From positions 1 through 64,000 of the forward strand of contig MPNE01000021.1 in NCBI GenBank assembly GCA_002238865.1: a stretch of 64,000 nucleotides of DNA. Direction: 5' to 3'. The position numbers and the translations under genes were made by a program. Of this stretch, positions 1 to 64,000 are shown one piece after another. This stretch comes from Gemmatimonadetes bacterium bin94 (GTDB lineage: Bacteria > Gemmatimonadota > Gemmatimonadetes > Longimicrobiales > Gaopeijiaceae). The notes under the pieces are model-generated. The model saw only the letters and a program-made list of their open reading frames with translations, was not told the origin of the DNA and searched no databases. Each line of letters opens with the position of its first letter. The first letter of the stretch is position 1.

Positions 1-551
1 ACCCCCCCCCCCCCGGCCCCCGCCCCCGCGGCCATCACTTCCCGGGACGGGTTCGGCGAGGCCAGCCAGACCTCGTCGACACCCGCCACCCTGGCCGTCA
101 CGGCCGTCATGAGCACCGACGACGGCAGGGGGAAGCGCCCCCCCGGCGCATAGCACCCCGCCACCCGGACGGGCACCAGGCGGTCGCCGGCCCTGCCCCC
201 CTCCACCGCCACGTCCACCGGAGCCGCCGACTCCAGTTGGGCGCGCGCGAAGTGCTCGATCCGGCCGGCGGTGCGCTCCAGCAACTCACGATCGGCCAGA
301 GGTAGCGACTCCAGGACAGCCCGCATCTCCCGGGGCGTCCTCAGAAGCGCCCCGCCGACTTCGAGACCGTCCCACCGCTGGGCGAATTCGCGCAGCGCCT
401 CCTCGCCCCGCTCCCTCACGGCCTCGATGATCTCCAGCACCGGCGCGATAATCTCCGGCGCCACCGCGGGCTGCCGCTCACGACCCACATCGGCGGCATT
501 CACCCGGCGCAGCCGAACCTCGAATCGTCCGCCGCCGGGACGATCACCCAC
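1..551 (-). CDS. hisD: Histidinol dehydrogenase, N-terminal part (truncated by window start)
   Basis: Manual minus-strand translation VGDRPGGGRFEVRLRRVNAADVG...RVAGCYAPGGRFPLPSSVLMTAVTARVAGVDEVWLASPNP matches the HisD GGR.PLPSSVLMTA region; GTG start overlaps the preceding stop codon. Confidence 0.88.
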   Translation of the reverse strand, partial: MGDRPGGGRFEVRLRRVNAADVGRERQPAVAPEIIAPVLEIIEAVRERGEEALREFAQRWDGLEVGGALLRTPREMRAVLESLPLADRELLERTAGRIEHFARAQLESAAPVDVAVEGGRAGDRLVPVRVAGCYAPGGRFPLPSSVLMTAVTARVAGVDEVWLASPNPSREVMAAGAGAGGGG

Positions 552-1872
552 GACCGCCTCCCGACGCCCCCGCTCCCTTCGGCTCCGACACCGCCCTTCT
601 GCTCACCACCAGGCTGCGCCTGTCCAATTCCCGTTCCACATCGGCCAGGTCCACGCCCGCCCGTTCCAGCGCCACGGCAAGGAAGTACATCACGTCGGCA
701 GCTTCCTCGACGACCCGGTTCGCGCTTGCCGGCTCACCGCGTCCGCCAGCGCGCTCACCAACCGCGCCGACCGCTTCGCCCAACTCCCCGGCCTCCTCGA
801 TCAGCTTCCCGCGGAGCAACGCCTCGTCGCCGAGCAAACGGCTCGTCAGAGACCCGGAGACCGGATTCGCGCCGCGGTCCGCGACCGTACGTTCCAGCGC
901 GCGGAGGCCACGCGCCGGGCCGAAGCACGTCCACTCGTCCCTGTGACAGAAGCCCTCGCCGGCCTGCACCACCGTAAAGCGCAAACTATCCCGGTCGCAG
1001 TCGGCCTCGATCCTCAGCAGGACCTGGCTCGCGCCCGAGGACTCTCCCTTTCGCCACAGGCCACGGGAGCGCGACTGGTAGATTCCGCGGCCCTCGTCGA
1101 TCGCGGCCCGCACGCTCTCCGGACCGGACCAGACCAGTCCCAGTGCCGCGCCCCGGTCATCGGCAACGACTGTCGGCCACAGCCCATCGTCGCGTTCGCA
1201 CTTCAGCGGTGCGGTGAACGCCTCGGCCAGCCCGAGATGACCGCGGTAGAGGGCCATGCCGACCTGGGCGTCAGCGCCCGCCGCGTCCAGCCACCCGATT
1301 TCTTCGGCAGTCGTGATTCCGCCGGCGACGGTCAGGCGCGCGGTCTCTGCTGCCTCCGCCAGTGGGGCGATCTGGTCCCTCGGGAAACCGCCCTCCCTGC
1401 CCTCGCCCTCGACAAAGGTCACCAGGAACCCGCCCGCCAGGCCGCGGAGTTCGCGCATGCCATCGTACACGGTGCGGCCGGTGCGCTCCGTCCACCCCTT
1501 GACCACGACCTCACCCTCCCACGCGTCGAGGGCCGCCACCACCCTGTCGCGCGGCAGGCCTTCCAGCACTTCCGGCACCGCCGCCGTGCCGAGGACGACC
1601 TTCACGGCGCCCCGGTTCAGCCACTCCAGCGCCGTGTCCCGGTCGCGTATCCCCCCGCCCACCCGGCAAGGGGCCAGCCGGCACAGCTCCTCGATCACGG
1701 CGGTGTTGGACCCCCTCCCGAGCGCCGCGTCCAGATCGACGACGGCCACCTCGCCAACTCGCCCGAACCGCTCCGCGATGGGACGCGGGTCGCCGGCTTC
1801 AAGCACCTTGCGGCGCCCTTGCACGAGCTGCACTGCCTGCCCGTCCATGAGGTCGATGGAGGGAATGATCAT
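544..1872 (-). CDS. HisA - HisI - HisE fusion protein (ProFAR isomerase / PR-AMP cyclohydrolase / PR-ATP pyrophosphatase)
   Basis: Single 442-aa ORF: HisA-like MIIPSIDLMDGQAVQLVQG...; HisI-like YQSRSRGLWRKGESSG...DCDRDSLRF...GFCHRDEWTCFG with the metal Asp/Cys residues; HisE-like LIEEAGELGEAV...NRVVEEAADVMYFLAVAL. Confidence 0.9.
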   Translation of the reverse strand: MIIPSIDLMDGQAVQLVQGRRKVLEAGDPRPIAERFGRVGEVAVVDLDAALGRGSNTAVIEELCRLAPCRVGGGIRDRDTALEWLNRGAVKVVLGTAAVPEVLEGLPRDRVVAALDAWEGEVVVKGWTERTGRTVYDGMRELRGLAGGFLVTFVEGEGREGGFPRDQIAPLAEAAETARLTVAGGITTAEEIGWLDAAGADAQVGMALYRGHLGLAEAFTAPLKCERDDGLWPTVVADDRGAALGLVWSGPESVRAAIDEGRGIYQSRSRGLWRKGESSGASQVLLRIEADCDRDSLRFTVVQAGEGFCHRDEWTCFGPARGLRALERTVADRGANPVSGSLTSRLLGDEALLRGKLIEEAGELGEAVGAVGERAGGRGEPASANRVVEEAADVMYFLAVALERAGVDLADVERELDRRSLVVSRRAVSEPKGAGASGGGRG

Positions 1873-2729
1873 GCGCTGGTCTCCTTTTCCGCGGTGTAGG
1901 CCGGGCGCACGGCGACCCCCAACCCCGACAACGCCGCCTTCACCTCCTGGACCGTCCAGTTCCGCTGGTGAAAGATCGACGCGGCCAGAACGGCGTCCGC
2001 CCCTGCCCGAACCGCGTCGGCCATGTGCTCGGGCGTGTCGGCACCACCGGAGGCGACGATGGGGATGCGCACGCTGGAGCGCACCGCACGGAGCAGGCCA
2101 AGCTCGTACCCGCTTCGGGTCCCGTCGCGGTCGAAGCTCGTGAGCAGAACTTCGCCGGCGCCAAGCTCGGCCGCCCGGCGGGTCCAGGCAACCGCGTCCA
2201 TCCCGACGCGCTCGGTCCCCGACCGCACGACGACTTCATAGCCGCTGCCGCGCGTGTGCCACCCCGCCGCGTCGACCGAAATCACGACGCACTGGGAACC
2301 GAATCGAGTTGCCAGCGCCGACAGCAACTCCGGCCGCCGGACCGCGGCCGTGTTCACCGCCACCTTGTCCGCACCCGCCTTGAGCAGGGCCGCGGCGTCC
2401 TCGACCTCGCCGATTCCACCCCCGACCGTAAGCGGCACCGAGAGACGGGCGCGCACCGCGCGAACCGTGTCCAGGCGAGTTCCCCGGCCTTCCGGCGTGG
2501 CCGTCACGTCCAGCACGACAACCTCGTCGGCGCCCTGCTCCTCGTACGAGTGGGCGAGCTCGGCCGGATCTCCCTGGTCGCGCAGTCCCTGGAACTTCAC
2601 GCCCTTGACGACCCGTCCCGCGCGCACGTCAAGGCAGGGCACGATACGCACCGGGAGCGACGCCGAATTGCCGGGCTCGACAATGGCCGAACGGCCGGAC
2701 CGGTTCCCGGGGGGCGGTGTCCACGCCAT
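1869..2729 (-). CDS. hisF: Imidazole glycerol phosphate synthase cyclase subunit
   Basis: RIVPCLDVRAGRVVKGVKFQGLRDQGDP...VGGGI...ASGGADTPEHM; exact N-terminus uncertain. Confidence 0.95.
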   Translation of the reverse strand: MAWTPPPGNRSGRSAIVEPGNSASLPVRIVPCLDVRAGRVVKGVKFQGLRDQGDPAELAHSYEEQGADEVVVLDVTATPEGRGTRLDTVRAVRARLSVPLTVGGGIGEVEDAAALLKAGADKVAVNTAAVRRPELLSALATRFGSQCVVISVDAAGWHTRGSGYEVVVRSGTERVGMDAVAWTRRAAELGAGEVLLTSFDRDGTRSGYELGLLRAVRSSVRIPIVASGGADTPEHMADAVRAGADAVLAASIFHQRNWTVQEVKAALSGLGVAVRPAYTAEKETSA

Positions 2730-2735
2730 GTGCCG

Positions 2736-3341
2736 CTAGGCCTCCAGCCAGTTGGACAGGAGCGCTTTGCCGTACGTACCCGAAAGCTCGGGGTGGAACT
2801 GGCACGCAACCACGGCGCCCCGTTCCACGGCGGCGAGAAACCGGCCCCCGTACTCGGACCAGACCGGGTGCCAGCCCGGGGTGATCGTTGCCAGTCGGTA
2901 CGAATTGGCAAAGTAGGCGAAGCCGCGAGGGACGATCCTGCACCCGTCCGACGGGCTCACGAGGTTCCACCCCATCTGCGGCACTCTCAGCTCGGGATGT
3001 CCCTGCCCGTAGCTCTCCACCTCGCCGTCGAGCAGACCCAGTCCCGTCACACCGGGGGCTTCTTCGCTGCCCCGCGCCATGAGCTGCATGCCGAGACAGA
3101 TGCCCAGGGTGGAGCGGCCTTGCAGCATCCTGTCGCGAAGGGCGTCCTCCAGACCACGCGTGTCAATGGCTGCCCGAGCGGCCGCGAAGGCGCCCACGCC
3201 GGGCAACACCACCCGGTCCGACCGGGCCACCGCATCCGGGTCGGCCGTCGTGCGCACGGAGCAGCCGAAGCGCTCGAATGCGGTCACAACCGATGCCAGG
3301 TTGGCCGTGCTCGTGCGCACCACGGTGACGGCAGGCGTCAC
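2736..3341 (-). CDS. hisH: Imidazole glycerol phosphate synthase glutamine amidotransferase subunit
   Basis: [19 protein letters not shown] (Cys nucleophile), [12 protein letters not shown]. Confidence 0.95.
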
Positions 3342-3997
3342 AGTACACCCTTGGTGGACGGAACATCGTCCGCGCCGGTCCTCGACAGCGCGGCCTTCAG
3401 CGCCAGGGCCAGCGCCTTGAACGCGGCCTCGATCCTGTGATGGTCATTGGCGCCGCGCAACACGTCGACGTGCAGGGTGAGGCCCGCGCCCTGCGCAAAG
3501 GAATGGAAGAAGTGCGGCACCATCTCGCAGGAGAGCGCGCCGACCCGCTCCCGTTTCAGACCCAGCTCCCCGGCGAAGAAGGGCCGCCCCGAGACATCGA
3601 CCACGGCGCGCGCCAGGGCTTCATCCAGCGGGGCATGGCAATGGCCGAAACGGACGATGCCTTCCCGGCGCTCACCGACTGCGCGCGCCAGCGCCTGCCC
3701 GAGGGCCAGACCGACGTCCTCGACCGTGTGGTGGTCGTCGACATCGAGGTCGCCGTCGCAGGACAGCTCCAGCTCCCAGCCGGCGTGGAACCCGAGCGCA
3801 TGCAGCATGTGGTCGAAAAAGCCGATCCCGGTCCCGGCCCTCACGCGTCCGGGCCCGTCCAGGCCCACGTCCACCCTGACGCGCGTCTCATGAGTCTCAC
3901 GAACGACCCGGCCCGTCCTACCGGGCCCGGGACCCGTCCTCACACCACCGCTCCCGGTCCTCGGCGCCTCTGCCGCCGCCTTCGCCCGATCAGCCAT
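3338..3997 (-). CDS. hisB: Imidazoleglycerol-phosphate dehydratase (monofunctional)
   Basis: [50 protein letters not shown] overlaps the preceding hisC-HAD stop. Confidence 0.95.
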
Positions 3998-5696
3998 CGA
4001 AAAGCCCCCCAAAGTTGCTGTTGCCGTCCACGACACGCGCCGCTCCGGCGGCGAGCAGTGCGCGCCGGATACCCCCTCCGGCGGCCTCGGACCCATCACC
4101 TCCCGGCGGCACCACTCCGACCGGCACCAACCTCGCAGCTTTCGCCGCGCACACGTCATCCGGCGTATCGCCCATCATCCAGGCCGTGTTCGCCTTCAGG
4201 CGCGCGACCGCCATCGTCACCGGCGCCGGATCCGGCTTGAGCGGCCCGTCCTCCCGGCAAATGACCGCGCCGAAGAAGCCCCGGATGCCCATTTCCCGCA
4301 GGAACCGCTCGGCGTCCTTGCGCGGCCGGCCGGTCACGATTCCCAGCTTGAACGCCCGGGCCAGCTCCTCGATCAGCTCCGGCGCCGGAATCAACGTCTC
4401 GTGCCGCCGCAGGCCCGGCGCCTCCCCGGTGCCCTGATAGGCCTCCTCGAAGCGGCGCGTCACCTCGGCCGGCGAGGCCCTCACACCCGCTTCCGTCAGG
4501 AGCGTCCGGGTCACGGCCCAGTCGTCGTTCGCGTGACCCCGGGCCTTGACCGCGTTGATCTCCTCGTTGCCGATGGTAACGCCAAAGGATGCACAGGCCT
4601 GCACGATGGCTCTCCGGTACGAGCGCCGCACGTCGGCGAGCACCCCGTCCATGTCGAAGATCAGCGCCTCCGGCTTCTTCAGGCATTGCATCGCCCGCTC
4701 GACACGGCGAAACTCGCCGTCGTCCCGTGGTACGGTTGTGCGCACAAACCCGGGCAGGTGATCGAAACAGCGCACAAGGATCCCCTGCGCGGCCATCCCC
4801 TGCCGGATCCAGACGGCATCGGGGAAGAGCGCGGAGACGAAGTTCGTCTGTGAGGACAACGGCATTCCGCCCGCACTCCGGATCAACGCAGCAAGTCGTT
4901 CCCGTCGGGAGGTCACGTACTCCACGAATTCACGCATCGACTCCACGCCCCTGTGCAACCGGTCAACCGCTATCGCGATCGACGGGCCGCTCAGCGAGTA
5001 GGGGCCGCCGTATCCCCGCAGGGTATCGATCCGTTCCTTCGACCCGACCGCGAAGCCGACGCGCAACCCGGCCAATCCCCATGACTTGGACATGGTTCGG
5101 ATCATCACCACGGTGGGGATATCGAGCAGGACCTCCGTGGGATCGGACTCGGCAAACTCGGCGTACGCCATGTCCACCATCAGGGTGACTTCTGCCGGGA
5201 GTTCCCCGGCCAGACGCACCAGCGCGTCGGTCGGGAACGCCATCCCCGTCGGGTTGTCGGGTGAAATGACCACCACCACGCCCGTCTTCCCGGTCACCGC
5301 GTCGAGGATCCGGTCGTGCGGCAACGTGCCCCACTCGTACTCGATCGGTACCAGGCGCCCTCCCGCCATGCGCGCGAAGGCGGGCACCATGATGAAGGTG
5401 GGGGTCGGAAAGACGGCGTCCTGTTCTGGCGCCAGGAAGGCACGGAACACCCGGTCGATGGCGTCGTCTGCTCCGGTGGTGGCGAGCACACGGGACGGAT
5501 CGGTCCCCAGGTATGCCGCATACGCCTCTTCCAGCTGCTCCGCGCCTTCGTATTTGCGGAACACGGCGGGACCAAGCTCCTCCAGCACGTCCAGGCACTC
5601 CCGGCCGGGCGGCTCACCCTCGTTCATGCTGAGGTCGATCACGTCGGCGGAGGCCGGGTCGATCACGGCGGCGGCCAGGTCGATCGGGTCGTTCAT
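3990..5696 (-). CDS. Histidinol-phosphate aminotransferase fused to C-terminal HAD-superfamily (subfamily IA) phosphatase
   Basis: HisC part with PLP Lys [20 protein letters not shown] part has [39 protein letters not shown]. Start ATG 5696 overlaps the hisG stop (ATGA); the longer tracked ORF start at 6647 is out of frame with hisG and rejected. Confidence 0.9.
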
Positions 5697-6598
5697 GGAA
5701 CGATCTGCTGGGGCGCGGACACGACGAGATCGGTGCCGCCGCGCGACCTGACATCCAGGATGAGCTCGGGCAGACCCCGCCGCGGGACCGCCGCCCGGAC
5801 GGCGTAGGCCCTCTCGCCGTGGAGACGCGACACCGTTGGTTCGCGCATGCAGGGCAGCACCGAAACCACCCGGTCGAAATCCGCCTCGGCGACGTTGAGT
5901 TCCAGCATCACCCGGTTCCGGGCCTCGAGGACGGAACTCAGGAGGAGGACCAGATCCTCGATCGCCCCGCGACGGACGGGGTCGTCGAGCGCAGCGCGGC
6001 CGGCATAGAGCCGCGTGGAAGACCGCATCAGGGTGTCCACGATGCGCAGCCCGTTCGCACGCAGCGTGGAACCGCTCGCCGTGTTGTCGACGATCAGGTC
6101 GGCATCCTCCGGAGGGAAAACCTCGGTGGCGCCGTACGAGCGCACCAGGACGGCGTCGAACGGCTGCCCGGCGATCCAGCGCCGGGCGGTGCGGACGTAT
6201 TCCGAGGCCACGACGAACGGACGCCCCGCCGGGTGGGCCGCGGGTAGCGCGCCGTCCGTGAGCAGGGCGACGGGGGCCGCGGCGACCACCCTCACCGGGT
6301 CCAGCCCGGTGTCCAGGAGTTCGACGACGTCGGCGTCGAGTTCGGCCACCCAGTCCGCCCCGGCAAACCCGACATCGCGCGAACCGGCGTGAAGCATTTC
6401 CACGACATTCTGGGGCTTCAGCAGCTTGGCCTTGAAGCCCGGCCATGAAACCAGGGGCCGATAGTTGCGCCCTCCCAGCCGCACGTCCACGCCAGCGTCC
6501 CCCAGCAATTCGAGAACGCCGGCCTGCATGTGGCCCTTGGGGAGGCCGATCCGGACTCCCGCGGTTCGGCGCGCACCACCGCGGTCGGTGTCTTTCAT
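5693..6598 (-). CDS. hisG: ATP phosphoribosyltransferase, long form
   Basis: VRIGLPKGHMQAGVLELLGDAG...DVGFAGADWVAELDADVVELLDTGLDPVRVVAA...DLIVDNTASGSTLRANGLRIV; about 300 aa with C-terminal regulatory-like extension. Confidence 0.93.
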   Translation of the reverse strand: MKDTDRGGARRTAGVRIGLPKGHMQAGVLELLGDAGVDVRLGGRNYRPLVSWPGFKAKLLKPQNVVEMLHAGSRDVGFAGADWVAELDADVVELLDTGLDPVRVVAAAPVALLTDGALPAAHPAGRPFVVASEYVRTARRWIAGQPFDAVLVRSYGATEVFPPEDADLIVDNTASGSTLRANGLRIVDTLMRSSTRLYAGRAALDDPVRRGAIEDLVLLLSSVLEARNRVMLELNVAEADFDRVVSVLPCMREPTVSRLHGERAYAVRAAVPRRGLPELILDVRSRGGTDLVVSAPQQIVP

Positions 6599-6645
6599 CT
6601 CCGGCAATGTCTTTCCCTTTCTCTCTTTTCGGATGCTGTCTGCAC

Positions 6646-6677
6646 AAAAAAAACCGGCCCCCCGCAGAGGAAGCCGG
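6646..6677 (-). terminator. Intrinsic terminator / candidate attenuator in the his leader
   Basis: Minus strand CCGGCTTCCTCTGCGGGGGGCCGG followed by TTTTTTTT; 9-bp stem including two G-U pairs; lies between leader peptide and hisG. Confidence 0.8.
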
Positions 6678-6709
6678 CGCTCCTGGTATGCCCGTCCGCT
6701 TTCGCTCGG

Positions 6710-6784
6710 CTATACCGTTACGCGGCCGCCTCTCTCGGCGCGACCGTGATGATGGTGCGGATGGGTCAGGAGATTCGTGTTCAT
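6710..6784 (-). CDS. hisL: Histidine operon leader peptide MNTNLLTHPHHHHGRAERGGRVTV* (24 aa)
   Basis: Manual translation: ATG at 6784-6782, CAT CCG CAC CAT CAT CAC, stop TAG 6712-6710; directly upstream of terminator and hisG. Confidence 0.78.
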   Translation of the reverse strand: MNTNLLTHPHHHHGRAERGGRVTV

Positions 6785-6793
6785 CAGGCCGTG

Positions 6794-6822
6794 ATGATCG
6801 TGGGAGCGGCGCCCGGTGTCAA
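6794..6822 (-). promoter_or_regulatory. Predicted sigma70-type promoter of the his operon leader
   Basis: Minus strand TTGACA - 17 nt - GATCAT; predicted start falls within a few nt of the leader ATG. Confidence 0.6.
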
Positions 6823-6907
6823 GGGTCATTGTGGCCGGGCGAGCCGCGAAGTATGCTCTCCATTCGGTTTGCCCCGTCCGCGTCCTCGATCACATCGGCG
6901 AATCCCC

Positions 6908-7132
6908 ATGAAAGTTCGACGCTCCCACTTCTTCCCGCGCACGCGCGCCGGCTGGATCGCGACGATCGCGTTCCTTCTGACCCTGGCGCTGGCGCAACCG
7001 CCCATTGTCCACGGCTTCATGAACCGGGTCGAACCGTGGATCCTGGGCATGCCCTTCCTCTTCGCCTACCTGCTCGGCGTTTACTGCCTCGTGATCGCCG
7101 TCCTGGTCTGGGCGCATCGAAAGGGACTGTGA
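6908..7132 (+). CDS. Small membrane protein (DUF3311-like), probable symporter partner
   Basis: MKVRRSHFFPRTRAGWIATIAFLLTLALAQPPIVHGFMNRVEPWILGMPFLFAYLLGVYCLVIAVLVWAHRKGL; two TM segments; stop overlaps next start (TGATG). Confidence 0.75.
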   Translation: MKVRRSHFFPRTRAGWIATIAFLLTLALAQPPIVHGFMNRVEPWILGMPFLFAYLLGVYCLVIAVLVWAHRKGL

Positions 7133-8616
7133 TGGAGCCCTGGGTCGTATCCACCGGACTGATCTTCATCTACCTGATCGCGACAATCGTGATCGGGATG
7201 CTGGCCAACCGGAAGGGCACCGCCAACATGGAGGACTTCTTCCTCTGTGGACGCCAGGCCGGCTTCATCGTCCTCTACCTCACGGTCGTCGCCACCTTCC
7301 ACTCGGCATTCGCCTTCCTCGGGTCCGGCGGATTCTTCTACACCCACGGGATCGGCTTCTGGATGGCCGGGACCTGGACCGTGCTGGTCGGGGCGATCAC
7401 ATACACGATCGGAACGAGAATCTGGGCGCTGGGCAAGAAGTTCGGCTACATCACACCCGCGGACATGATCGCCGACTTCTACGAAAGTGAAGCGGTGCGG
7501 GTCATCGTCGCCGTGGTCTCGGTCGTCTTCACCCTCATATACATTCAGGTGCAGGCGCAGGGGCTCGGGTACATCCTCTCGGTCGCGACCGGTGACCGGA
7601 TTCCGTTCGCATGGGCCTCGCTGATCCTTCTGGTGGTCGCGGCAGGGTATCTCGTGGTCGGGGGACTCCGAGCCGTCTACTGGACCGACGTCATCCAGGG
7701 CGTCTGGATGTACATCGCGGTGTGGGCGGGGAGCCTCGTCCTGACCTACAAGCTCTTCGGCGGTCCCGTCCAGCTATGGCGCCGCCTGGCCGCGGAGCGA
7801 CCCGACCTGCTGACTCTGCCGGGTCCGGAGGGCTTCTTCACCCCGGGAATGTGGGTCGGCATGACGATCGCTCTTTCCTTTGGAATCATCTTCCAGCCGC
7901 ACATGATGATCCGCTACTTCACGGCCGCCTCCGATCGAACGCTCAAGGTCCTCGGCGCCACCACTCCCATCTACCTGATGACCCTGTTCATCCCGGCGGC
8001 GTTCGTGGGGCTCGGCGGCGCTCTGATTCTTCCGGACCTGGCGCAGCCGGACCGGGTCTTCCCGGAACTGCTCTTTCGCTACGCACCCGCGTGGCTGACC
8101 GGCCTGATCCTCGCCGGAGCCACCGCCGCCGCCATGTCCACCCTGGACTCGATCCTGCACTCCAACATGACCGTGCTCACGCGGGATGTGTACCAGCGCT
8201 ACGTCGCACCGAACCGGAGCCAGAAGCACTACCTGGCCTTCGGACGCTGGGTGGTGTTGGTGCTTCTCCTCCTTGGCTGGTTCCTCACCGTGTACAACCT
8301 CGACTTCCTTGTCACCCTGGTGACCTTGTCGGGTGCGGGCGCGCTGCAACTGATGCCCGCGGTGCTCGCCGTCTGCTACCCGGCACGCTGGCGGACCACG
8401 AGCGCGGGAGTGGTGTCGGGCATTGGCGCCGGCCTTGTCACCCTGTACGTCACCCGCGTGGTGGTCTACCAGCCCTTCGGGATGCACGAGGCGCTCTGGT
8501 CGCTGGTGATCAATTTTGCCGTCATGCTGACCGTATCGGCCTTCACGCGGCCCCCGTCGGACGCGACCGTGGAGAGGATTCACGGCGAAGTCGAGCGCTT
8601 CGTATACGGGGACTGA
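7132..8616 (+). CDS. Sodium:solute symporter family (SSS) transporter
   Basis: Multi-TM protein with SSS-type motifs (GGLRAVYWTDVIQGVWMYIAV, AAMSTLDSILHSNMTVLTRDVY). Confidence 0.9.
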   Translation: MEPWVVSTGLIFIYLIATIVIGMLANRKGTANMEDFFLCGRQAGFIVLYLTVVATFHSAFAFLGSGGFFYTHGIGFWMAGTWTVLVGAITYTIGTRIWALGKKFGYITPADMIADFYESEAVRVIVAVVSVVFTLIYIQVQAQGLGYILSVATGDRIPFAWASLILLVVAAGYLVVGGLRAVYWTDVIQGVWMYIAVWAGSLVLTYKLFGGPVQLWRRLAAERPDLLTLPGPEGFFTPGMWVGMTIALSFGIIFQPHMMIRYFTAASDRTLKVLGATTPIYLMTLFIPAAFVGLGGALILPDLAQPDRVFPELLFRYAPAWLTGLILAGATAAAMSTLDSILHSNMTVLTRDVYQRYVAPNRSQKHYLAFGRWVVLVLLLLGWFLTVYNLDFLVTLVTLSGAGALQLMPAVLAVCYPARWRTTSAGVVSGIGAGLVTLYVTRVVVYQPFGMHEALWSLVINFAVMLTVSAFTRPPSDATVERIHGEVERFVYGD

Positions 8617-8841
8617 AGCCGGGGGAGCGACGAGCAGCCGGGGCTGGAGCAACCCCCGGCGGGGGTGACAAACGGCAGACAAGAAGGCAATCTGACCGAC
8701 GGTTGCGTGATTTGGAGACCGAATGGTCGTCGAATTTGTACACCTCTTCGCATGCATCCCTTGCGCGGCGGGAAGAGGTTCCCCACATTTGCCCCGCTCA
8801 TCCGCAAACCGTCCACTTCCTCAAAGGAGAACTCCGTGGAC

Positions 8842-9219
8842 ATGAAGAAGCTCGTAACAGCGTCTGTCGTCGCGGCCATCGCATTGTTGGTGGTCGATTT
8901 CGTCCTCGACATGGTGCCGTTCGTGGGCGGCCACCATCCGCACGGGCACCACGAACACATGGACATGTCCCTTTGGGGCATTCTCGGGGCTCTTTTCCAT
9001 GGCCTGGTGCTCGCCGTAGTGCTGGGATGGAGAGGGGTTGCTGACGCTGCAGACGGTGCGAAGGCCGGCGCCACCTACGGGGTGCTGCTGAGCCTGGCGC
9101 ACAGCGTCGAGGCGGGAACCATGGACGCCGAGCTCGTCGGCGCAGCCGTCGGCAGCGCGATCGTGATGGGCGTCGCCGGTGCGGCGGTGGCCATGTTCGG
9201 TGGCGGATCCGGCGACTAA
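8842..9219 (+). CDS. Small membrane protein with His-rich loop (GGHHPHGHHEHMDM)
   Basis: MKKLVTASVVAAIALLVVDFVLDMVPFVGGHHPHGHHEHMDM...; SD-like AAAGGAGA upstream; resembles 11493..11900. Confidence 0.7.
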   Translation: MKKLVTASVVAAIALLVVDFVLDMVPFVGGHHPHGHHEHMDMSLWGILGALFHGLVLAVVLGWRGVADAADGAKAGATYGVLLSLAHSVEAGTMDAELVGAAVGSAIVMGVAGAAVAMFGGGSGD

Positions 9220-9283
9220 GGCCGGTCGCGCAGGCAACTCACAAGCTGCTGGGATGAGTCCGTGGTGAAGCGCGGGCTCTGAG

Positions 9284-9354
9284 GACCGCTCCCGGAACCG
9301 CCCCCTCGCGGCGGGTGCCAAAAGCACTCCGCACCAGGGGGTCCGGGAGCGGTC
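9284..9354. terminator. Large hairpin between convergent genes (13-bp perfect outer stem)
   Basis: GACCGCTCCCGGA ... TCCGGGAGCGGTC perfect inverted repeat, inner CCCCCT/AGGGGG and GTGC/GCAC pairing. Confidence 0.65.
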
Positions 9355-9429
9355 GTGCATTTGCGGCCCAATGGCGGAAACCGGCGAAGCGGATTTTTCG
9401 GTGCCGGGGTCGCGAAAGTAACGGTCGAA

Positions 9430-10464
9430 TCAATCCAGGCGGTCGTCGATCTCGTAGCCGGCCGTCGCGTGGTTGTTCGCGCCTCCGCTTGCATCGAATG
9501 TGACGTCGATCCGCCCAAGTCTCATCCCGCCCCAGCCCACCTGATTCACGAGCGTGAACCCCGTTTGCCCCTGGTCGAACGTGTCGGGCTGATCGAGGAA
9601 GGTGTGGGTATGGCCGCCCAGGACGAGGTCGATGTCTGGAACGGCTTCGGCCAGTGAAAGGTCGCTTGGGCGTGAAGGATCGGCGTATTCGTAGCCGAGG
9701 TGGGAGAGGCAGATGACGAGCGCGCAGCCCTGGTTCCGAAGCTCCTGACAGGATGCGCGCGCCGCCGCGAACGGGTCCGTATACTCGACGCCGCGGTGCA
9801 GGCTGGCAAGCACGAGCTTCTCGAACGCGATGCCAAGGCCGAAGATCCCTACCCTGACGCCGCCGAATTCGCGGACCGTCCAGGGCTGCACGCGCTCCGC
9901 CAGCGACGACGCGCTCACGTCATAGTTGGCCGAAACGAAGTCGAAGCCGGCTTCGGGAAGCATCCTGGCCAGGCCTTCCACGCCGTTGTCGAAGTCGTGG
10001 TTTCCGAGCGTGGCCACGTCGTAGCCCATGGCGGTCATGGCGCGGAATTCGAGTTCTCCCCCGAAGAAATTGAAGTACGGGGTGCCCTGAAAGATGTCCC
10101 CCGAATCCAGGAGGAGGACGTGTTCGTTGGCCTCGCGGACCCGCCGGATGAGCGTCGCCCGCCGGGCCGCTCCGCCTAGCCCGGCGAACGGGCCGTCGGG
10201 CGGGAAGGGATCCATGCGTGAATGGGTGTCGTTGGTGTGCAGCACGACCAGGCGAACCGAGTCGTCGACGAGGGGGCCGCGGGGGTCGATGAGGGGGCCG
10301 TATGAGTCGACGAGGGGGCCGTAGGGCTCGATCGGGGGACCGCAGGGAAGATCGCGGCCGGGAAGCTCCGGCGGGCGCGCGATCTCTGCCGCAAGCGCAT
10401 CGGCCCCGGCCAGCCCCGCGACACCGCCCAGGCCCAGCGCGCGCACGAATTCTCGTCGCTTCAT
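9430..10464 (-). CDS. Metallophosphoesterase (N-terminal half of a split 5'-nucleotidase), Tat-like signal
   Basis: MKRREFVRALGLGGVAGLAG; HTNDTHSRMD, DSGDIFQGTP, GNHDFDNG, GGHTHTF. Confidence 0.88.
   Translation of the reverse strand: MKRREFVRALGLGGVAGLAGADALAAEIARPPELPGRDLPCGPPIEPYGPLVDSYGPLIDPRGPLVDDSVRLVVLHTNDTHSRMDPFPPDGPFAGLGGAARRATLIRRVREANEHVLLLDSGDIFQGTPYFNFFGGELEFRAMTAMGYDVATLGNHDFDNGVEGLARMLPEAGFDFVSANYDVSASSLAERVQPWTVREFGGVRVGIFGLGIAFEKLVLASLHRGVEYTDPFAAARASCQELRNQGCALVICLSHLGYEYADPSRPSDLSLAEAVPDIDLVLGGHTHTFLDQPDTFDQGQTGFTLVNQVGWGGMRLGRIDVTFDASGGANNHATAGYEIDDRLD
10270..10347 (-). repeat. 21-nt tandem repeat (about 3-4 copies) encoding a PYGPLVDSYGPLIDPRGPLVD linker
   Basis: Units with GAGGGGGCCG start at 10270, 10291, 10312, plus a degenerate copy near 10332. 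Confidence 0.8.
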
Positions 10465-11264
10465 CTGTCGTCCTCCCTGTCTGCGCCGCCCGCGGGGCGT
10501 ATGCGGCCGTCCAGCGTGGGCGTTACCGTGCCGACCTCCTGGAGGTAGGCGACGAACACGTCCCGGATCAGGATGTCGAGGTCCTCGCGGGACGCTTCTT
10601 CGGCCTCCCACAGCACGCTCCATGTCCCGCCGCCGTTGACGAGATAGTCCACGGTGGCCAGCCGATAGACGCGGTCGGGATCGACCGGATCACCCCCGAC
10701 CCGTACGCCGACCGCGTCCACGCTGTCCAGCTCCATCGTCCAACCCGCGATCGGCTCCCCCCCGGCGGCCGCGATCTCGTCCGCCAAGCGCTCCATCTGC
10801 ACGCCCGAGAGCGACAGCACGGTGACGAAGTTCTCGAATGGCAGGAGCTCGTACGCGTGCCGCATCAGGATCGGGCCCTCCGCGACGGGAACCCTCAGGC
10901 CCCCTTCGTTGATGAGCGCCGCATGCACGGTGTCGCGGGACCATTGCCGCGCCATGTGCAGGAGCGCATCCGCCACCAGGTTGTCCAGCGCGCCTTCGGG
11001 GTCGTCCTTGACGAATTCGCCCGTGGCGTGACCGAGGACCTCGGCGAGTTGTTCCCCCAACTGGGCACGGTACGGCGCGATCAACGCCTCGATGTCGGCC
11101 GCGGGCGCGACGCTGTCACCCACCTCTGTGAATGCCGCCGGAGCTTCACGGATGGTGAAGACGGACGGCTCGGGAACGTCTGCGGGCGGCCCCTGCCCCC
11201 CTTCCGCACAACCGGCCAGCACCCCTGCGGCGAGCAGGCTCAGGCAGCTGCGAAGTCCGGGCAT
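10461..11264 (-). CDS. 5'-nucleotidase C-terminal domain lipoprotein
   Basis: Lipobox LLAAGVLAGCAEG; ATGEF..DNLVADALL, INEGGLRVP, LPFENFVTVLSLSG, VDYLVNGGGTW. Confidence 0.85.
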   Translation of the reverse strand: MPGLRSCLSLLAAGVLAGCAEGGQGPPADVPEPSVFTIREAPAAFTEVGDSVAPAADIEALIAPYRAQLGEQLAEVLGHATGEFVKDDPEGALDNLVADALLHMARQWSRDTVHAALINEGGLRVPVAEGPILMRHAYELLPFENFVTVLSLSGVQMERLADEIAAAGGEPIAGWTMELDSVDAVGVRVGGDPVDPDRVYRLATVDYLVNGGGTWSVLWEAEEASREDLDILIRDVFVAYLQEVGTVTPTLDGRIRPAGGADREDDR

Positions 11265-11492
11265 CGTGTGGCGACCACCGATCTCGGTCGGGTGGCAGGG
11301 AGGATCTTTGATCCGGGGCCCGAAATGTAACTCCATGTGTCGTGCGCAAGGCCCGAGACCGGCGGCGGCAATCCACCGGTCCAGCCTGGCGGCGCAGGAC
11401 CCGGCGATTTGCGAGCACATCATCGCCCGCCCCACATTCGAGCGTGTCGCGGAACCTCCGCGGCCTTCGTCTCACCCAGGGAAGAGTCCTCC

Positions 11493-11900
11493 ATGGTCAG
11501 CAAGAAATGCGTCCTGGCAACCCTCGCCGCCTTCGTCACCAGCTTCGTGCTCGGGTACATCATCTACGAACCCATTCTGGGCGGTTTTTTTGCGGCCAAC
11601 GCGGGAACGGCCACGGGCGTCATCAAGGAGGCCCCCGTCTTCTGGCAGATCATCATCGGCCAGCTGTGTGGCGCAGGACTTCTGGTCACCGTGCTCTCCT
11701 GGAAGGGCGTGGCAAACGCCGCCGAGGGATTCAAGGCTGGCGCCACCGTCGGCGTGCTGCTGAGTCTCTACTTCGGCTTCATGACGCTGGGCACCATGAA
11801 CACCAGCACACTGAACGCCGCCATCGTGGACGCGGTCGTGTCGTTGCTGCTGATGGGGGTTGCCGGATCGGTCGCCGCGATCGTCCTGAACCGGGAATAG
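11493..11900 (+). CDS. Small membrane protein, paralog of 8842..9219
   Basis: LSWKGVANAAEGFKAGATVGVLLSL versus LGWRGVADAADGAKAGATYGVLLSL in the other copy. Confidence 0.72.
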   Translation: MVSKKCVLATLAAFVTSFVLGYIIYEPILGGFFAANAGTATGVIKEAPVFWQIIIGQLCGAGLLVTVLSWKGVANAAEGFKAGATVGVLLSLYFGFMTLGTMNTSTLNAAIVDAVVSLLLMGVAGSVAAIVLNRE

Positions 11901-11951
11901 GGGCGCCGGGGCCCGTGGAAGGGCGGGCGCCGTTGCCGTCAGCGCCGCCCG

Positions 11952-13076
11952 TCAACCTCCCCACACCCCCTCGAAGACACGCAGGTAGTTTTCCCCGAGG
12001 AACTTGACGATCACCTCGTCGGAGTGTCCGCGCGCGGCCATCGCCTCGGTGAGTCGCGGGACCTTGGAGATGTCCTCGATGCCCCGTGGCGCGAGCTCCA
12101 GGCCGTAGTGGTCGCTGCCCAGGCCGACGTGGTCCGGGCCCATCACGTCAAGGGCGGTCTCGATGTCGCGGACAACGCTGTCGAGATCGCGGTGTGCCAC
12201 ATGGATGAGACCGAGGACCCCGCCGTTCGCGGCGATCCCCTCCAGCATCCAGCGATCGCGCGGCAGTTCGAGCCGCGGGCGCGGCAACCTGCCCCCGAGC
12301 AGATCCTGCGCCTCCGGCGAAGTGTCGGGAAACATCGTGGGCGTGGTGTGGGACAGGATCACGGGCCGGTCGGTGAGATCCAGGATCTCGCGAAAACCCG
12401 TCTCGCCGATGTGCACAAGGTCAACGACGATGCCAAGGCGGTTCATGCCCCTGATGACCTCTTTGCCCAGCGCGGTCAGACCGCCCCTCTCGTCGGCGGC
12501 CCAGCAGCCGTCGGCGAAGATGTTGCGCCGTGTGTGGGTCAGGCTGGCCGAACGCAGCCCCAGGCGGTAGTAGAGATCCAGGAAGCGAGGATCGGTCCCG
12601 AGCGCCTCGCAACCTTCGAAGGTGAGCACCAGGGCGACCTTGCCGTCCCGCTTGGCCCGGCGGATGTCGCGCACGGTCGTGGCGAGGACGAGGTCGTCGT
12701 GGCGGGCGATCTGGTCGTGCAGGTTCCAGGCCATCTCCATGCCGCGGCGGACCGGATCGCGCAGCCAGTCGTCGTCGAGGTAGATCGCGCACAGCTGCGC
12801 CGTGACGCCTCCCTCCTGCCAGCGCGGCAGGTCGTACTGGCCCATGCAACCGAACCACGCGGTGTGAGGTCCCATCCCGAAGTGGACCAGGGGGGTGTTT
12901 TCGAGGCCCGGCGGCCCCTCCCAGTCGAGACCCGGTACCTCGACCCGGTCTCCAAGGGTCATCTTGCCCTCCGTGACGGGGATCAGGATGTCGCTGTGTC
13001 CGTCGACGACAACGGCGCGGCGGTGCAGTTCGGCGGCTGCCCCGCCCGGTTCCGTCGCACGGGCAGCGTCGGCCAT
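11952..13076 (-). CDS. Membrane dipeptidase (peptidase M19)
   Basis: VVDGHSDILIPV, LTFEGCEALG, VDLVHIGETGF, LSHTTPTMFPDTSPEAQDLL, GLGSDHYGLE. Confidence 0.9.
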   Translation of the reverse strand: MADAARATEPGGAAAELHRRAVVVDGHSDILIPVTEGKMTLGDRVEVPGLDWEGPPGLENTPLVHFGMGPHTAWFGCMGQYDLPRWQEGGVTAQLCAIYLDDDWLRDPVRRGMEMAWNLHDQIARHDDLVLATTVRDIRRAKRDGKVALVLTFEGCEALGTDPRFLDLYYRLGLRSASLTHTRRNIFADGCWAADERGGLTALGKEVIRGMNRLGIVVDLVHIGETGFREILDLTDRPVILSHTTPTMFPDTSPEAQDLLGGRLPRPRLELPRDRWMLEGIAANGGVLGLIHVAHRDLDSVVRDIETALDVMGPDHVGLGSDHYGLELAPRGIEDISKVPRLTEAMAARGHSDEVIVKFLGENYLRVFEGVWGG

Positions 13077-14953
13077 CAGGCGCCGTCCCTGCCCTGCGAT
13101 TGCGCGCCCGGCAACCCTCCCTCCACCACGGGCAGCACGATCCGCGACCCGTCTTCGCCCCCGCGGTACACCGTCAGGGTGACCTCATCATCGGCGGGAA
13201 GCGGGTCGAACATGCCCGCGTCGGCTCCTGCCACCGCAACCCGGATGCGGTGTCCCGCGCGGATCATTGCCGCGATGGGCCACAGCCGGACGCTGACTTC
13301 GACGGCCTCGCCCGGCGGCATCGGCGCGGCGTCGGCGCGGGCGAACGAGTGGTACGGATCCTCGCCCGGGAAGTAGGGGTTCGGCACGGCCCTGCGGTGG
13401 ATCAGCCGGATCCCGCCCTCGGTCACGTAGCGGCTGCGGCCCTCCGCGTCGACATCTTCCAGGTAGACGAAGAGCGCGCCGTCCTCGTGGTCGGACGCAA
13501 GCTTCAACGTGACCACCGGGTAGCCGGCGATCTGCAGGTCAGCGTCGAGCGGCGCGGTGGTGTAGGTGAGCATGCGCGCGTCCATCCCGCCGCGATCGTC
13601 CAGGTTGAGGATCGGCTGGCCCATCTGGGCCATCCAGCGGTTGTTGGCACCGGTGGTCACCCCGGGGTCGACCGTGTAGTCGTCGCTGCCGCTGACGACG
13701 GCTTCCGGATCCCCGGTCAACCGTCCCCCGCGGTCCATGTGGAAGGTCGTGGCCCCGGTCCCCGCCGGCGGCCAGGCCTCCGTATCGTGGTACGCTTCCT
13801 CCCCCAGGTTGAAGAAGCGCATGGAGGGCCAGTCGTCGACGCCGTTGTCTTCGCCCTTCAGGTGGTGGTCGAAGAAGAGGCGCCGAAGTTCAAACTGATC
13901 CTGTTCCGAAGGATCGGGAGGAAGCGGCTCGCCGCCGACCGTGTACGGACTCGCGTGATATCCGCCTCCGTGGGTCGAAGCCAGGACCAACACCTTCTGG
14001 GGATTGCTGAAGTGCCGGAATCGCAGCAGTGCCCCCTCTGCGGTTCCCGCGTCCATCCAGCTGACCAGAACCAGCATGGGAACGGCCGAGGCCTCGATTT
14101 CGTCCCGCCAGTGGATCGGACCGATCTCGGCCCAGGTCTGACCGCCACCCACCACGTCGTCGCGGTATTCGGTGTCCACCACCGCCTGGAAGACATCCGG
14201 GTTGGCGGCGTGCTCGGCCACGGCCTCGGCCAAAAGGGACCCGTCCCCGTCCTGATCGACGCGCCGCACCCCCGCACCCATCACGTCCACGCTGTTGTCG
14301 TCCATGTGGCCGACCAGATCGCCCCAGGTCTCGATGAATCCGCGGGCCAGCAAGCCGTAGGGTCGCACCGGACTCGGGTAGGCGTCGAAGTCCGACCACC
14401 CGGGGACGACCGCCTTGACCGCAGGGTGATTCACGGCGGCGAGCAGCTCCGCCGTCGTGCCCGTGTACGATGTGCCGTAGGCGCCGACCGTCCCATCCGA
14501 CCATTGCCGGGACACCACCCACTCCACGATATCGTGCGCGTCGAGAACCTCCTGGCGGCCGTACTCCACGGGACGCGTGCCGAACGAGGCGCCGCTGCCG
14601 CGCGCGTCCACCTTGACCAGGGCGTAACCGTGGGCGAGAAGGTGGCGGTCAAGGCCCGACAAGGTGTTGAGCGGCTCGCCCGTTGCGGGGTCTTCCAGCC
14701 CGCGCCGATAGCGCGTCAAGGTGAGAAGGGCCGGGTACGGCGGCCCGTCCCCTTCCGTCGGCAGATGGACATCGGCAGCGAGCCGGGTGCCGTCGGCCGC
14801 GGTGACGAAGGACGAGCCTTCGCCCGGGAGGTGCGACTGATCCTGCGCTGGAGCACAGCCTCCGATCAGGGCGGCAAGGGCCACCGCGAAGCCGGACGCA
14901 CGCGTACGGACGACCGGAGAAGGGGTGGGTCGGCAGCCGGCCATCGAGGTCAA
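13076..14953 (-). CDS. CocE/NonD family (S15-type) hydrolase, lipoprotein-like N-terminus
   Basis: DVHLPTEGDGPPYPALLTLTRY, KVDARGSGASFG, GAYGTSYTGTTAELLAAV, SWMDAG, STHGGGYH. Confidence 0.88.
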   Translation of the reverse strand: MTSMAGCRPTPSPVVRTRASGFAVALAALIGGCAPAQDQSHLPGEGSSFVTAADGTRLAADVHLPTEGDGPPYPALLTLTRYRRGLEDPATGEPLNTLSGLDRHLLAHGYALVKVDARGSGASFGTRPVEYGRQEVLDAHDIVEWVVSRQWSDGTVGAYGTSYTGTTAELLAAVNHPAVKAVVPGWSDFDAYPSPVRPYGLLARGFIETWGDLVGHMDDNSVDVMGAGVRRVDQDGDGSLLAEAVAEHAANPDVFQAVVDTEYRDDVVGGGQTWAEIGPIHWRDEIEASAVPMLVLVSWMDAGTAEGALLRFRHFSNPQKVLVLASTHGGGYHASPYTVGGEPLPPDPSEQDQFELRRLFFDHHLKGEDNGVDDWPSMRFFNLGEEAYHDTEAWPPAGTGATTFHMDRGGRLTGDPEAVVSGSDDYTVDPGVTTGANNRWMAQMGQPILNLDDRGGMDARMLTYTTAPLDADLQIAGYPVVTLKLASDHEDGALFVYLEDVDAEGRSRYVTEGGIRLIHRRAVPNPYFPGEDPYHSFARADAAPMPPGEAVEVSVRLWPIAAMIRAGHRIRVAVAGADAGMFDPLPADDEVTLTVYRGGEDGSRIVLPVVEGGLPGAQSQGRDGA

Positions 14954-14959
14954 CCTCCC

Positions 14960-16369
14960 TTAGGACACCTTCATCGAACTGATGATCGGCGCGACCGGCA
15001 GCACATCCAGGTCGACCACCTTCCCCTCCTTGATCACCATGTGGATCCGTCGGTAGTTGTACGCGCTCTCCAGGGGGTTGGCATCGAGGATGACCACGTC
15101 GCCCCATCTCCCGGCCTGCAGCGTACCGATCTCGTCATCGAGCCTGTATGCGCTGGCGACGTTGCTGGTTGCGGACTTCAGCACTTCCATGGGGTCCATC
15201 CCCAGCTCCTCGAGCGCGACCAGAGCGTTGAAGTGGCCCTCGCCGAGCTTCACGCGCGAGTCGACCGTGTCGGCCGCCAGCCTGGGGGACTCGGCCCGGA
15301 GCACTGGATTCTCGATGCCCGCGTCGGTCGACATCAGCAGCTTCACCCCGGCTTCGATCATGTTGCGGCGGTTGATCGCCCCGACCTTCATGTACGGCGT
15401 GAGTGTTCCTTCGGGCACGTGCTCCTCCAGCGCGGCCAACCGGCGCGCCGTGATCGGAAGAACCGAGCAAGCGATGCCCCGCTCGACCATCTTGTGGATC
15501 GTCTCCATCGGGATCGGGATCTCGGGACCGGAAATCGCACAGTGGGTGATGATGTCGACACCCGCCTCGATCGCCATGTCGAGGCTCTCAACCGATGTCG
15601 TATGCGTCTGCACGGTCATCCCGGCGCGGTGGCCCTCCTCGACGATGACCCGCTGAACCCGCTCCGAGAACGAAATCAGGTTCATGTCCACGTGCCCGCT
15701 GGCGCCGTACTTGAGGAAGTCCATCCCAAGGGTGGTGTAGTTGCGGATGACCTGTGCCACGGAATCGGGTGACATCCACAGCAGTTCCCGACCCGTGTTT
15801 TCTTCCCAGGTGTCGTTTATGCGCTTGACGAACGCCTTGCTGACGTAGGGCGCGTACGCTTCGCGGAAGTCGGGCCCCAGGGGTCCGCTGAAGCCGATGA
15901 TGTTCCCGGCGAGGTAGATCCGGCTGCCGGGCGCCTCGCCCGCGTTGATCATGTCGCGGGCCCGAGCGAGAGCCGCACGCGGTCCCCAGGTGTCGAAGAC
16001 CGTCGTCTGGCCGGTCTTGAGGGTGATCTGCGCGGCCTCCAGGACGATCTCGTGAAGACGGTCCTCGTGCTTGATCAGCGTTTCCAGGTCACCGTTCAGG
16101 AAGAGGTGGAGATTGCCGTCCATAAGCCCCGGGATGACGAACTTGCCGCTCGCGTCGATCGTGGTCGCCCCGGCGGGGACAGCGACATCGCCCGCGGCCC
16201 CCACCGCGGTGATGCGACCATCTGCGATGAGGACGACACCGTTCGAAACGGGTGCCGCGCCGGTGCCGTCGATGACGGTGCCGCCGGTGACGGCGAGGGT
16301 CTGGGCCAGTGCGCCCGGGGCCGGGACGGCGGTGAGGAGGAGAGCGAGGGCGGTACGCGGGAAAGACAT
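14960..16369 (-). CDS. Amidohydrolase family protein (imidazolonepropionase-like)
   Basis: Signal peptide; [71 protein letters not shown]. Confidence 0.88.
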
Positions 16370-16612
16370 GGCGGACTCCTATTCCGATCTGCGGACCAGG
16401 CGGGCGTCCCGGGCGAAAAAGGATCATGCGATCGTCCGGACGCGGACAGCCAGAATACGGTCTTGCCAGCGCCGGCGCCATTGCCTTTCGGGAACCTCCC
16501 GGCGGATGTTTGGGGACACGCGGCAACGATCCGTGCCCCGCCTCTCCCGCAGGCAGAGCCCGTGCCGCCTGCCTACAACGGACGCCCACCCTCAACAGGC
16601 GCAAATCATACC

Positions 16613-17731
16613 ATGTCCCTGGCTCATGCCCTCCGAGGCGTCAAGGTGCTCGACCTTTCCCGGCTCCTTCCGGGTCCTTTCCTGACCATGGTTCTGTCCG
16701 ACCTCGGGGCCGACGTGGTCAAGGTGGAGGAGCCCCGCAAGGGCGACTACATGCGCGATTTTCCGCCCCGCGGCAATGGCCCGTCGGGACGGTATCTCAC
16801 AGTCAACCGGAACAAGCGGTCGGTGACCGTGGACCTGAAGAGCAACCGCGAGCGCGAGCGGTTTCTGCAGATGGCGGCCCGGGCCGACGTCGTGGTGGAG
16901 AGCTTCCGTCCGGGGGTGATGGACCGCCTGGGAGTGGGGTATCCCGCACTGCGCGAGCGCAACGAGGGGATTATCCTCTGCTCGATCTCCGGTTACGGGC
17001 AGACGGGACCCTACCGTGACCGCGCGGGACACGACATCAACTACCTTGCGCTCGCCGGAGTGCTCGCGATGAGCGGCCAGGATCCCGACGGGCCCCCGGC
17101 CATGTCCGGCGTGCAGATCGCGGACCTGGGCGGCGGGGCGTTGTGGAGCGCGCTCGGGATCGTCGCCGCGCTGATCGACCGGGGCCGCACCGGTCAGGGC
17201 ACCCACCTGGACATCTCGATGACCGAGGGTGCGCTCGCGATGCTGGCAAGCGAGTTCGGCATCGTCGATGCGCAGCCCACTCCTCCGACGCGCGGCACCG
17301 GGCTGCTGAACGGGGGCGCCGCGCGCTACGGCGTGTACCGGACCCGCGACGGAAGGTACCTGAGCGTGGGCGCGCTCGAGCCGCAGTTCCTGGCCCGGCT
17401 CGCCGAGGTCGCTGGTCTGGAGCTGAGCGGCGGACCGGCAGGCGACGAGGATCTGCGCCGCCAACTGACCCGGATCGTGGCCTCGAAGACGCGCGATGAA
17501 TGGACGGACATCCTGGACCGGCACGACTGCTGCTGTGAGCCCGTGCTCGAACTCGACGAGGTGGCCGACCACCCCCTGCACCGCAACCGGGGCCTGTTCT
17601 TCGAGATCGGCGACCCCGGGTCGGCGGGGTCCCTGCAGGTACGGACACCCCTGGGGATGCCGGCCGCGCGCCGCCGTGCTCCGGAGCTGGGCGAGCACAA
17701 CGACGAGGTCTTCAAGGAGTACGGCGTGTAG
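16613..17731 (+). CDS. CaiB/BaiF family CoA-transferase
   Basis: [79 protein letters not shown]. Confidence 0.93.
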
Positions 17732-17782
17732 CGACGGCGGCCCCGAGTCACCATGTTCATCAGCAAGATAGTAAATCATACA

Positions 17783-17795
17783 TTACATGATGTAA
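17783..17795. promoter_or_regulatory. Palindromic operator-like element in an AT-rich promoter region
   Basis: TTACAT-G-ATGTAA within an AT-rich patch directly upstream of 17839. Confidence 0.4.
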
Positions 17796-17838
17796 AGTAA
17801 ACTTGACATTCCTAAACCGATCGAAAGGCTGGAAGGGC

Positions 17839-19479
17839 ATGAAAAAGGACCGCAAGACAACCCGACGCTCTTTCCTGAAGGCGGGGGCGGCCAGTCTGCT
17901 GGGCTCCGTCGCCACCGCGGAACGGATCCTCGCCGACCCCTACGCTCCCGTGGACGCACGGCGACCGGCACCCCGCGGCACCGGCTTCGCACGCACACGC
18001 GAGCCGATCCGTGCCTCCGCCCCCTCCCCCCCCGGGGCCGCGCGGCGCCCGCCCCCCCGGGGCCCCGGCTCCGCAGGCACCCGGGAGCCGATCCGTGCCT
18101 CGGCCCCTGTGCGCGTCCGCGGTGTGGTCCGCGCCGGCAGCCGCGGACTTCCGCGTGTCCCGGTGTCCGACGGCGCACAGGTCGTCGACACCGGGCCCGA
18201 CGGCTCCTTCGAGATCGTGACCACGCCCGACCGCGGATTCGTCTGGTTTTCGCCGCCTTCGGGACTGCGCATTCCGCTGAACCCGATGGGGACGGCCCGC
18301 TTTCACCAGCCTCTGACGTCGGCGGTCGAGCAGACGGCCGTCTTCGAGCTTGAACCCGACCCCGTCTCCCAGGAAGACCACACCCTGCTCCTCCTTGGCG
18401 ACATCCAGACGCAGGACATGCAGGAAATGGCCTGGTTCCTGGAGCGGTCGGTCCCCGATATCCGGGAAACGGTGCGTGGCCTGGACGATGGGGCAGCGTT
18501 CGGCATCTCATGCGGGGACATCATGTACGACAACCTCGAGATGTACCCCGACTACGAAGGCGGAGTCAGCCGTATCGGCGTCCCCTTCTTCCAGGTTGTC
18601 GGCAACCACGACCTGGACATGGACAACCATACCGACCGGGCCTCGACGAACACCTTCTGCCGACACTTCGGGCCACGCTACTACTCCTTCAACCGGGGCG
18701 CGGTCCACTATGTCGTTCTCGACGACGTGTTCTGGCACGGAAGCGGCTACATCGGCTACCTTGGCGCGGACGCGCTGGCCTGGCTGGAGCAGGATCTGGC
18801 CCGTGTGGAACGCGGGTCGCCGGTCATCGTCGCGACCCACATCCCCGCCCTCGGCAGCCAGCACACGCGGCGGGGCGAGCGACAGCCGGGGACCGGGTTG
18901 GCCATCATGAACCGCGACGCGCTCTACCGCCTGCTCGAGCCCTTCGAGGCCCACATTCTCACCGGACACACCCACGAGTGCGAGCACGTCTTCGAGCAAG
19001 GCACCCACGAGCACGTGACCGGAGCCGTCTGCGGGGCGTGGTGGAGCGGGCCGATTTGCCACGACGGCACGCCGAACGGCTACTCGGTCTACACGGTGCG
19101 CGGCGAGGACGTCAGCTGGCGGTACAAGGCGACGGGGCAAGCACCGGACCACCAGATGCGCGTCTATCCGCCCGGGATAGACGGGGATGCCCCCGGCGAA
19201 CTCGTCGTGAACGTCTGGAATTGGGATCCGGCGTGGACCGTGCGCTGGTTCGCGGACGGCGAGCCCCGGGGCGTCATGGAGCGCCGGCGGGGGCTCGACC
19301 CGATGAGCGTGGAACTCCACACCGGGCCCGATCTGCCGCCGCGGCGCACCTGGGTGGAGCCGGTGCCCACCGATCACCTCTTCCGCGCCGGCCTGACGGG
19401 CGATGAAATGGTCGTAACGGTCGAAGCCAACGACCGTTTCGGGCGAGTGTACACCGAGGAATGGAGGCAGGACCGATGA
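17839..19479 (+). CDS. Tat-exported calcineurin-like metallophosphoesterase
   Basis: KTTRRSFLKAGAASLLGS Tat motif; LLGDIQTQ, SCGDIMYDN, VVGNHDLDMDN, ATHIPALGS, LTGHTHECEHV. Confidence 0.9.
   Translation: MKKDRKTTRRSFLKAGAASLLGSVATAERILADPYAPVDARRPAPRGTGFARTREPIRASAPSPPGAARRPPPRGPGSAGTREPIRASAPVRVRGVVRAGSRGLPRVPVSDGAQVVDTGPDGSFEIVTTPDRGFVWFSPPSGLRIPLNPMGTARFHQPLTSAVEQTAVFELEPDPVSQEDHTLLLLGDIQTQDMQEMAWFLERSVPDIRETVRGLDDGAAFGISCGDIMYDNLEMYPDYEGGVSRIGVPFFQVVGNHDLDMDNHTDRASTNTFCRHFGPRYYSFNRGAVHYVVLDDVFWHGSGYIGYLGADALAWLEQDLARVERGSPVIVATHIPALGSQHTRRGERQPGTGLAIMNRDALYRLLEPFEAHILTGHTHECEHVFEQGTHEHVTGAVCGAWWSGPICHDGTPNGYSVYTVRGEDVSWRYKATGQAPDHQMRVYPPGIDGDAPGELVVNVWNWDPAWTVRWFADGEPRGVMERRRGLDPMSVELHTGPDLPPRRTWVEPVPTDHLFRAGLTGDEMVVTVEANDRFGRVYTEEWRQDR
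17960..18110 (+). repeat. Internal tandem duplication in the metallophosphoesterase linker
   Basis: RRPAPRGTGFARTREPIRASAPSPPGA then RRPPPRGPGSAGTREPIRASAP; GAGCCGATCCGTGCCTC in both copies. Confidence 0.75.
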
Positions 19480-20642
19480 ATGCGAAGCGAGATCCGAACC
19501 GGCGGCCCCGGGAGGCCGCAATCTGCCTGGTGACCGCCGCCGGTCTGACGGTCGCCGCCTGCCAGCCGGCGCCACCGTCGTCGGACACATCCCCCGAGAT
19601 GCCGTCCGAGCCCTGGACGCTGGAGGTCCCCGAGCCCCGCACCGAAGACCGGATCCGTGTCCTGATCATCCACGACATGGAAGGCCTGACGGGGCAGAGC
19701 GACCCCACCTCGTTCAGCTTTGGCACCGACCTGTACCCGTCGGGACAGGAGTGGCTGGCCGGGGACATCAACGCCGTGGTGGACGGCCTGTTCGCGGGCG
19801 GAGCCACCGAGGTCGTGATCGCCGACGGACACGGCAGCGGGAACCCCGACCCGGACCTGCGGACCGACCTCCTCGACGAGCGCGCCACCCAGATCATCCG
19901 CGACGAACCGTTCGACACGTACTTCGACCTTCCCGAGTCCGAGGAGATCGACGCCGTGGCCGTAGTGGGGATGCACGCCAGGACGGGGAGCGGCGGCTTC
20001 GCCTCCCACACCTTCACCCTCGGGATCGATCTCCTGATCAACGGCCAGGCGATCACCGAGACCGAACTCGTCGCGCTGTCGTGGGGGCGCGTCGGCGTGC
20101 CCGTCATCTTCGCCTCGGGCGACGACCGGCTGCGCGGCGATCTCCAGACCATGCCGTGGATCGAATTCGTGACCGTCAAGGACGCCAACGGCGCCGACGA
20201 CGCGGTCACGCGGCCGGTCCCGGAAGCCCGCGCCGACCTGCGCGAGGGCGCGAAGCGGGCGGTCGAGAAGCTGACGTCGGCGAAGGCCATGCGGGCGTCA
20301 CCGCCGATCTTCGCGTCTCTGCACGCGGTGCCGCCCGCCAGCCTCCGCTTCCTGGAAGGCGTGCCCGGAGTGGACTACCGCGATGACACCTACACATTCC
20401 TGGCCGGCAACATGCGGGAAGCCTACGACGGACTGGTCGCCGTGGTGGGGCTCGCCCGGGTCGGATACTCGAGTGTGCTGCAAGAGGTGGTGGCGGAGCG
20501 TGCCGATGGCGGAGACATTTTCGCGGCCTACGGAGACGCGCTTCGCCGCCGCTGGTTCGACCAGGAGTCAGGCAGGTACGCGCGCCCCGAGGAAGGCGCG
20601 GGGCTCGCGGAAGGGCTGCGGCGTTTTCACGGGTATCGGTAG
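19476..20642 (+). CDS. M55 family (DppA-like D-aminopeptidase) lipoprotein
   Basis: LTVAACQPAP lipobox; VLIIHDMEGLTG, VVIADGHGSGNPD, VVGMHARTGSGGFASHTF. Confidence 0.85.
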   Translation: MNAKRDPNRRPREAAICLVTAAGLTVAACQPAPPSSDTSPEMPSEPWTLEVPEPRTEDRIRVLIIHDMEGLTGQSDPTSFSFGTDLYPSGQEWLAGDINAVVDGLFAGGATEVVIADGHGSGNPDPDLRTDLLDERATQIIRDEPFDTYFDLPESEEIDAVAVVGMHARTGSGGFASHTFTLGIDLLINGQAITETELVALSWGRVGVPVIFASGDDRLRGDLQTMPWIEFVTVKDANGADDAVTRPVPEARADLREGAKRAVEKLTSAKAMRASPPIFASLHAVPPASLRFLEGVPGVDYRDDTYTFLAGNMREAYDGLVAVVGLARVGYSSVLQEVVAERADGGDIFAAYGDALRRRWFDQESGRYARPEEGAGLAEGLRRFHGYR

Positions 20643-20734
20643 GGGACCCTTGCGCCCGCCAGCTCCCCCGTTGGCTCCCACCCCCGTTTCTCCATAGGTT
20701 TTCGAGCAGCTTTCGACCACTTGCCGGGGAGCCC

Positions 20735-23410
20735 ATGACGCTCAGCACAGCCCTTCTCATTCTCAATGCGGCGGGCGCCGTTCAGACCGGTGGGCAACTC
20801 GGCGCGCAACTCGCCACTACCGCGGACTCGGCCCTCATCCACCGCAACGGCATCGCCCCTCCGGTCGTGACCGCGGTTCGGGCCGACGTCCCGCCCACTC
20901 TGGACGGCCGCCTCGACGATGCGGTCTGGGGGATCGCGTCTCCGGTCACCGGCTTTCGCCGCGACCGCCCCGGCGACGGGAAGCCCGCGGCGGAGCGCAC
21001 CGAAGTGCGCGTCGCGTACACCCCCGATGCCCTCTACGTCGGGGCCCGAATGCACGACCGCGACCCGAGCCGGATCTCGCAACTCAGGGGACGGCGCGAT
21101 TCCTTCATGCAATCGAACGACCAGTTCCTGGTGCAGATCGACTCCTACCACGACCACCGCACCGCCTTCATCTTCGGCGTGACCCCCGCCGGGGGACGCA
21201 ACGACCTTGCCGCGCCCAACGACGGAATGCGGGGAATGGACGCGGGCTGGGACCCGGTGTGGGAAGCGGCGACCCGGGTCGATTCCCTGGGGTGGGTGGC
21301 CGAGATCCGCATTCCCTTCTCGCAGCTGCGCTTTCCCGACGGCGAGCAGCAGCTGTGGGGGATCAACTTCCGGCGCGACATTCTTCACGCGGGAGAAGCC
21401 GTCGACTGGAGTTGGCGGCCGGCGACGGAGACCGGATGGACCTCCCAGTTCGGGCACCTGTTGGGGCTGGAGGACATCGACCAGCCCGGGAGGGTCGAGG
21501 TCCTGCCGTACGCGGTGACGCAGGCGTCCTTCGATCAGCGCGCGGATCCGACGAGCCCCTTCAACGACGGGTCGGTGCTGGGCGGGACAATGGGCCTGGA
21601 CGTCAAGTATGGCCTCACCAGCGGCCTCACCCTCGACGCCACGGTCAACCCCGACTTCGGCCAGGTCGAAGCCGACCCGGCGGTGGTCAACCTGACGGCC
21701 TTCGAGACCCGCTTCGATGAGCGGCGCCCGTTCTTCGTGGAGGGTGCGGGGCTCTTCGGCTTCGGCGGGCTGGAGGGACTTCGCTTTTTCTACTCGCGCC
21801 GGGTGGGGCAGCGGCCTGCGCTGTCCGCTTACGGCAAAGGGGCCTACGTGGACCAGCCCGCCGCGTCCACGATCCTCGGCGCCGCAAAGATCTCGGGCCG
21901 GACCGATTCGGGCTGGGTCGTCGCGTTCATGAACGCCACCACACGGCGCGAGATGGCGAGGATCGCGGACGGGACAGGCGCACACCTCTTCGAGTCTCCG
22001 GTGGATCCGCTGGCCAACACGACCGCTCTCCGGGTCCGAAAGGACATGAAGGAGGGGGACAGTTACGTGGGCGCGATCGCCACGGGGGTCGCGCGCGACC
22101 TGGATCACCAGGCTTTCAGCGGCTTGCGGGACCGCGCCATGGCGGGTGGTGTCGACTTCCTGCACCGGTTCGGCGACCGCACGTATGCGCTGCAGGGCTG
22201 GGTGGGGGGTTCCTACGTGCACGGCGACCCGGCCGCGATGCTCCGCGTCCAGAGATCCTCCGTCCGCTACTACCAGCGCCCCGGACAGGACTACGTGACC
22301 CTGGATCCCGACCGCACCTCACTGACCGGTTTCGCGGGCGAAGTCGCCTTCCGCAAGGAGGCGGGCGAGTGGCTCTACGGCTTCGAGGGTACCGTGGTCT
22401 CGCCCGGATTCGAGATGAACGACGCGGGCTTCCAGACGATCGCCGATCTCTTTTCGCTGGTGGTCAACGGGAGACGGCGCTGGCTGGAGCCGGGCCGCTT
22501 CTTCCGGACGGCCAACCTCGGCGTCACGGGCTCCGAGCGCCGCAACTTCGGCAACCTGGTCTTCCAGCGCAGCATCTCTCTGAACGGGGACGGGCAGACC
22601 ACCGGATTCCGCAGGCTGCGGGGCTCGCTGCGCTACGGCTTCCGCAGCCAGGACCACCGCGCAACACGTGGCGGCCCGGCCATGACGAGCCCGGCCGACT
22701 GGGGCGGGAACCTGACCCTGTCGGGCGATGGGCGGAACCGCGTTTCGGGCGGCATGACGGTCCGCTACTCGGCCGATGAAGAGGGATCGTACTCCATGTC
22801 GCTCTCGCCGTCTCTTACCGGGCGGGGCGAGGGTTGGTTCAGCTGGCGCCTGGGGCCGGGGATGACATGGAGCAGGAACGCGGCCTTCTACGTGACCCAG
22901 GCCGATGATCCCGCCGCCGCGGCCACCAACGGCCGCCGCTACGTCTTCGCCCAACTCGAGCAGGGGTCCATCAACCTGACCGCCCGCATGGACGTCGCAC
23001 TCACCCCGTCGGTGACGTTCCAGGCGTACGCCCAGCCCTTCGTTGCGTTCGGCGACTACGATCACTTCCGCGCCCTCAAGGCTCCCGGCACCTTCGACTT
23101 CCTGAGGTACGGCGAGTCCGGATCCACGATCGAGAGCATCGACGACCGCTACACCGTCGACGCCGACGGCAACGGTCCGGCCAGAGCCCTCGAATTCGGC
23201 AACCCCGATTTCCGGGTACGATCGTTCCGGAGCAACGTCGTGCTGCGCTGGGAGTACCTGCCGGGTTCGACTCTCTTCCTCGTCTGGAGCCAGGACCGCG
23301 CGGCCAGGGTCCTGGACCGCGGCGTGGATGGCATCGGCGTCAGAGAGCTCTTTTCGGATCCGATGCGCAACGTGTTCCTGGTGAAAGCGAGCTACTGGCT
23401 GGACTTCTGA
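20735..23410 (+). CDS. DUF5916 / CBM9-like domain protein with outer-membrane beta-barrel C-terminus
   Basis: VPPTLDGRLDDAVWGIASPVTGFRRDRPGDGKPAAERTEVRVAYTPDALYVGARMHDRDPSRI; NPDFGQVEADPAVVNLTAFETRFDERRPFFVEG. Confidence 0.88.
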   Translation: MTLSTALLILNAAGAVQTGGQLGAQLATTADSALIHRNGIAPPVVTAVRADVPPTLDGRLDDAVWGIASPVTGFRRDRPGDGKPAAERTEVRVAYTPDALYVGARMHDRDPSRISQLRGRRDSFMQSNDQFLVQIDSYHDHRTAFIFGVTPAGGRNDLAAPNDGMRGMDAGWDPVWEAATRVDSLGWVAEIRIPFSQLRFPDGEQQLWGINFRRDILHAGEAVDWSWRPATETGWTSQFGHLLGLEDIDQPGRVEVLPYAVTQASFDQRADPTSPFNDGSVLGGTMGLDVKYGLTSGLTLDATVNPDFGQVEADPAVVNLTAFETRFDERRPFFVEGAGLFGFGGLEGLRFFYSRRVGQRPALSAYGKGAYVDQPAASTILGAAKISGRTDSGWVVAFMNATTRREMARIADGTGAHLFESPVDPLANTTALRVRKDMKEGDSYVGAIATGVARDLDHQAFSGLRDRAMAGGVDFLHRFGDRTYALQGWVGGSYVHGDPAAMLRVQRSSVRYYQRPGQDYVTLDPDRTSLTGFAGEVAFRKEAGEWLYGFEGTVVSPGFEMNDAGFQTIADLFSLVVNGRRRWLEPGRFFRTANLGVTGSERRNFGNLVFQRSISLNGDGQTTGFRRLRGSLRYGFRSQDHRATRGGPAMTSPADWGGNLTLSGDGRNRVSGGMTVRYSADEEGSYSMSLSPSLTGRGEGWFSWRLGPGMTWSRNAAFYVTQADDPAAAATNGRRYVFAQLEQGSINLTARMDVALTPSVTFQAYAQPFVAFGDYDHFRALKAPGTFDFLRYGESGSTIESIDDRYTVDADGNGPARALEFGNPDFRVRSFRSNVVLRWEYLPGSTLFLVWSQDRAARVLDRGVDGIGVRELFSDPMRNVFLVKASYWLDF

Positions 23411-23430
23411 GTCGGTAACGGGCGCCCGTC

Positions 23431-23488
23431 GGCCGGTTCCAGCCACGTCGTCGCCCGCCTCCGCGGTATCGACGGAGGGGAACCGGCC
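23431..23488. terminator. Long hairpin after the DUF5916 gene (10-bp perfect outer stem)
   Basis: GGCCGGTTCC ... GGAACCGGCC with nested CCTCCG/CGGAGG; 20 nt after the stop codon. Confidence 0.65.
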
Positions 23489-23592
23489 AATCCCGTCGAG
23501 CACGTTCCCCCGTTGCGGGACTTGGGGGCGCAATGCCACGCAACCCCGACCTCGCGGCACCCCATCTGACGTGGAAATCGCCGGTTTCGTCG

Positions 23593-23622
23593 TTGAAACT
23601 CTTTCGGGCCGGCACTTATAGT
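23593..23622 (+). promoter_or_regulatory. Predicted promoter of the first SusC gene
   Basis: TTGAAA - 18 nt - TATAGT; implies a 5' UTR of about 170 nt before ATG 23802. Confidence 0.5.
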
Positions 23623-23801
23623 ATTCAGTTGAGTATCCATTTTCTCCTATCCCCCCGGGACCTCATGAGTTTGGGCCCACGATATGGAGCCCCGGGGTGC
23701 GACAAAAGGCCGAGGAACCGAAGGACCGAGGCCGAGGTAGCAACAGGTTTCGCGGGCAGCAGGCGGGAACAGTCAATCATTCTCAAAGAAGGAGGAGCCT
23801 C

Positions 23802-26789
23802 ATGAAGCTTCGAAACGTTCTTCTGGCGGGTTTGACCGCGTTGCTTGGCGTGGGTGAAGTCCACGCCCAGACGCGCGTTCTGACCGGGTCCGTCACCGAC
23901 GCGACCAGCGGCCAGCCCATTTCGGGAGCGGCCGTCGCAGTCGCGGGCAGTGCGCTCGGCACGTTCACCGCGGAAGACGGCAACTTTGCGGTGACCGTCT
24001 CGGCGGGCGAGGTCGCTCTGGACATCAGCATGCTGGGGTACCAGCCGTCCTCGGTCACCGTGCCGGCGGGTACGAACAACATCAGCGTGACACTCCGGGT
24101 CGACGTCCTCAACCTCGACGAGATCGTGGTCACCGGCCAGGCGACGGGCATTTCGCGGAGGAATCTCGCCAATGCGGTCTCGACCGTGAGCGCGAGGGAT
24201 CTGGAGCGGGTGCCGGCCGCTTCGGTCGAGCAAGCGCTGCGCGGAAAGGTGGCCGGGGCCAACATCCAATCCAACTCCGGCGCGCCGGGCGGCGGCATGC
24301 AGCTCCAGCTCCGGGGCGTATCCACCATCCTCGGCAACCACACGCCGCTCTACGTGGTGGACGGCGTGATCGTGAGCGACGAGACCATCCCCTCGGGAGT
24401 CCACACGGTCACGGTCTCGTCGTCGAACCCGGTCCGCGGAGGCTCGCAGGACAACTCGGCCAACCGGATCGCCGACCTGAACCCCTACGACATCGAGAGC
24501 ATCGAAATCCTCAAGGGGGCGTCAGCGGCGGCGATCTACGGGTCCAAGGCCAACAACGGCGTGGTCATCATCCGCACCAAGCGGGGACGGGTCGGCGCAC
24601 CCCAGTTCAACGTCACACAGCGCTTCGGATTCTCCCAGCTCTCCAACAAGCTCGGGCTGCGCGAGTTCACGTCGATGGAAGAGGCGGTGGAGTTCTTCGG
24701 GCCACAGGCCAGGGACCACTGGCAGGCGGGCAGGTTCTTCGACCATGAGGAGCTTCTGGCCGGCCACTCGCCCCCCTCCTACGAGACATCGGCCAGCGTC
24801 AGCGGCGGCACCGAGGACACGCGCTACTACGCGTCAGGTCTCGTCAAGCACGACGGCGGCATCATCGACAACACCTTCTACAACAAGGAGGCGTTAAAGC
24901 TGAACATCGACCAGACCCTGGGCGAACGCGTCTCCTTCAGCTTGAACACCAACGCCATCCACACGCTTGCGGGCCGCGGCATCACCAACAACGACAACCG
25001 GAGCATCAGCTACTACATGACGCTCCCGTCGACGCCCAGCTTCGTGGACCTGCGCGCCGTGTGCGCGGACGGCAGCCGGCAGGCCGACATCGACAACTGT
25101 CCCAGCGGTACGGGCACATATCCCCGGAATCCCTTCGCTTCCTCGAACATCCTGGAGACGGCGTCCCTGGTGCAGAACAACGAGGAAGTGTGGCGCTTCG
25201 TGGGGTCCGGGAACCTCACCTTCGACGCCATCACGTCGTCCAGGCACACCCTGCGCCTGAGCGCAACCGGCGGCATCGACTTCTACAACCAGAAGAACGA
25301 GCTCTACTCGCCCCCCGAGTCGCAGTTCGAGCCCAACGACGGGCTCCCGGGCACGTCGGTGCTGGGGTCGGCGTACAGCCAGTACATGAACGGCAACCTC
25401 AACGCGGTCTACACCCTGAACGGGAACTCCTACCAGTCCACGACCTCATTCGGCACCCAGTACGAGATCCGTGATCTGGACGCGAGCAGCACGATCGCCA
25501 AGAATCTGATCGGCGGGCTGCAGAACATCGACCGGGGCACCGCGACAGAGGTCAGGCAGAACCGGCAGCGCTCGGTCGACTTCGGGATCTTCGCCCAGGA
25601 AGAGTTGCTCCTCATGGACGAGACCCTGCTCCTCACCGCCGGGGCACGGGTGGACCGCAGCTCCAACAACTCGGATACCGATGCTTTCCACTTCTACCCC
25701 AAGCTGGCCGCGTCATACCGGATTCCGGTGGACCAGGGCGCCCTCAGCGAGGTCAAGTTCCGGGGTGCCTGGGGCCAGTCGGGCAACCAGCCGGTGTACG
25801 GACAGAAGTTCACGGAGTACGAAGGCCGCAACATCGGCGGGCTGCCCGCCCTGCGCGTCGAGGGCACCACGGCGTCGCTCAACCTGAGTCCCGAGCGTCA
25901 GACCGAGATCGAAGGCGGCATCGACGCCACACTGTTCGACGACAGGGCAACCGTCGAATTCACCTACTTCAACAAGAACATCAGCAACGTGATCCTGGAG
26001 CGCTCCCTGGCGCCGTCCACGGGCTTCGACGAATCGATATTCAACGGCGGCGAGTTCAGGGTCTGGGGTCTTGAGACGGCCATCACCGTTGTTCCGGTCT
26101 ACAATCGGGACCTGCAGTGGACCGCCCGAGGCACCTTCGGCATGGACCGGAGCGAAGTGGTATCGCTGCCGGTGCCCCGCTTTACCGTTCAGGGCTTCGG
26201 GTACTTCTACGGAACCACCGCCGTCGAGGAAGGCAGATCGCTCACGCTGCTCTGGGGCAACGGCCCCAATCCCGAGACGGGCGAGGTCGGCGTAGGGCCG
26301 CTCGCGGACGCCAACCCGGACTTCCGGGTGGGCTTTTCGAACGACATCCGCTTCCGGCAGTTCAACATCTACGGGACGCTCGACTGGCAGAAGGGGGGCA
26401 CTGCGAACAACCTCACCCAGTTCCTCTTCGACCTGACCCGGAACACCGAGGACTGTAACAACCTCGTGGGCGGCGAAAGCGTGTGCGTACAGCGCAACCG
26501 GGAGTTCCCCAACAACACGGGCACCTACTTCCAGGACGCTTCGTTCGTGAAGCTGCGCGAGCTCACGGTCAGCTACGATCTGTCACCCGACATGGTGTCG
26601 GGAATCTGGAGCGGGGCCCGCTACATCCGCCTCAATATGAGCGGCCGCAATCTGCTCACCTTCACGGATTACGCCGGCCTGGATCCCGAAGTCAGCAACT
26701 TCGGCAGCGAGGCCGTCGGTCGTGGCCAGGACGTGGCCCCCTTCCCGCCGAGCCGGAGCTTCTGGTTCTCGGTGGACGTGGGCTTCTGA
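23802..26789 (+). CDS. SusC/RagA family TonB-linked outer membrane protein
   Basis: LTGSVTDATSGQPISGAAVAV carboxypeptidase-like domain; plug with RGVSTILGNHTPLYVVDGVIV and IESIEILKGASAAAIYGSKANNGVVIIRTKRG. Confidence 0.93.
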   Translation: MKLRNVLLAGLTALLGVGEVHAQTRVLTGSVTDATSGQPISGAAVAVAGSALGTFTAEDGNFAVTVSAGEVALDISMLGYQPSSVTVPAGTNNISVTLRVDVLNLDEIVVTGQATGISRRNLANAVSTVSARDLERVPAASVEQALRGKVAGANIQSNSGAPGGGMQLQLRGVSTILGNHTPLYVVDGVIVSDETIPSGVHTVTVSSSNPVRGGSQDNSANRIADLNPYDIESIEILKGASAAAIYGSKANNGVVIIRTKRGRVGAPQFNVTQRFGFSQLSNKLGLREFTSMEEAVEFFGPQARDHWQAGRFFDHEELLAGHSPPSYETSASVSGGTEDTRYYASGLVKHDGGIIDNTFYNKEALKLNIDQTLGERVSFSLNTNAIHTLAGRGITNNDNRSISYYMTLPSTPSFVDLRAVCADGSRQADIDNCPSGTGTYPRNPFASSNILETASLVQNNEEVWRFVGSGNLTFDAITSSRHTLRLSATGGIDFYNQKNELYSPPESQFEPNDGLPGTSVLGSAYSQYMNGNLNAVYTLNGNSYQSTTSFGTQYEIRDLDASSTIAKNLIGGLQNIDRGTATEVRQNRQRSVDFGIFAQEELLLMDETLLLTAGARVDRSSNNSDTDAFHFYPKLAASYRIPVDQGALSEVKFRGAWGQSGNQPVYGQKFTEYEGRNIGGLPALRVEGTTASLNLSPERQTEIEGGIDATLFDDRATVEFTYFNKNISNVILERSLAPSTGFDESIFNGGEFRVWGLETAITVVPVYNRDLQWTARGTFGMDRSEVVSLPVPRFTVQGFGYFYGTTAVEEGRSLTLLWGNGPNPETGEVGVGPLADANPDFRVGFSNDIRFRQFNIYGTLDWQKGGTANNLTQFLFDLTRNTEDCNNLVGGESVCVQRNREFPNNTGTYFQDASFVKLRELTVSYDLSPDMVSGIWSGARYIRLNMSGRNLLTFTDYAGLDPEVSNFGSEAVGRGQDVAPFPPSRSFWFSVDVGF

Positions 26790-26815
26790 TGAACATGCAC
26801 GAGAGAGAGAGACCA

Positions 26816-28192
26816 ATGAAAAGACGACTCAGCCACCGGATCACGGCAGTCGGTCTCGTCGCAACCCTCTTCGCGGCATGCGACCTGACCGTACCCGACT
26901 TCAACAACCCGAGTGTGGAAGACCTGCAGAACAACCCGACCAGCGCGGCCCTCGCGGCCGCAACCCAGGGACTGCTCTTCGACACCCGGCTGACCCTCGC
27001 GGACATGGTCCAATGGGTGGGCGCCTTCGGGCGCGAGGTGTATCCCATGGCACCAACCGGCTCATCGCTGCCGGGCAGCGTCCGCGACCCCTTCACTCAG
27101 ACCCTCTTTGTGGGCACACAGGTGTGGAACGAGGCCTACCAGAACATCCGCAACGCCAATCTGCTGCTGGAAGCCCTCGCCGCTTCCGAGATTTCCGAGC
27201 CGGACAAGGCGGCGGTGCGAGGCTTCGCCAAGACCATCCAGGCGTACGAATTCCTGCACATCGCCGTAACCCGGCGGCGCCTGGGCGCGCCAATCGCGGT
27301 GGGATCGGATCCAAATGAGCCCCCGGCGCCCATCGTGTCGGAGTCCGAGCTGTACAACCACGTCGTGAGCTTGCTGGACGAGGGTCTCACCGATCTGCGG
27401 GCCGCGAGCTCCTTCCCCTTCGCGGTGACCGCGGGACTCTCCAGCTTTTCCAGCCCGATGGAGTTCGCCCAGTTGAACCGGGCGATCAAGGCGCGGGCCG
27501 AAGTGCAGCGCAACGGATGGGGGGCGGCGATGCAGGCGTTGGGCGAGTCCTTCATGGACCCGGGACGAGCGCTCGACTACGGGGCCTACCACAGCTGGTC
27601 GGTCAACTCCGGCGATCTGGTCAACCCGGCCAACCGGCCCGATCTGCTGTGGGCGAACACGCGCTTCCGTGACGAAGCCCAGGCCCGCGCGGACGGGTCG
27701 CCCGACATGCGCTTCCAGACCAAGTTCAAGGACGTGCCGCCCTACCAGCTGCTGGAGGTCAGCTCCGACCTTCAGTACACGTTGTACGAAGGCCCGAACG
27801 CTCCATTCGTGTGGGTGAAGAACGAGGAGCTGATCCTGATCCGGGCCGAGGCGAACCTGGCAATGGGCAACCGGGCGGCGGCGATCGCCGACATCAACCT
27901 GATTCGCATGGGTTCAGGCGGCCTTGACCCGCTGCCGGATCCGTACATGGGCTCGGACGAGGACCTGCTGAACGAACTGCTGTACAACAAGCGCTTTTCG
28001 CTTGTGTTCGAGGGCGGGCACACCTGGGTGGACATGAACCGCTACGGGAAGCTCCTCGAGATTCCGGTGTTGGGACCACCCAGTGCGGATCAGCGCTTGC
28101 ACGACGCCATGCCGTATCCCCTTAGCGAGTGCTTGCCGCGGGAGCCGGAGGTCCCGCCGGGGTGCATGACCCAGCCCGGCTTCATCCCGTAA
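26816..28192 (+). CDS. RagB/SusD family nutrient-uptake lipoprotein
   Basis: VATLFAACDLTVPDFNNPSVEDLQNNPT; ELILIRAEANLAMGNRAAAIADINLIR; FEGGHTWVDMNRYGKL. Confidence 0.88.
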   Translation: MKRRLSHRITAVGLVATLFAACDLTVPDFNNPSVEDLQNNPTSAALAAATQGLLFDTRLTLADMVQWVGAFGREVYPMAPTGSSLPGSVRDPFTQTLFVGTQVWNEAYQNIRNANLLLEALAASEISEPDKAAVRGFAKTIQAYEFLHIAVTRRRLGAPIAVGSDPNEPPAPIVSESELYNHVVSLLDEGLTDLRAASSFPFAVTAGLSSFSSPMEFAQLNRAIKARAEVQRNGWGAAMQALGESFMDPGRALDYGAYHSWSVNSGDLVNPANRPDLLWANTRFRDEAQARADGSPDMRFQTKFKDVPPYQLLEVSSDLQYTLYEGPNAPFVWVKNEELILIRAEANLAMGNRAAAIADINLIRMGSGGLDPLPDPYMGSDEDLLNELLYNKRFSLVFEGGHTWVDMNRYGKLLEIPVLGPPSADQRLHDAMPYPLSECLPREPEVPPGCMTQPGFIP

Positions 28193-28584
28193 GGGCTCTC
28201 CTGCTCCTGCTGGTGGCGGTGGCCGCCGGATGCGCTTCCCCCCCGGAGCGCTCCGGCCCACCGCCCCCTTCAGGCGAGGCCGACGCGTTCGGTGACGCAG
28301 CCGCCCGGAGTGTGCTCCATGTGTCCAATCGCAACTGGTTGGACATGAACGTCTACGGAATCCGGAACTCGGAGCGCTTTTCGCTCATGTCACTGACCAG
28401 CATGCGCTCCGACTCGGTCTCACTTCCCACCAGCTTGCTGGGCGGCTCCGGGTTCCAGCTGGAAGTCGACCCGGTCGGCGCCGTCAGACCCTACAAGACC
28501 AGCAGAATCTACATGCGGCCCGGACAATCCGTCTGGTTGAGAATCGAAAACGTGCTGGCACAGTCCAGCGTCTGGGTTCACTGA
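28129..28584 (+). CDS. Small hypothetical lipoprotein
   Basis: LLLLLVAVAAGCASPP lipobox; VSNRNWLDMNVYGIRNSERFSL; overlaps the SusD 3' end, start codon uncertain (GTG 28129 or 28162). Confidence 0.6.
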   Translation: MLAAGAGGPAGVHDPARLHPVRALLLLLVAVAAGCASPPERSGPPPPSGEADAFGDAAARSVLHVSNRNWLDMNVYGIRNSERFSLMSLTSMRSDSVSLPTSLLGGSGFQLEVDPVGAVRPYKTSRIYMRPGQSVWLRIENVLAQSSVWVH

Positions 28585-28596
28585 TTAGGAGGACGC

Positions 28597-30534
28597 ATGA
28601 GGCACCAGAGACATTTGACCCTGTTGGCGGCCGTCACGGTCGCCGCAACCGCCGCGCCGGGCGCAGCCCAGGCCCAGGACAACGGCGGCACGCTCACGAT
28701 CGACCAACTCCTTTCCATCGGGTCGGTCGTCTCGGGAAGCCCGGCCTGGTCGCCGGACGGCTCGGCCATCCTCGTGGAATCGGGGCTGACCGGCGGACTG
28801 ATGACGATCTCCCCCGAGGGAGGCTTCCCGACGCGCGTGCCGGCGGATCTGGGCTCGGCAGGTCACTTCCTGGCCTCGCAAATGCCGGGTTGGTCGCCGT
28901 CGGGCGCTTGGATTTCGTTCGTCTCCGACAAGAGCGGCAAGCCCGAGATCTGGCTGTGGTCCACCAGCGACGGCTCCCAGGTGCAGCTCACCAGCCTGGG
29001 TGCACGCATCAACTCGATGAGCTGGTCGCCCGACGAACGTACCATCGCCTTCGCGGGGGATCGCTACGGCAACTACGACATCTGGACCGTCGACGTCGCG
29101 ACACGGCGGGTTCATCGGCTGACGACCGACAAACGGTACGAGGTCTTCCCCAGCTGGACCCCCGATTCCCGGCGCGTCCTCTACGTGCGCCTCGACGACA
29201 CCTGGGAAGACCACACGGTGATCGAGGTCGACACGGACGGCGGCAACCCCCGCACGGTGCTCGAAGACACCGACTTCTTCGACTACGGCGCGGGCACCAC
29301 CTTCGCGTACCCGCAGGTCTCGCCCGACGGCAGCCAGGTCCTTTTCCGCTCCCACCGGAGCGGCTGGATCAACTACTGGCTCGCCCCGCTTGAAGGCGGC
29401 GACGCGCGTCCGGTCGCCGCGGCACAGGCCGACCAGAGCAGCGCGGTCTGGTCTCCGGACGGGAGCTCCATCGCCTATACCGAAAATCACAACGGGCACC
29501 ACGACCTGCGCGTGGTCTCGGCGGAGGGCGGGAAGCCCAGGGTGCTGGTGTCGCCGGACGGCGGCGTCGCCGTGAGCCCGTCGTGGGCGCCGGACGGAAG
29601 CGCGATCGCGTACCTGCAGGGCGATCTGGTGAGCCCCAACGACCTCTACACCGTGTCGCTGGCCGACGGCAAGAGCCGCCAGCTCACCCACTCCATGCCG
29701 GCCGGCAACTTCGGCAGCCGTGTGGTCGTGCCCGAAAAGGTCCACTACCCGAGCACGGACGGCCATTCCATCCCGGCCTACCTGTACCGGCCGCCCAACG
29801 CGGCTGCCGGCGAGCGCTTCCCCGGGGTGCTGATCATCCACGGCGGACCCACTTCGCAGTTCCACGACCGCTTCGACCAGAACGCCCAGTTCTTCGCGCA
29901 GCGTGGCTACGTGGTCCTGCTTCCCAACATCCGCGGCAGCTCGGGGTACGGGAAGGACTTCGCCGACGCCAACAACGACTGCTGGGGGCGCTGCGACCTG
30001 GAGGACGTCGTCGCGGGCGCGGACTACCTGCGGGCGATGCCCGAAGTCGACCCGGAGCGGATCGGCCTTACCGGCACGAGCTACGGCGGCGTCATGAGCA
30101 TGTACGCGGCATCCTTCGCGCCGGACGAATTTCGGGCGATCATCCCCGGATCGGGGTACGCCGACTGGGTGCACTTCTACCACGGCGAGAACGAACTCCG
30201 CCACGTCAAGCTGCTGGAACACGAACTCGGCCCCTTCGAGACCAGCCAGGACGTGTGGCGCAACAGCTCGGCGATCTACGAGGTGGAGAACGTGGCGTCG
30301 CCGATCTTCATGGTGCACGGGGTGGGGCGCTACCCGGGTTCGGATCAGTCGGAGATCTTCGCGCGCGCGCTGGAGAACTACTACAAGCCCTTCCGCTACA
30401 CCACCTACCCGAACGAGAACTACTACGTCCGCAGCACGGCGAACCGGCGCCAGATGCTCCTCGACATGCTGGACTTCTTCGAGGAGTTCCTGAGAGACGA
30501 AATGGTGACCGTGGGCGAAAGGACGTCACGATGA
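28597..30534 (+). CDS. S9 (prolyl oligopeptidase)-like protein, copy 1
   Basis: WSPDG beta-propeller repeats; LIIHGGPTSQFHDRF, GLTGTSYGGVMSMYAA; catalytic Asp/His positions not conserved. Confidence 0.88.
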   Translation: MRHQRHLTLLAAVTVAATAAPGAAQAQDNGGTLTIDQLLSIGSVVSGSPAWSPDGSAILVESGLTGGLMTISPEGGFPTRVPADLGSAGHFLASQMPGWSPSGAWISFVSDKSGKPEIWLWSTSDGSQVQLTSLGARINSMSWSPDERTIAFAGDRYGNYDIWTVDVATRRVHRLTTDKRYEVFPSWTPDSRRVLYVRLDDTWEDHTVIEVDTDGGNPRTVLEDTDFFDYGAGTTFAYPQVSPDGSQVLFRSHRSGWINYWLAPLEGGDARPVAAAQADQSSAVWSPDGSSIAYTENHNGHHDLRVVSAEGGKPRVLVSPDGGVAVSPSWAPDGSAIAYLQGDLVSPNDLYTVSLADGKSRQLTHSMPAGNFGSRVVVPEKVHYPSTDGHSIPAYLYRPPNAAAGERFPGVLIIHGGPTSQFHDRFDQNAQFFAQRGYVVLLPNIRGSSGYGKDFADANNDCWGRCDLEDVVAGADYLRAMPEVDPERIGLTGTSYGGVMSMYAASFAPDEFRAIIPGSGYADWVHFYHGENELRHVKLLEHELGPFETSQDVWRNSSAIYEVENVASPIFMVHGVGRYPGSDQSEIFARALENYYKPFRYTTYPNENYYVRSTANRRQMLLDMLDFFEEFLRDEMVTVGERTSR

Positions 30535-32549
30535 GACGCATCGTGCTGGCCTTCACGGTGTGCGCGCTGGGGACGGGCTTCGCCTGCCAGCCCGGCGCAC
30601 CGGGCGGAGGTCAGGGCGACGGCGCCGCGGCGACCGCTGACGGCGGCGGGAATCAGGGCGGCGGCGCCATCACGGCCACCGCGCTCGTCGACATGCAGGC
30701 GGCCGTCGGCGGCACTCACTCGCCCAGGTGGTCGCCCGACGGGTCGCGCATCACCTTCGTCTCGGGAGGGGATCTGGGCTCGGTCGCCACTGAGGACGGC
30801 GTCTTCGCGACCCTCACCGAGGATCTGTCGCTCAGCGGCGTCGGCTCGCTGGGCGCCCCGCAGCCCACCTGGTCGCCCGACGGACGGTGGGTCGCCTACA
30901 CCTCCGACAAGAGCGGCGCGCCCGAGATCTGGCTGTGGTCGGACGTGGCCGGCGAAGCCGCGGGCGAGGGCGAGCAGGCCCCGGCGGACATCCAGCTCAC
31001 CCGGCTCGCCGCCCGTGCCAACGGCCTCGCCTGGTCTCCCGACGGCGCCTGGATCGCATTCTCGGGCGACCGCTTCGGCAACATGGACATCTGGAAGGTG
31101 TCGGTGCCGGGCGGCGAGGTGCACCGCCTGACCGACGACCCGTTGTACGAAGGCTATCCCAGCTGGGCCCCCGACGGCGAGCGTCTGCTCTACGTGCGCA
31201 TGGACGACCGCTGGGTCGACCACGACGTGATCGAAATCGACCCCGACGGCGCCAACCCGCGGACCGTCGTCCGCGACACGGGCTTCTTCGACTACCGCGC
31301 CGGACGGGCGTTCGCCTCGGCCCAGGTATCGCCCGACGGGCAAACCGTGCTCTTCCGCTCGCAACGCTCCGGCTGGCTCAACTTCTGGGTCGTCCCGCGG
31401 GGTGGCGGCGAGCCCCGGCAGATCGCGGCGTCGGACTTCGACCAGAGCGACGCGCGCTGGTCGCCGGACGGCAACTGGATCAGCTACACCGAGAACCGGG
31501 ACGGCGTGCATTCACTGCGCATGGTCTCGGCCGACGGCGACGGGCACAAGGTGCTCGTGGACCCGGATGTCGGCGCGGCCCTGCGTCCCGAATGGTCACC
31601 CGATGGCGGCGCGGTCAGCTACACCTTCGAGACGCCCGTGCGGCCGGCCGAACTCTTCACGCTCGACCTCGAGTCCGGCGAGAGCCGGCTGTTGCATTCC
31701 TCCGTCCCCGCGGATTCGGACGGCAAGCTCCACATGCCCGAGAAGGTCCGCTATCCCAGCACCGACGGCCTCACGATCGAAGCCTACCTGCACCGTCCCC
31801 CCGACGCGTCGCCCGATCAGCGCTTCCCCGGCGTGATGTGGATCCACGGCGGCCCGACATCCCAGTTCGACGACCAGTTCCGGCGGCACCAGCAAGTCCA
31901 CTTCTTCGCACAGCGCGGCTACGTGGTTCTGATGCCCAACATTCGGGGCAGTTCAGGCTACGGCCTCGAGTTCGAAGACCTCAACAACAACTGCTGGGGT
32001 CACTGCGACCTCGAGGACGTGCTCGCGGGCGTCGACTACCTGAAGACCCTGCCCGATGTCGACCCCGACAGGATCGCGGTCACCGGCACCAGCTACGGCG
32101 GCATCATGACCATGGACGCGGTGGCGTTCGCGCCCGGCGTCTTCCAGGCCGCCATCGCGCTGTCCGGCTACGGGGACATGACCGATTTCCACACGAAGGT
32201 GCACGAGCTTCAGCACATCAAGCTGCTCGAATACGAGCTCGGCCCCTACCCGGAGAACCGCGACGTCTACCTCAACAGTTCGGCGATCCTGAAGGCGCAC
32301 CAGGTGACCACGCCGACCTTCGTCATCCAGGGCGAGGGCGTCGCGGCCGCCTGGCGGCTGCGCGAAGGCCAGCCCCAGGCGGCATTGGACTTCGCCCGCA
32401 AGCTCGACCAGCACTACAAGATCGTGCGGTACAAGGCGTACCCGGGCGAGGGCTACTACGTGTACGGACGGGACAACACGATCCGGAAACTCAACGACAT
32501 GCTGGACTTCTTCGAGGAGTTTCTGGTGACGGAGATCGCGGGGAAGTAA
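30531..32549 (+). CDS. S9 (prolyl oligopeptidase)-like lipoprotein, tandem copy 2
   Basis: GTGFACQPG lipobox; WSPDG repeats; MWIHGGPTSQFDDQF, AVTGTSYGGIMTMDAV; start overlaps the stop of copy 1. Confidence 0.88.
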   Translation: MRRIVLAFTVCALGTGFACQPGAPGGGQGDGAAATADGGGNQGGGAITATALVDMQAAVGGTHSPRWSPDGSRITFVSGGDLGSVATEDGVFATLTEDLSLSGVGSLGAPQPTWSPDGRWVAYTSDKSGAPEIWLWSDVAGEAAGEGEQAPADIQLTRLAARANGLAWSPDGAWIAFSGDRFGNMDIWKVSVPGGEVHRLTDDPLYEGYPSWAPDGERLLYVRMDDRWVDHDVIEIDPDGANPRTVVRDTGFFDYRAGRAFASAQVSPDGQTVLFRSQRSGWLNFWVVPRGGGEPRQIAASDFDQSDARWSPDGNWISYTENRDGVHSLRMVSADGDGHKVLVDPDVGAALRPEWSPDGGAVSYTFETPVRPAELFTLDLESGESRLLHSSVPADSDGKLHMPEKVRYPSTDGLTIEAYLHRPPDASPDQRFPGVMWIHGGPTSQFDDQFRRHQQVHFFAQRGYVVLMPNIRGSSGYGLEFEDLNNNCWGHCDLEDVLAGVDYLKTLPDVDPDRIAVTGTSYGGIMTMDAVAFAPGVFQAAIALSGYGDMTDFHTKVHELQHIKLLEYELGPYPENRDVYLNSSAILKAHQVTTPTFVIQGEGVAAAWRLREGQPQAALDFARKLDQHYKIVRYKAYPGEGYYVYGRDNTIRKLNDMLDFFEEFLVTEIAGK

Positions 32550-32559
32550 ACTACGGTTT

Positions 32560-32589
32560 CCACAATGTCATGTTTAGTTGTCATTGTGG
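32560..32589. terminator. Hairpin between convergent genes
   Basis: CCACAATG ... CATTGTGG perfect 8-bp stem overlapping the amidase-pseudogene stop. Confidence 0.5.
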
Positions 32590-33508
32590 TGCGTCGTTGC
32601 GTCCCGGCGGGGGTGTGATCGGGAACGCGGTGATCGCCTCGACGATCCCGCGCGCGGCGCGCTCCGGCTGCCCCATGATCACGTTGCGGTCGCCGGCGTT
32701 GGTCAGGAAGCCGGTTTCCACGATCGCCGCGATTGTCATGGGGTGCAGGGCGTGCTCGTAACGGCGGAAGTTGAAGGCATAGTAGTTGCGCATGCGCCGG
32801 GTCGTGTCCGGAAGCCGCCTGATGCCGGTCGCGGGACCGTAGGTGCGCTTGAGCAGGTCGACGACGCCTGAGGCGCGTCCGGTCGCGTCACGGCTCGGAG
32901 CCGCCACTCTGTAGCCGCTCGCGCTCCGATCGTTGCTCGCGTCCGCGTGGATGGCGATGAAGAGGTGGGCGCGTTAACCGGGCGGCACGATCGCCGGCAG
33001 AATGTCGACCACGTAGCCCAGCTCCTCCAGCATGGCGCCGGCGTGGCGGGCGATCTCCAGATTCACCTGCCACTCGGGGGTGCCTTTCCAGCTGGTGCCG
33101 TTGCGGCGCAGTCCGGACAGCTCCCGCGGCGCCTCTTCCGCGCGCCAGTGACCCACCTGCAAGCCGATGCGCACCGGGCCCTCCGGGGGCTGCCACTCCT
33201 CGGGCGTGGGGATCGGGCCGGGGGTAGCGGTTGCGCGACCACCATCCGCGCCTCCGCCGGGGCGGGGCCTCCTGAACTTCCTGCACGGGCGGGGGCTGCC
33301 GAGCCTCCCCCGCGAGCTGAGCCTGCCGAGCGGGCATGACTTCCTGTGGCGCGCGGGCCGAGGCGGACGGAGTCTCGCGCGTTGCCGCCTCAACTTCCGG
33401 GCTGGCAGCAATCGTCTCTTCCGTCGACACCTCTCGCCCGGAGACGGACCATGTCAACACAGCGAGCGCCACTGCGCCAACCCCGCCCAACCCGACGATC
33501 CTTTTCAC
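32581..33508 (-). pseudogene. N-acetylmuramoyl-L-alanine amidase (Amidase_3-like), inactivated
   Basis: VRIGLQVGHW...NLEIARHAGAMLEELGYVVDILPAIVPPG*RAHLFIAIHADASNDRSASGYRVAAPSRD...IAAIVETGFLTNAGDRNVIMGQPERAARGIVEAI; in-frame TAA at the G-Y-RA position plus a frame change near 33245. Confidence 0.82.
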
Positions 33509-33617
33509 GAACAACCTCCTTGGGACAAGAACTCGCTCAGCGCCATCGCAAGACCGCTCCAATCGTCGGCCCACCAACGCAACGGGCGCAAGTCCCGGCC
33601 CCGGAGTTCACCCCTCA

Positions 33618-33896
33618 CTACCTGAAGGGATTCAGGAACCGCACGCCCAGTTGCTGGAAGTCAGGAGCATTCCGCGTCACTACCGTGAGCCGATGAGCCA
33701 CGGCCGTAGCGGCGATCATCGCATCCTCCACCAGCGCCCGTCACGCACGTTCCCGATACCGGCCTGTATCTCACCCACCGTGACGGCGGACATGAACAGC
33801 TGGTCGGACGGCACCTGCTCGATCCACCTCAACACCGAGCGATGCGGCCGTGCGCGGCGCAGCTCCTAAACGACATTGGTGTCGAGCAGATACACG
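33618..33896 (-). pseudogene. FitB/VapC-like PIN-domain toxin remnant
   Basis: VYLLDTNVV*ELRRARPHRSVLRWIEQVPSDQLFMSAVTVGEIQAGIGNVRDGR, then another frame ALVEDAMIAATAVAHRLTVVTRNAPDFQQLGVRFLNPFR*; nonsense codon, internal deletion, frame change. Confidence 0.85.
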
Positions 33897-33899
33897 GAC

Positions 33900-34090
33900 C
33901 TACTCCAGTGGAGGCGGTGTCCGGTGGCGATGGGCTCCGCGCGCGTGAGTCAGCTCCTCGGTGCGAGCTTCCGGAGCAAGCAGCAGTTCCTTGAGGTCGC
34001 GACTGGCCAACCGCCTCAGACGACGCCACTGGTCGATCGAGACCAGGACGGCCGTCTCCGCGCCGCGCCTGGTCACCACGTCAACGGCGC
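33900..34090 (-). pseudogene. Phd/YefM-type antitoxin remnant (N-terminus missing)
   Basis: AVDVVTRRGAETAVLVSIDQWRRLRRLASRDLKELLLAPEARTEEL...* directly upstream of the PIN remnant. Confidence 0.72.
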
Positions 34091-34103
34091 CGCAGCAGCT
34101 CCC

Positions 34104-34757
34104 TCACCCCACCGGAACCGCCATGATCGTCGTGACGTGCAGGTTGAGGCCGTGGTTGACACGCAGTCCGAACACGCCGTCGGTGGCGAGGCCCTGCCGC
34201 GGCCCGGTCCAGACCTCCTGGTCGTTGACGAAGAAGCGCAACGCATCGCCGGAAACCTCCAGCGCAAGCGCGTTGCCGGCCGTGCCGTCGTCCTCCGGCC
34301 TGGTCGCAAAGGAGACGATTGCCGGATGGGCCGTCCAGCCCTGGACCTCGTCAGTCCCGGCGCCCGAACGGGTCTTGACCAGGAACTCCCCGCCCTCTCG
34401 CACGAGGAAGTACGTGTAAACTTGATCGGGCCCCTGAAGATCCGAACCGCCGATGAAGAAACCGAACGCTTCGCGCCGGCCTTCCGGGTCGAAAAGGTAG
34501 GTTTGGGATTCGATGCGGAAGTCGCCGGTCGCCACCGAGTCGGGATGGTAGGCGATCACCGCGGGGCCCGTGGTCACGTGGACCCCGGGCGGCATGGAGA
34601 CAAGGTAGAGGTCGTCCATGCTGGAGCCCTCGCGGTCGAAGCGGACCTCCCACCCTTCGGGGAACTCGAGGGGCGGCGGATCCTGCTGGGCGGCGGCGGG
34701 CGCGGCCGCGGCAAACGCGGCGGCGGTGACGGCGATTGCGGTCGTTCTTCGGAGCAT
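34104..34757 (-). CDS. Secreted protein, probable concanavalin-like / DUF1080-like fold
   Basis: Signal peptide MLRRTTAIAVTAAAFAAAAPAAAQ; LALEVSGDALRFFVNDQEVWTGPRQGLATDGVFGLRVNHGLNLHV. Confidence 0.6.
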   Translation of the reverse strand: MLRRTTAIAVTAAAFAAAAPAAAQQDPPPLEFPEGWEVRFDREGSSMDDLYLVSMPPGVHVTTGPAVIAYHPDSVATGDFRIESQTYLFDPEGRREAFGFFIGGSDLQGPDQVYTYFLVREGGEFLVKTRSGAGTDEVQGWTAHPAIVSFATRPEDDGTAGNALALEVSGDALRFFVNDQEVWTGPRQGLATDGVFGLRVNHGLNLHVTTIMAVPVG

Positions 34758-34818
34758 TGGCGGTCCCTCGTGTGATTCGGAAGATCGGTGCTTGCGGCGG
34801 GTAACGATAATCCTACGG

Positions 34819-34838
34819 CTTGTGAAACGGTTCACAAG
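34819..34838. promoter_or_regulatory. Perfect palindrome matching the CRP/FNR-family core TGTGA-N6-TCACA
   Basis: CTTGTGAA-ACGG-TTCACAAG, 62 bp upstream of the start at 34757. Confidence 0.5.
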
Positions 34839-34885
34839 AGCGGCGCGCCAGCGCTATTGCCGATCCGACGGCCCGGGAGGTGAGG

Positions 34886-37800
34886 TCACCACGATTCGGA
34901 GCGTCCCTGAGCCGTGAAGACAAGCACCCGTTCGCCGACCTCCTCGCCGGTGAGGCGCTCCCAGCACTCCCCGTAGAGCTCCACCTGGGCGCGGTACCGC
35001 GCCACCCGTTCCTCGAAGGCCGGGTCCATGCCGGTATCCGTCTTGTAGTCCGCGATGACCCACTGGTCTCTCTCCTCGGAGGCCCTCTCCCTGAAGACCA
35101 GGTCGATCACGCCTTCCAGGACCTCCCCGCGCCCCGGTCCCGCCCCCAGGCTGACCGCGAAGGGCACCTCGGTGTGGCGCTCGCTGCTCGCCATGGCCCG
35201 GGCCCAGATCCCGGAGCCGCGCACGGATTCGACCAGGGCCATGAGGACGTCCAGCTCGGTGGGCTCTCCCGCCGCGTCGACCGGGCGTTCGTACTCGATG
35301 AGGAGGTCGCGCGCCAGCTGTGCGAGGGCCGCGCCGCCTGTGCCCTCGCCCGCCGCGGAGAGGACGGCGTGGACTACGCTGCCCCACTCGAAACCCCCGC
35401 TGGCCGGGCGAAGTGGGGGCCGTGCGAAGGCGTCCGTGCGGATCGGGGCGCCTTCGTCCCCACGCGCCGCCCCCCCCTTGGCCCGTGCCGTGACCGAGTC
35501 CACCCGGTACGTGGGTCTGCCTGTGCGCTCGACCGCCTCGGCCGCCGCCGCGATCGGCGCGGCCAGATCGGTCTCCGGATCCAGCACGTCGACCCCGGGG
35601 GGAGCCTCGCGAGGCAGCGCGACCACCTCGGCGATGCGCCTCTCCCCCTCCCCCGCCCCCCGCGTGGCTTCGGCGATCACCCACTCCGCAACCGGCCCCC
35701 ACGGCGACCTCGCGTTCCTGCCCTTCAACGTTCCCTGCGCAATCCACAGCTCGTCCCGGGCCCGCGTCGCGGCGACGTACAGAAGGCGGACCTTCTCGGC
35801 GGCCTCGAAGGCGGCTTCCTCCTCCTGGTCATCCTCCCAGGTAGGCGGCTGCGCGATCACGTCCTTGCTCCACCCCCTCTGCACCACGATCGGAATGGTC
35901 CCGCGCGCCGCGCCCCGGTCGTCGCGGGACACGCGCCTGGTGGGCGTTCGGTCCCCTTCCCCGAAGGGCGCCGCCAGGAAGACCACGTCCGCCTCCAGCC
36001 CCTTGGCACGGTGCAGGTTCATGACCTGCACGCAGTTCGGGCGTTCCGGCACGAGGGGAGCCTCCGCATCGTCCCAGTCCAGCGCCGTCTCCAGCGCGTC
36101 GACGGCCCCCATGAGCGACGTGTCGCCCTCCAGGGCCCGCGCGCGCACCGCGTTCAGCAGGTAGGCGAGCGTCCCGGCCCGAAGCTGCCCCAGCTGCCCC
36201 GCCGCCGCGAGCGGAAAGAGCCCGGTCTCGGCGGCAAGTCGCTCCGCGGTCACGTCCGCGGGCTCCCGGCGCGCGCGCATCCACCACCCGTGCAGCACGT
36301 CGAGCGCGTCGGCCACCTCGCCGTCCCCCTCCGGACGCCGGTTGATCGTGAAGCGCCCGCCGCCGTCGCGATACTCCACAAGCCGGTCCAGGGTGATCCC
36401 GAAGAGCGGTCCTGTCAGCACCCCGATGACGCGCACCTGGTGGGCCGGATCGGCGAGGCAGCGAAACAGCAGGCGCAGCGCCCCGAGCTCGTCCTCGAAG
36501 CCCACCCCTGCACCCGACACCTCGACCGGCAGGTTCCGGTCCTCCAGCGCCCGTGCGTACACCGAGAGGTATTTGCGGTTGCGGGTCAGGATCATGAACG
36601 CGCCCGGCTGCCGTTCTCCGGCGCTCACCCGCCGTGCGACCGCGGTCGCGATGCGTGCGGCGTCGTCCCGGGCGGCGTCGTCCTGTCTGGTGCCCTCGAC
36701 CTTGTAGACAACCAGCCGACCGGACCCGTCCCGCCCCTGGCGCGGCTGCGTCAACAGGGGTGCGAAGGCCGCCTGACGGTCCGAATCGTCCCGCGCGAAC
36801 CGGTCCTCGCGGTCGAACACCCCCTTCACAAGCGCCTGGAACACACCCAGTGAACGGAAGTTGGCCTCGAGCTCCAACACTTCGCCGAACACCTCGAAGC
36901 GCTTCTTCACGAATTCGTACAGCGCGATGTCGGCGCGCCTGAAGCGGTAGATGCTCTGCTTGGGGTCGCCCACAACGAAGACGGCGCCGGGCCTGGGGAC
37001 GACCTCGCGCCAGTCGTTGCCCGTATCGGGATCGCTCGCCAGCAGGAGAAGGATCTCGGCTTGAAGGGGATCCGTGTCCTGGAACTCGTCGACCAGAATG
37101 CGGCGGTAGCGGTCTCCCAGATCCCTGCGGGCCGCCGGCTCTTCGCGGAGCAGCGCCGCGGTGAGGACCAGCAGGTCCTGGAAGTTGATCTCGCCGCGGT
37201 CCTTGCGTTGCCGGGCGAAGGCCTCGGAGGCCCTCCCGGCCACCCGGATGGCAGCCGGATACCGATACCCCCACCACGACCTCAGAAGCCGGTCCGCGCC
37301 GCCCCCGGATGCGGCGAACGCCTCAAAGTCCTTCCCGAAGCTCTTGGCCTCGGCCTTCCCGGCCGGTGTGTCCGCCCACTTGTACTGCGTCAGCCCGCCC
37401 TTTTTCAGGTGGACCCTGGCCAACGCGTCAAAGAAGACGGCTCGATCGTTCCAGTCGAGCGCCCGCCGCCAGTAGAGCAGTGTGCGCATGCGCTTGCCCA
37501 GGGCGTCCCAGCCCCCCGGCGGCTTGCGGCCCCTCATCATGCGCTCGGCGCGGTCCAGCAGTTCGTCGAAGCGTTTCCGGACTGCCTGGATCTCTTCCGG
37601 TTCCGGCGGGCTCCCGGCTCGGGAACCGAAATCGACGTCCGGATTCTCGTCAAGGGCCTCGAACACGGTCTGCAGCAGGTCCGGCTCGATGTCCAGCCTC
37701 TCCAACTCCTTCAGATCCGGGTCCCCGTCCGTCCCGAGCCGCTCCAGGAACTCCACCCAGAAACCGCGCTGCATCCTGCCGGCTTCCGTCTCCTGCACCT

Positions 37801-38221
37801 CGCGAAACCCGGGATCCAGCCCCGCCTCCAGGGGTCGCTCACGCAGCAGCCTGGCGCAGAAGGCGTGGATCGTGCCCAGAAAGGCGTGGTCCAGGTCACG
37901 GATCGCGTCTTCCAGCAGTTCGCAGGCCGGGTGGGCGGGCGCCAGGGCGGCCAGCTTCTCCTCCAGCCTGACCTGGAAGCGCTGGCGCAGTTCGGCGGCG
38001 GCCTTCCTCGTAAAGGTGACCGCGGCGATATGCCTGACGCCGCACGCGCCGTTCTCGACCAGCGCGACCATCCGGTCCACCAGCGAGGTGGTCTTCCCCG
38101 AGCCGGCCCCCGCCTCGACGAGGAAGGTACGCTCCAGGTCCTTGCGGATGCGTTCCCGCGCGGTCTGGTCGGGGGGAAGCGGCCGGGACGGCGGGGTTGC
38201 GCCGGGGGGGACGCCGATCAC
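34886..38221 (-). CDS. UvrD/AddA-like helicase-exonuclease
   Basis: FLVEAGAGSGKTTSLVDRMVALV, AAVTFTRKAAAELRQRF, ILVDEFQDTDPLQAEIL, VFVVGDPKQSIYRFRRADIALY; C-terminal VDLVFRE...WVIADYKTDT; GTG start overlaps the preceding stop. Confidence 0.92.
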   Translation of the reverse strand: MIGVPPGATPPSRPLPPDQTARERIRKDLERTFLVEAGAGSGKTTSLVDRMVALVENGACGVRHIAAVTFTRKAAAELRQRFQVRLEEKLAALAPAHPACELLEDAIRDLDHAFLGTIHAFCARLLRERPLEAGLDPGFREVQETEAGRMQRGFWVEFLERLGTDGDPDLKELERLDIEPDLLQTVFEALDENPDVDFGSRAGSPPEPEEIQAVRKRFDELLDRAERMMRGRKPPGGWDALGKRMRTLLYWRRALDWNDRAVFFDALARVHLKKGGLTQYKWADTPAGKAEAKSFGKDFEAFAASGGGADRLLRSWWGYRYPAAIRVAGRASEAFARQRKDRGEINFQDLLVLTAALLREEPAARRDLGDRYRRILVDEFQDTDPLQAEILLLLASDPDTGNDWREVVPRPGAVFVVGDPKQSIYRFRRADIALYEFVKKRFEVFGEVLELEANFRSLGVFQALVKGVFDREDRFARDDSDRQAAFAPLLTQPRQGRDGSGRLVVYKVEGTRQDDAARDDAARIATAVARRVSAGERQPGAFMILTRNRKYLSVYARALEDRNLPVEVSGAGVGFEDELGALRLLFRCLADPAHQVRVIGVLTGPLFGITLDRLVEYRDGGGRFTINRRPEGDGEVADALDVLHGWWMRARREPADVTAERLAAETGLFPLAAAGQLGQLRAGTLAYLLNAVRARALEGDTSLMGAVDALETALDWDDAEAPLVPERPNCVQVMNLHRAKGLEADVVFLAAPFGEGDRTPTRRVSRDDRGAARGTIPIVVQRGWSKDVIAQPPTWEDDQEEEAAFEAAEKVRLLYVAATRARDELWIAQGTLKGRNARSPWGPVAEWVIAEATRGAGEGERRIAEVVALPREAPPGVDVLDPETDLAAPIAAAAEAVERTGRPTYRVDSVTARAKGGAARGDEGAPIRTDAFARPPLRPASGGFEWGSVVHAVLSAAGEGTGGAALAQLARDLLIEYERPVDAAGEPTELDVLMALVESVRGSGIWARAMASSERHTEVPFAVSLGAGPGRGEVLEGVIDLVFRERASEERDQWVIADYKTDTGMDPAFEERVARYRAQVELYGECWERLTGEEVGERVLVFTAQGRSESW

Positions 38222-41200
38222 GACAGCGGCTCCTCGTTCTCCCAGTTGCGGGCGCGCCTGAGCGCCGACAGCTCCGGCAGGGTCTGCAGGTTCCTCGCCG
38301 TCCACTCCGCGTGCCGGCACGCGGGCTTGCCCCACGCAACCTGCTCGACGCCGCACACCTCCTGGTAGTCGCAGAAGCGGCAGTCATCGGCGTCGTCGGT
38401 GGCCGGGAACCATCCCGCGGCCGCGCCCTCGATCAGCGTTGCGACGAGGGCACCGCCGTAGCGCAGGTCCGCCGCGGGATACGCCCGCACCCGGTTCTCA
38501 CCCCGTCGGGTCGGGAAGTGGTATTCCATGCGGTCGACCGGTCTTCCCAGCAGCGCGGCGGCGGCAGCGGTGTACAGCGCGTGTTGAAGGCGGCGGCCGC
38601 CCCGGTAGACGCCGGACTTGTGATCGTGGCCGAAGTCGCGGCCCGTCTTGTAGTCGACGACCCGCAAGTGCGCACCGTAGTCGTCCACGCGGTCGACGCG
38701 GCCCCGCACACGGACCCTGGTCCCGCCGGTGTCCTCGATCTCGATGCCGTCGTCATCCATCCCGAAGGGCATCTCCAGCTCGGTCCACGGGGGCGGCGCG
38801 CTGCGAACCATTTCCACGAACGAACGCACGTCATCGCGCAACGCGCCGATCTCGATGTCACGCACGACCTGGCTGGGGGAAGGCACCAGCCTTCGCTGTT
38901 TCGCAACTTCCCGGTCGGTCAGCGTCAGGGCGAGCGCCAGAAACCCGTCCCGGTCGGGCTCGATCCCCTGCTCTCGCGCCCGACGCAGGGTCTTCTCGTA
39001 GACATCGTGAAGGAGGCTGCCCCGCTGCAACGCGTTGAGCCAGCGGTGCGGGTCGAACTCGGGGTCGTCGGGCGGTGAGGCTCCGAGGACGACGTTGAAC
39101 AGGAACCGTCGCGGGCACGCGCCCAGCTGTTCGAGCCGGCTCGCCGAGAGGATCCGGCCTGCCAGACCCTGGTAGGAGAGCGGCGGGGAACGGGTGCCGA
39201 GGATGCCGTTATAGACGGTCGCCGCGTCGTCCCGGAGCGCTTCCGCAGAGGCCATTCCCCTGCTCAGCCGCGGATATGCCCGGCCTACGGCGGACAGGCC
39301 GTCCCGCAATCTTCCGTCGTCGGTGGCGAGCGCGCGCAGCCAGACATCCCCCGCATCCAGATCCGTCCCAAGGTCCGGGCGCGGCAGGCGGGACTCCGAC
39401 AGGCCGAGGTGGCGGTCGAGGTCTTCGAAGTCGAGGGTCCGGTCGCCCTCGCGCAGCCGAAGCGCCTGCAGCAGCTCGGGCGCCGGCGACAGCGCCCGGG
39501 CCTCGGCCGGATCCCAGCGCGCGTAGCTCAGAACCAGCGTGCCCCTTTGGCGGGCGACGAGCTGCGCCAGCTGGAAGCGGGCTTCCGCGGTCCGGTCGCT
39601 GGCGAACGGAAGCTCTCCCTGCCCCAGTTGCAACCGCTCGCGGTCCAGGAGCAGGGGGTCCTCCCGGGTCGAACCCGAAAGGCTCCCCGAATCCAGTCCC
39701 ACGATGAATGTGAAGGGCCGTCCCGACGCGCCTCCGTGCCTCAGGTCCGTCAGGTAGAGGTGCCCGGCGGCCGAACTCCATGGAGCGGTGCCCTCGGTCC
39801 TGGGAGCCGGTATCCGGATCGCCAGCAACGACTTCACGATGGCCGCGGCCGAAGCGTAGTCCGTAAGGCGATCCAGGGTGGCCTCGATCCGGTCAAGTGT
39901 GCGCGACAATCGTTCCCGGGCGGTGTCGTCGGTGTCGGTCCCGTCGGCCACGCGGGCCAGCAGGCTCTTCACGGCCGTGGCAACCTGGGCGGCGGACACG
40001 CGTCCCTCGAGATTCGGGGTTGCCTGGAGCACCGGTCCCACCAGCGCCTTGAGCGCCCGCAGGCATTCTTCGGCGCGCCTGACCCCGCGCTCGAAGCTCT
40101 CTTCGCTCTGGTTGCCGCGCGGCCGGCGCGACGGCAGGTCGCGCAGCTCCCAGTCAATCCTGTCCAGGTAGCGGGCCCGGCCCCATCCGATTCGCAGCCG
40201 CCTGAGCGCCCGCGCCAGCCGGGGTCCGGCCAACCGGTCGTGGGGGGGTGGCGAGCTCACGTCGTCCGCCTCGACGAGAGCGCGGAAGAGCGACTCCTGG
40301 AAGCCGCTTTCGATCCACTTGAACCAGGTGGCGACCACCCTCCCGGGACGCGTGCGCTCGACCGGCAGGCCGACCGCAAAGGTGACGGGGACGCCCAGCG
40401 GCTCCGCCAGCGCGTGGAGGGCGGAGCCGTAGAGCGCGGGGTCCGACGCGATGATCTCGACCTCGTCCCAGCAGGCGCCGGCCTCCAGGACCCGGCGAAG
40501 TACGCCACGCAGTTCGTCGTAGACGGAGCCGGCGGCGAAGAGTTCGATTCGCAGGTGATCCTCCGGCGGGCTGCCCAGCTCATCGCTGCGCCCGGTTGCG
40601 TGGAGGTAGCTGCCCGGGACTTCGGGCGGGGCCACGTCCCAGAGTATTCCCCGGGGGACATTCAACCCTTCGACGGGATCGGACTTGAGGATCGCGGCAC
40701 CGCGACGCTGCAGGGCGCGAACAAACCGGCCCGCGAGGCCACGGTCGGAGAGGCCGGGTACCAGGAAGGTGGGCGCTTCCAGGGGCGGAGGGGCCGTTTC
40801 GTCGTCGAGGACTCTCGTCGCCGTTTCCAGCACCGCAGCCGTATCGGCCAGGTTGCCGGCGCGCAGCAACGCCTCGAAGCGCCCCAGCACCGCCGCGATG
40901 AGCTGCTGCCTGCCGGAAGGGCGCGGAGTGGCGGCCCGTACCGCGCTCGCGCGAATGCCGCCCAGGCGCAGGGCGGCCACCGAGTGCCGGACGGCGTCCC
41001 GGAAGCCCACCTTATCGGCAAGGGCGGGGAAGCGCGAGCGGGAGCCGGACAACGGCCCGGTGAGAAGCGCCTCGTCGATCGCCTGCTCGACCAGCGCCTG
41101 TTCCTGGAAGGCGTCGATCACCTTGCAGCCTGTGCCCGCAAGCCCCGATGCCGCGATCCTCATGGCCAGGGGCCGCGCCGTGGTGACCTCGAAACCCACC

Positions 41201-41406
41201 CAGGACCCACCCCGCAGCGCCACCTGGCGCAGCAGTTCCCTGCCCTCGCCGCGTGTGCGAGCAACCAGCACCTTGCGGCCGCGGTCGCCTTCCCGCGCGA
41301 TCCGTTCCAATTCGCGCACAATGACGCAAGCCGTGCGGTCGTCGCCGGAAGGCGATGGGCCGGGATCCGCGTCCCCCCCGTCGAAGTCGAGGAAGAGCTG
41401 GCTCAC
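38218..41406 (-). CDS. AddB-like PD-(D/E)XK nuclease/helicase partner
   Basis: SASRLEQLGACPRRFLFNVVLG, GSLLHDVYEKTLRR, RVDRVDDYGAHLRVVDYKTG, CRFCDYQEVCG (Fe-S-type Cys cluster). Confidence 0.88.
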   Translation of the reverse strand: MSQLFLDFDGGDADPGPSPSGDDRTACVIVRELERIAREGDRGRKVLVARTRGEGRELLRQVALRGGSWVGFEVTTARPLAMRIAASGLAGTGCKVIDAFQEQALVEQAIDEALLTGPLSGSRSRFPALADKVGFRDAVRHSVAALRLGGIRASAVRAATPRPSGRQQLIAAVLGRFEALLRAGNLADTAAVLETATRVLDDETAPPPLEAPTFLVPGLSDRGLAGRFVRALQRRGAAILKSDPVEGLNVPRGILWDVAPPEVPGSYLHATGRSDELGSPPEDHLRIELFAAGSVYDELRGVLRRVLEAGACWDEVEIIASDPALYGSALHALAEPLGVPVTFAVGLPVERTRPGRVVATWFKWIESGFQESLFRALVEADDVSSPPPHDRLAGPRLARALRRLRIGWGRARYLDRIDWELRDLPSRRPRGNQSEESFERGVRRAEECLRALKALVGPVLQATPNLEGRVSAAQVATAVKSLLARVADGTDTDDTARERLSRTLDRIEATLDRLTDYASAAAIVKSLLAIRIPAPRTEGTAPWSSAAGHLYLTDLRHGGASGRPFTFIVGLDSGSLSGSTREDPLLLDRERLQLGQGELPFASDRTAEARFQLAQLVARQRGTLVLSYARWDPAEARALSPAPELLQALRLREGDRTLDFEDLDRHLGLSESRLPRPDLGTDLDAGDVWLRALATDDGRLRDGLSAVGRAYPRLSRGMASAEALRDDAATVYNGILGTRSPPLSYQGLAGRILSASRLEQLGACPRRFLFNVVLGASPPDDPEFDPHRWLNALQRGSLLHDVYEKTLRRAREQGIEPDRDGFLALALTLTDREVAKQRRLVPSPSQVVRDIEIGALRDDVRSFVEMVRSAPPPWTELEMPFGMDDDGIEIEDTGGTRVRVRGRVDRVDDYGAHLRVVDYKTGRDFGHDHKSGVYRGGRRLQHALYTAAAAALLGRPVDRMEYHFPTRRGENRVRAYPAADLRYGGALVATLIEGAAAGWFPATDDADDCRFCDYQEVCGVEQVAWGKPACRHAEWTARNLQTLPELSALRRARNWENEEPLS

Positions 41407-41477
41407 TTCGGCCCCGCCGCCGCGGACGCCATGTCACGGGCCCGAAAAGCCGCATTGCGGATCGTGTCCACCGGCTT

Positions 41478-44468
41478 CTAGAACACCACTTCGACACCCA
41501 GCCGGTAGGCTCGGTTCGGAGAGAGGGTGATACTGCTCTCGCCGCCGAGCACCAACCCCCCGCCACTCAATCCGTTCAGCTCGCCGTCGATGAGCTTGTT
41601 GCGCGACCAGATCCACAGATTTCGGCCCGCCAGGTACACCGTCGCGCGGCTCGCGTGAATCGGGTCGGCAAAGCGCGCCGGCAGTGTGTACCGCACCGAC
41701 ATCTCGCGGAACTTGAAATAGTCTCCGTCGTAGAGGAAGGCGCTGCGGGCAGCACTCTGACTGTACCTTCCGCGCTCCGTGCCGTCACGGTTGTACCTGG
41801 TGGGGAAGGCGTAGGCGCACCCTTCGGCCGCCGCCTCCTCCAAACCGCAATGGAGGCGCTCGCGCCGGAAGACGCCGTTGAACGTCGCCCACACCGAGCC
41901 CCAGTCGAATACCTCGTGACCGCCGGCCCAGTCTGCCAGCGCGGTAATGACAAGGTTGTTCCCTACGGAGATCGTCGTGTTGACGCCGCCGGTCTTGTCC
42001 GGGACCGGGAACCCGCCCGTGAACTGGCGCTCCGTGCCATCCGGAAGTCCGTCCCCGTTGGTGTCGGTCGGCATCGTCACCCACCAGGCACCGATGGGTC
42101 CGCCCCGGCACGTGTCCGTGTTGCCCTCTTCGGACACCATCCAGCAGCCGGTAACGCGCTTCTGCAAGCCGTCGACCGAAAAGTCCGGGACTCCGCCCAT
42201 GTCCACGATCCGGTTGCTGTTGTAGTGGAACGTGCCACCGACCGACCAGACCAGGCGCCGGCTGTTGAGCAGCTGCACGTTCAGCGCCACTTCCACGCCC
42301 CGGTTGAGGATTTCGCCCACGTTGGCCTGCTGGGTCCCCAGGCCGGTCACGGGCTGGCGCGGCACCCGGAAGAGGGCGTCCGTCGTGCGCGCTTCGTACA
42401 CCGTGCCGTTGAATCCGACTCGATCCGACCAAAGCGCTACGTCGATTCCGGCTTCGATCGTCGACGTCTTCTCCGGCCTGAGGTCCGCATTCCCGGGATT
42501 GGCGAACCTGGGCGCCGATTCACCCCTGAACGAAGTGGCGGAATAGGTGCGGTCCTTGAAAAAGGCCCCCGGGAACTTTCCCGTCTGGCCAAACGCTGCC
42601 CGAATCTTGAGCTCGTCGACCAGCGGGAGTTCCAGGTCCTCCGACACGATGTACGACCCCGTGGTCTTGGGGTAGAGTTCGGTGTCGATATTGTCACCGA
42701 AACTCGATCCCGCATCGATACGAAATCCCGCGCCCACATACAGCTTGTCCCGGAAGCTCACCTGCTCGTCGACGTAGACGCCGCCGTTGAAGACCTCGAC
42801 GTTCCCCTCGTAGGCGATGATGCGCGCCGCCGCGTCGAAATGGGTCGTGCCGGGCAGCGCGAAGCCGCGTCCGAATCCGTTGAGGATGCTCTCTTCTTCG
42901 CGAAACCCCTGCACCCCGACCGTCAGCTGGGACCCCAGCACGCGACCGGGGCTCTCCCACTCGTAGGTTGCGCCCCCGTCCAGCGACACGGACGTGAAGG
43001 AGCGGTCGCGCCGATTCAGCCGTCCTTCGGGCGTCGCCGGCGTGAAGCCGATGGGGTCGAAGGTGCGCTGCTGGTTCATCCGGTTGTCCGCGCCCACGTT
43101 GAACCTCACGGTCAGGTCGTCGCGGACGTTCCAGCGCACGCCGCTGGAGAAGATGAAGCGGTTGACCCACTCGGTGATGTCGGGCAGGAGGAAGATGTCC
43201 AGCGCCTTGTGAAGGGAATCCGCCCCGGAGAAGAAGAGGGCGTCGCCGACCTCGAAGGTCGTCAGCGGGTCGGCGATGGCCGCCCCGTTGTACAGGCGGT
43301 CGAAGTTGTGGCGGACATAGCTGCCCGAGAACTCCAGGGTCAGGTCCTCGCCAAGCGACGCCTGGAATCCGCCCCGCAGGTTGTAGTTGGTGCTGCCGTC
43401 CTTGGGCTGTGTGCCCGTCCGGTCTTCGAGCCGGCCACTGACGCTGTAGGTGACGTCGGCCGTGCCTCCGGTCACACCCAGGTAGTAGTTCTGGGTGGTT
43501 CCCTGCTTGAAGTAGAGATCCTCCATGAACGTCCCGGTCACTTCTCCCGACTCGACTCGCTCCGGGAAGATCAGCCGCGTGTCCAGGATGTTCCACAGTT
43601 CAGGCCGCTCGATCCCCTGCTCGACCCGGGCCGTGATCCGGGGTGTGCCCGGCGTCCCCTTCTTCGTGAAGATCTGAATGACCCCTGTCGCTGCATCCGA
43701 GCCGAACAGGGTCGACGCGGCGCCGCCCCTGGTTACCTCGATCCGCTCGACGTCGCTGGTGAGCAGGTCGGACAACGCCGACGACTGCTCCCCGCCCGTG
43801 CCGTAGGTGGTCGCGTGATCGTTGTCCACGCGGACGCCGTCGACGTAGATGACCGGCGTCTGGGCGCTGAAAACCGACGACACCCCCCGGAAGTTGATGT
43901 GCGAACCGGTTCCCGGCTGAGCCGACGTGGCGCTCACCGTGGCTCCCGCGACGCGACCCTGCAACAGCTGGTCGATGGACTGCACGGGCGCGAGCTCGAA
44001 GTCCTCCGCGGAAAGCACTTCGACGGATGTGCCGAGCGCTCGCCGCTCGGTTTCGACGCCCAATCCCGTCACCACAATCTCGTTCAGCGAAATCGCTGTC
44101 GACGACAGCTCCACGTCGGCGCTCGCCGTCTGTCCCCCCACGACCGTGACGGTCTGTGCGGCCTCGTTGTACCCGATAAGGGACACCCTCAGGATGTGCT
44201 CACCGACGGGCACGTCGAGGAGCACATAACGCCCCGAGGAATTGGCAAGCTGACCGACCCCGGTACCCACGACCAGGACCTGGGCATTGGCAAGCGGCCG
44301 CCGTGACGCGGCGTCCACCACCTGTCCCTGCACGATGCCCGTCTGGGCCAGGGCGGGCGATGCGGTGGCCAGGGGGATCAGCACCGGCATGGCGAACAGT
44401 CCGTGGACCAGTCCGCGCAACCACCCGGAGCGGTGAGAGGCCGGCCCGGAAAGCCAGGATCGGGTCAT
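41478..44468 (-). CDS. SusC/RagA family TonB-linked outer membrane protein (paralog A)
   Basis: GIVQGQVVDAASRRPLANAQVLVVGTGVGQ; INFRGVSSVFSAQTPVIYVDGVRVDND; IEVTRGGAASTLFGSDAATGVIQIFTKKG. Confidence 0.92.
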   Translation of the reverse strand: MTRSWLSGPASHRSGWLRGLVHGLFAMPVLIPLATASPALAQTGIVQGQVVDAASRRPLANAQVLVVGTGVGQLANSSGRYVLLDVPVGEHILRVSLIGYNEAAQTVTVVGGQTASADVELSSTAISLNEIVVTGLGVETERRALGTSVEVLSAEDFELAPVQSIDQLLQGRVAGATVSATSAQPGTGSHINFRGVSSVFSAQTPVIYVDGVRVDNDHATTYGTGGEQSSALSDLLTSDVERIEVTRGGAASTLFGSDAATGVIQIFTKKGTPGTPRITARVEQGIERPELWNILDTRLIFPERVESGEVTGTFMEDLYFKQGTTQNYYLGVTGGTADVTYSVSGRLEDRTGTQPKDGSTNYNLRGGFQASLGEDLTLEFSGSYVRHNFDRLYNGAAIADPLTTFEVGDALFFSGADSLHKALDIFLLPDITEWVNRFIFSSGVRWNVRDDLTVRFNVGADNRMNQQRTFDPIGFTPATPEGRLNRRDRSFTSVSLDGGATYEWESPGRVLGSQLTVGVQGFREEESILNGFGRGFALPGTTHFDAAARIIAYEGNVEVFNGGVYVDEQVSFRDKLYVGAGFRIDAGSSFGDNIDTELYPKTTGSYIVSEDLELPLVDELKIRAAFGQTGKFPGAFFKDRTYSATSFRGESAPRFANPGNADLRPEKTSTIEAGIDVALWSDRVGFNGTVYEARTTDALFRVPRQPVTGLGTQQANVGEILNRGVEVALNVQLLNSRRLVWSVGGTFHYNSNRIVDMGGVPDFSVDGLQKRVTGCWMVSEEGNTDTCRGGPIGAWWVTMPTDTNGDGLPDGTERQFTGGFPVPDKTGGVNTTISVGNNLVITALADWAGGHEVFDWGSVWATFNGVFRRERLHCGLEEAAAEGCAYAFPTRYNRDGTERGRYSQSAARSAFLYDGDYFKFREMSVRYTLPARFADPIHASRATVYLAGRNLWIWSRNKLIDGELNGLSGGGLVLGGESSITLSPNRAYRLGVEVVF

Positions 44469-45571
44469 GCCGGGCCCACCCCGACCGGCGCTTCGCGAAA
44501 GAGCGACCCGAGCCGGCGCGCTTCACGCTGCCGCCAAGTGCCCCGGTGGTACGCGTCGCTGACGAGCAGGGGCAGGGTCACCGTGGCCTCCCCGTACACC
44601 ATGCGTTCCCGCGCCGTCGCCACCTTGCCCCATGTGGTGGCCTCGCGCAGGGTGGAGCCCGAGAGGCCGCCATCGCGCGCATCGGCCACCGTGAGTTGAA
44701 CGGCGTACTTGTGCATGGGGACGTCCCGGGACGGGGCGGTGGCCGCCCCACCGTGCCCGGCAACCATGCGGGCCGCGACGACCGCGTCCTGCGCGAAGTT
44801 CTTCGGCACGCCCCCACCCACCATGAGTAGCCCCGTCTCGGCCGCGGCCAGCTTGATCCTCGCCAACTCGTGGAAGTCCTTGCCGGAGTCGAAGGCGATG
44901 TGCGGCAAGCCCATGCCACTGGCCCTCACCCGGTGCGCGATCACCCCGAAGCCCGCCGACGAGTCGCTCAGCGCCGGCACGAAGACCGGCACGTCCTTGC
45001 GGTACGCTTCCAGCACGAGTGACCGCGCGTCCCCCCGGGTCCGGTGCAGGAACGCACCCAGCGCCCGCACCAGCTCCCGGCTCGAGTACGCCCGCGGATC
45101 AAGCTCGTTGAAGACCTCTGCCACCGTCGCGTCGCATGCCTGCAGCTCGGCCTCGTCGATATACGTGTCGTAGATCCGGTCGATCCCCAGATCCCCGAGC
45201 TCCTCGTCGTTTGCGACCGGGGCCTCCGGCGATCCCGGCGCCCTGTAGTGGCGAAATCCCAACGCTTCGAAGAAGTCCTGATCGACGACGATCGCTCCCG
45301 TGGCAACGATCACGTCCACCATGTCGCACTCGACCAGCGTCAGCAGCGCTTCCTTCAGCCCTGCCGAGACCAGCGATCCCGCCAGCGTGACAATCACCGT
45401 ACAGCGCCGCTCCGCCAGCATCTCCGCGAAGATGTCCGCCGCCTCCGCCAGGTTCCTGGCCTGGAAGGCGGCGTTGCGGTACGTATCGACCACCGCGCTG
45501 CCGTCGAAGGCGGTTACGTCGATGTGCTCAACCGGTCGGGAAAGCAACCGGCTCTTTCTGTCTCGATGCAA
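44465..45571 (-). CDS. Deoxyhypusine synthase family protein
   Basis: VTLAGSLVSAGLKEALLTLVE, DVIVATGAIVVDQDF, MVGGGVPKNFAQDAVVAA (Lys conserved), DGGLSGSTLREATTWGKV; SD AGGAGG before TTG 45571. Confidence 0.88.
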   Translation of the reverse strand: MHRDRKSRLLSRPVEHIDVTAFDGSAVVDTYRNAAFQARNLAEAADIFAEMLAERRCTVIVTLAGSLVSAGLKEALLTLVECDMVDVIVATGAIVVDQDFFEALGFRHYRAPGSPEAPVANDEELGDLGIDRIYDTYIDEAELQACDATVAEVFNELDPRAYSSRELVRALGAFLHRTRGDARSLVLEAYRKDVPVFVPALSDSSAGFGVIAHRVRASGMGLPHIAFDSGKDFHELARIKLAAAETGLLMVGGGVPKNFAQDAVVAARMVAGHGGAATAPSRDVPMHKYAVQLTVADARDGGLSGSTLREATTWGKVATARERMVYGEATVTLPLLVSDAYHRGTWRQREARRLGSLFREAPVGVGPA

Positions 45572-45727
45572 AACGGGATGGTCCTCCTTTTCACTGTCAG
45601 GTCGTGCCCGCGCCGGCATGCCAACAAAACCGGCCGGCAGAGCCCGAAGACCCTGCCGGCCAGCATCCATCCTACCGCGGCACGAGGCGCGCTGTCGACC
45701 CCCGTACCCAGGCCGTCGTCCGCTCCG

Positions 45728-47203
45728 CTAGTTGAACGGCGACGCGTTGCTCGCCACCAGCACCTTGTTCATGTCCAAGCCTATCGTCACCATCGTTTCG
45801 ATCAGAGGTGAACCGGGATCCACGCCCGCGTACAGCTCAAGCGGAGTGTAGATGTCCATGGCGTACCGCGGGTTCTGCGGGACGTACCCGGGCACGACCG
45901 GAGTGGTCCCGGGATCCCCTTCGTTGATGTTGTCGTTCTGATCGATCTCCCGGAGCATCATCGGCAGCTTGATCCCCAGATCGGCGAGCCGGCGGCCCTC
46001 CAGAAGCATGATCTCCTGACGGGCCAGCCAGAGTGCGTGCCATAGCTCGTCGGCTTGTGAAAGACCCGCGATGCTGTCCGCGTCCAGCGACGTGCCCGAA
46101 ACGCTCGGAATCCGGAGGCCATCAGACGGGCGATCCAGAACCAGCCCGGCCCGGAAGGGGCTGTCGGCATCGGCACGGATCATGATTTCACTGCTCCTTG
46201 GGCGAAGGCTCAGGTCGGCGTTGCGGCGCTCGTCAATGTCGTCGAACGACACCATGGACCGCGTTCCGGCCACGGTGATCGCATTCGCCAACTGGGTGCG
46301 GGCCTCCGCGAAATTGCCCGACGCCAGGGCGATCTCCGCCAGGATCAGGTGCATCTCCTCGGCCTTCGCAATCGGAATCGCCGACTCCCGGTTGGTATAC
46401 TTGGGATCCAGGAAGTCCAGTCTCGGCAGGGGCTGCATCTCCTGAAGCGCCCGAAGCACCAGGAAGGCAACCGGCGTGTTGGAGATTGATGTGGCGTCGT
46501 ACCCCTGGGAGAAGAGGAGGCTGGGCTCCGAGGACAACGCGGCGTTCGCCGCCGCGCCGGCGGCTCCCGCGTCACCCAGCAACCGGTGTGCCCGTGCCAG
46601 CGCCGCGTTTGCCTGGGGTCCGAAGCCCGTCGCCGCCTGCAGATCGGTGATCGCCTTGCCCAACGCCACCGACGCCGGCTGCGGCGCTCCGTCCTCTTCG
46701 TGCGGAACGAAGGAGAACACCTCGCCCATGGTCAGGTAGGCCATCCCCCGGTAGTAGTGGGCTTCCGCGACCAGCTGGGGCGGCGCACCGGCATCCTCGG
46801 GTGCGATCACATCGATCACAAAATCGGCCAGGGCGCGAAGTTCCTGGACATTCCAGTAGGCTCCGCTGGCGCTCGTCCCCGTCGAATTCACCAGGTCGGG
46901 CGTGACCTCGTGGGGTTCGTCCATGTCCACGACAATACCGGTGCCGTGGATCGAGTAGTTGTCGCTGATGACTTCCGCCGCCACCACGTAGGCGTTGATC
47001 ATGCGGGCAAACTGCGCCCGAAGCCCCGGCAGAAGCGCCGCCGTGGGGTTGGTGGCCTGGGCCAGATCGTCGTCGGTCGTCGTCGGATTGTTCACCTGGG
47101 TCGGATCGATGGCATCGCACGAGGCCATCGCCAGTACGGTGAGGACGACTCCGGCAATCCCCCTCCCGCCCTTTCCAAGGTTCGGCATGTTCTTGCTCAA
47201 CAT
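45728..47203 (-). CDS. SusD/RagB-like outer membrane lipoprotein
   Basis: LTVLAMASCDAIDPTQVNNPTTTDDDLAQATNPTAALLPGL; downstream of SusC. Confidence 0.8.
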   Translation of the reverse strand: MLSKNMPNLGKGGRGIAGVVLTVLAMASCDAIDPTQVNNPTTTDDDLAQATNPTAALLPGLRAQFARMINAYVVAAEVISDNYSIHGTGIVVDMDEPHEVTPDLVNSTGTSASGAYWNVQELRALADFVIDVIAPEDAGAPPQLVAEAHYYRGMAYLTMGEVFSFVPHEEDGAPQPASVALGKAITDLQAATGFGPQANAALARAHRLLGDAGAAGAAANAALSSEPSLLFSQGYDATSISNTPVAFLVLRALQEMQPLPRLDFLDPKYTNRESAIPIAKAEEMHLILAEIALASGNFAEARTQLANAITVAGTRSMVSFDDIDERRNADLSLRPRSSEIMIRADADSPFRAGLVLDRPSDGLRIPSVSGTSLDADSIAGLSQADELWHALWLARQEIMLLEGRRLADLGIKLPMMLREIDQNDNINEGDPGTTPVVPGYVPQNPRYAMDIYTPLELYAGVDPGSPLIETMVTIGLDMNKVLVASNASPFN

Positions 47204-47226
47204 TGTCAGTGATCTCCTTGATCTCA

Positions 47227-50139
47227 TTAGAACACCACCTCCACCCCAAGCCTGAAGGTCCGGTTCGGGGACAGTGTTATGCTGCTCTCGCTACCGAGTT
47301 CCAGGCCGCCGCCGTTGCTGGTCCCGCTGAGTTCACCGTCAATCAGCATGTTTCGGGACCAGATCCAGAGATTGCGGCCGCTCCCGAAGATGGTTGCCCG
47401 GGTGGCGTTGACGCTTTCGGCTACGCTTGGCGGAAGAACGTACCGTACCGAGACCTCGCGAATCTTGAAGTAGTCGCCATCGTAGAGGAAGGCGCTGCGC
47501 GCGGCGCTCTGGCTGTATCTGCCGCGCGCGGTCCCGTCGGTCCTGTACTGAACCGGGAATGCGTAGGCGCAGCCATCGCTCGCTCCGTCTTCGGTCCCGC
47601 AGCGGACGAGTTCACGGCGATAGATGCCGTTGAAGGTGGCCCACACCGACCCCCAGTCGAAGACCTCATGGCCGCCGGCCCAGTCCGCGAGACCGCTGAT
47701 CGTGAGGTTGTTGCCCACGGAGATCGTGGTGTTGACCGAGCCGTGCTTGTTGGGCGACGGGGCGGTGCCGGTGAATTCGCGCTCGGAGCCATCGGCCAAC
47801 CCGTCTCCGTTGGTATCCACCGGAGTGGTCTGCCACCACGCACCCACAGGGCGCCCCTCGGAAACACGCTTCCCGCTCCCGACAAAGAAATCGGCGACGC
47901 CACCCATGTCGGTGACTTCGTTCTGGTTGTAGTTGAAGGTCCCGCCGACCGACCAGGCCAGCTGCTGACTGTTGAGCACCTGGACCTGCAGGGCCACCTC
48001 CACCCCCCGGTTCCAGATAGCACCCACGTTCTCCTGCTGGGTGCCCTGTCCGGTCACGGGCTGGCGCGGTACCTGAAAGAGCGCGTCGGTCGTGCGGGCG
48101 TCGTAGAAGGTCAGGTTGAGCCCGATCCGGTTCGCCCACAGCGCCGCGTCTATGCCGGCTTCGATCGTAGACGTCTTTTCGGGCTTCAGGTCCAGGTTGC
48201 CGGGATTCGAGAAGCGGGGCGCCGACTGGCCCCTGAACGAGCTGGCCGAGAAGGTGCGGTCCTTCAGGAAGGCCCCGGGGAACTTCCCGGTCTGACCGAA
48301 CGCGCCCCGTACCTTGAGTTCGTCAACGAACGGAATCCCCACATCCTCCGACAGGATGTACGACCCGGTGGCCTTGGGGTAGAGCTCGGTGTCGATGTTG
48401 TCGCCGAAGCTCGATCCGGCGTCGATCCGGAAGCCTCCACCGAGGTAGAGCTTGTCCCACGCGCTCAGCTGCTCGTCGACGTAGAGGCCGCCGTTGAACA
48501 CCTCGACGTTCGCCTCGGCAGCCGTGATCGTCGCCGCGTCGTCGAAGTCGAAGGAGCCGGGGAGGGCAAATTCCTGGCCCTGGGCGTTGATGATGCTCTC
48601 TTCCTCGCGGAAGCCCTGCACGCCGACGGTCAGTTGGGATCCGAGCGTGCGGCCGGGACTCTCCCAGCTGTAGGTCGCGCCGGCATCCATCGAAACCGAG
48701 GTAAAGGACCGATCCCGCCGGTTGAGCTCGCCCGTGGGCTCGCCCGGGGTGAAGCCGATGGGCTCGAACCGACGCTGCTGGTTGGTGCGGTTGTCGGCGC
48801 CCACGTTGAACCTGGCGGTCAGGTTGTCGTGGAGGTTCCAGCGCGCGCCCGTGGAAAAGATGAATCGGTTGACCGACTCCGTGATGTCGGGGAGGAGGAA
48901 GATGTCCAGCGCTTCGTGCAGCGTCGAAGCCCCCGAGAAGAAGAGCGCGTCGCCGACCTCGAAGGTCGTCAAGGGATCGGCGATCGCCGATCCGTTGTAG
49001 AGCCGATCGAAGTTGTGCCGGACGTAGCTCCCCGAGAACTCAAGGGTGAAATTCTCGCTGAGCGACGCCTGCAGACCGCCGCGCAGGTTGTAGTTCGTGC
49101 TGCCGTCGTTGGGCTGGGTCCCGGTCCTGTCTTCCAGGCGGCCGCTGACGCTGTAGGTCACATCGGCCGTGCCCCCCGTGACGCCCACGTAGTAGTTCTG
49201 GGAGGTTCCCTGCTTGAAGTAGAGGTCCCGCAGGAACGTCTCTTCGATCTCTCCGGACTCGACACGTTCCGGGAAGATCAGGCCCATGTCGAAGATGTTC
49301 CAGAGTTCGGGCATTTCGAGGCCCCGCTCGACCCGCGCCGTTATCCGCGGCGCCCCGGGAGTGCCCTTCTTGGTGAAGATCTGAATGACTCCGGTTGCCG
49401 CGTCCGAACCGAAGAGCGTTGACGCGGCTCCTCCCTTGGTCACCTCGATCCGCTCGATGTCTGTGGTGAGGAGGTCCGCCAGCGCCGACGACTGTTCCCC
49501 TCCCGTCCCCGCGGCGGTCGCATGGTCGTTGTCCACGCGCACGCCATCGACATAAATAACGGGGGTCTGGGCGCCGAATACCGAGGACGCGCCCCGGAAG
49601 CTGATCAGCGCGCCCGTGCCGGGCTGTGCGGATGTGGCGCTCACGGTAGCGCCGGACACGCGGCCCTGCAGCAGTTGGTCGATGGATTGCACCGGCGCGA
49701 GCTCGAAGTCCTCCGCGCTGAGCACTTCGACCGAAGTGCCAAGGGCGCGCCGGGTGGTCTCCGCCCCCACGCCCGTAACCACGATTTCGTTCAGGGAAAT
49801 GGCTGTCGACGTCATGACGACGTCGGCGGTGGCCGTTTCCCCGGGCGCCACGGTTACGGTCGCTTCGGCCTCGTCGTAGCCGATCAGCGTGACGCGCACG
49901 ACGTGTTCACCGGCAGGCACGTTGAGGAGCACGAAGCGCCCGGAGGAGTTGGTCAGCTGACCCACTCCGGTGCCCACAACCAGGATCTGGGCATTGGAAA
50001 GTGGACGCGCCGAAGCCGCGTCCACCACCTGTCCCTGGACTACGCCCGTCTGGGCCAGGGCAGGTGTCGCGGTCGCGGCCATCAGCGCCAGAAGCGCGAA
50101 GAGGCCGGCGGAACCGCTCACCAGTCGATTGAAACGCAT
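47227..50139 (-). CDS. SusC/RagA family TonB-linked outer membrane protein (paralog B)
   Basis: Near-collinear with 41478..44468: GVVQGQVVDAASARPLSNAQILVVGTGVGQL, SFRGASSVFGAQTPVIYVDGVRVDND. Confidence 0.92.
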   Translation of the reverse strand: MRFNRLVSGSAGLFALLALMAATATPALAQTGVVQGQVVDAASARPLSNAQILVVGTGVGQLTNSSGRFVLLNVPAGEHVVRVTLIGYDEAEATVTVAPGETATADVVMTSTAISLNEIVVTGVGAETTRRALGTSVEVLSAEDFELAPVQSIDQLLQGRVSGATVSATSAQPGTGALISFRGASSVFGAQTPVIYVDGVRVDNDHATAAGTGGEQSSALADLLTTDIERIEVTKGGAASTLFGSDAATGVIQIFTKKGTPGAPRITARVERGLEMPELWNIFDMGLIFPERVESGEIEETFLRDLYFKQGTSQNYYVGVTGGTADVTYSVSGRLEDRTGTQPNDGSTNYNLRGGLQASLSENFTLEFSGSYVRHNFDRLYNGSAIADPLTTFEVGDALFFSGASTLHEALDIFLLPDITESVNRFIFSTGARWNLHDNLTARFNVGADNRTNQQRRFEPIGFTPGEPTGELNRRDRSFTSVSMDAGATYSWESPGRTLGSQLTVGVQGFREEESIINAQGQEFALPGSFDFDDAATITAAEANVEVFNGGLYVDEQLSAWDKLYLGGGFRIDAGSSFGDNIDTELYPKATGSYILSEDVGIPFVDELKVRGAFGQTGKFPGAFLKDRTFSASSFRGQSAPRFSNPGNLDLKPEKTSTIEAGIDAALWANRIGLNLTFYDARTTDALFQVPRQPVTGQGTQQENVGAIWNRGVEVALQVQVLNSQQLAWSVGGTFNYNQNEVTDMGGVADFFVGSGKRVSEGRPVGAWWQTTPVDTNGDGLADGSEREFTGTAPSPNKHGSVNTTISVGNNLTISGLADWAGGHEVFDWGSVWATFNGIYRRELVRCGTEDGASDGCAYAFPVQYRTDGTARGRYSQSAARSAFLYDGDYFKIREVSVRYVLPPSVAESVNATRATIFGSGRNLWIWSRNMLIDGELSGTSNGGGLELGSESSITLSPNRTFRLGVEVVF

Positions 50140-50304
50140 GATTCCCTTCCTTGTCTGTTGATCTGCTCTTGTCGGAGACACCGCCGACATGCGGCATCCC
50201 TCCGTTCGGGTGGCTGTTGTCTGCATCACTTCCTGACGATTTCAAGGATTCGTATCCGGCCTCCTTTCGCCTGTCTGGGGTACGTTCACGGGCCGTACAA
50301 CTTA

Positions 50305-52602
<2,298 letters not shown>

Positions 52603-52606
<4 letters not shown>

Positions 52607-53745
52607 GCCTCGACCACTCCCCGACGAATACGCCACCGCGGCAGAGAAGGTCCCCGCTGCCGCACGTCGGACTCCTTGGGCGCCGTGAGGATGACTTGGC
52701 CCGTCCCTTCTTCGCGCAGCAGTTCCATGATCCTTCCGGAACGGACATCGTCCAGTTCGGCGAAGGCGTCGTCGAGCAGGAGCATGGGTTCGGCTCCGCG
52801 ATGCCTGCGTATCGTTGCGGCCTCGGTGAGGCGCAATGCGAGCGCGGCCGTGCGCCGCTGGCCACCGGAGCCGTAGGCCCGCGCCGGAAGGGAGCGTCCG
52901 CTGGAAGCGATCGTCAGGAGGAGTTCGTCGCGGTGGGGTCCGGGGGCGGTGGCTCCACGCCGCATGTCGGTCTCCCAGCTCGCGTCCAGCCGCACCCTGA
53001 AGCGGTCTCGCACCGCATCCTTCTCCGTACCGAAGGCGCCGTCTTCCGAGGCCGGGCAGTCGCCCGGTGCTCCCAGATCCGGCCGATACGCCATGCCGAC
53101 CGGGTCGTTCTTCGAGATCGCCGTACAGTAGTCCGTGAAGGGACCTGCCCAGGCGGCGGCCCACTCGTGGCGCAAGCAGGTAACGGTCGCGCCGCTGTCG
53201 ATGAGTGCTTCGTCCCAGGCCCGGACCGCGAGGTGCGCCGCGTGCGACTTCAGGGCGGCGTTCCTTTGCGCGAGCACCTTCCTGTAGGCGGTCAGCGACT
53301 CCACGTAGCCCTTTCGGTTCAGGGACAGCACGATGTCCAGGAATCGGCGCCGCAAACCGGGACCTCCGCTCACGAGATCCACGTCCGCCGGGGAAAACAC
53401 CACCGCCCCCAGCCTGCCGAGAGCCCCGGAGATCCTTACGGCGTCGCTCCCATCCACCGACACCTTCTTCTTCTTCCGCTTCCGGTCGAACCCCGCCGAG
53501 ACCGTCGCCGGTCGATCCCCGTCCACGTAACCCTTCAGGTGAAACACGTCTTCATCAAATGCCGTCAGCTCGCTGTCGCCCGCCCCGCGGAAGGAACGGA
53601 AGCTCTCCAGGTAGTAGATCGCTTCGAGAAGGTTCGTTTTCCCCTGCGCGTTGTCGCCGATCACCGCCACCCCTTCCGGCGGGAAGTGCAACTCCTGAAT
53701 TCCCAGGTTCCTGAAGTGGCGCAGCTCCAGTTCCCTCAGGATCAC
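52603..53745 (-). CDS. recF: DNA replication/repair protein RecF
   Basis: LRELELRHFRNLGIQELHFPPEGVAVIGDNAQGKTNLLEAIYYL; GPHRDELLLTI; SGGQRRTAALALRLTEA; LLLDDAFAELDDVR. Confidence 0.95.
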
Positions 53746-53902
53746 GAACGCTGCGGGAACCGGAGGCAGGAGAATCCGAACATGTACTAATGTAACAGAA
53801 TCGGGCTCGTCTCTCAGGCCGCGCGGCCAGCCGCGGGCTGCCGCGTCCCGTGCGAATACCCGCTCCGTTTCCAACGGTTCCGCATCCGCGCCGTCCGCAG
53901 GC

Positions 53903-54688
53903 TCAGGATCCTCTGAAGTCGGCCCTTCGCTTCTCCAGGAAAGCGGCCATTCCCTCTTTCATGTCGTCCGTCGACGCGAGCAGGCCGAAGAGTGAGGCCT
54001 CGAAGGCGAGAGCGTGATCCATCGTGCCCTCCTCGGCACCGTAAACGGATGCCAGGGCCATCTTTACGGCAATGGGAGCATTCCTCGCGATCCGCCCGGC
54101 GAGGGCCCTGGCCCGGTCCATCAAGTCTCCATGGGGGACGACCATGTTGGCGAGACCGATTTCCGCCGCTCGCTCGGCCCCGATCATGTCGCCGGTGAGG
54201 ATCATTTCAACAGCACGGCCCAACCCCACGAGCCGGGCCAGGCGGACGGTGCCGCCGTAACCGGGGATGATCCCGAGACCGACTTCGGGCAGTCCAAAGC
54301 GGGCGCGTTCGCTTGCCACGCGCAGATGACAGGCCAGCGCGAGTTCGCAGCCACCGCCGAGCGCGTAGCCGCCCACCGCCGCGATCACCGGCTTCGGGAA
54401 CTCCTCGATGCGCCGGAGCACCTCCTGCCCTGCCCGGCTGACTTCGGTGCCGCTGAGAGTACCCATCCTGGCGAGGACTCCGATGTCGGCGCCGGCGACG
54501 AACGCCTTGTCCCCGGCCCCCGTCAGGATGACCGCGCGCACGCCGTCGTCGTCGCGGAGACCGGCAAAAGCGCCGTCGATCTCGGCCATCACCGACGGAT
54601 TCAGCGCGTTCAACTTCGTTTCCCGGTCGATTGTCACCGTGGCGATCGTACCGGAGGCCTCGATCCTGACGTACCTGTTGTCGCTCAT
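53903..54688 (-). CDS. Enoyl-CoA hydratase/isomerase family protein
   Basis: AVILTGAGDKAFVAGADIGVLARM; KPVIAAVGGYALGGGCELALACHLRVASERARFGLPEVGLGIIPGYGGT. Confidence 0.95.
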   Translation of the reverse strand: MSDNRYVRIEASGTIATVTIDRETKLNALNPSVMAEIDGAFAGLRDDDGVRAVILTGAGDKAFVAGADIGVLARMGTLSGTEVSRAGQEVLRRIEEFPKPVIAAVGGYALGGGCELALACHLRVASERARFGLPEVGLGIIPGYGGTVRLARLVGLGRAVEMILTGDMIGAERAAEIGLANMVVPHGDLMDRARALAGRIARNAPIAVKMALASVYGAEEGTMDHALAFEASLFGLLASTDDMKEGMAAFLEKRRADFRGS

Positions 54689-54957
54689 GCGCGTTTCTCG
54701 CTTGGGGGAGGGCGCCGCGGGTGCGCGGGGAAGCTATGTGCGCGGATGGGACGCTGCCAAGTCGCGATGGGACGGATGGCATCCGGGTCATGGCGGTTTG
54801 CGCGGTCCCGGATTACCTTCCTGATGCCACTGCGGTTCTGTTCGATCGTGCGTCCTCCCGGATCCAATGCGGCTCAAGCCGCGCGCGCCGTACACGGAAC
54901 CGGGGCGTCGATTCGGGCCCGGCCGGGCCCGCTGCAAACCAGTTCTTCCGAGGAATC

Positions 54958-55395
54958 ATGGCGAGATCGCTGAACAAGGTGACCCTGATCGGAAATACGG
55001 GGGGCGACCCCGATGTGCGCACGACTCCGTCCGGAACCCGGGTGGGGAAGCTCTCGCTCGCAACCAGCCGGTCGTTTCAGGATCGATCAGGGCAGCAGCA
55101 GGAGCGTACGCAGTGGCACAGGCTAACATTCTTCGGTCGGCTCGTGGACGTGGTGGAACAGTGGGTCAAGAAAGGGGACAGGCTTTACGTCGAGGGACGT
55201 CTTGAGTACTCCCAGACCCAGGACGAACATGGTGGCACCAGATACTGGACCGACATCATCGTCAACGAAATGATCATGTTGGGGTCGACCGGCGCGGGGC
55301 GGGCCGGACAGGAGCCCGCCGGGGCCGGCGGCGGGTACCGCGGCCCGCAGCCGAAGCAACCCATAACGGAACCCGAGGACGACCTGCCCTTCTAA
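54958..55395 (+). CDS. ssb: Single-stranded DNA-binding protein
   Basis: [68 protein letters not shown]; acidic C-terminus EPEDDLPF. Confidence 0.96.
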
Positions 55396-55432
55396 CGGAC
55401 AGCAACCGGTTCCACAGCGAGGAAAGAGGCAT

Positions 55433-55648
55433 TTGGCCAACGACGCGATCGAAATGGAAGGCACCGTAACAGAGGTTCTCCCCAACGCCAATTTTCGGGT
55501 GAAGCTCGAGAACGGCCACGAAATCCTCGCCTACCTCTCGGGAAAGATGCGGAAGTTCTACATCCGCGTGCTGGCCGGAGACCGGGTGAAGGTCGAGATG
55601 TCCCCGTATGACCTGACCCGGGGCAGGGTCACGTACCGCTACAAGTGA
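55433..55648 (+). CDS. infA: Translation initiation factor IF-1
   Basis: [71 protein letters not shown] start. Confidence 0.97.
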
Positions 55649-55715
55649 CCCATCGGGTCGCGGGGATTCGACCGCGGACCGACAACCAGGGGCTGGCGGA
55701 TGCCCCCGGCGCTCT

Positions 55716-56015
55716 TCACCGCTCCGACTTCCACAGCCCCATCAGGTAGGGGTCGAACTTTCCCGGATCCTTCCGGTATTCGCCGGACCATTCACCAAAC
55801 TCGGGGAGTTCCAGCTGGTCCCGGATCTTGCGTGTGGCGAGGCGGATGGCATCGTTGTAGGAAGACGGTGCAACCTGGTTGCCAGCACGGGCCTCGGACT
55901 CCGCCAGGGTGTAGATTTCCGTCGGGGACAGAGACAGCAGGGCGTCGGCCACGCGCGCAGAGCAGTAGTCCCTGTACTTCGCCCGAAGTACGGACTTCGC
56001 GTCTCGGTCCGTCAT
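55716..56015 (-). CDS. Hypothetical protein (99 aa)
   Basis: Intact ORF MTDRDAKSVLRAKYRDYCSARVADALLSLSPTEIYTLAESEARAGNQ...; plausible globular composition, no family recognised. Confidence 0.55.
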   Translation of the reverse strand: MTDRDAKSVLRAKYRDYCSARVADALLSLSPTEIYTLAESEARAGNQVAPSSYNDAIRLATRKIRDQLELPEFGEWSGEYRKDPGKFDPYLMGLWKSER

Positions 56016-56245
56016 TGCCTAACCCTCTCGCCGACCCGGTATTCCCCGAACAGCAGGAAGCACACACCGCCGATCCGACCTGTCTCCGACAGACCGGACC
56101 GACCAGACAGTACCGGAATGTCCCGAAATGATGACACGGGGTCAAGCAAGCCGGGCACGGACGGAAGGGTGAGCCCCCTGCGGTCGACCCTACACATCGG
56201 GGGTTACTCGGGTTCCCGGAAACGGCAGCGCTGCCTGACCCCGGT

Positions 56246-56310
56246 GCGCCCCTGGATGGGGCGCAACCCCTGGATTCGCCCCGGTCGAAAGCGGCGGGGG
56301 TTCCCGCCGC
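56246..56310. repeat. Two GC-rich perfect hairpins in tandem (terminator-like)
   Basis: GCGCCCC-TGGAT-GGGGCGC (56246..56264) and GCGGCGGG-GGTT-CCCGCCGC (56291..56310), just past the 56317 ORF end. Confidence 0.6.
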
Positions 56311-56316
56311 GGCTAC

Positions 56317-56544
56317 CTACGGCTGTATGAAGCCGGTGGTCGCGTCCGGTGGGGCTGTCATGAGCGAATCCTTCGCCGTCTCGGCGTCCCGGAGACCCCG
56401 GTAGATGGAACGTCGCGTGAGGCCGTACTGGATGACCCTGCTAAGGAAATCCGGGTCGGAGCGCTGAGCCTCTTCGGCTTCCGAAGCAACATCGCTGGGC
56501 AGACGCACACTCAACTGCACGGACCGCGTATTCCACATGAGCAA
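56317..56544 (-). CDS. Ribbon-helix-helix (CopG-like) small protein, possible orphan antitoxin
   Basis: VQLSVRLPSDVASEAEEAQRSDPDFLSRVIQYGLTRRSIYRGLRD. Confidence 0.55.
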   Translation of the reverse strand: MLMWNTRSVQLSVRLPSDVASEAEEAQRSDPDFLSRVIQYGLTRRSIYRGLRDAETAKDSLMTAPPDATTGFIQP

Positions 56545-57002
56545 TTGGCCCCATATCTGAACGTTGGATTCTCATGGATTTCAGGCGAATTGTCCCGAAA
56601 GGCGGTCCCTGCTCAGGTCCCGCTTCAACCCGCCTCCCACTGGACAGGCATCACGATAACCGGCCACGTCCGCGGTACGCAAGGAAAAACGCAAGTCTCC
56701 GTCAATTTATCGTAACTTATTGTCATATAAGAACTTAGGAAAAATTGGGATTTTCCCCAATCCACCTGTTTCCGGGATGTGCCCCGAGCTCCGCGGGTAC
56801 CGTTTCGATACCATCTAAGTGCCAAAATGATAGGCATTTGTAGGAATCCAACGAGACGCCGGATGCAGGGCTACAGAAACAGGTTTTTGCCAAAAAACGA
56901 CGAGTTCGGTGACGAGTTCCAGGAGCGGTTTTGACCCCCATTCCAAGGCCATCCGGACGCGAAAAACTCCCCCATCGCACCCCCAACCCGCTCGACCGGC
57001 GT

Positions 57003-57914
57003 TCAGTGCACCGCCATGCCGGCCACACCGGGATCGGTACCTGCCAGATCGCGACCCATTGCGACATCGTCGGCTGCCGCCACGTCGAGACCGAGTCGGT
57101 CCAGCGTCGAGCGCTCTCCGAACGCCGAAACCAGTCCGGCGACCGCCTTGAATCGCTCCGGCTCGAAGCGCGCCACCAGACGCCCCAGGCCCAACCGCAT
57201 GATGCGGAGGCTCCTCAGCACCTCGTCGTAGGTCACGGGAACCCCGAATCGCACCAGACTGGACACTCCCCCGTCCGGCTCCCGGCTCCGTGCCGGCCCA
57301 GCCGGGAGGCCCGGGAAGACCCCTTTCAGCACTCCGTCGAGCACCGCACCGGCTCGCGCGGTCGCGCTCCGGAAGACGAGTGAGTTCGCGTCGTAGTCGA
57401 GGTGCACACGAGTGACGGATCTGTGGCCGGTGACAATCCGCACCACGGTGCTCTCGTGAAGATCGAGATCCTTGCAGAGATCGCGAAAGCCGATTCTGAG
57501 CAGGGTGGGCCGCGTCAGTGGGGAAAAGCCCCTGCGCTTGAGCACGCGCATGGCGAGATCGAAGCAGTAGCGCCTGAGCGTCCCGTCATCGGTGCCGCCC
57601 CGGCTCTTCCCCGCAGCATCCAGCGCGTGGATGTGCGAAAGCGTCGCGCCGTAGATCCAGTCCAGGATGACCAGCTCGGAAGTCAGGTCCAGGTACTTCA
57701 CCTGGGCCGACCCCAGGTCGATGGCGCGAGTCGACGACGCGTACCGCCCGTCGACGATCACGGCCAGCCCAATGTCCTGGATCAGGCCCCCCGGATGGTA
57801 GAGCTCGTGGACATCCCGGTACTGGACAACGGCTCGGGTCAGAGGCAGTTCGCAGACCCCGGGGACATCGGCCATGGCCTCGGGGCGGCTCTCTGTCGTG
57901 GTCATCCCATACAT
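57003..57914 (-). CDS. Hypothetical protein (303 aa) with possible HTH segment
   Basis: Intact ORF; RIGFRDLCKDLDLHESTVVRIVTGHRSVTRVHLDYD; upstream TTGCCG-18-TATTAT promoter with ATG near the predicted TSS. Confidence 0.6.
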   Translation of the reverse strand: MYGMTTTESRPEAMADVPGVCELPLTRAVVQYRDVHELYHPGGLIQDIGLAVIVDGRYASSTRAIDLGSAQVKYLDLTSELVILDWIYGATLSHIHALDAAGKSRGGTDDGTLRRYCFDLAMRVLKRRGFSPLTRPTLLRIGFRDLCKDLDLHESTVVRIVTGHRSVTRVHLDYDANSLVFRSATARAGAVLDGVLKGVFPGLPAGPARSREPDGGVSSLVRFGVPVTYDEVLRSLRIMRLGLGRLVARFEPERFKAVAGLVSAFGERSTLDRLGLDVAAADDVAMGRDLAGTDPGVAGMAVH

Positions 57915-57975
57915 GGAGGGATAATAACCATATGTTTACAAGACCGGCAAGAAAGGGCCGGATGGCCACTCGGCC

Positions 57976-58005
57976 TTGCCCGCTATCGGCCCGTGGCGGT
58001 ATTAT
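57976..58005 (+). promoter_or_regulatory. Predicted rpsU promoter
   Basis: TTGCCC - 18 nt - TATTAT upstream of rpsU. Confidence 0.45.
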
Positions 58006-58062
58006 TGGGGCTCCCATGGTCCTGTCTTACGAACATCAACCCTCAAGTGCGGGGTGATCTGG

Positions 58063-58263
58063 TTGGAAGTCTTCGTCAAGGAAAACGAGAGTCTGGAGCG
58101 GGCGCTTCGCAGGTTCAAGCGCAAGGTGCAACGGTCGGGGCTCTATTCGGAGTTGCGAAAGCGCCGGTTCTACGAAAAGCCGAGCGCGCAGCGGAAGCGG
58201 CGGCGGGAAGCTGCGATCCGCCGTGAACGCAGACGACAGCGCAGGTCGACGACCCGCCGGTAG
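58063..58263 (+). CDS. rpsU: 30S ribosomal protein S21
   Basis: [63 protein letters not shown] start. Confidence 0.95.
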
Positions 58264-58310
58264 CGTTCTGCCGCCTGCGGTCCCCATCGCCCTGGCCGGC
58301 GACGCGGGAC

Positions 58311-59195
58311 TTACCGGCTGACTTCCAGCGCCACCGGTCCTCCGGGGGTCCAGTCGTAGAACCCGGCCCCCGTCTTTCGTCCGTATCTGCCCATCGCCAC
58401 CAGCCGCTTCAGCAGCGGCGGCGCTGCGTAACGCTCTTCGCGGTATTCGTCGTACATGATCTCCGCGACCTGTGCGAGCGTGTCCAGTCCGACGAAATCA
58501 CAAAGCGTGAACGGTCCCATGGGGTAGCCGCACCCCAGGGTCATCGCCTTGTCGATGTCCCCTATCGTCGCGACTCCCCGCTCCAGCTGCCGGATCGCGT
58601 CTAGCATGTAGGGGACCAGCAGCAGGTTGACGACGAAGCCGGAGTTGTCACGAGCCGCGATGGGCACCTTGCCGACCCGCTCGGCGAAGGCACGGGCCGC
58701 GTCAAAGGTCTCGCGGCTGGTGACGATCGTCCGCACCACCTCGACCAGCTTCATGACCGGCACGGGGTTGAAGAAGTGGAGGCCGACGAAGCGATCCGGG
58801 CGCGACGTGGCCGCGGCCATGTCGGTCACCGTGAGCGAACTCGTGTTCGAGGCGAAGATCGTGCCTTCGGGGCACACGCCGTCGAGGTAGCCGAACAGCT
58901 CGTTCTTGGCTCCCAGCGATTCAATGATGGCCTCGATCACCAGGTCACGGTCGGCGAAGTCGTCCAGCGACGTGGTGAAGGTGATCCTCGCCAGCGTGTC
59001 GTCCCGTGCAGCCGACGTCAGCTTTCCCTTCGAGACGGCGCGATCCAGGGACTTCACCACCCTGCCCCGCCCCGCCGCCAGTGCGGCCTCGTCGATTTCC
59101 CTCGCGACCACATCCAGGCCCGCCCTGGCGGACACCTCGACGATGCCGCTTCCCATGAGGCCGCACCCGGCCACGCCTACTTTCCGGATTTCCAA
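58311..59195 (-). CDS. 3-hydroxyacyl-CoA (3-hydroxybutyryl-CoA type) dehydrogenase
   Basis: KVGVAGCGLMGSGIVEVSARAG; FASNTSSLTVTDMAAATSRPDRFVGLHFFNPVPVMKLVEVV; probable TTG start. Confidence 0.95.
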   Translation of the reverse strand: MEIRKVGVAGCGLMGSGIVEVSARAGLDVVAREIDEAALAAGRGRVVKSLDRAVSKGKLTSAARDDTLARITFTTSLDDFADRDLVIEAIIESLGAKNELFGYLDGVCPEGTIFASNTSSLTVTDMAAATSRPDRFVGLHFFNPVPVMKLVEVVRTIVTSRETFDAARAFAERVGKVPIAARDNSGFVVNLLLVPYMLDAIRQLERGVATIGDIDKAMTLGCGYPMGPFTLCDFVGLDTLAQVAEIMYDEYREERYAAPPLLKRLVAMGRYGRKTGAGFYDWTPGGPVALEVSR

Positions 59196-60058
59196 GTCTT
59201 TTCTCCCTGATCGGTTCCCATCATTTCGCGGGCCACCCCATGGAAGTGACGCCGCACCCACCGCCGCCACGCCGGCGGCGGCGGTTCGAGTCCGTTTTCG
59301 CTCTCAAGGCCGTCCAGGACGCCCTCGACCTCTGCCTGCACCTCACCCATCCTGCGACGAAGCGCCCGCCCCACCACCGCCGCCACCAGCAGCGCGGCCA
59401 CCGCCCCCGACACCACCCCACCACCCAGCGCCAGCGCAATCGGGAGCACGGCCGCCATCCCGACCCCGATGGCGGTACCCACGGCGATCCCGACAATGCC
59501 CCCGCCCACGATCGCCCCACCCCTGTAGTTGGTCACGATCCCCGGGTCCACCTGGATCTCGACCATCGTGGACTGGTCGTCCACCTCATCCAGGCGGACC
59601 TCGACGAGCCGCGAGGAGGCCACGTAGTGCTGCCGGGACGTCGAGCTGGCACTACGGGCCACCCTGGACGCCCAATCGACGGCAGGCCGGTACTGCAGCA
59701 GATCGTCCTTGCGGCGCACCCGCTGCAGGAGCTGCCCCCCTACCATGAATTCGTCCAGTTCGACCCGTATCCGGTCGCGGGGCCGGGAGATGGTCCGGCC
59801 GGCTCGCACGTCACCCGGGGACAGCAGATGCCGCAGCCCCCTGCCCCGCCCGCCCTCGGCCCCATGACCGCGCGCGCGAAATTCGGACAGGGCGCGGCGC
59901 ACATGCCGTTCCGACAGGCCCACCTCGTGCCCGATGCGGACGATTTCGGCCTCCGAGAATCCCCCGTGGGGATCGCCCGGCTCCTCGGCTGCCAGTTCGG
60001 ACGCCCTCCGCATGACTTCGTCGAAGTCACGCCGCGTCAGCGGCCCCCCGTGGCTCAT
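59177..60058 (-). CDS. Hypothetical membrane protein
   Basis: MSHGGPLTRRDFDEVMRRASELA...IVRIGHEVGLSERHVRRAL...; glycine-rich TM segments GGGIVGIAVGTAIGVGMAAVLPIALALGGGVVSG. Confidence 0.65.
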   Translation of the reverse strand: MSHGGPLTRRDFDEVMRRASELAAEEPGDPHGGFSEAEIVRIGHEVGLSERHVRRALSEFRARGHGAEGGRGRGLRHLLSPGDVRAGRTISRPRDRIRVELDEFMVGGQLLQRVRRKDDLLQYRPAVDWASRVARSASSTSRQHYVASSRLVEVRLDEVDDQSTMVEIQVDPGIVTNYRGGAIVGGGIVGIAVGTAIGVGMAAVLPIALALGGGVVSGAVAALLVAAVVGRALRRRMGEVQAEVEGVLDGLESENGLEPPPPAWRRWVRRHFHGVAREMMGTDQGEKTWKSGK

Positions 60059-60092
60059 GACCCGACCATTGCGGACTCCGTCGCCCCGGACC

Positions 60093-61316
60093 TCAGCAGG
60101 CCTCGACCACGACGGCCGCGCCCTGGCCACCCCCGATGCACGCGGACCCGAGTCCATACCGCCCCCCCCGCCGCCGCAACTCGTGCAACAGGTGGAGCGT
60201 GATCCTGGTTCCCGAAGCCGCCAGCGGATGGGTGATCGCGATCGCTCCGCCATCGACGTTGGTGCGCACCGGGTCGAGGCCGAGCTCCTTCTCGACGGCC
60301 TTGTACTGGGGCGCAAAGGCTTCGTTCACCTCGACCAGATCCATGTCGCCGAGGGTGAGCCCCGCCTTGGCCAGCGCGGCGCGGGCGGCGGGGGCTGGCC
60401 CTATCCCCATGATCCTCGGATCCACTCCGGCGAAGCCCCACGACACCAGCCTGCCGATCGGCGAATTGCCGTTGGCATCTGCCCAGCCCCGCTCCGCGAG
60501 GACCACCGAGGCTGCCCCATCCCCGATGCCACTGGCGTTGCCGGCCGTCACGAGACCGTCCTTCCTGAAATAGGGTCGGAGTCTTGAGAGCGCCTCCAGA
60601 GTCGTGTCGGGACGCATGTGCTCGTCCACCGCGAACTCTGTGGAGCCCTTGCGAGTCCTGACGGTGACAGGGGCGACCTCGGCGTCGTAGCGGCCGGCGT
60701 CCCACGCGGCCCTGGCGCGGCGCTGGCTGGTGACCGCTACCTGGTCCGCTTCCTCCCGGGTCACGTCGTAGCGATCGGCCAGCTCCTCGGCCGTCTGCGC
60801 CATGGTGAGGCCGCAGTGGGAATCCAGCAGCGCCTCCCACAGCAGATCCTGGAAGCCGTTTGCGGCCGGCCCCAGGCGCAACCCTCCCCACCGGGCGCCA
60901 CGAACGATGTGCGGCGCCTGGCTCATGGACTCCGCGCCTCCGCAGAGCGCAACGTCGGTCCCGTCGAGCAAGATCTCCTGCGCCCCGGACACGATGGCCT
61001 GGAAGCCGGACCCACACAGCCGGTTCACCGTGAGCGCGCCGGCTTCCTGGGGCACGCCCGCGCGAAGACCGACGTGCCGGGCCAGGTAGATTGCATCGGC
61101 TGAGGTTTGCAGTGCATTGCCGTAGAAGACATGGCCCACCTGCCCGGGCTCGATGCCGGCCGCCTCCATCGCCGCCTCGGCCGAGAAGACCCCGAGGTCG
61201 GTGGCGGTGAAATCCCTCAGCGACCCGCCGAACGTGCCAAAAGGAGTGCGCTTGCCCGAGAGGAAGACGACCTCCCTGTCGAAGCCCTGCGTGCCCCGCG
61301 AACCCTGGGTTCCCAT
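60093..61316 (-). CDS. Thiolase (acetyl-CoA C-acyltransferase family)
   Basis: GALTVNRLCGSGFQAIVSGAQEILLDGTDVALCGGAESMSQAPH; NVDGGAIAITHPLAASGTRI; GLGSACIGGGQGAAVVVE. Confidence 0.95.
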   Translation of the reverse strand: MGTQGSRGTQGFDREVVFLSGKRTPFGTFGGSLRDFTATDLGVFSAEAAMEAAGIEPGQVGHVFYGNALQTSADAIYLARHVGLRAGVPQEAGALTVNRLCGSGFQAIVSGAQEILLDGTDVALCGGAESMSQAPHIVRGARWGGLRLGPAANGFQDLLWEALLDSHCGLTMAQTAEELADRYDVTREEADQVAVTSQRRARAAWDAGRYDAEVAPVTVRTRKGSTEFAVDEHMRPDTTLEALSRLRPYFRKDGLVTAGNASGIGDGAASVVLAERGWADANGNSPIGRLVSWGFAGVDPRIMGIGPAPAARAALAKAGLTLGDMDLVEVNEAFAPQYKAVEKELGLDPVRTNVDGGAIAITHPLAASGTRITLHLLHELRRRGGRYGLGSACIGGGQGAAVVVEAC

Positions 61317-61431
61317 GCCTTGCTCCCGTAACGGTTGTCAAAGGGACTGAAACGTACTTCGTGAACAAGCAGCGGTTCAAGGCACCCCGGCGCAGCAACC
61401 CGCGACCACGGCCGCCCGCGCCGCGTCCGTG

Positions 61432-62481
61432 CTAGGCCAGAAGCCGGTCCGCCATCCACTGCCCTACTTCGCGCGTCGAGGCCGTCCCCCCCAGATCCGG
61501 GGTTGTGAATCCGTCCCGAATCGAGGCGATGATGACGTCGTCCACGTCCTTCGCCGCATCTCCCATGCCCAGATGCGCGAACGCGAGGCTCACGCAGCCC
61601 ACCGCCGCCAGCGGGTCCGCTACGCCCCTGCCGGCGATGTCGGGCGCCGATCCGTGCACCGGCTCGAAGAGCGCCCACGAGCCCGGATTGATGTTGCCGG
61701 AAGGGGCCAACCCCAGCCCGCCCGTAACCTGGGCTCCCAGGTCGCTCAGAATGTCGCCGAAAAGGTTGGACGTGACGACCACTTCGTAGCGCTGGGGACG
61801 ACGGACGAGGTCCATCGCCATGGCGTCCACGTACATGGTGTCCTGCACGATGCCGGGAAACCGGGCCCCGATCTCGGCGAAGACGCGCCGCCAGAGCGCA
61901 CCCTCGTGCGACAGAACGTTGGCCTTGTCCACCAGCGTGACCCGTCTTCGGCCGGTCGCCGCCGCGTGCTCGAAAGCGGCCCGGACGATGCGCTCCACGC
62001 CCTTGTAGGTATTGAGGCTCTGTTCGGTCGCGACCTCGTCTGTCGTGCCGGTCTTGAAACTCCCCCCGAGGCCCGCGTACAGCCCCTCGGTGTTCTCTCG
62101 GAAGAAGACGATATCGGTGCCGGGATCCGGGTCTCGAAGGGGGGAGAGGGCGGGCACGAGAAGCCTGCAGGGACGAAAGTTGATGTACAGGTCCGCGTGG
62201 AAGCGCAAGCCGAGCAGGATGTCTCGGGCGTGCACGTTGTCCGGGACTCTGGGGTCGCCGAGAGCGCCCAGCAGGGCCGCATCGTACTCGCCAACCAGCC
62301 GGTCGCGCTCTTCGTCGGTGATCGTTACGCCGTCGCGCAGGTAGCGGTTCGCGCTCAGGTCCCACCGGTCGAGTGTGACAGCGTGGCCGTGCTTGTCGGC
62401 CGCGGCCGTCATCACAAGCACCGCCGCGCCGATCACCTCGGGGCCGATGCCGTCCCCGCCGATGCACGCGATCCTCGTCAA
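61432..62481 (-). CDS. Isopropylmalate/isocitrate dehydrogenase family protein
   Basis: IACIGGDGIGPEVIGAA; FFRENTEGLYAG; VDKANVLSHEGALWRRVF; SNLFGDILSDLGAQVTGGLGLAPSGNINP. Confidence 0.92.
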   Translation of the reverse strand: MTRIACIGGDGIGPEVIGAAVLVMTAAADKHGHAVTLDRWDLSANRYLRDGVTITDEERDRLVGEYDAALLGALGDPRVPDNVHARDILLGLRFHADLYINFRPCRLLVPALSPLRDPDPGTDIVFFRENTEGLYAGLGGSFKTGTTDEVATEQSLNTYKGVERIVRAAFEHAAATGRRRVTLVDKANVLSHEGALWRRVFAEIGARFPGIVQDTMYVDAMAMDLVRRPQRYEVVVTSNLFGDILSDLGAQVTGGLGLAPSGNINPGSWALFEPVHGSAPDIAGRGVADPLAAVGCVSLAFAHLGMGDAAKDVDDVIIASIRDGFTTPDLGGTASTREVGQWMADRLLA

Positions 62482-62554
62482 GTGGCCGCCGCGTCGAGGT
62501 GGTCGCGGGCGCTGCCCAGCGAATGGGTGGCCGCAAACGGGGCCAAGGGCGCTG

Positions 62555-62959
62555 CTACGGAACCCTCCCGAACATGATGCCGCAGCGAGGGCAGAAGAAA
62601 TCCTTGCCGCGACGGACCAGCGACGGGCCGAGTTCGCCCCGCGGGCACAGTGGATCCAGGCCCTCGTCCGACTGTAGCCTCACCTTCCGCCGCTCCCTCC
62701 ATGTGCTGATCCTCAGGGGGAGCTGAAAGCGGAGCGCGGATGTCTTGCACTCGAAAAGGACCGTGCTGGTCCCATCAGGCTCCTCCCGGACGCCGAGAGC
62801 CTCGAGGAACCCGCCCATCGGAGAGGGTACCTGGCGCCCGGAGCAGTGGAGGCGCTCCATCTTCTTGACTGCTTCCAGTTCGTCGTAGCCGAACCCGACG
62901 GGGGGCGGGAGCTGCTTCCGCTTCCTCTTGCCCGTAGCGGGCTGCGCGGCATCGGTCAT
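62555..62959 (-). CDS. Hypothetical protein with zinc-ribbon-like C-terminus
   Basis: DPLCPRGELGPSLVRRGKDFFCPRCGIMFG. Confidence 0.6.
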   Translation of the reverse strand: MTDAAQPATGKRKRKQLPPPVGFGYDELEAVKKMERLHCSGRQVPSPMGGFLEALGVREEPDGTSTVLFECKTSALRFQLPLRISTWRERRKVRLQSDEGLDPLCPRGELGPSLVRRGKDFFCPRCGIMFGRVP

Positions 62960-62967
62960 CAGTACGC

Positions 62968-64000
62968 TTAACTCCCCCGCTCGAACAGGTAAGCCGAGTC
63001 CTCGTGGCGGGCCTCGCCGTCCATGCACACGGCGAAACGCGCGCCGGACCAGATGGCGGCACCACCGTACTCCCCGTTCTTGTTCACGGCGTAGTAGTTG
63101 ACGTTGAAGTTGGGACGTCCCTCGGGATCCCGGAGCCGGGCTTCCGTGGTGAAGGTGACGACGCGGCGCAACGCCTCCAGGCAGGCGTCGACCGGAGCCA
63201 TCCCCGCTCGCATCAATTCGATCACCGAGTGGGAGCCACACGTCTTGATCACGGCCTCGCCCCGTCCGGTGGATCCGCACGCGCCCACATCGTTGTCGAC
63301 GTACAGCCCCGCCCCGACGATGGGAGAGTCGCCGACCCGTCCCGGGATCTTCCATGCGAGCCCGGACGTGGTGGTCACGCCCGAAAGGTCGCCGTCGCGG
63401 CTGACGATGTTGCAGTTGATCGTGCCCAGCGGCCGCACGCCGTCGTGGGAGTCGAGCAGCGAGGTCCCGTAATCCTCCGCGTCTTCGAACGGAGGCACCC
63501 TGTTCCCCGACTCTTCGGGGGTCAGGTAGTCGTCGCGATCGCTCATGCGCGCCCGCCACTCGATCCATCTCCGCCGCGAGCGCTCGGTTAGCAGGTCCTC
63601 CACCTGGTGGCCCATCGACACGGCGAAGCGTTGTGCGCCCTTGCCGACCAGCAACACGTGGTCGGTGTACCGCATCACGTCCAGCGCCACACGCGAAGGC
63701 GTCTTGATTCCTTCGAGGCAGGCGACCGCCCCCGCCCCCCGGGACGGACCGTGCATCAGGGAAGAATCCAGCTGGACGACACCGTCGAGGTTGGGCAGCC
63801 CCCCGAAGCCGACAGAGGAGTCGTTCGGGTCGCGCTCCACGATGTTCACGCCTTCGACCACCCCGTCGAGCGTGTCGCCGCCTTCATTCACAACGCGTAT
63901 GGCGGTAGTCACGGCTTCAAGTCCGTTGCCACTGGCGACCGCAACGGGCGTCACCATGCTCCTGTGCACCGCGGGAGCGCCTCGCAACGGCTTCACGGAG
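62968..64000 (-). CDS. N4-(beta-N-acetylglucosaminyl)-L-asparaginase / asparaginase-2 family, possibly N-terminally truncated by the window
   Basis: PLGTINCNIVSRDGDLSGVTTTSGLAWKIPGRVGDSPIVGAGLYVDNDVGACGSTGRGE; frame still open at the window edge. Confidence 0.9.
   Translation of the reverse strand, partial: SVKPLRGAPAVHRSMVTPVAVASGNGLEAVTTAIRVVNEGGDTLDGVVEGVNIVERDPNDSSVGFGGLPNLDGVVQLDSSLMHGPSRGAGAVACLEGIKTPSRVALDVMRYTDHVLLVGKGAQRFAVSMGHQVEDLLTERSRRRWIEWRARMSDRDDYLTPEESGNRVPPFEDAEDYGTSLLDSHDGVRPLGTINCNIVSRDGDLSGVTTTSGLAWKIPGRVGDSPIVGAGLYVDNDVGACGSTGRGEAVIKTCGSHSVIELMRAGMAPVDACLEALRRVVTFTTEARLRDPEGRPNFNVNYYAVNKNGEYGGAAIWSGARFAVCMDGEARHEDSAYLFERGS

Follow-up and report, generated by a model that had tools for sequence, protein, structure and literature searches.

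Attenuation of histidine operons by leader peptides is already known in Proteobacteria, where the enteric his attenuator (HisL; Rfam His_leader) combines a run of His codons in a short leader with mutually exclusive 1:2, 2:3 and terminator pairings and a his operon downstream. In a 2010 survey, the only leader-peptide attenuators reported outside Proteobacteria and Actinobacteria were bacillar hisS/hisZ leaders (PMC2965389). In 2022, comparative genomics contributed candidate his attenuators from Firmicutes (B. cereus group, Eubacteriales, Erysipelotrichales), with His-leader peptides of 3-5 His codons, a terminator and an antiterminator; the part of that study consulted does not mention a leaderless start (PMC9413887). 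In the trpL attenuator of Sinorhizobium meliloti, the 5' end of the attenuator RNA is the ATG of the leader ORF (PMC7298713), so leaderless attenuators are not new as such.

The element described here lies ahead of hisG on the minus strand of the window (the whole stretch of DNA analysed, 64 kb), and its close relatives with names are Gemmatimonadota / Longimicrobiales MAGs. We read it as a ribosome-mediated transcription attenuator that controls the his operon through a leaderless leader peptide, a reading based on sequence comparison and folding predictions and given a probability of about 0.92. Enteric-type his attenuator logic had been suggested in a preliminary description of this DNA, and conservation together with three competing predicted pairings supports that interpretation. 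Like the enteric system, the element has a His-codon run, exclusive pairings and a his operon; unlike it, strand 2 falls within the last codons of the ORF, the leader begins at or near the predicted 5' end of the mRNA without a Shine-Dalgarno sequence, and Rfam His_leader does not match. The Firmicutes candidates share the overall arrangement in another phylum, and S. meliloti trpL shares the position of the start codon in an alphaproteobacterial tryptophan system. The features are as follows (all on the minus strand).

6794..6822, minus: sigma-70-type promoter, TTGACA at 6822-6817, 17-nt spacer, GATCAT at 6799-6794
6710..6784, minus: leader peptide ORF of 24 codons, MNTNLLTHPHHHHGRAERGGRVTV followed by a stop codon, conserved in relatives and predicted to be leaderless
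6746..6763, minus: histidine control codons, codons 8-13, H P H H H H, read from the sequence
6723..6746, minus: 1:2 hairpin CGGUCGC ... GCGGCCG from folding, directly after the last His codon
6720..6733, minus: strand 2, the predicted 5' arm of the antiterminator, within the final codons of the leader ORF
6685..6716, minus: intervening stem GGUAU ... AUACC between the stop codon and the terminator, part of the minimum-energy fold
6666..6680, minus: predicted antiterminator 3' arm, also the terminator 5' arm (strand 3), GCGCCGGCUUCCUCU, with CCGGCUUCCUC invariant in the genus
6646..6678, minus: intrinsic terminator (hairpin and U tract), stem-loop 6678-6653 (11 pairs) and U8 at 6653-6646
5693..6607, minus: hisG, ATP phosphoribosyltransferase, first gene of the operon (TIGR00070 127 bits, TIGR03455 75 bits, both over cut-off)
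3990..5702, minus: hisC-like aminotransferase fused to a HAD-type hydrolase domain (Aminotran_1_2 at 47-326 and HAD_2 at 347-525 of 570 aa)
3338..4159, minus: hisB, imidazoleglycerol-phosphate dehydratase, by profile match; the true start is probably downstream
2736..3341, minus: hisH (TIGR01855 over cut-off)
1869..2729, minus: hisF (PF00977 255 bits; named hisF by gene order and its hisA-IE neighbour)
544..1872, minus: hisA-hisI-hisE triple fusion (His_biosynth, PRA-CH and PRA-PH in one 442-aa ORF)

From the gene order hisG / hisC-HAD / hisB / hisH / hisF / hisA-IE, the leader precedes most of a his operon. TIGR01141 stayed below its cut-off for the aminotransferase fusion, and the hydrolase part of the same protein was TIGR01548-like. 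Judged from its sequence, this HAD domain could supply the histidinol-phosphate phosphatase that the adjoining HisB lacks.

A 24-codon ORF with five His codons in a six-codon window had been proposed, and it was found in the sequence: His occupies codons 8 and 10-13, so that a short ORF with a run of end-product codons stands ahead of the matching biosynthetic operon, at hisG. The leaders of relatives contain 3-7 His per 8 codons; across leaders, nothing in the element is as constant as the His run, and the flanking peptide is variable. Five His in six codons within an ATG ORF appeared in none of 50,000 mononucleotide shuffles of the leader stretch, and no other ATG ORF of 8-50 codons with four His in eight was found on either strand of the whole window. 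In Candidatus Palauibacter and close MAGs (L124, L155, L157, L166, L167, L208), the leader peptide is MTNTHPYFGHHYYHRVRGGR or much like it, and Tyr and Phe codons lie among those for His; leaders of this type may also sense aromatic amino acids.

This constancy bears on the possibility that the hairpins answer a T-box, a riboswitch or an RNA-binding protein rather than a translating ribosome, the His run being incidental. Histidine T-boxes do govern his genes in Firmicutes and were proposed in Corynebacterium, according to two reports (PMC9413887, PMC3896937). Against such sensing, the peptide around the constant His run varies, and at the gathering threshold no Rfam family, His_leader and T-box included, matched the window or 20 loci. 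A relaxed search of 6550-6900 gave Phe_leader at 15.8 bits (cut-off 55), and His_leader was not among the matches; the comparison with the His leader model suggested beforehand thus left the element unmatched at either threshold. We consider sensing without a ribosome very improbable and retain ribosome-mediated attenuation.

The promoter TTGACA-17-GATCAT at 6822-6794 and the ATG 9 nt beyond its -10 box, both named in the preliminary description, are present in the sequence. The promoter has 10 of 12 matches and is the sole promoter-like site in 6400-7000, where shuffles expect 0.1. The leader ATG is at 6784-6782, 38 nt from TTGAC. An in-frame ATG also exists at 6829, but the -35 box lies downstream of it, and it is therefore absent from the predicted transcript. 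With a 17-nt spacer, a sigma-70 promoter is expected to initiate transcription about 35-36 nt downstream of the first base of the -35 hexamer, and this rule with the promoter-to-ATG spacing places the leader start codon at +1 to about +5. The predicted start site gives a 5' UTR of 0-4 nt, in which a Shine-Dalgarno sequence cannot fit.

Whether the transcript instead begins further upstream, which would make the element a his attenuator of the usual sort with a normal 5' UTR ahead of the leader peptide, can be weighed from the same spacing. For a longer UTR speak the weak -10 box of the window (GATCAT) and the 9-nt distance to the ATG, which gives 0-4 nt and not exactly zero. Against it, 88 of 98 leaders, drawn from many families, have TTGAC 34-40 nt ahead of the start codon (a count slightly inflated by taking the best-spaced of the in-frame ATGs in each leader), many leaders carry a TANNNT-like box about 7 nt before the ATG, and there is no space for an SD-like stretch. 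The leaderless-type promoter-ATG pattern is also enriched in the genome, with 51 matches versus 15 for a reversed control pattern, so leaderless-type initiation probably serves other genes of this genome too. A longer UTR therefore seems unlikely, and the conserved spacing supports the earlier suggestion that the leader lacks an SD and begins at or near the predicted 5' end of the mRNA.

The intrinsic terminator with U8, placed about 50 nt ahead of hisG by the preliminary description, is present at 6678-6646, between the leader ORF and the first gene; the U8 ends about 38 nt upstream of the hisG TTG start and 47 nt upstream of the ATG start. In relatives, a conserved hairpin and T run follow 50-80 nt downstream of the leader stop. 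The expected hairpin after the His codons forms near the control codons in the predicted fold, with an exact pairing slightly different from that first drawn (CGGUCGC/GCGGCCG at 6746-6723). An antiterminator that uses the terminator 5' arm was likewise supported; the predicted pairing, AGAGG.GGCCGCGU with GCGC.CGGCU.CCUCU, is longer than the one sketched earlier and competes with the terminator. Folding predicted the mutually exclusive 1:2, 2:3 and 3:4 stems, as anticipated, and these pairings are conserved. The stem at 6685..6716 is predicted to draw the antiterminator arms together, and a similar GGUGU/AUACC stem was seen in relatives, judged by eye only. In leaders L163, L175, L185, L194 and L203, outside Gemmatimonadota, GGUGAUGGUG(UAG) recurs at the leader stop and is complementary, by eye, to the CACCAUCACC His-codon run; with this pairing, the 1:2 stem may reach across the His codons.

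An alignment of 18 sequences of the genus varied little: 100% of cells were paired for the 1:2 hairpin and 98.1% for the antiterminator. The antiterminator is so well conserved within the genus that it cannot reveal compensatory change there, and compensatory changes were seen outside the genus only. The RNAalifold consensus of the genus was the antiterminator, chosen unaided, and that of 33 leaders from other genera was the terminator with the 1:2 hairpin. Among these 33 leaders, the 1:2 hairpin had 12 double-changed cells, with one pair of six types, and the terminator had five pairs with double changes; none of 500 shuffles reached either value, relatedness being ignored in both comparisons. 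The antiterminator was paired in 80.9% of cells of the same leaders, versus 35-43% when slid.

Folding the window leader with a ribosome at the first His codon gave 0.81 for the antiterminator and 0.00 for the terminator, and the terminator rose to 0.97 with the ribosome at the stop codon and was 0.96 without a ribosome. At full-length equilibrium, only the window leader and the leaders of a minority of relatives switched this clearly; in most relatives the terminator was preferred in all states, including the ribosome at the His codons, and co-transcriptional kinetics would therefore be needed there. In co-transcriptional snapshots before strand 4 (98 leaders), the median upstream pairing of strand 3 was 0.82 with the ribosome at the His codons and 0.44 with the ribosome at the stop; the shuffled-linker median was 0.65, and 93 of the 98 leaders exceeded their own shuffled control. 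Against shuffles, the energy of the antiterminator duplex was unexceptional for RNA so rich in GC (median z -1.2, window z +0.2), and 38 of 98 leaders fell in the best 5%. Because this signal is modest, covariation and ribosome-position folds were used instead.

The folding also touches the idea that a chance His-rich ORF stands before a fortuitous GC-rich terminator. GC-rich DNA folds easily, and the whole-leader z-score is only -0.97, a value uninformative in GC-rich RNA. This idea is nevertheless exceedingly improbable, since the His-run ORF is unique in the window and the element is conserved across families and near-single copy per genome (within the genus, by covariance model). Moreover, the neighbour upstream of the leader, a sodium:solute symporter, is divergent, and hence there is no upstream transcript for the terminator at 6678-6646 to end.

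For the attenuator, we infer leader translation, the transcription start site, ribosome stalling and the histidine response, and propose the following course. RNA polymerase would begin transcription at the leader AUG or no more than a few bases away, and ribosome loading on this 5' AUG would need no Shine-Dalgarno sequence. When charged His-tRNA is ample, the ribosome would pass the His codons to the stop codon, where it would mask strand 2 or let strand 2 re-pair with strand 1; strand 3 would then pair with strand 4, and transcription would end at U8. When His-tRNA is scarce, the ribosome would stall on the His codons and cover strand 1, strand 2 would pair with strand 3 as antiterminator, and hisG-hisC/HAD-hisB-hisH-hisF-hisA/IE would be transcribed. 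With no translation, the 1:2 hairpin would allow the terminator to form.

Of the 23 genomes of the genus, 19 yielded a hisG match, and in 18 of these the element stands ahead of the gene; in one member (G009, L019) hisG is present and no attenuator was found. A covariance model (R1) built from the 18 genus elements matched ahead of hisG in each of the 18, and gave zero matches in the four genomes where hisG was not matched; since the matches before hisG are largely its own training sequences, the informative part is the near absence of other matches. Genome G006 carries an extra full copy with its own promoter and the leader MSTRARIATHRHHGHPGEGAA, before hisB in the same operon (L283 about 1675-1505; G006:C13:261455-261589).

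Beyond the genus, about 100 further hisG upstream regions were compared; a His-rich mini-ORF and then a T run 50-80 nt past its stop occur in most of families f1, f2, f5, f7, f8 and f10 and part of f4. The conserved His-codon run and U-tract hairpin expected upstream of hisG in relatives were thus recovered in nearly every genome of the genus that has hisG, and most of the Gemmatimonadota families sampled carry equivalent elements before this gene. Family f3 and most of f4 have no element; there a hisZ-like ORF (assigned by sequence, not profile) runs straight into hisG, and in f3/f4 operons with internal hisG no attenuator was found within 2-5 kb upstream. No such element was found in 20 his loci (about 90 kb) with hisG behind hisZ or otherwise internal, and it was absent from five genomes of f11, another class. 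No Trp-rich or Ile/Leu/Val-rich leaders were found before trpE and ilvB in 14 genomes. Upstream of leuA in G231 and G126 (L263, L265), there are Leu-rich mini-ORFs (...LAVLLFSLLPLLLTLGAT; MQRHAVLLLTSALGRL...) preceded by TTGAC, 38 and 36 nt ahead of the ATG, and followed past the stop by a T run; from their sequence, they are possible leaderless leucine attenuators.

Similar leaders accompany relatives of hisG in MAGs named Planctomycetota, Acidobacteria, Deltaproteobacteria and Spirochaetes. HisG of the genus shares about 60-68% identity with the HisG proteins of Myxococcota, Planctomycetota and other phyla, and only about 30-36% with most Gemmatimonadota HisG. A CGCCGGC-type terminator arm was found in 30 of 34 leaders with the genus-type HisG, from several phyla, and in zero of the other leaders, and GGCCCGTC-type arms go with the other HisG type, which at many loci of this second group was assigned from higher HisG domain scores and not from identity. 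As the type of terminator arm tracks the HisG lineage across phyla, these patterns suggest that hisG and the switch were inherited or transferred together. For the same reason, a switch kept in place while hisG was replaced was set aside in favour of co-inheritance. We tentatively picture, as a possibility still on the doubtful side, the leaderless his attenuator as an old transferable unit of Gemmatimonadota, Planctomycetota, Acidobacteriota and deltaproteobacterial lineages that moves with hisG, in which initiation at the 5'-terminal AUG would be integral, loading the first ribosome once the RNA emerges.

A literature search, with most subscription papers outside its scope, revealed no paper on leader-peptide attenuation in Gemmatimonadetes or on leaderless mRNA in Gemmatimonas, and the lineage range and the consistently leaderless start appear to be unreported in the searchable literature. 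The predicted element brings Gemmatimonadota and several further phyla into the range of his attenuation, and its alignment is now available for an RNA family missing from Rfam. It also carries the prediction that leaderless initiation can couple transcription and translation tightly enough for attenuation.
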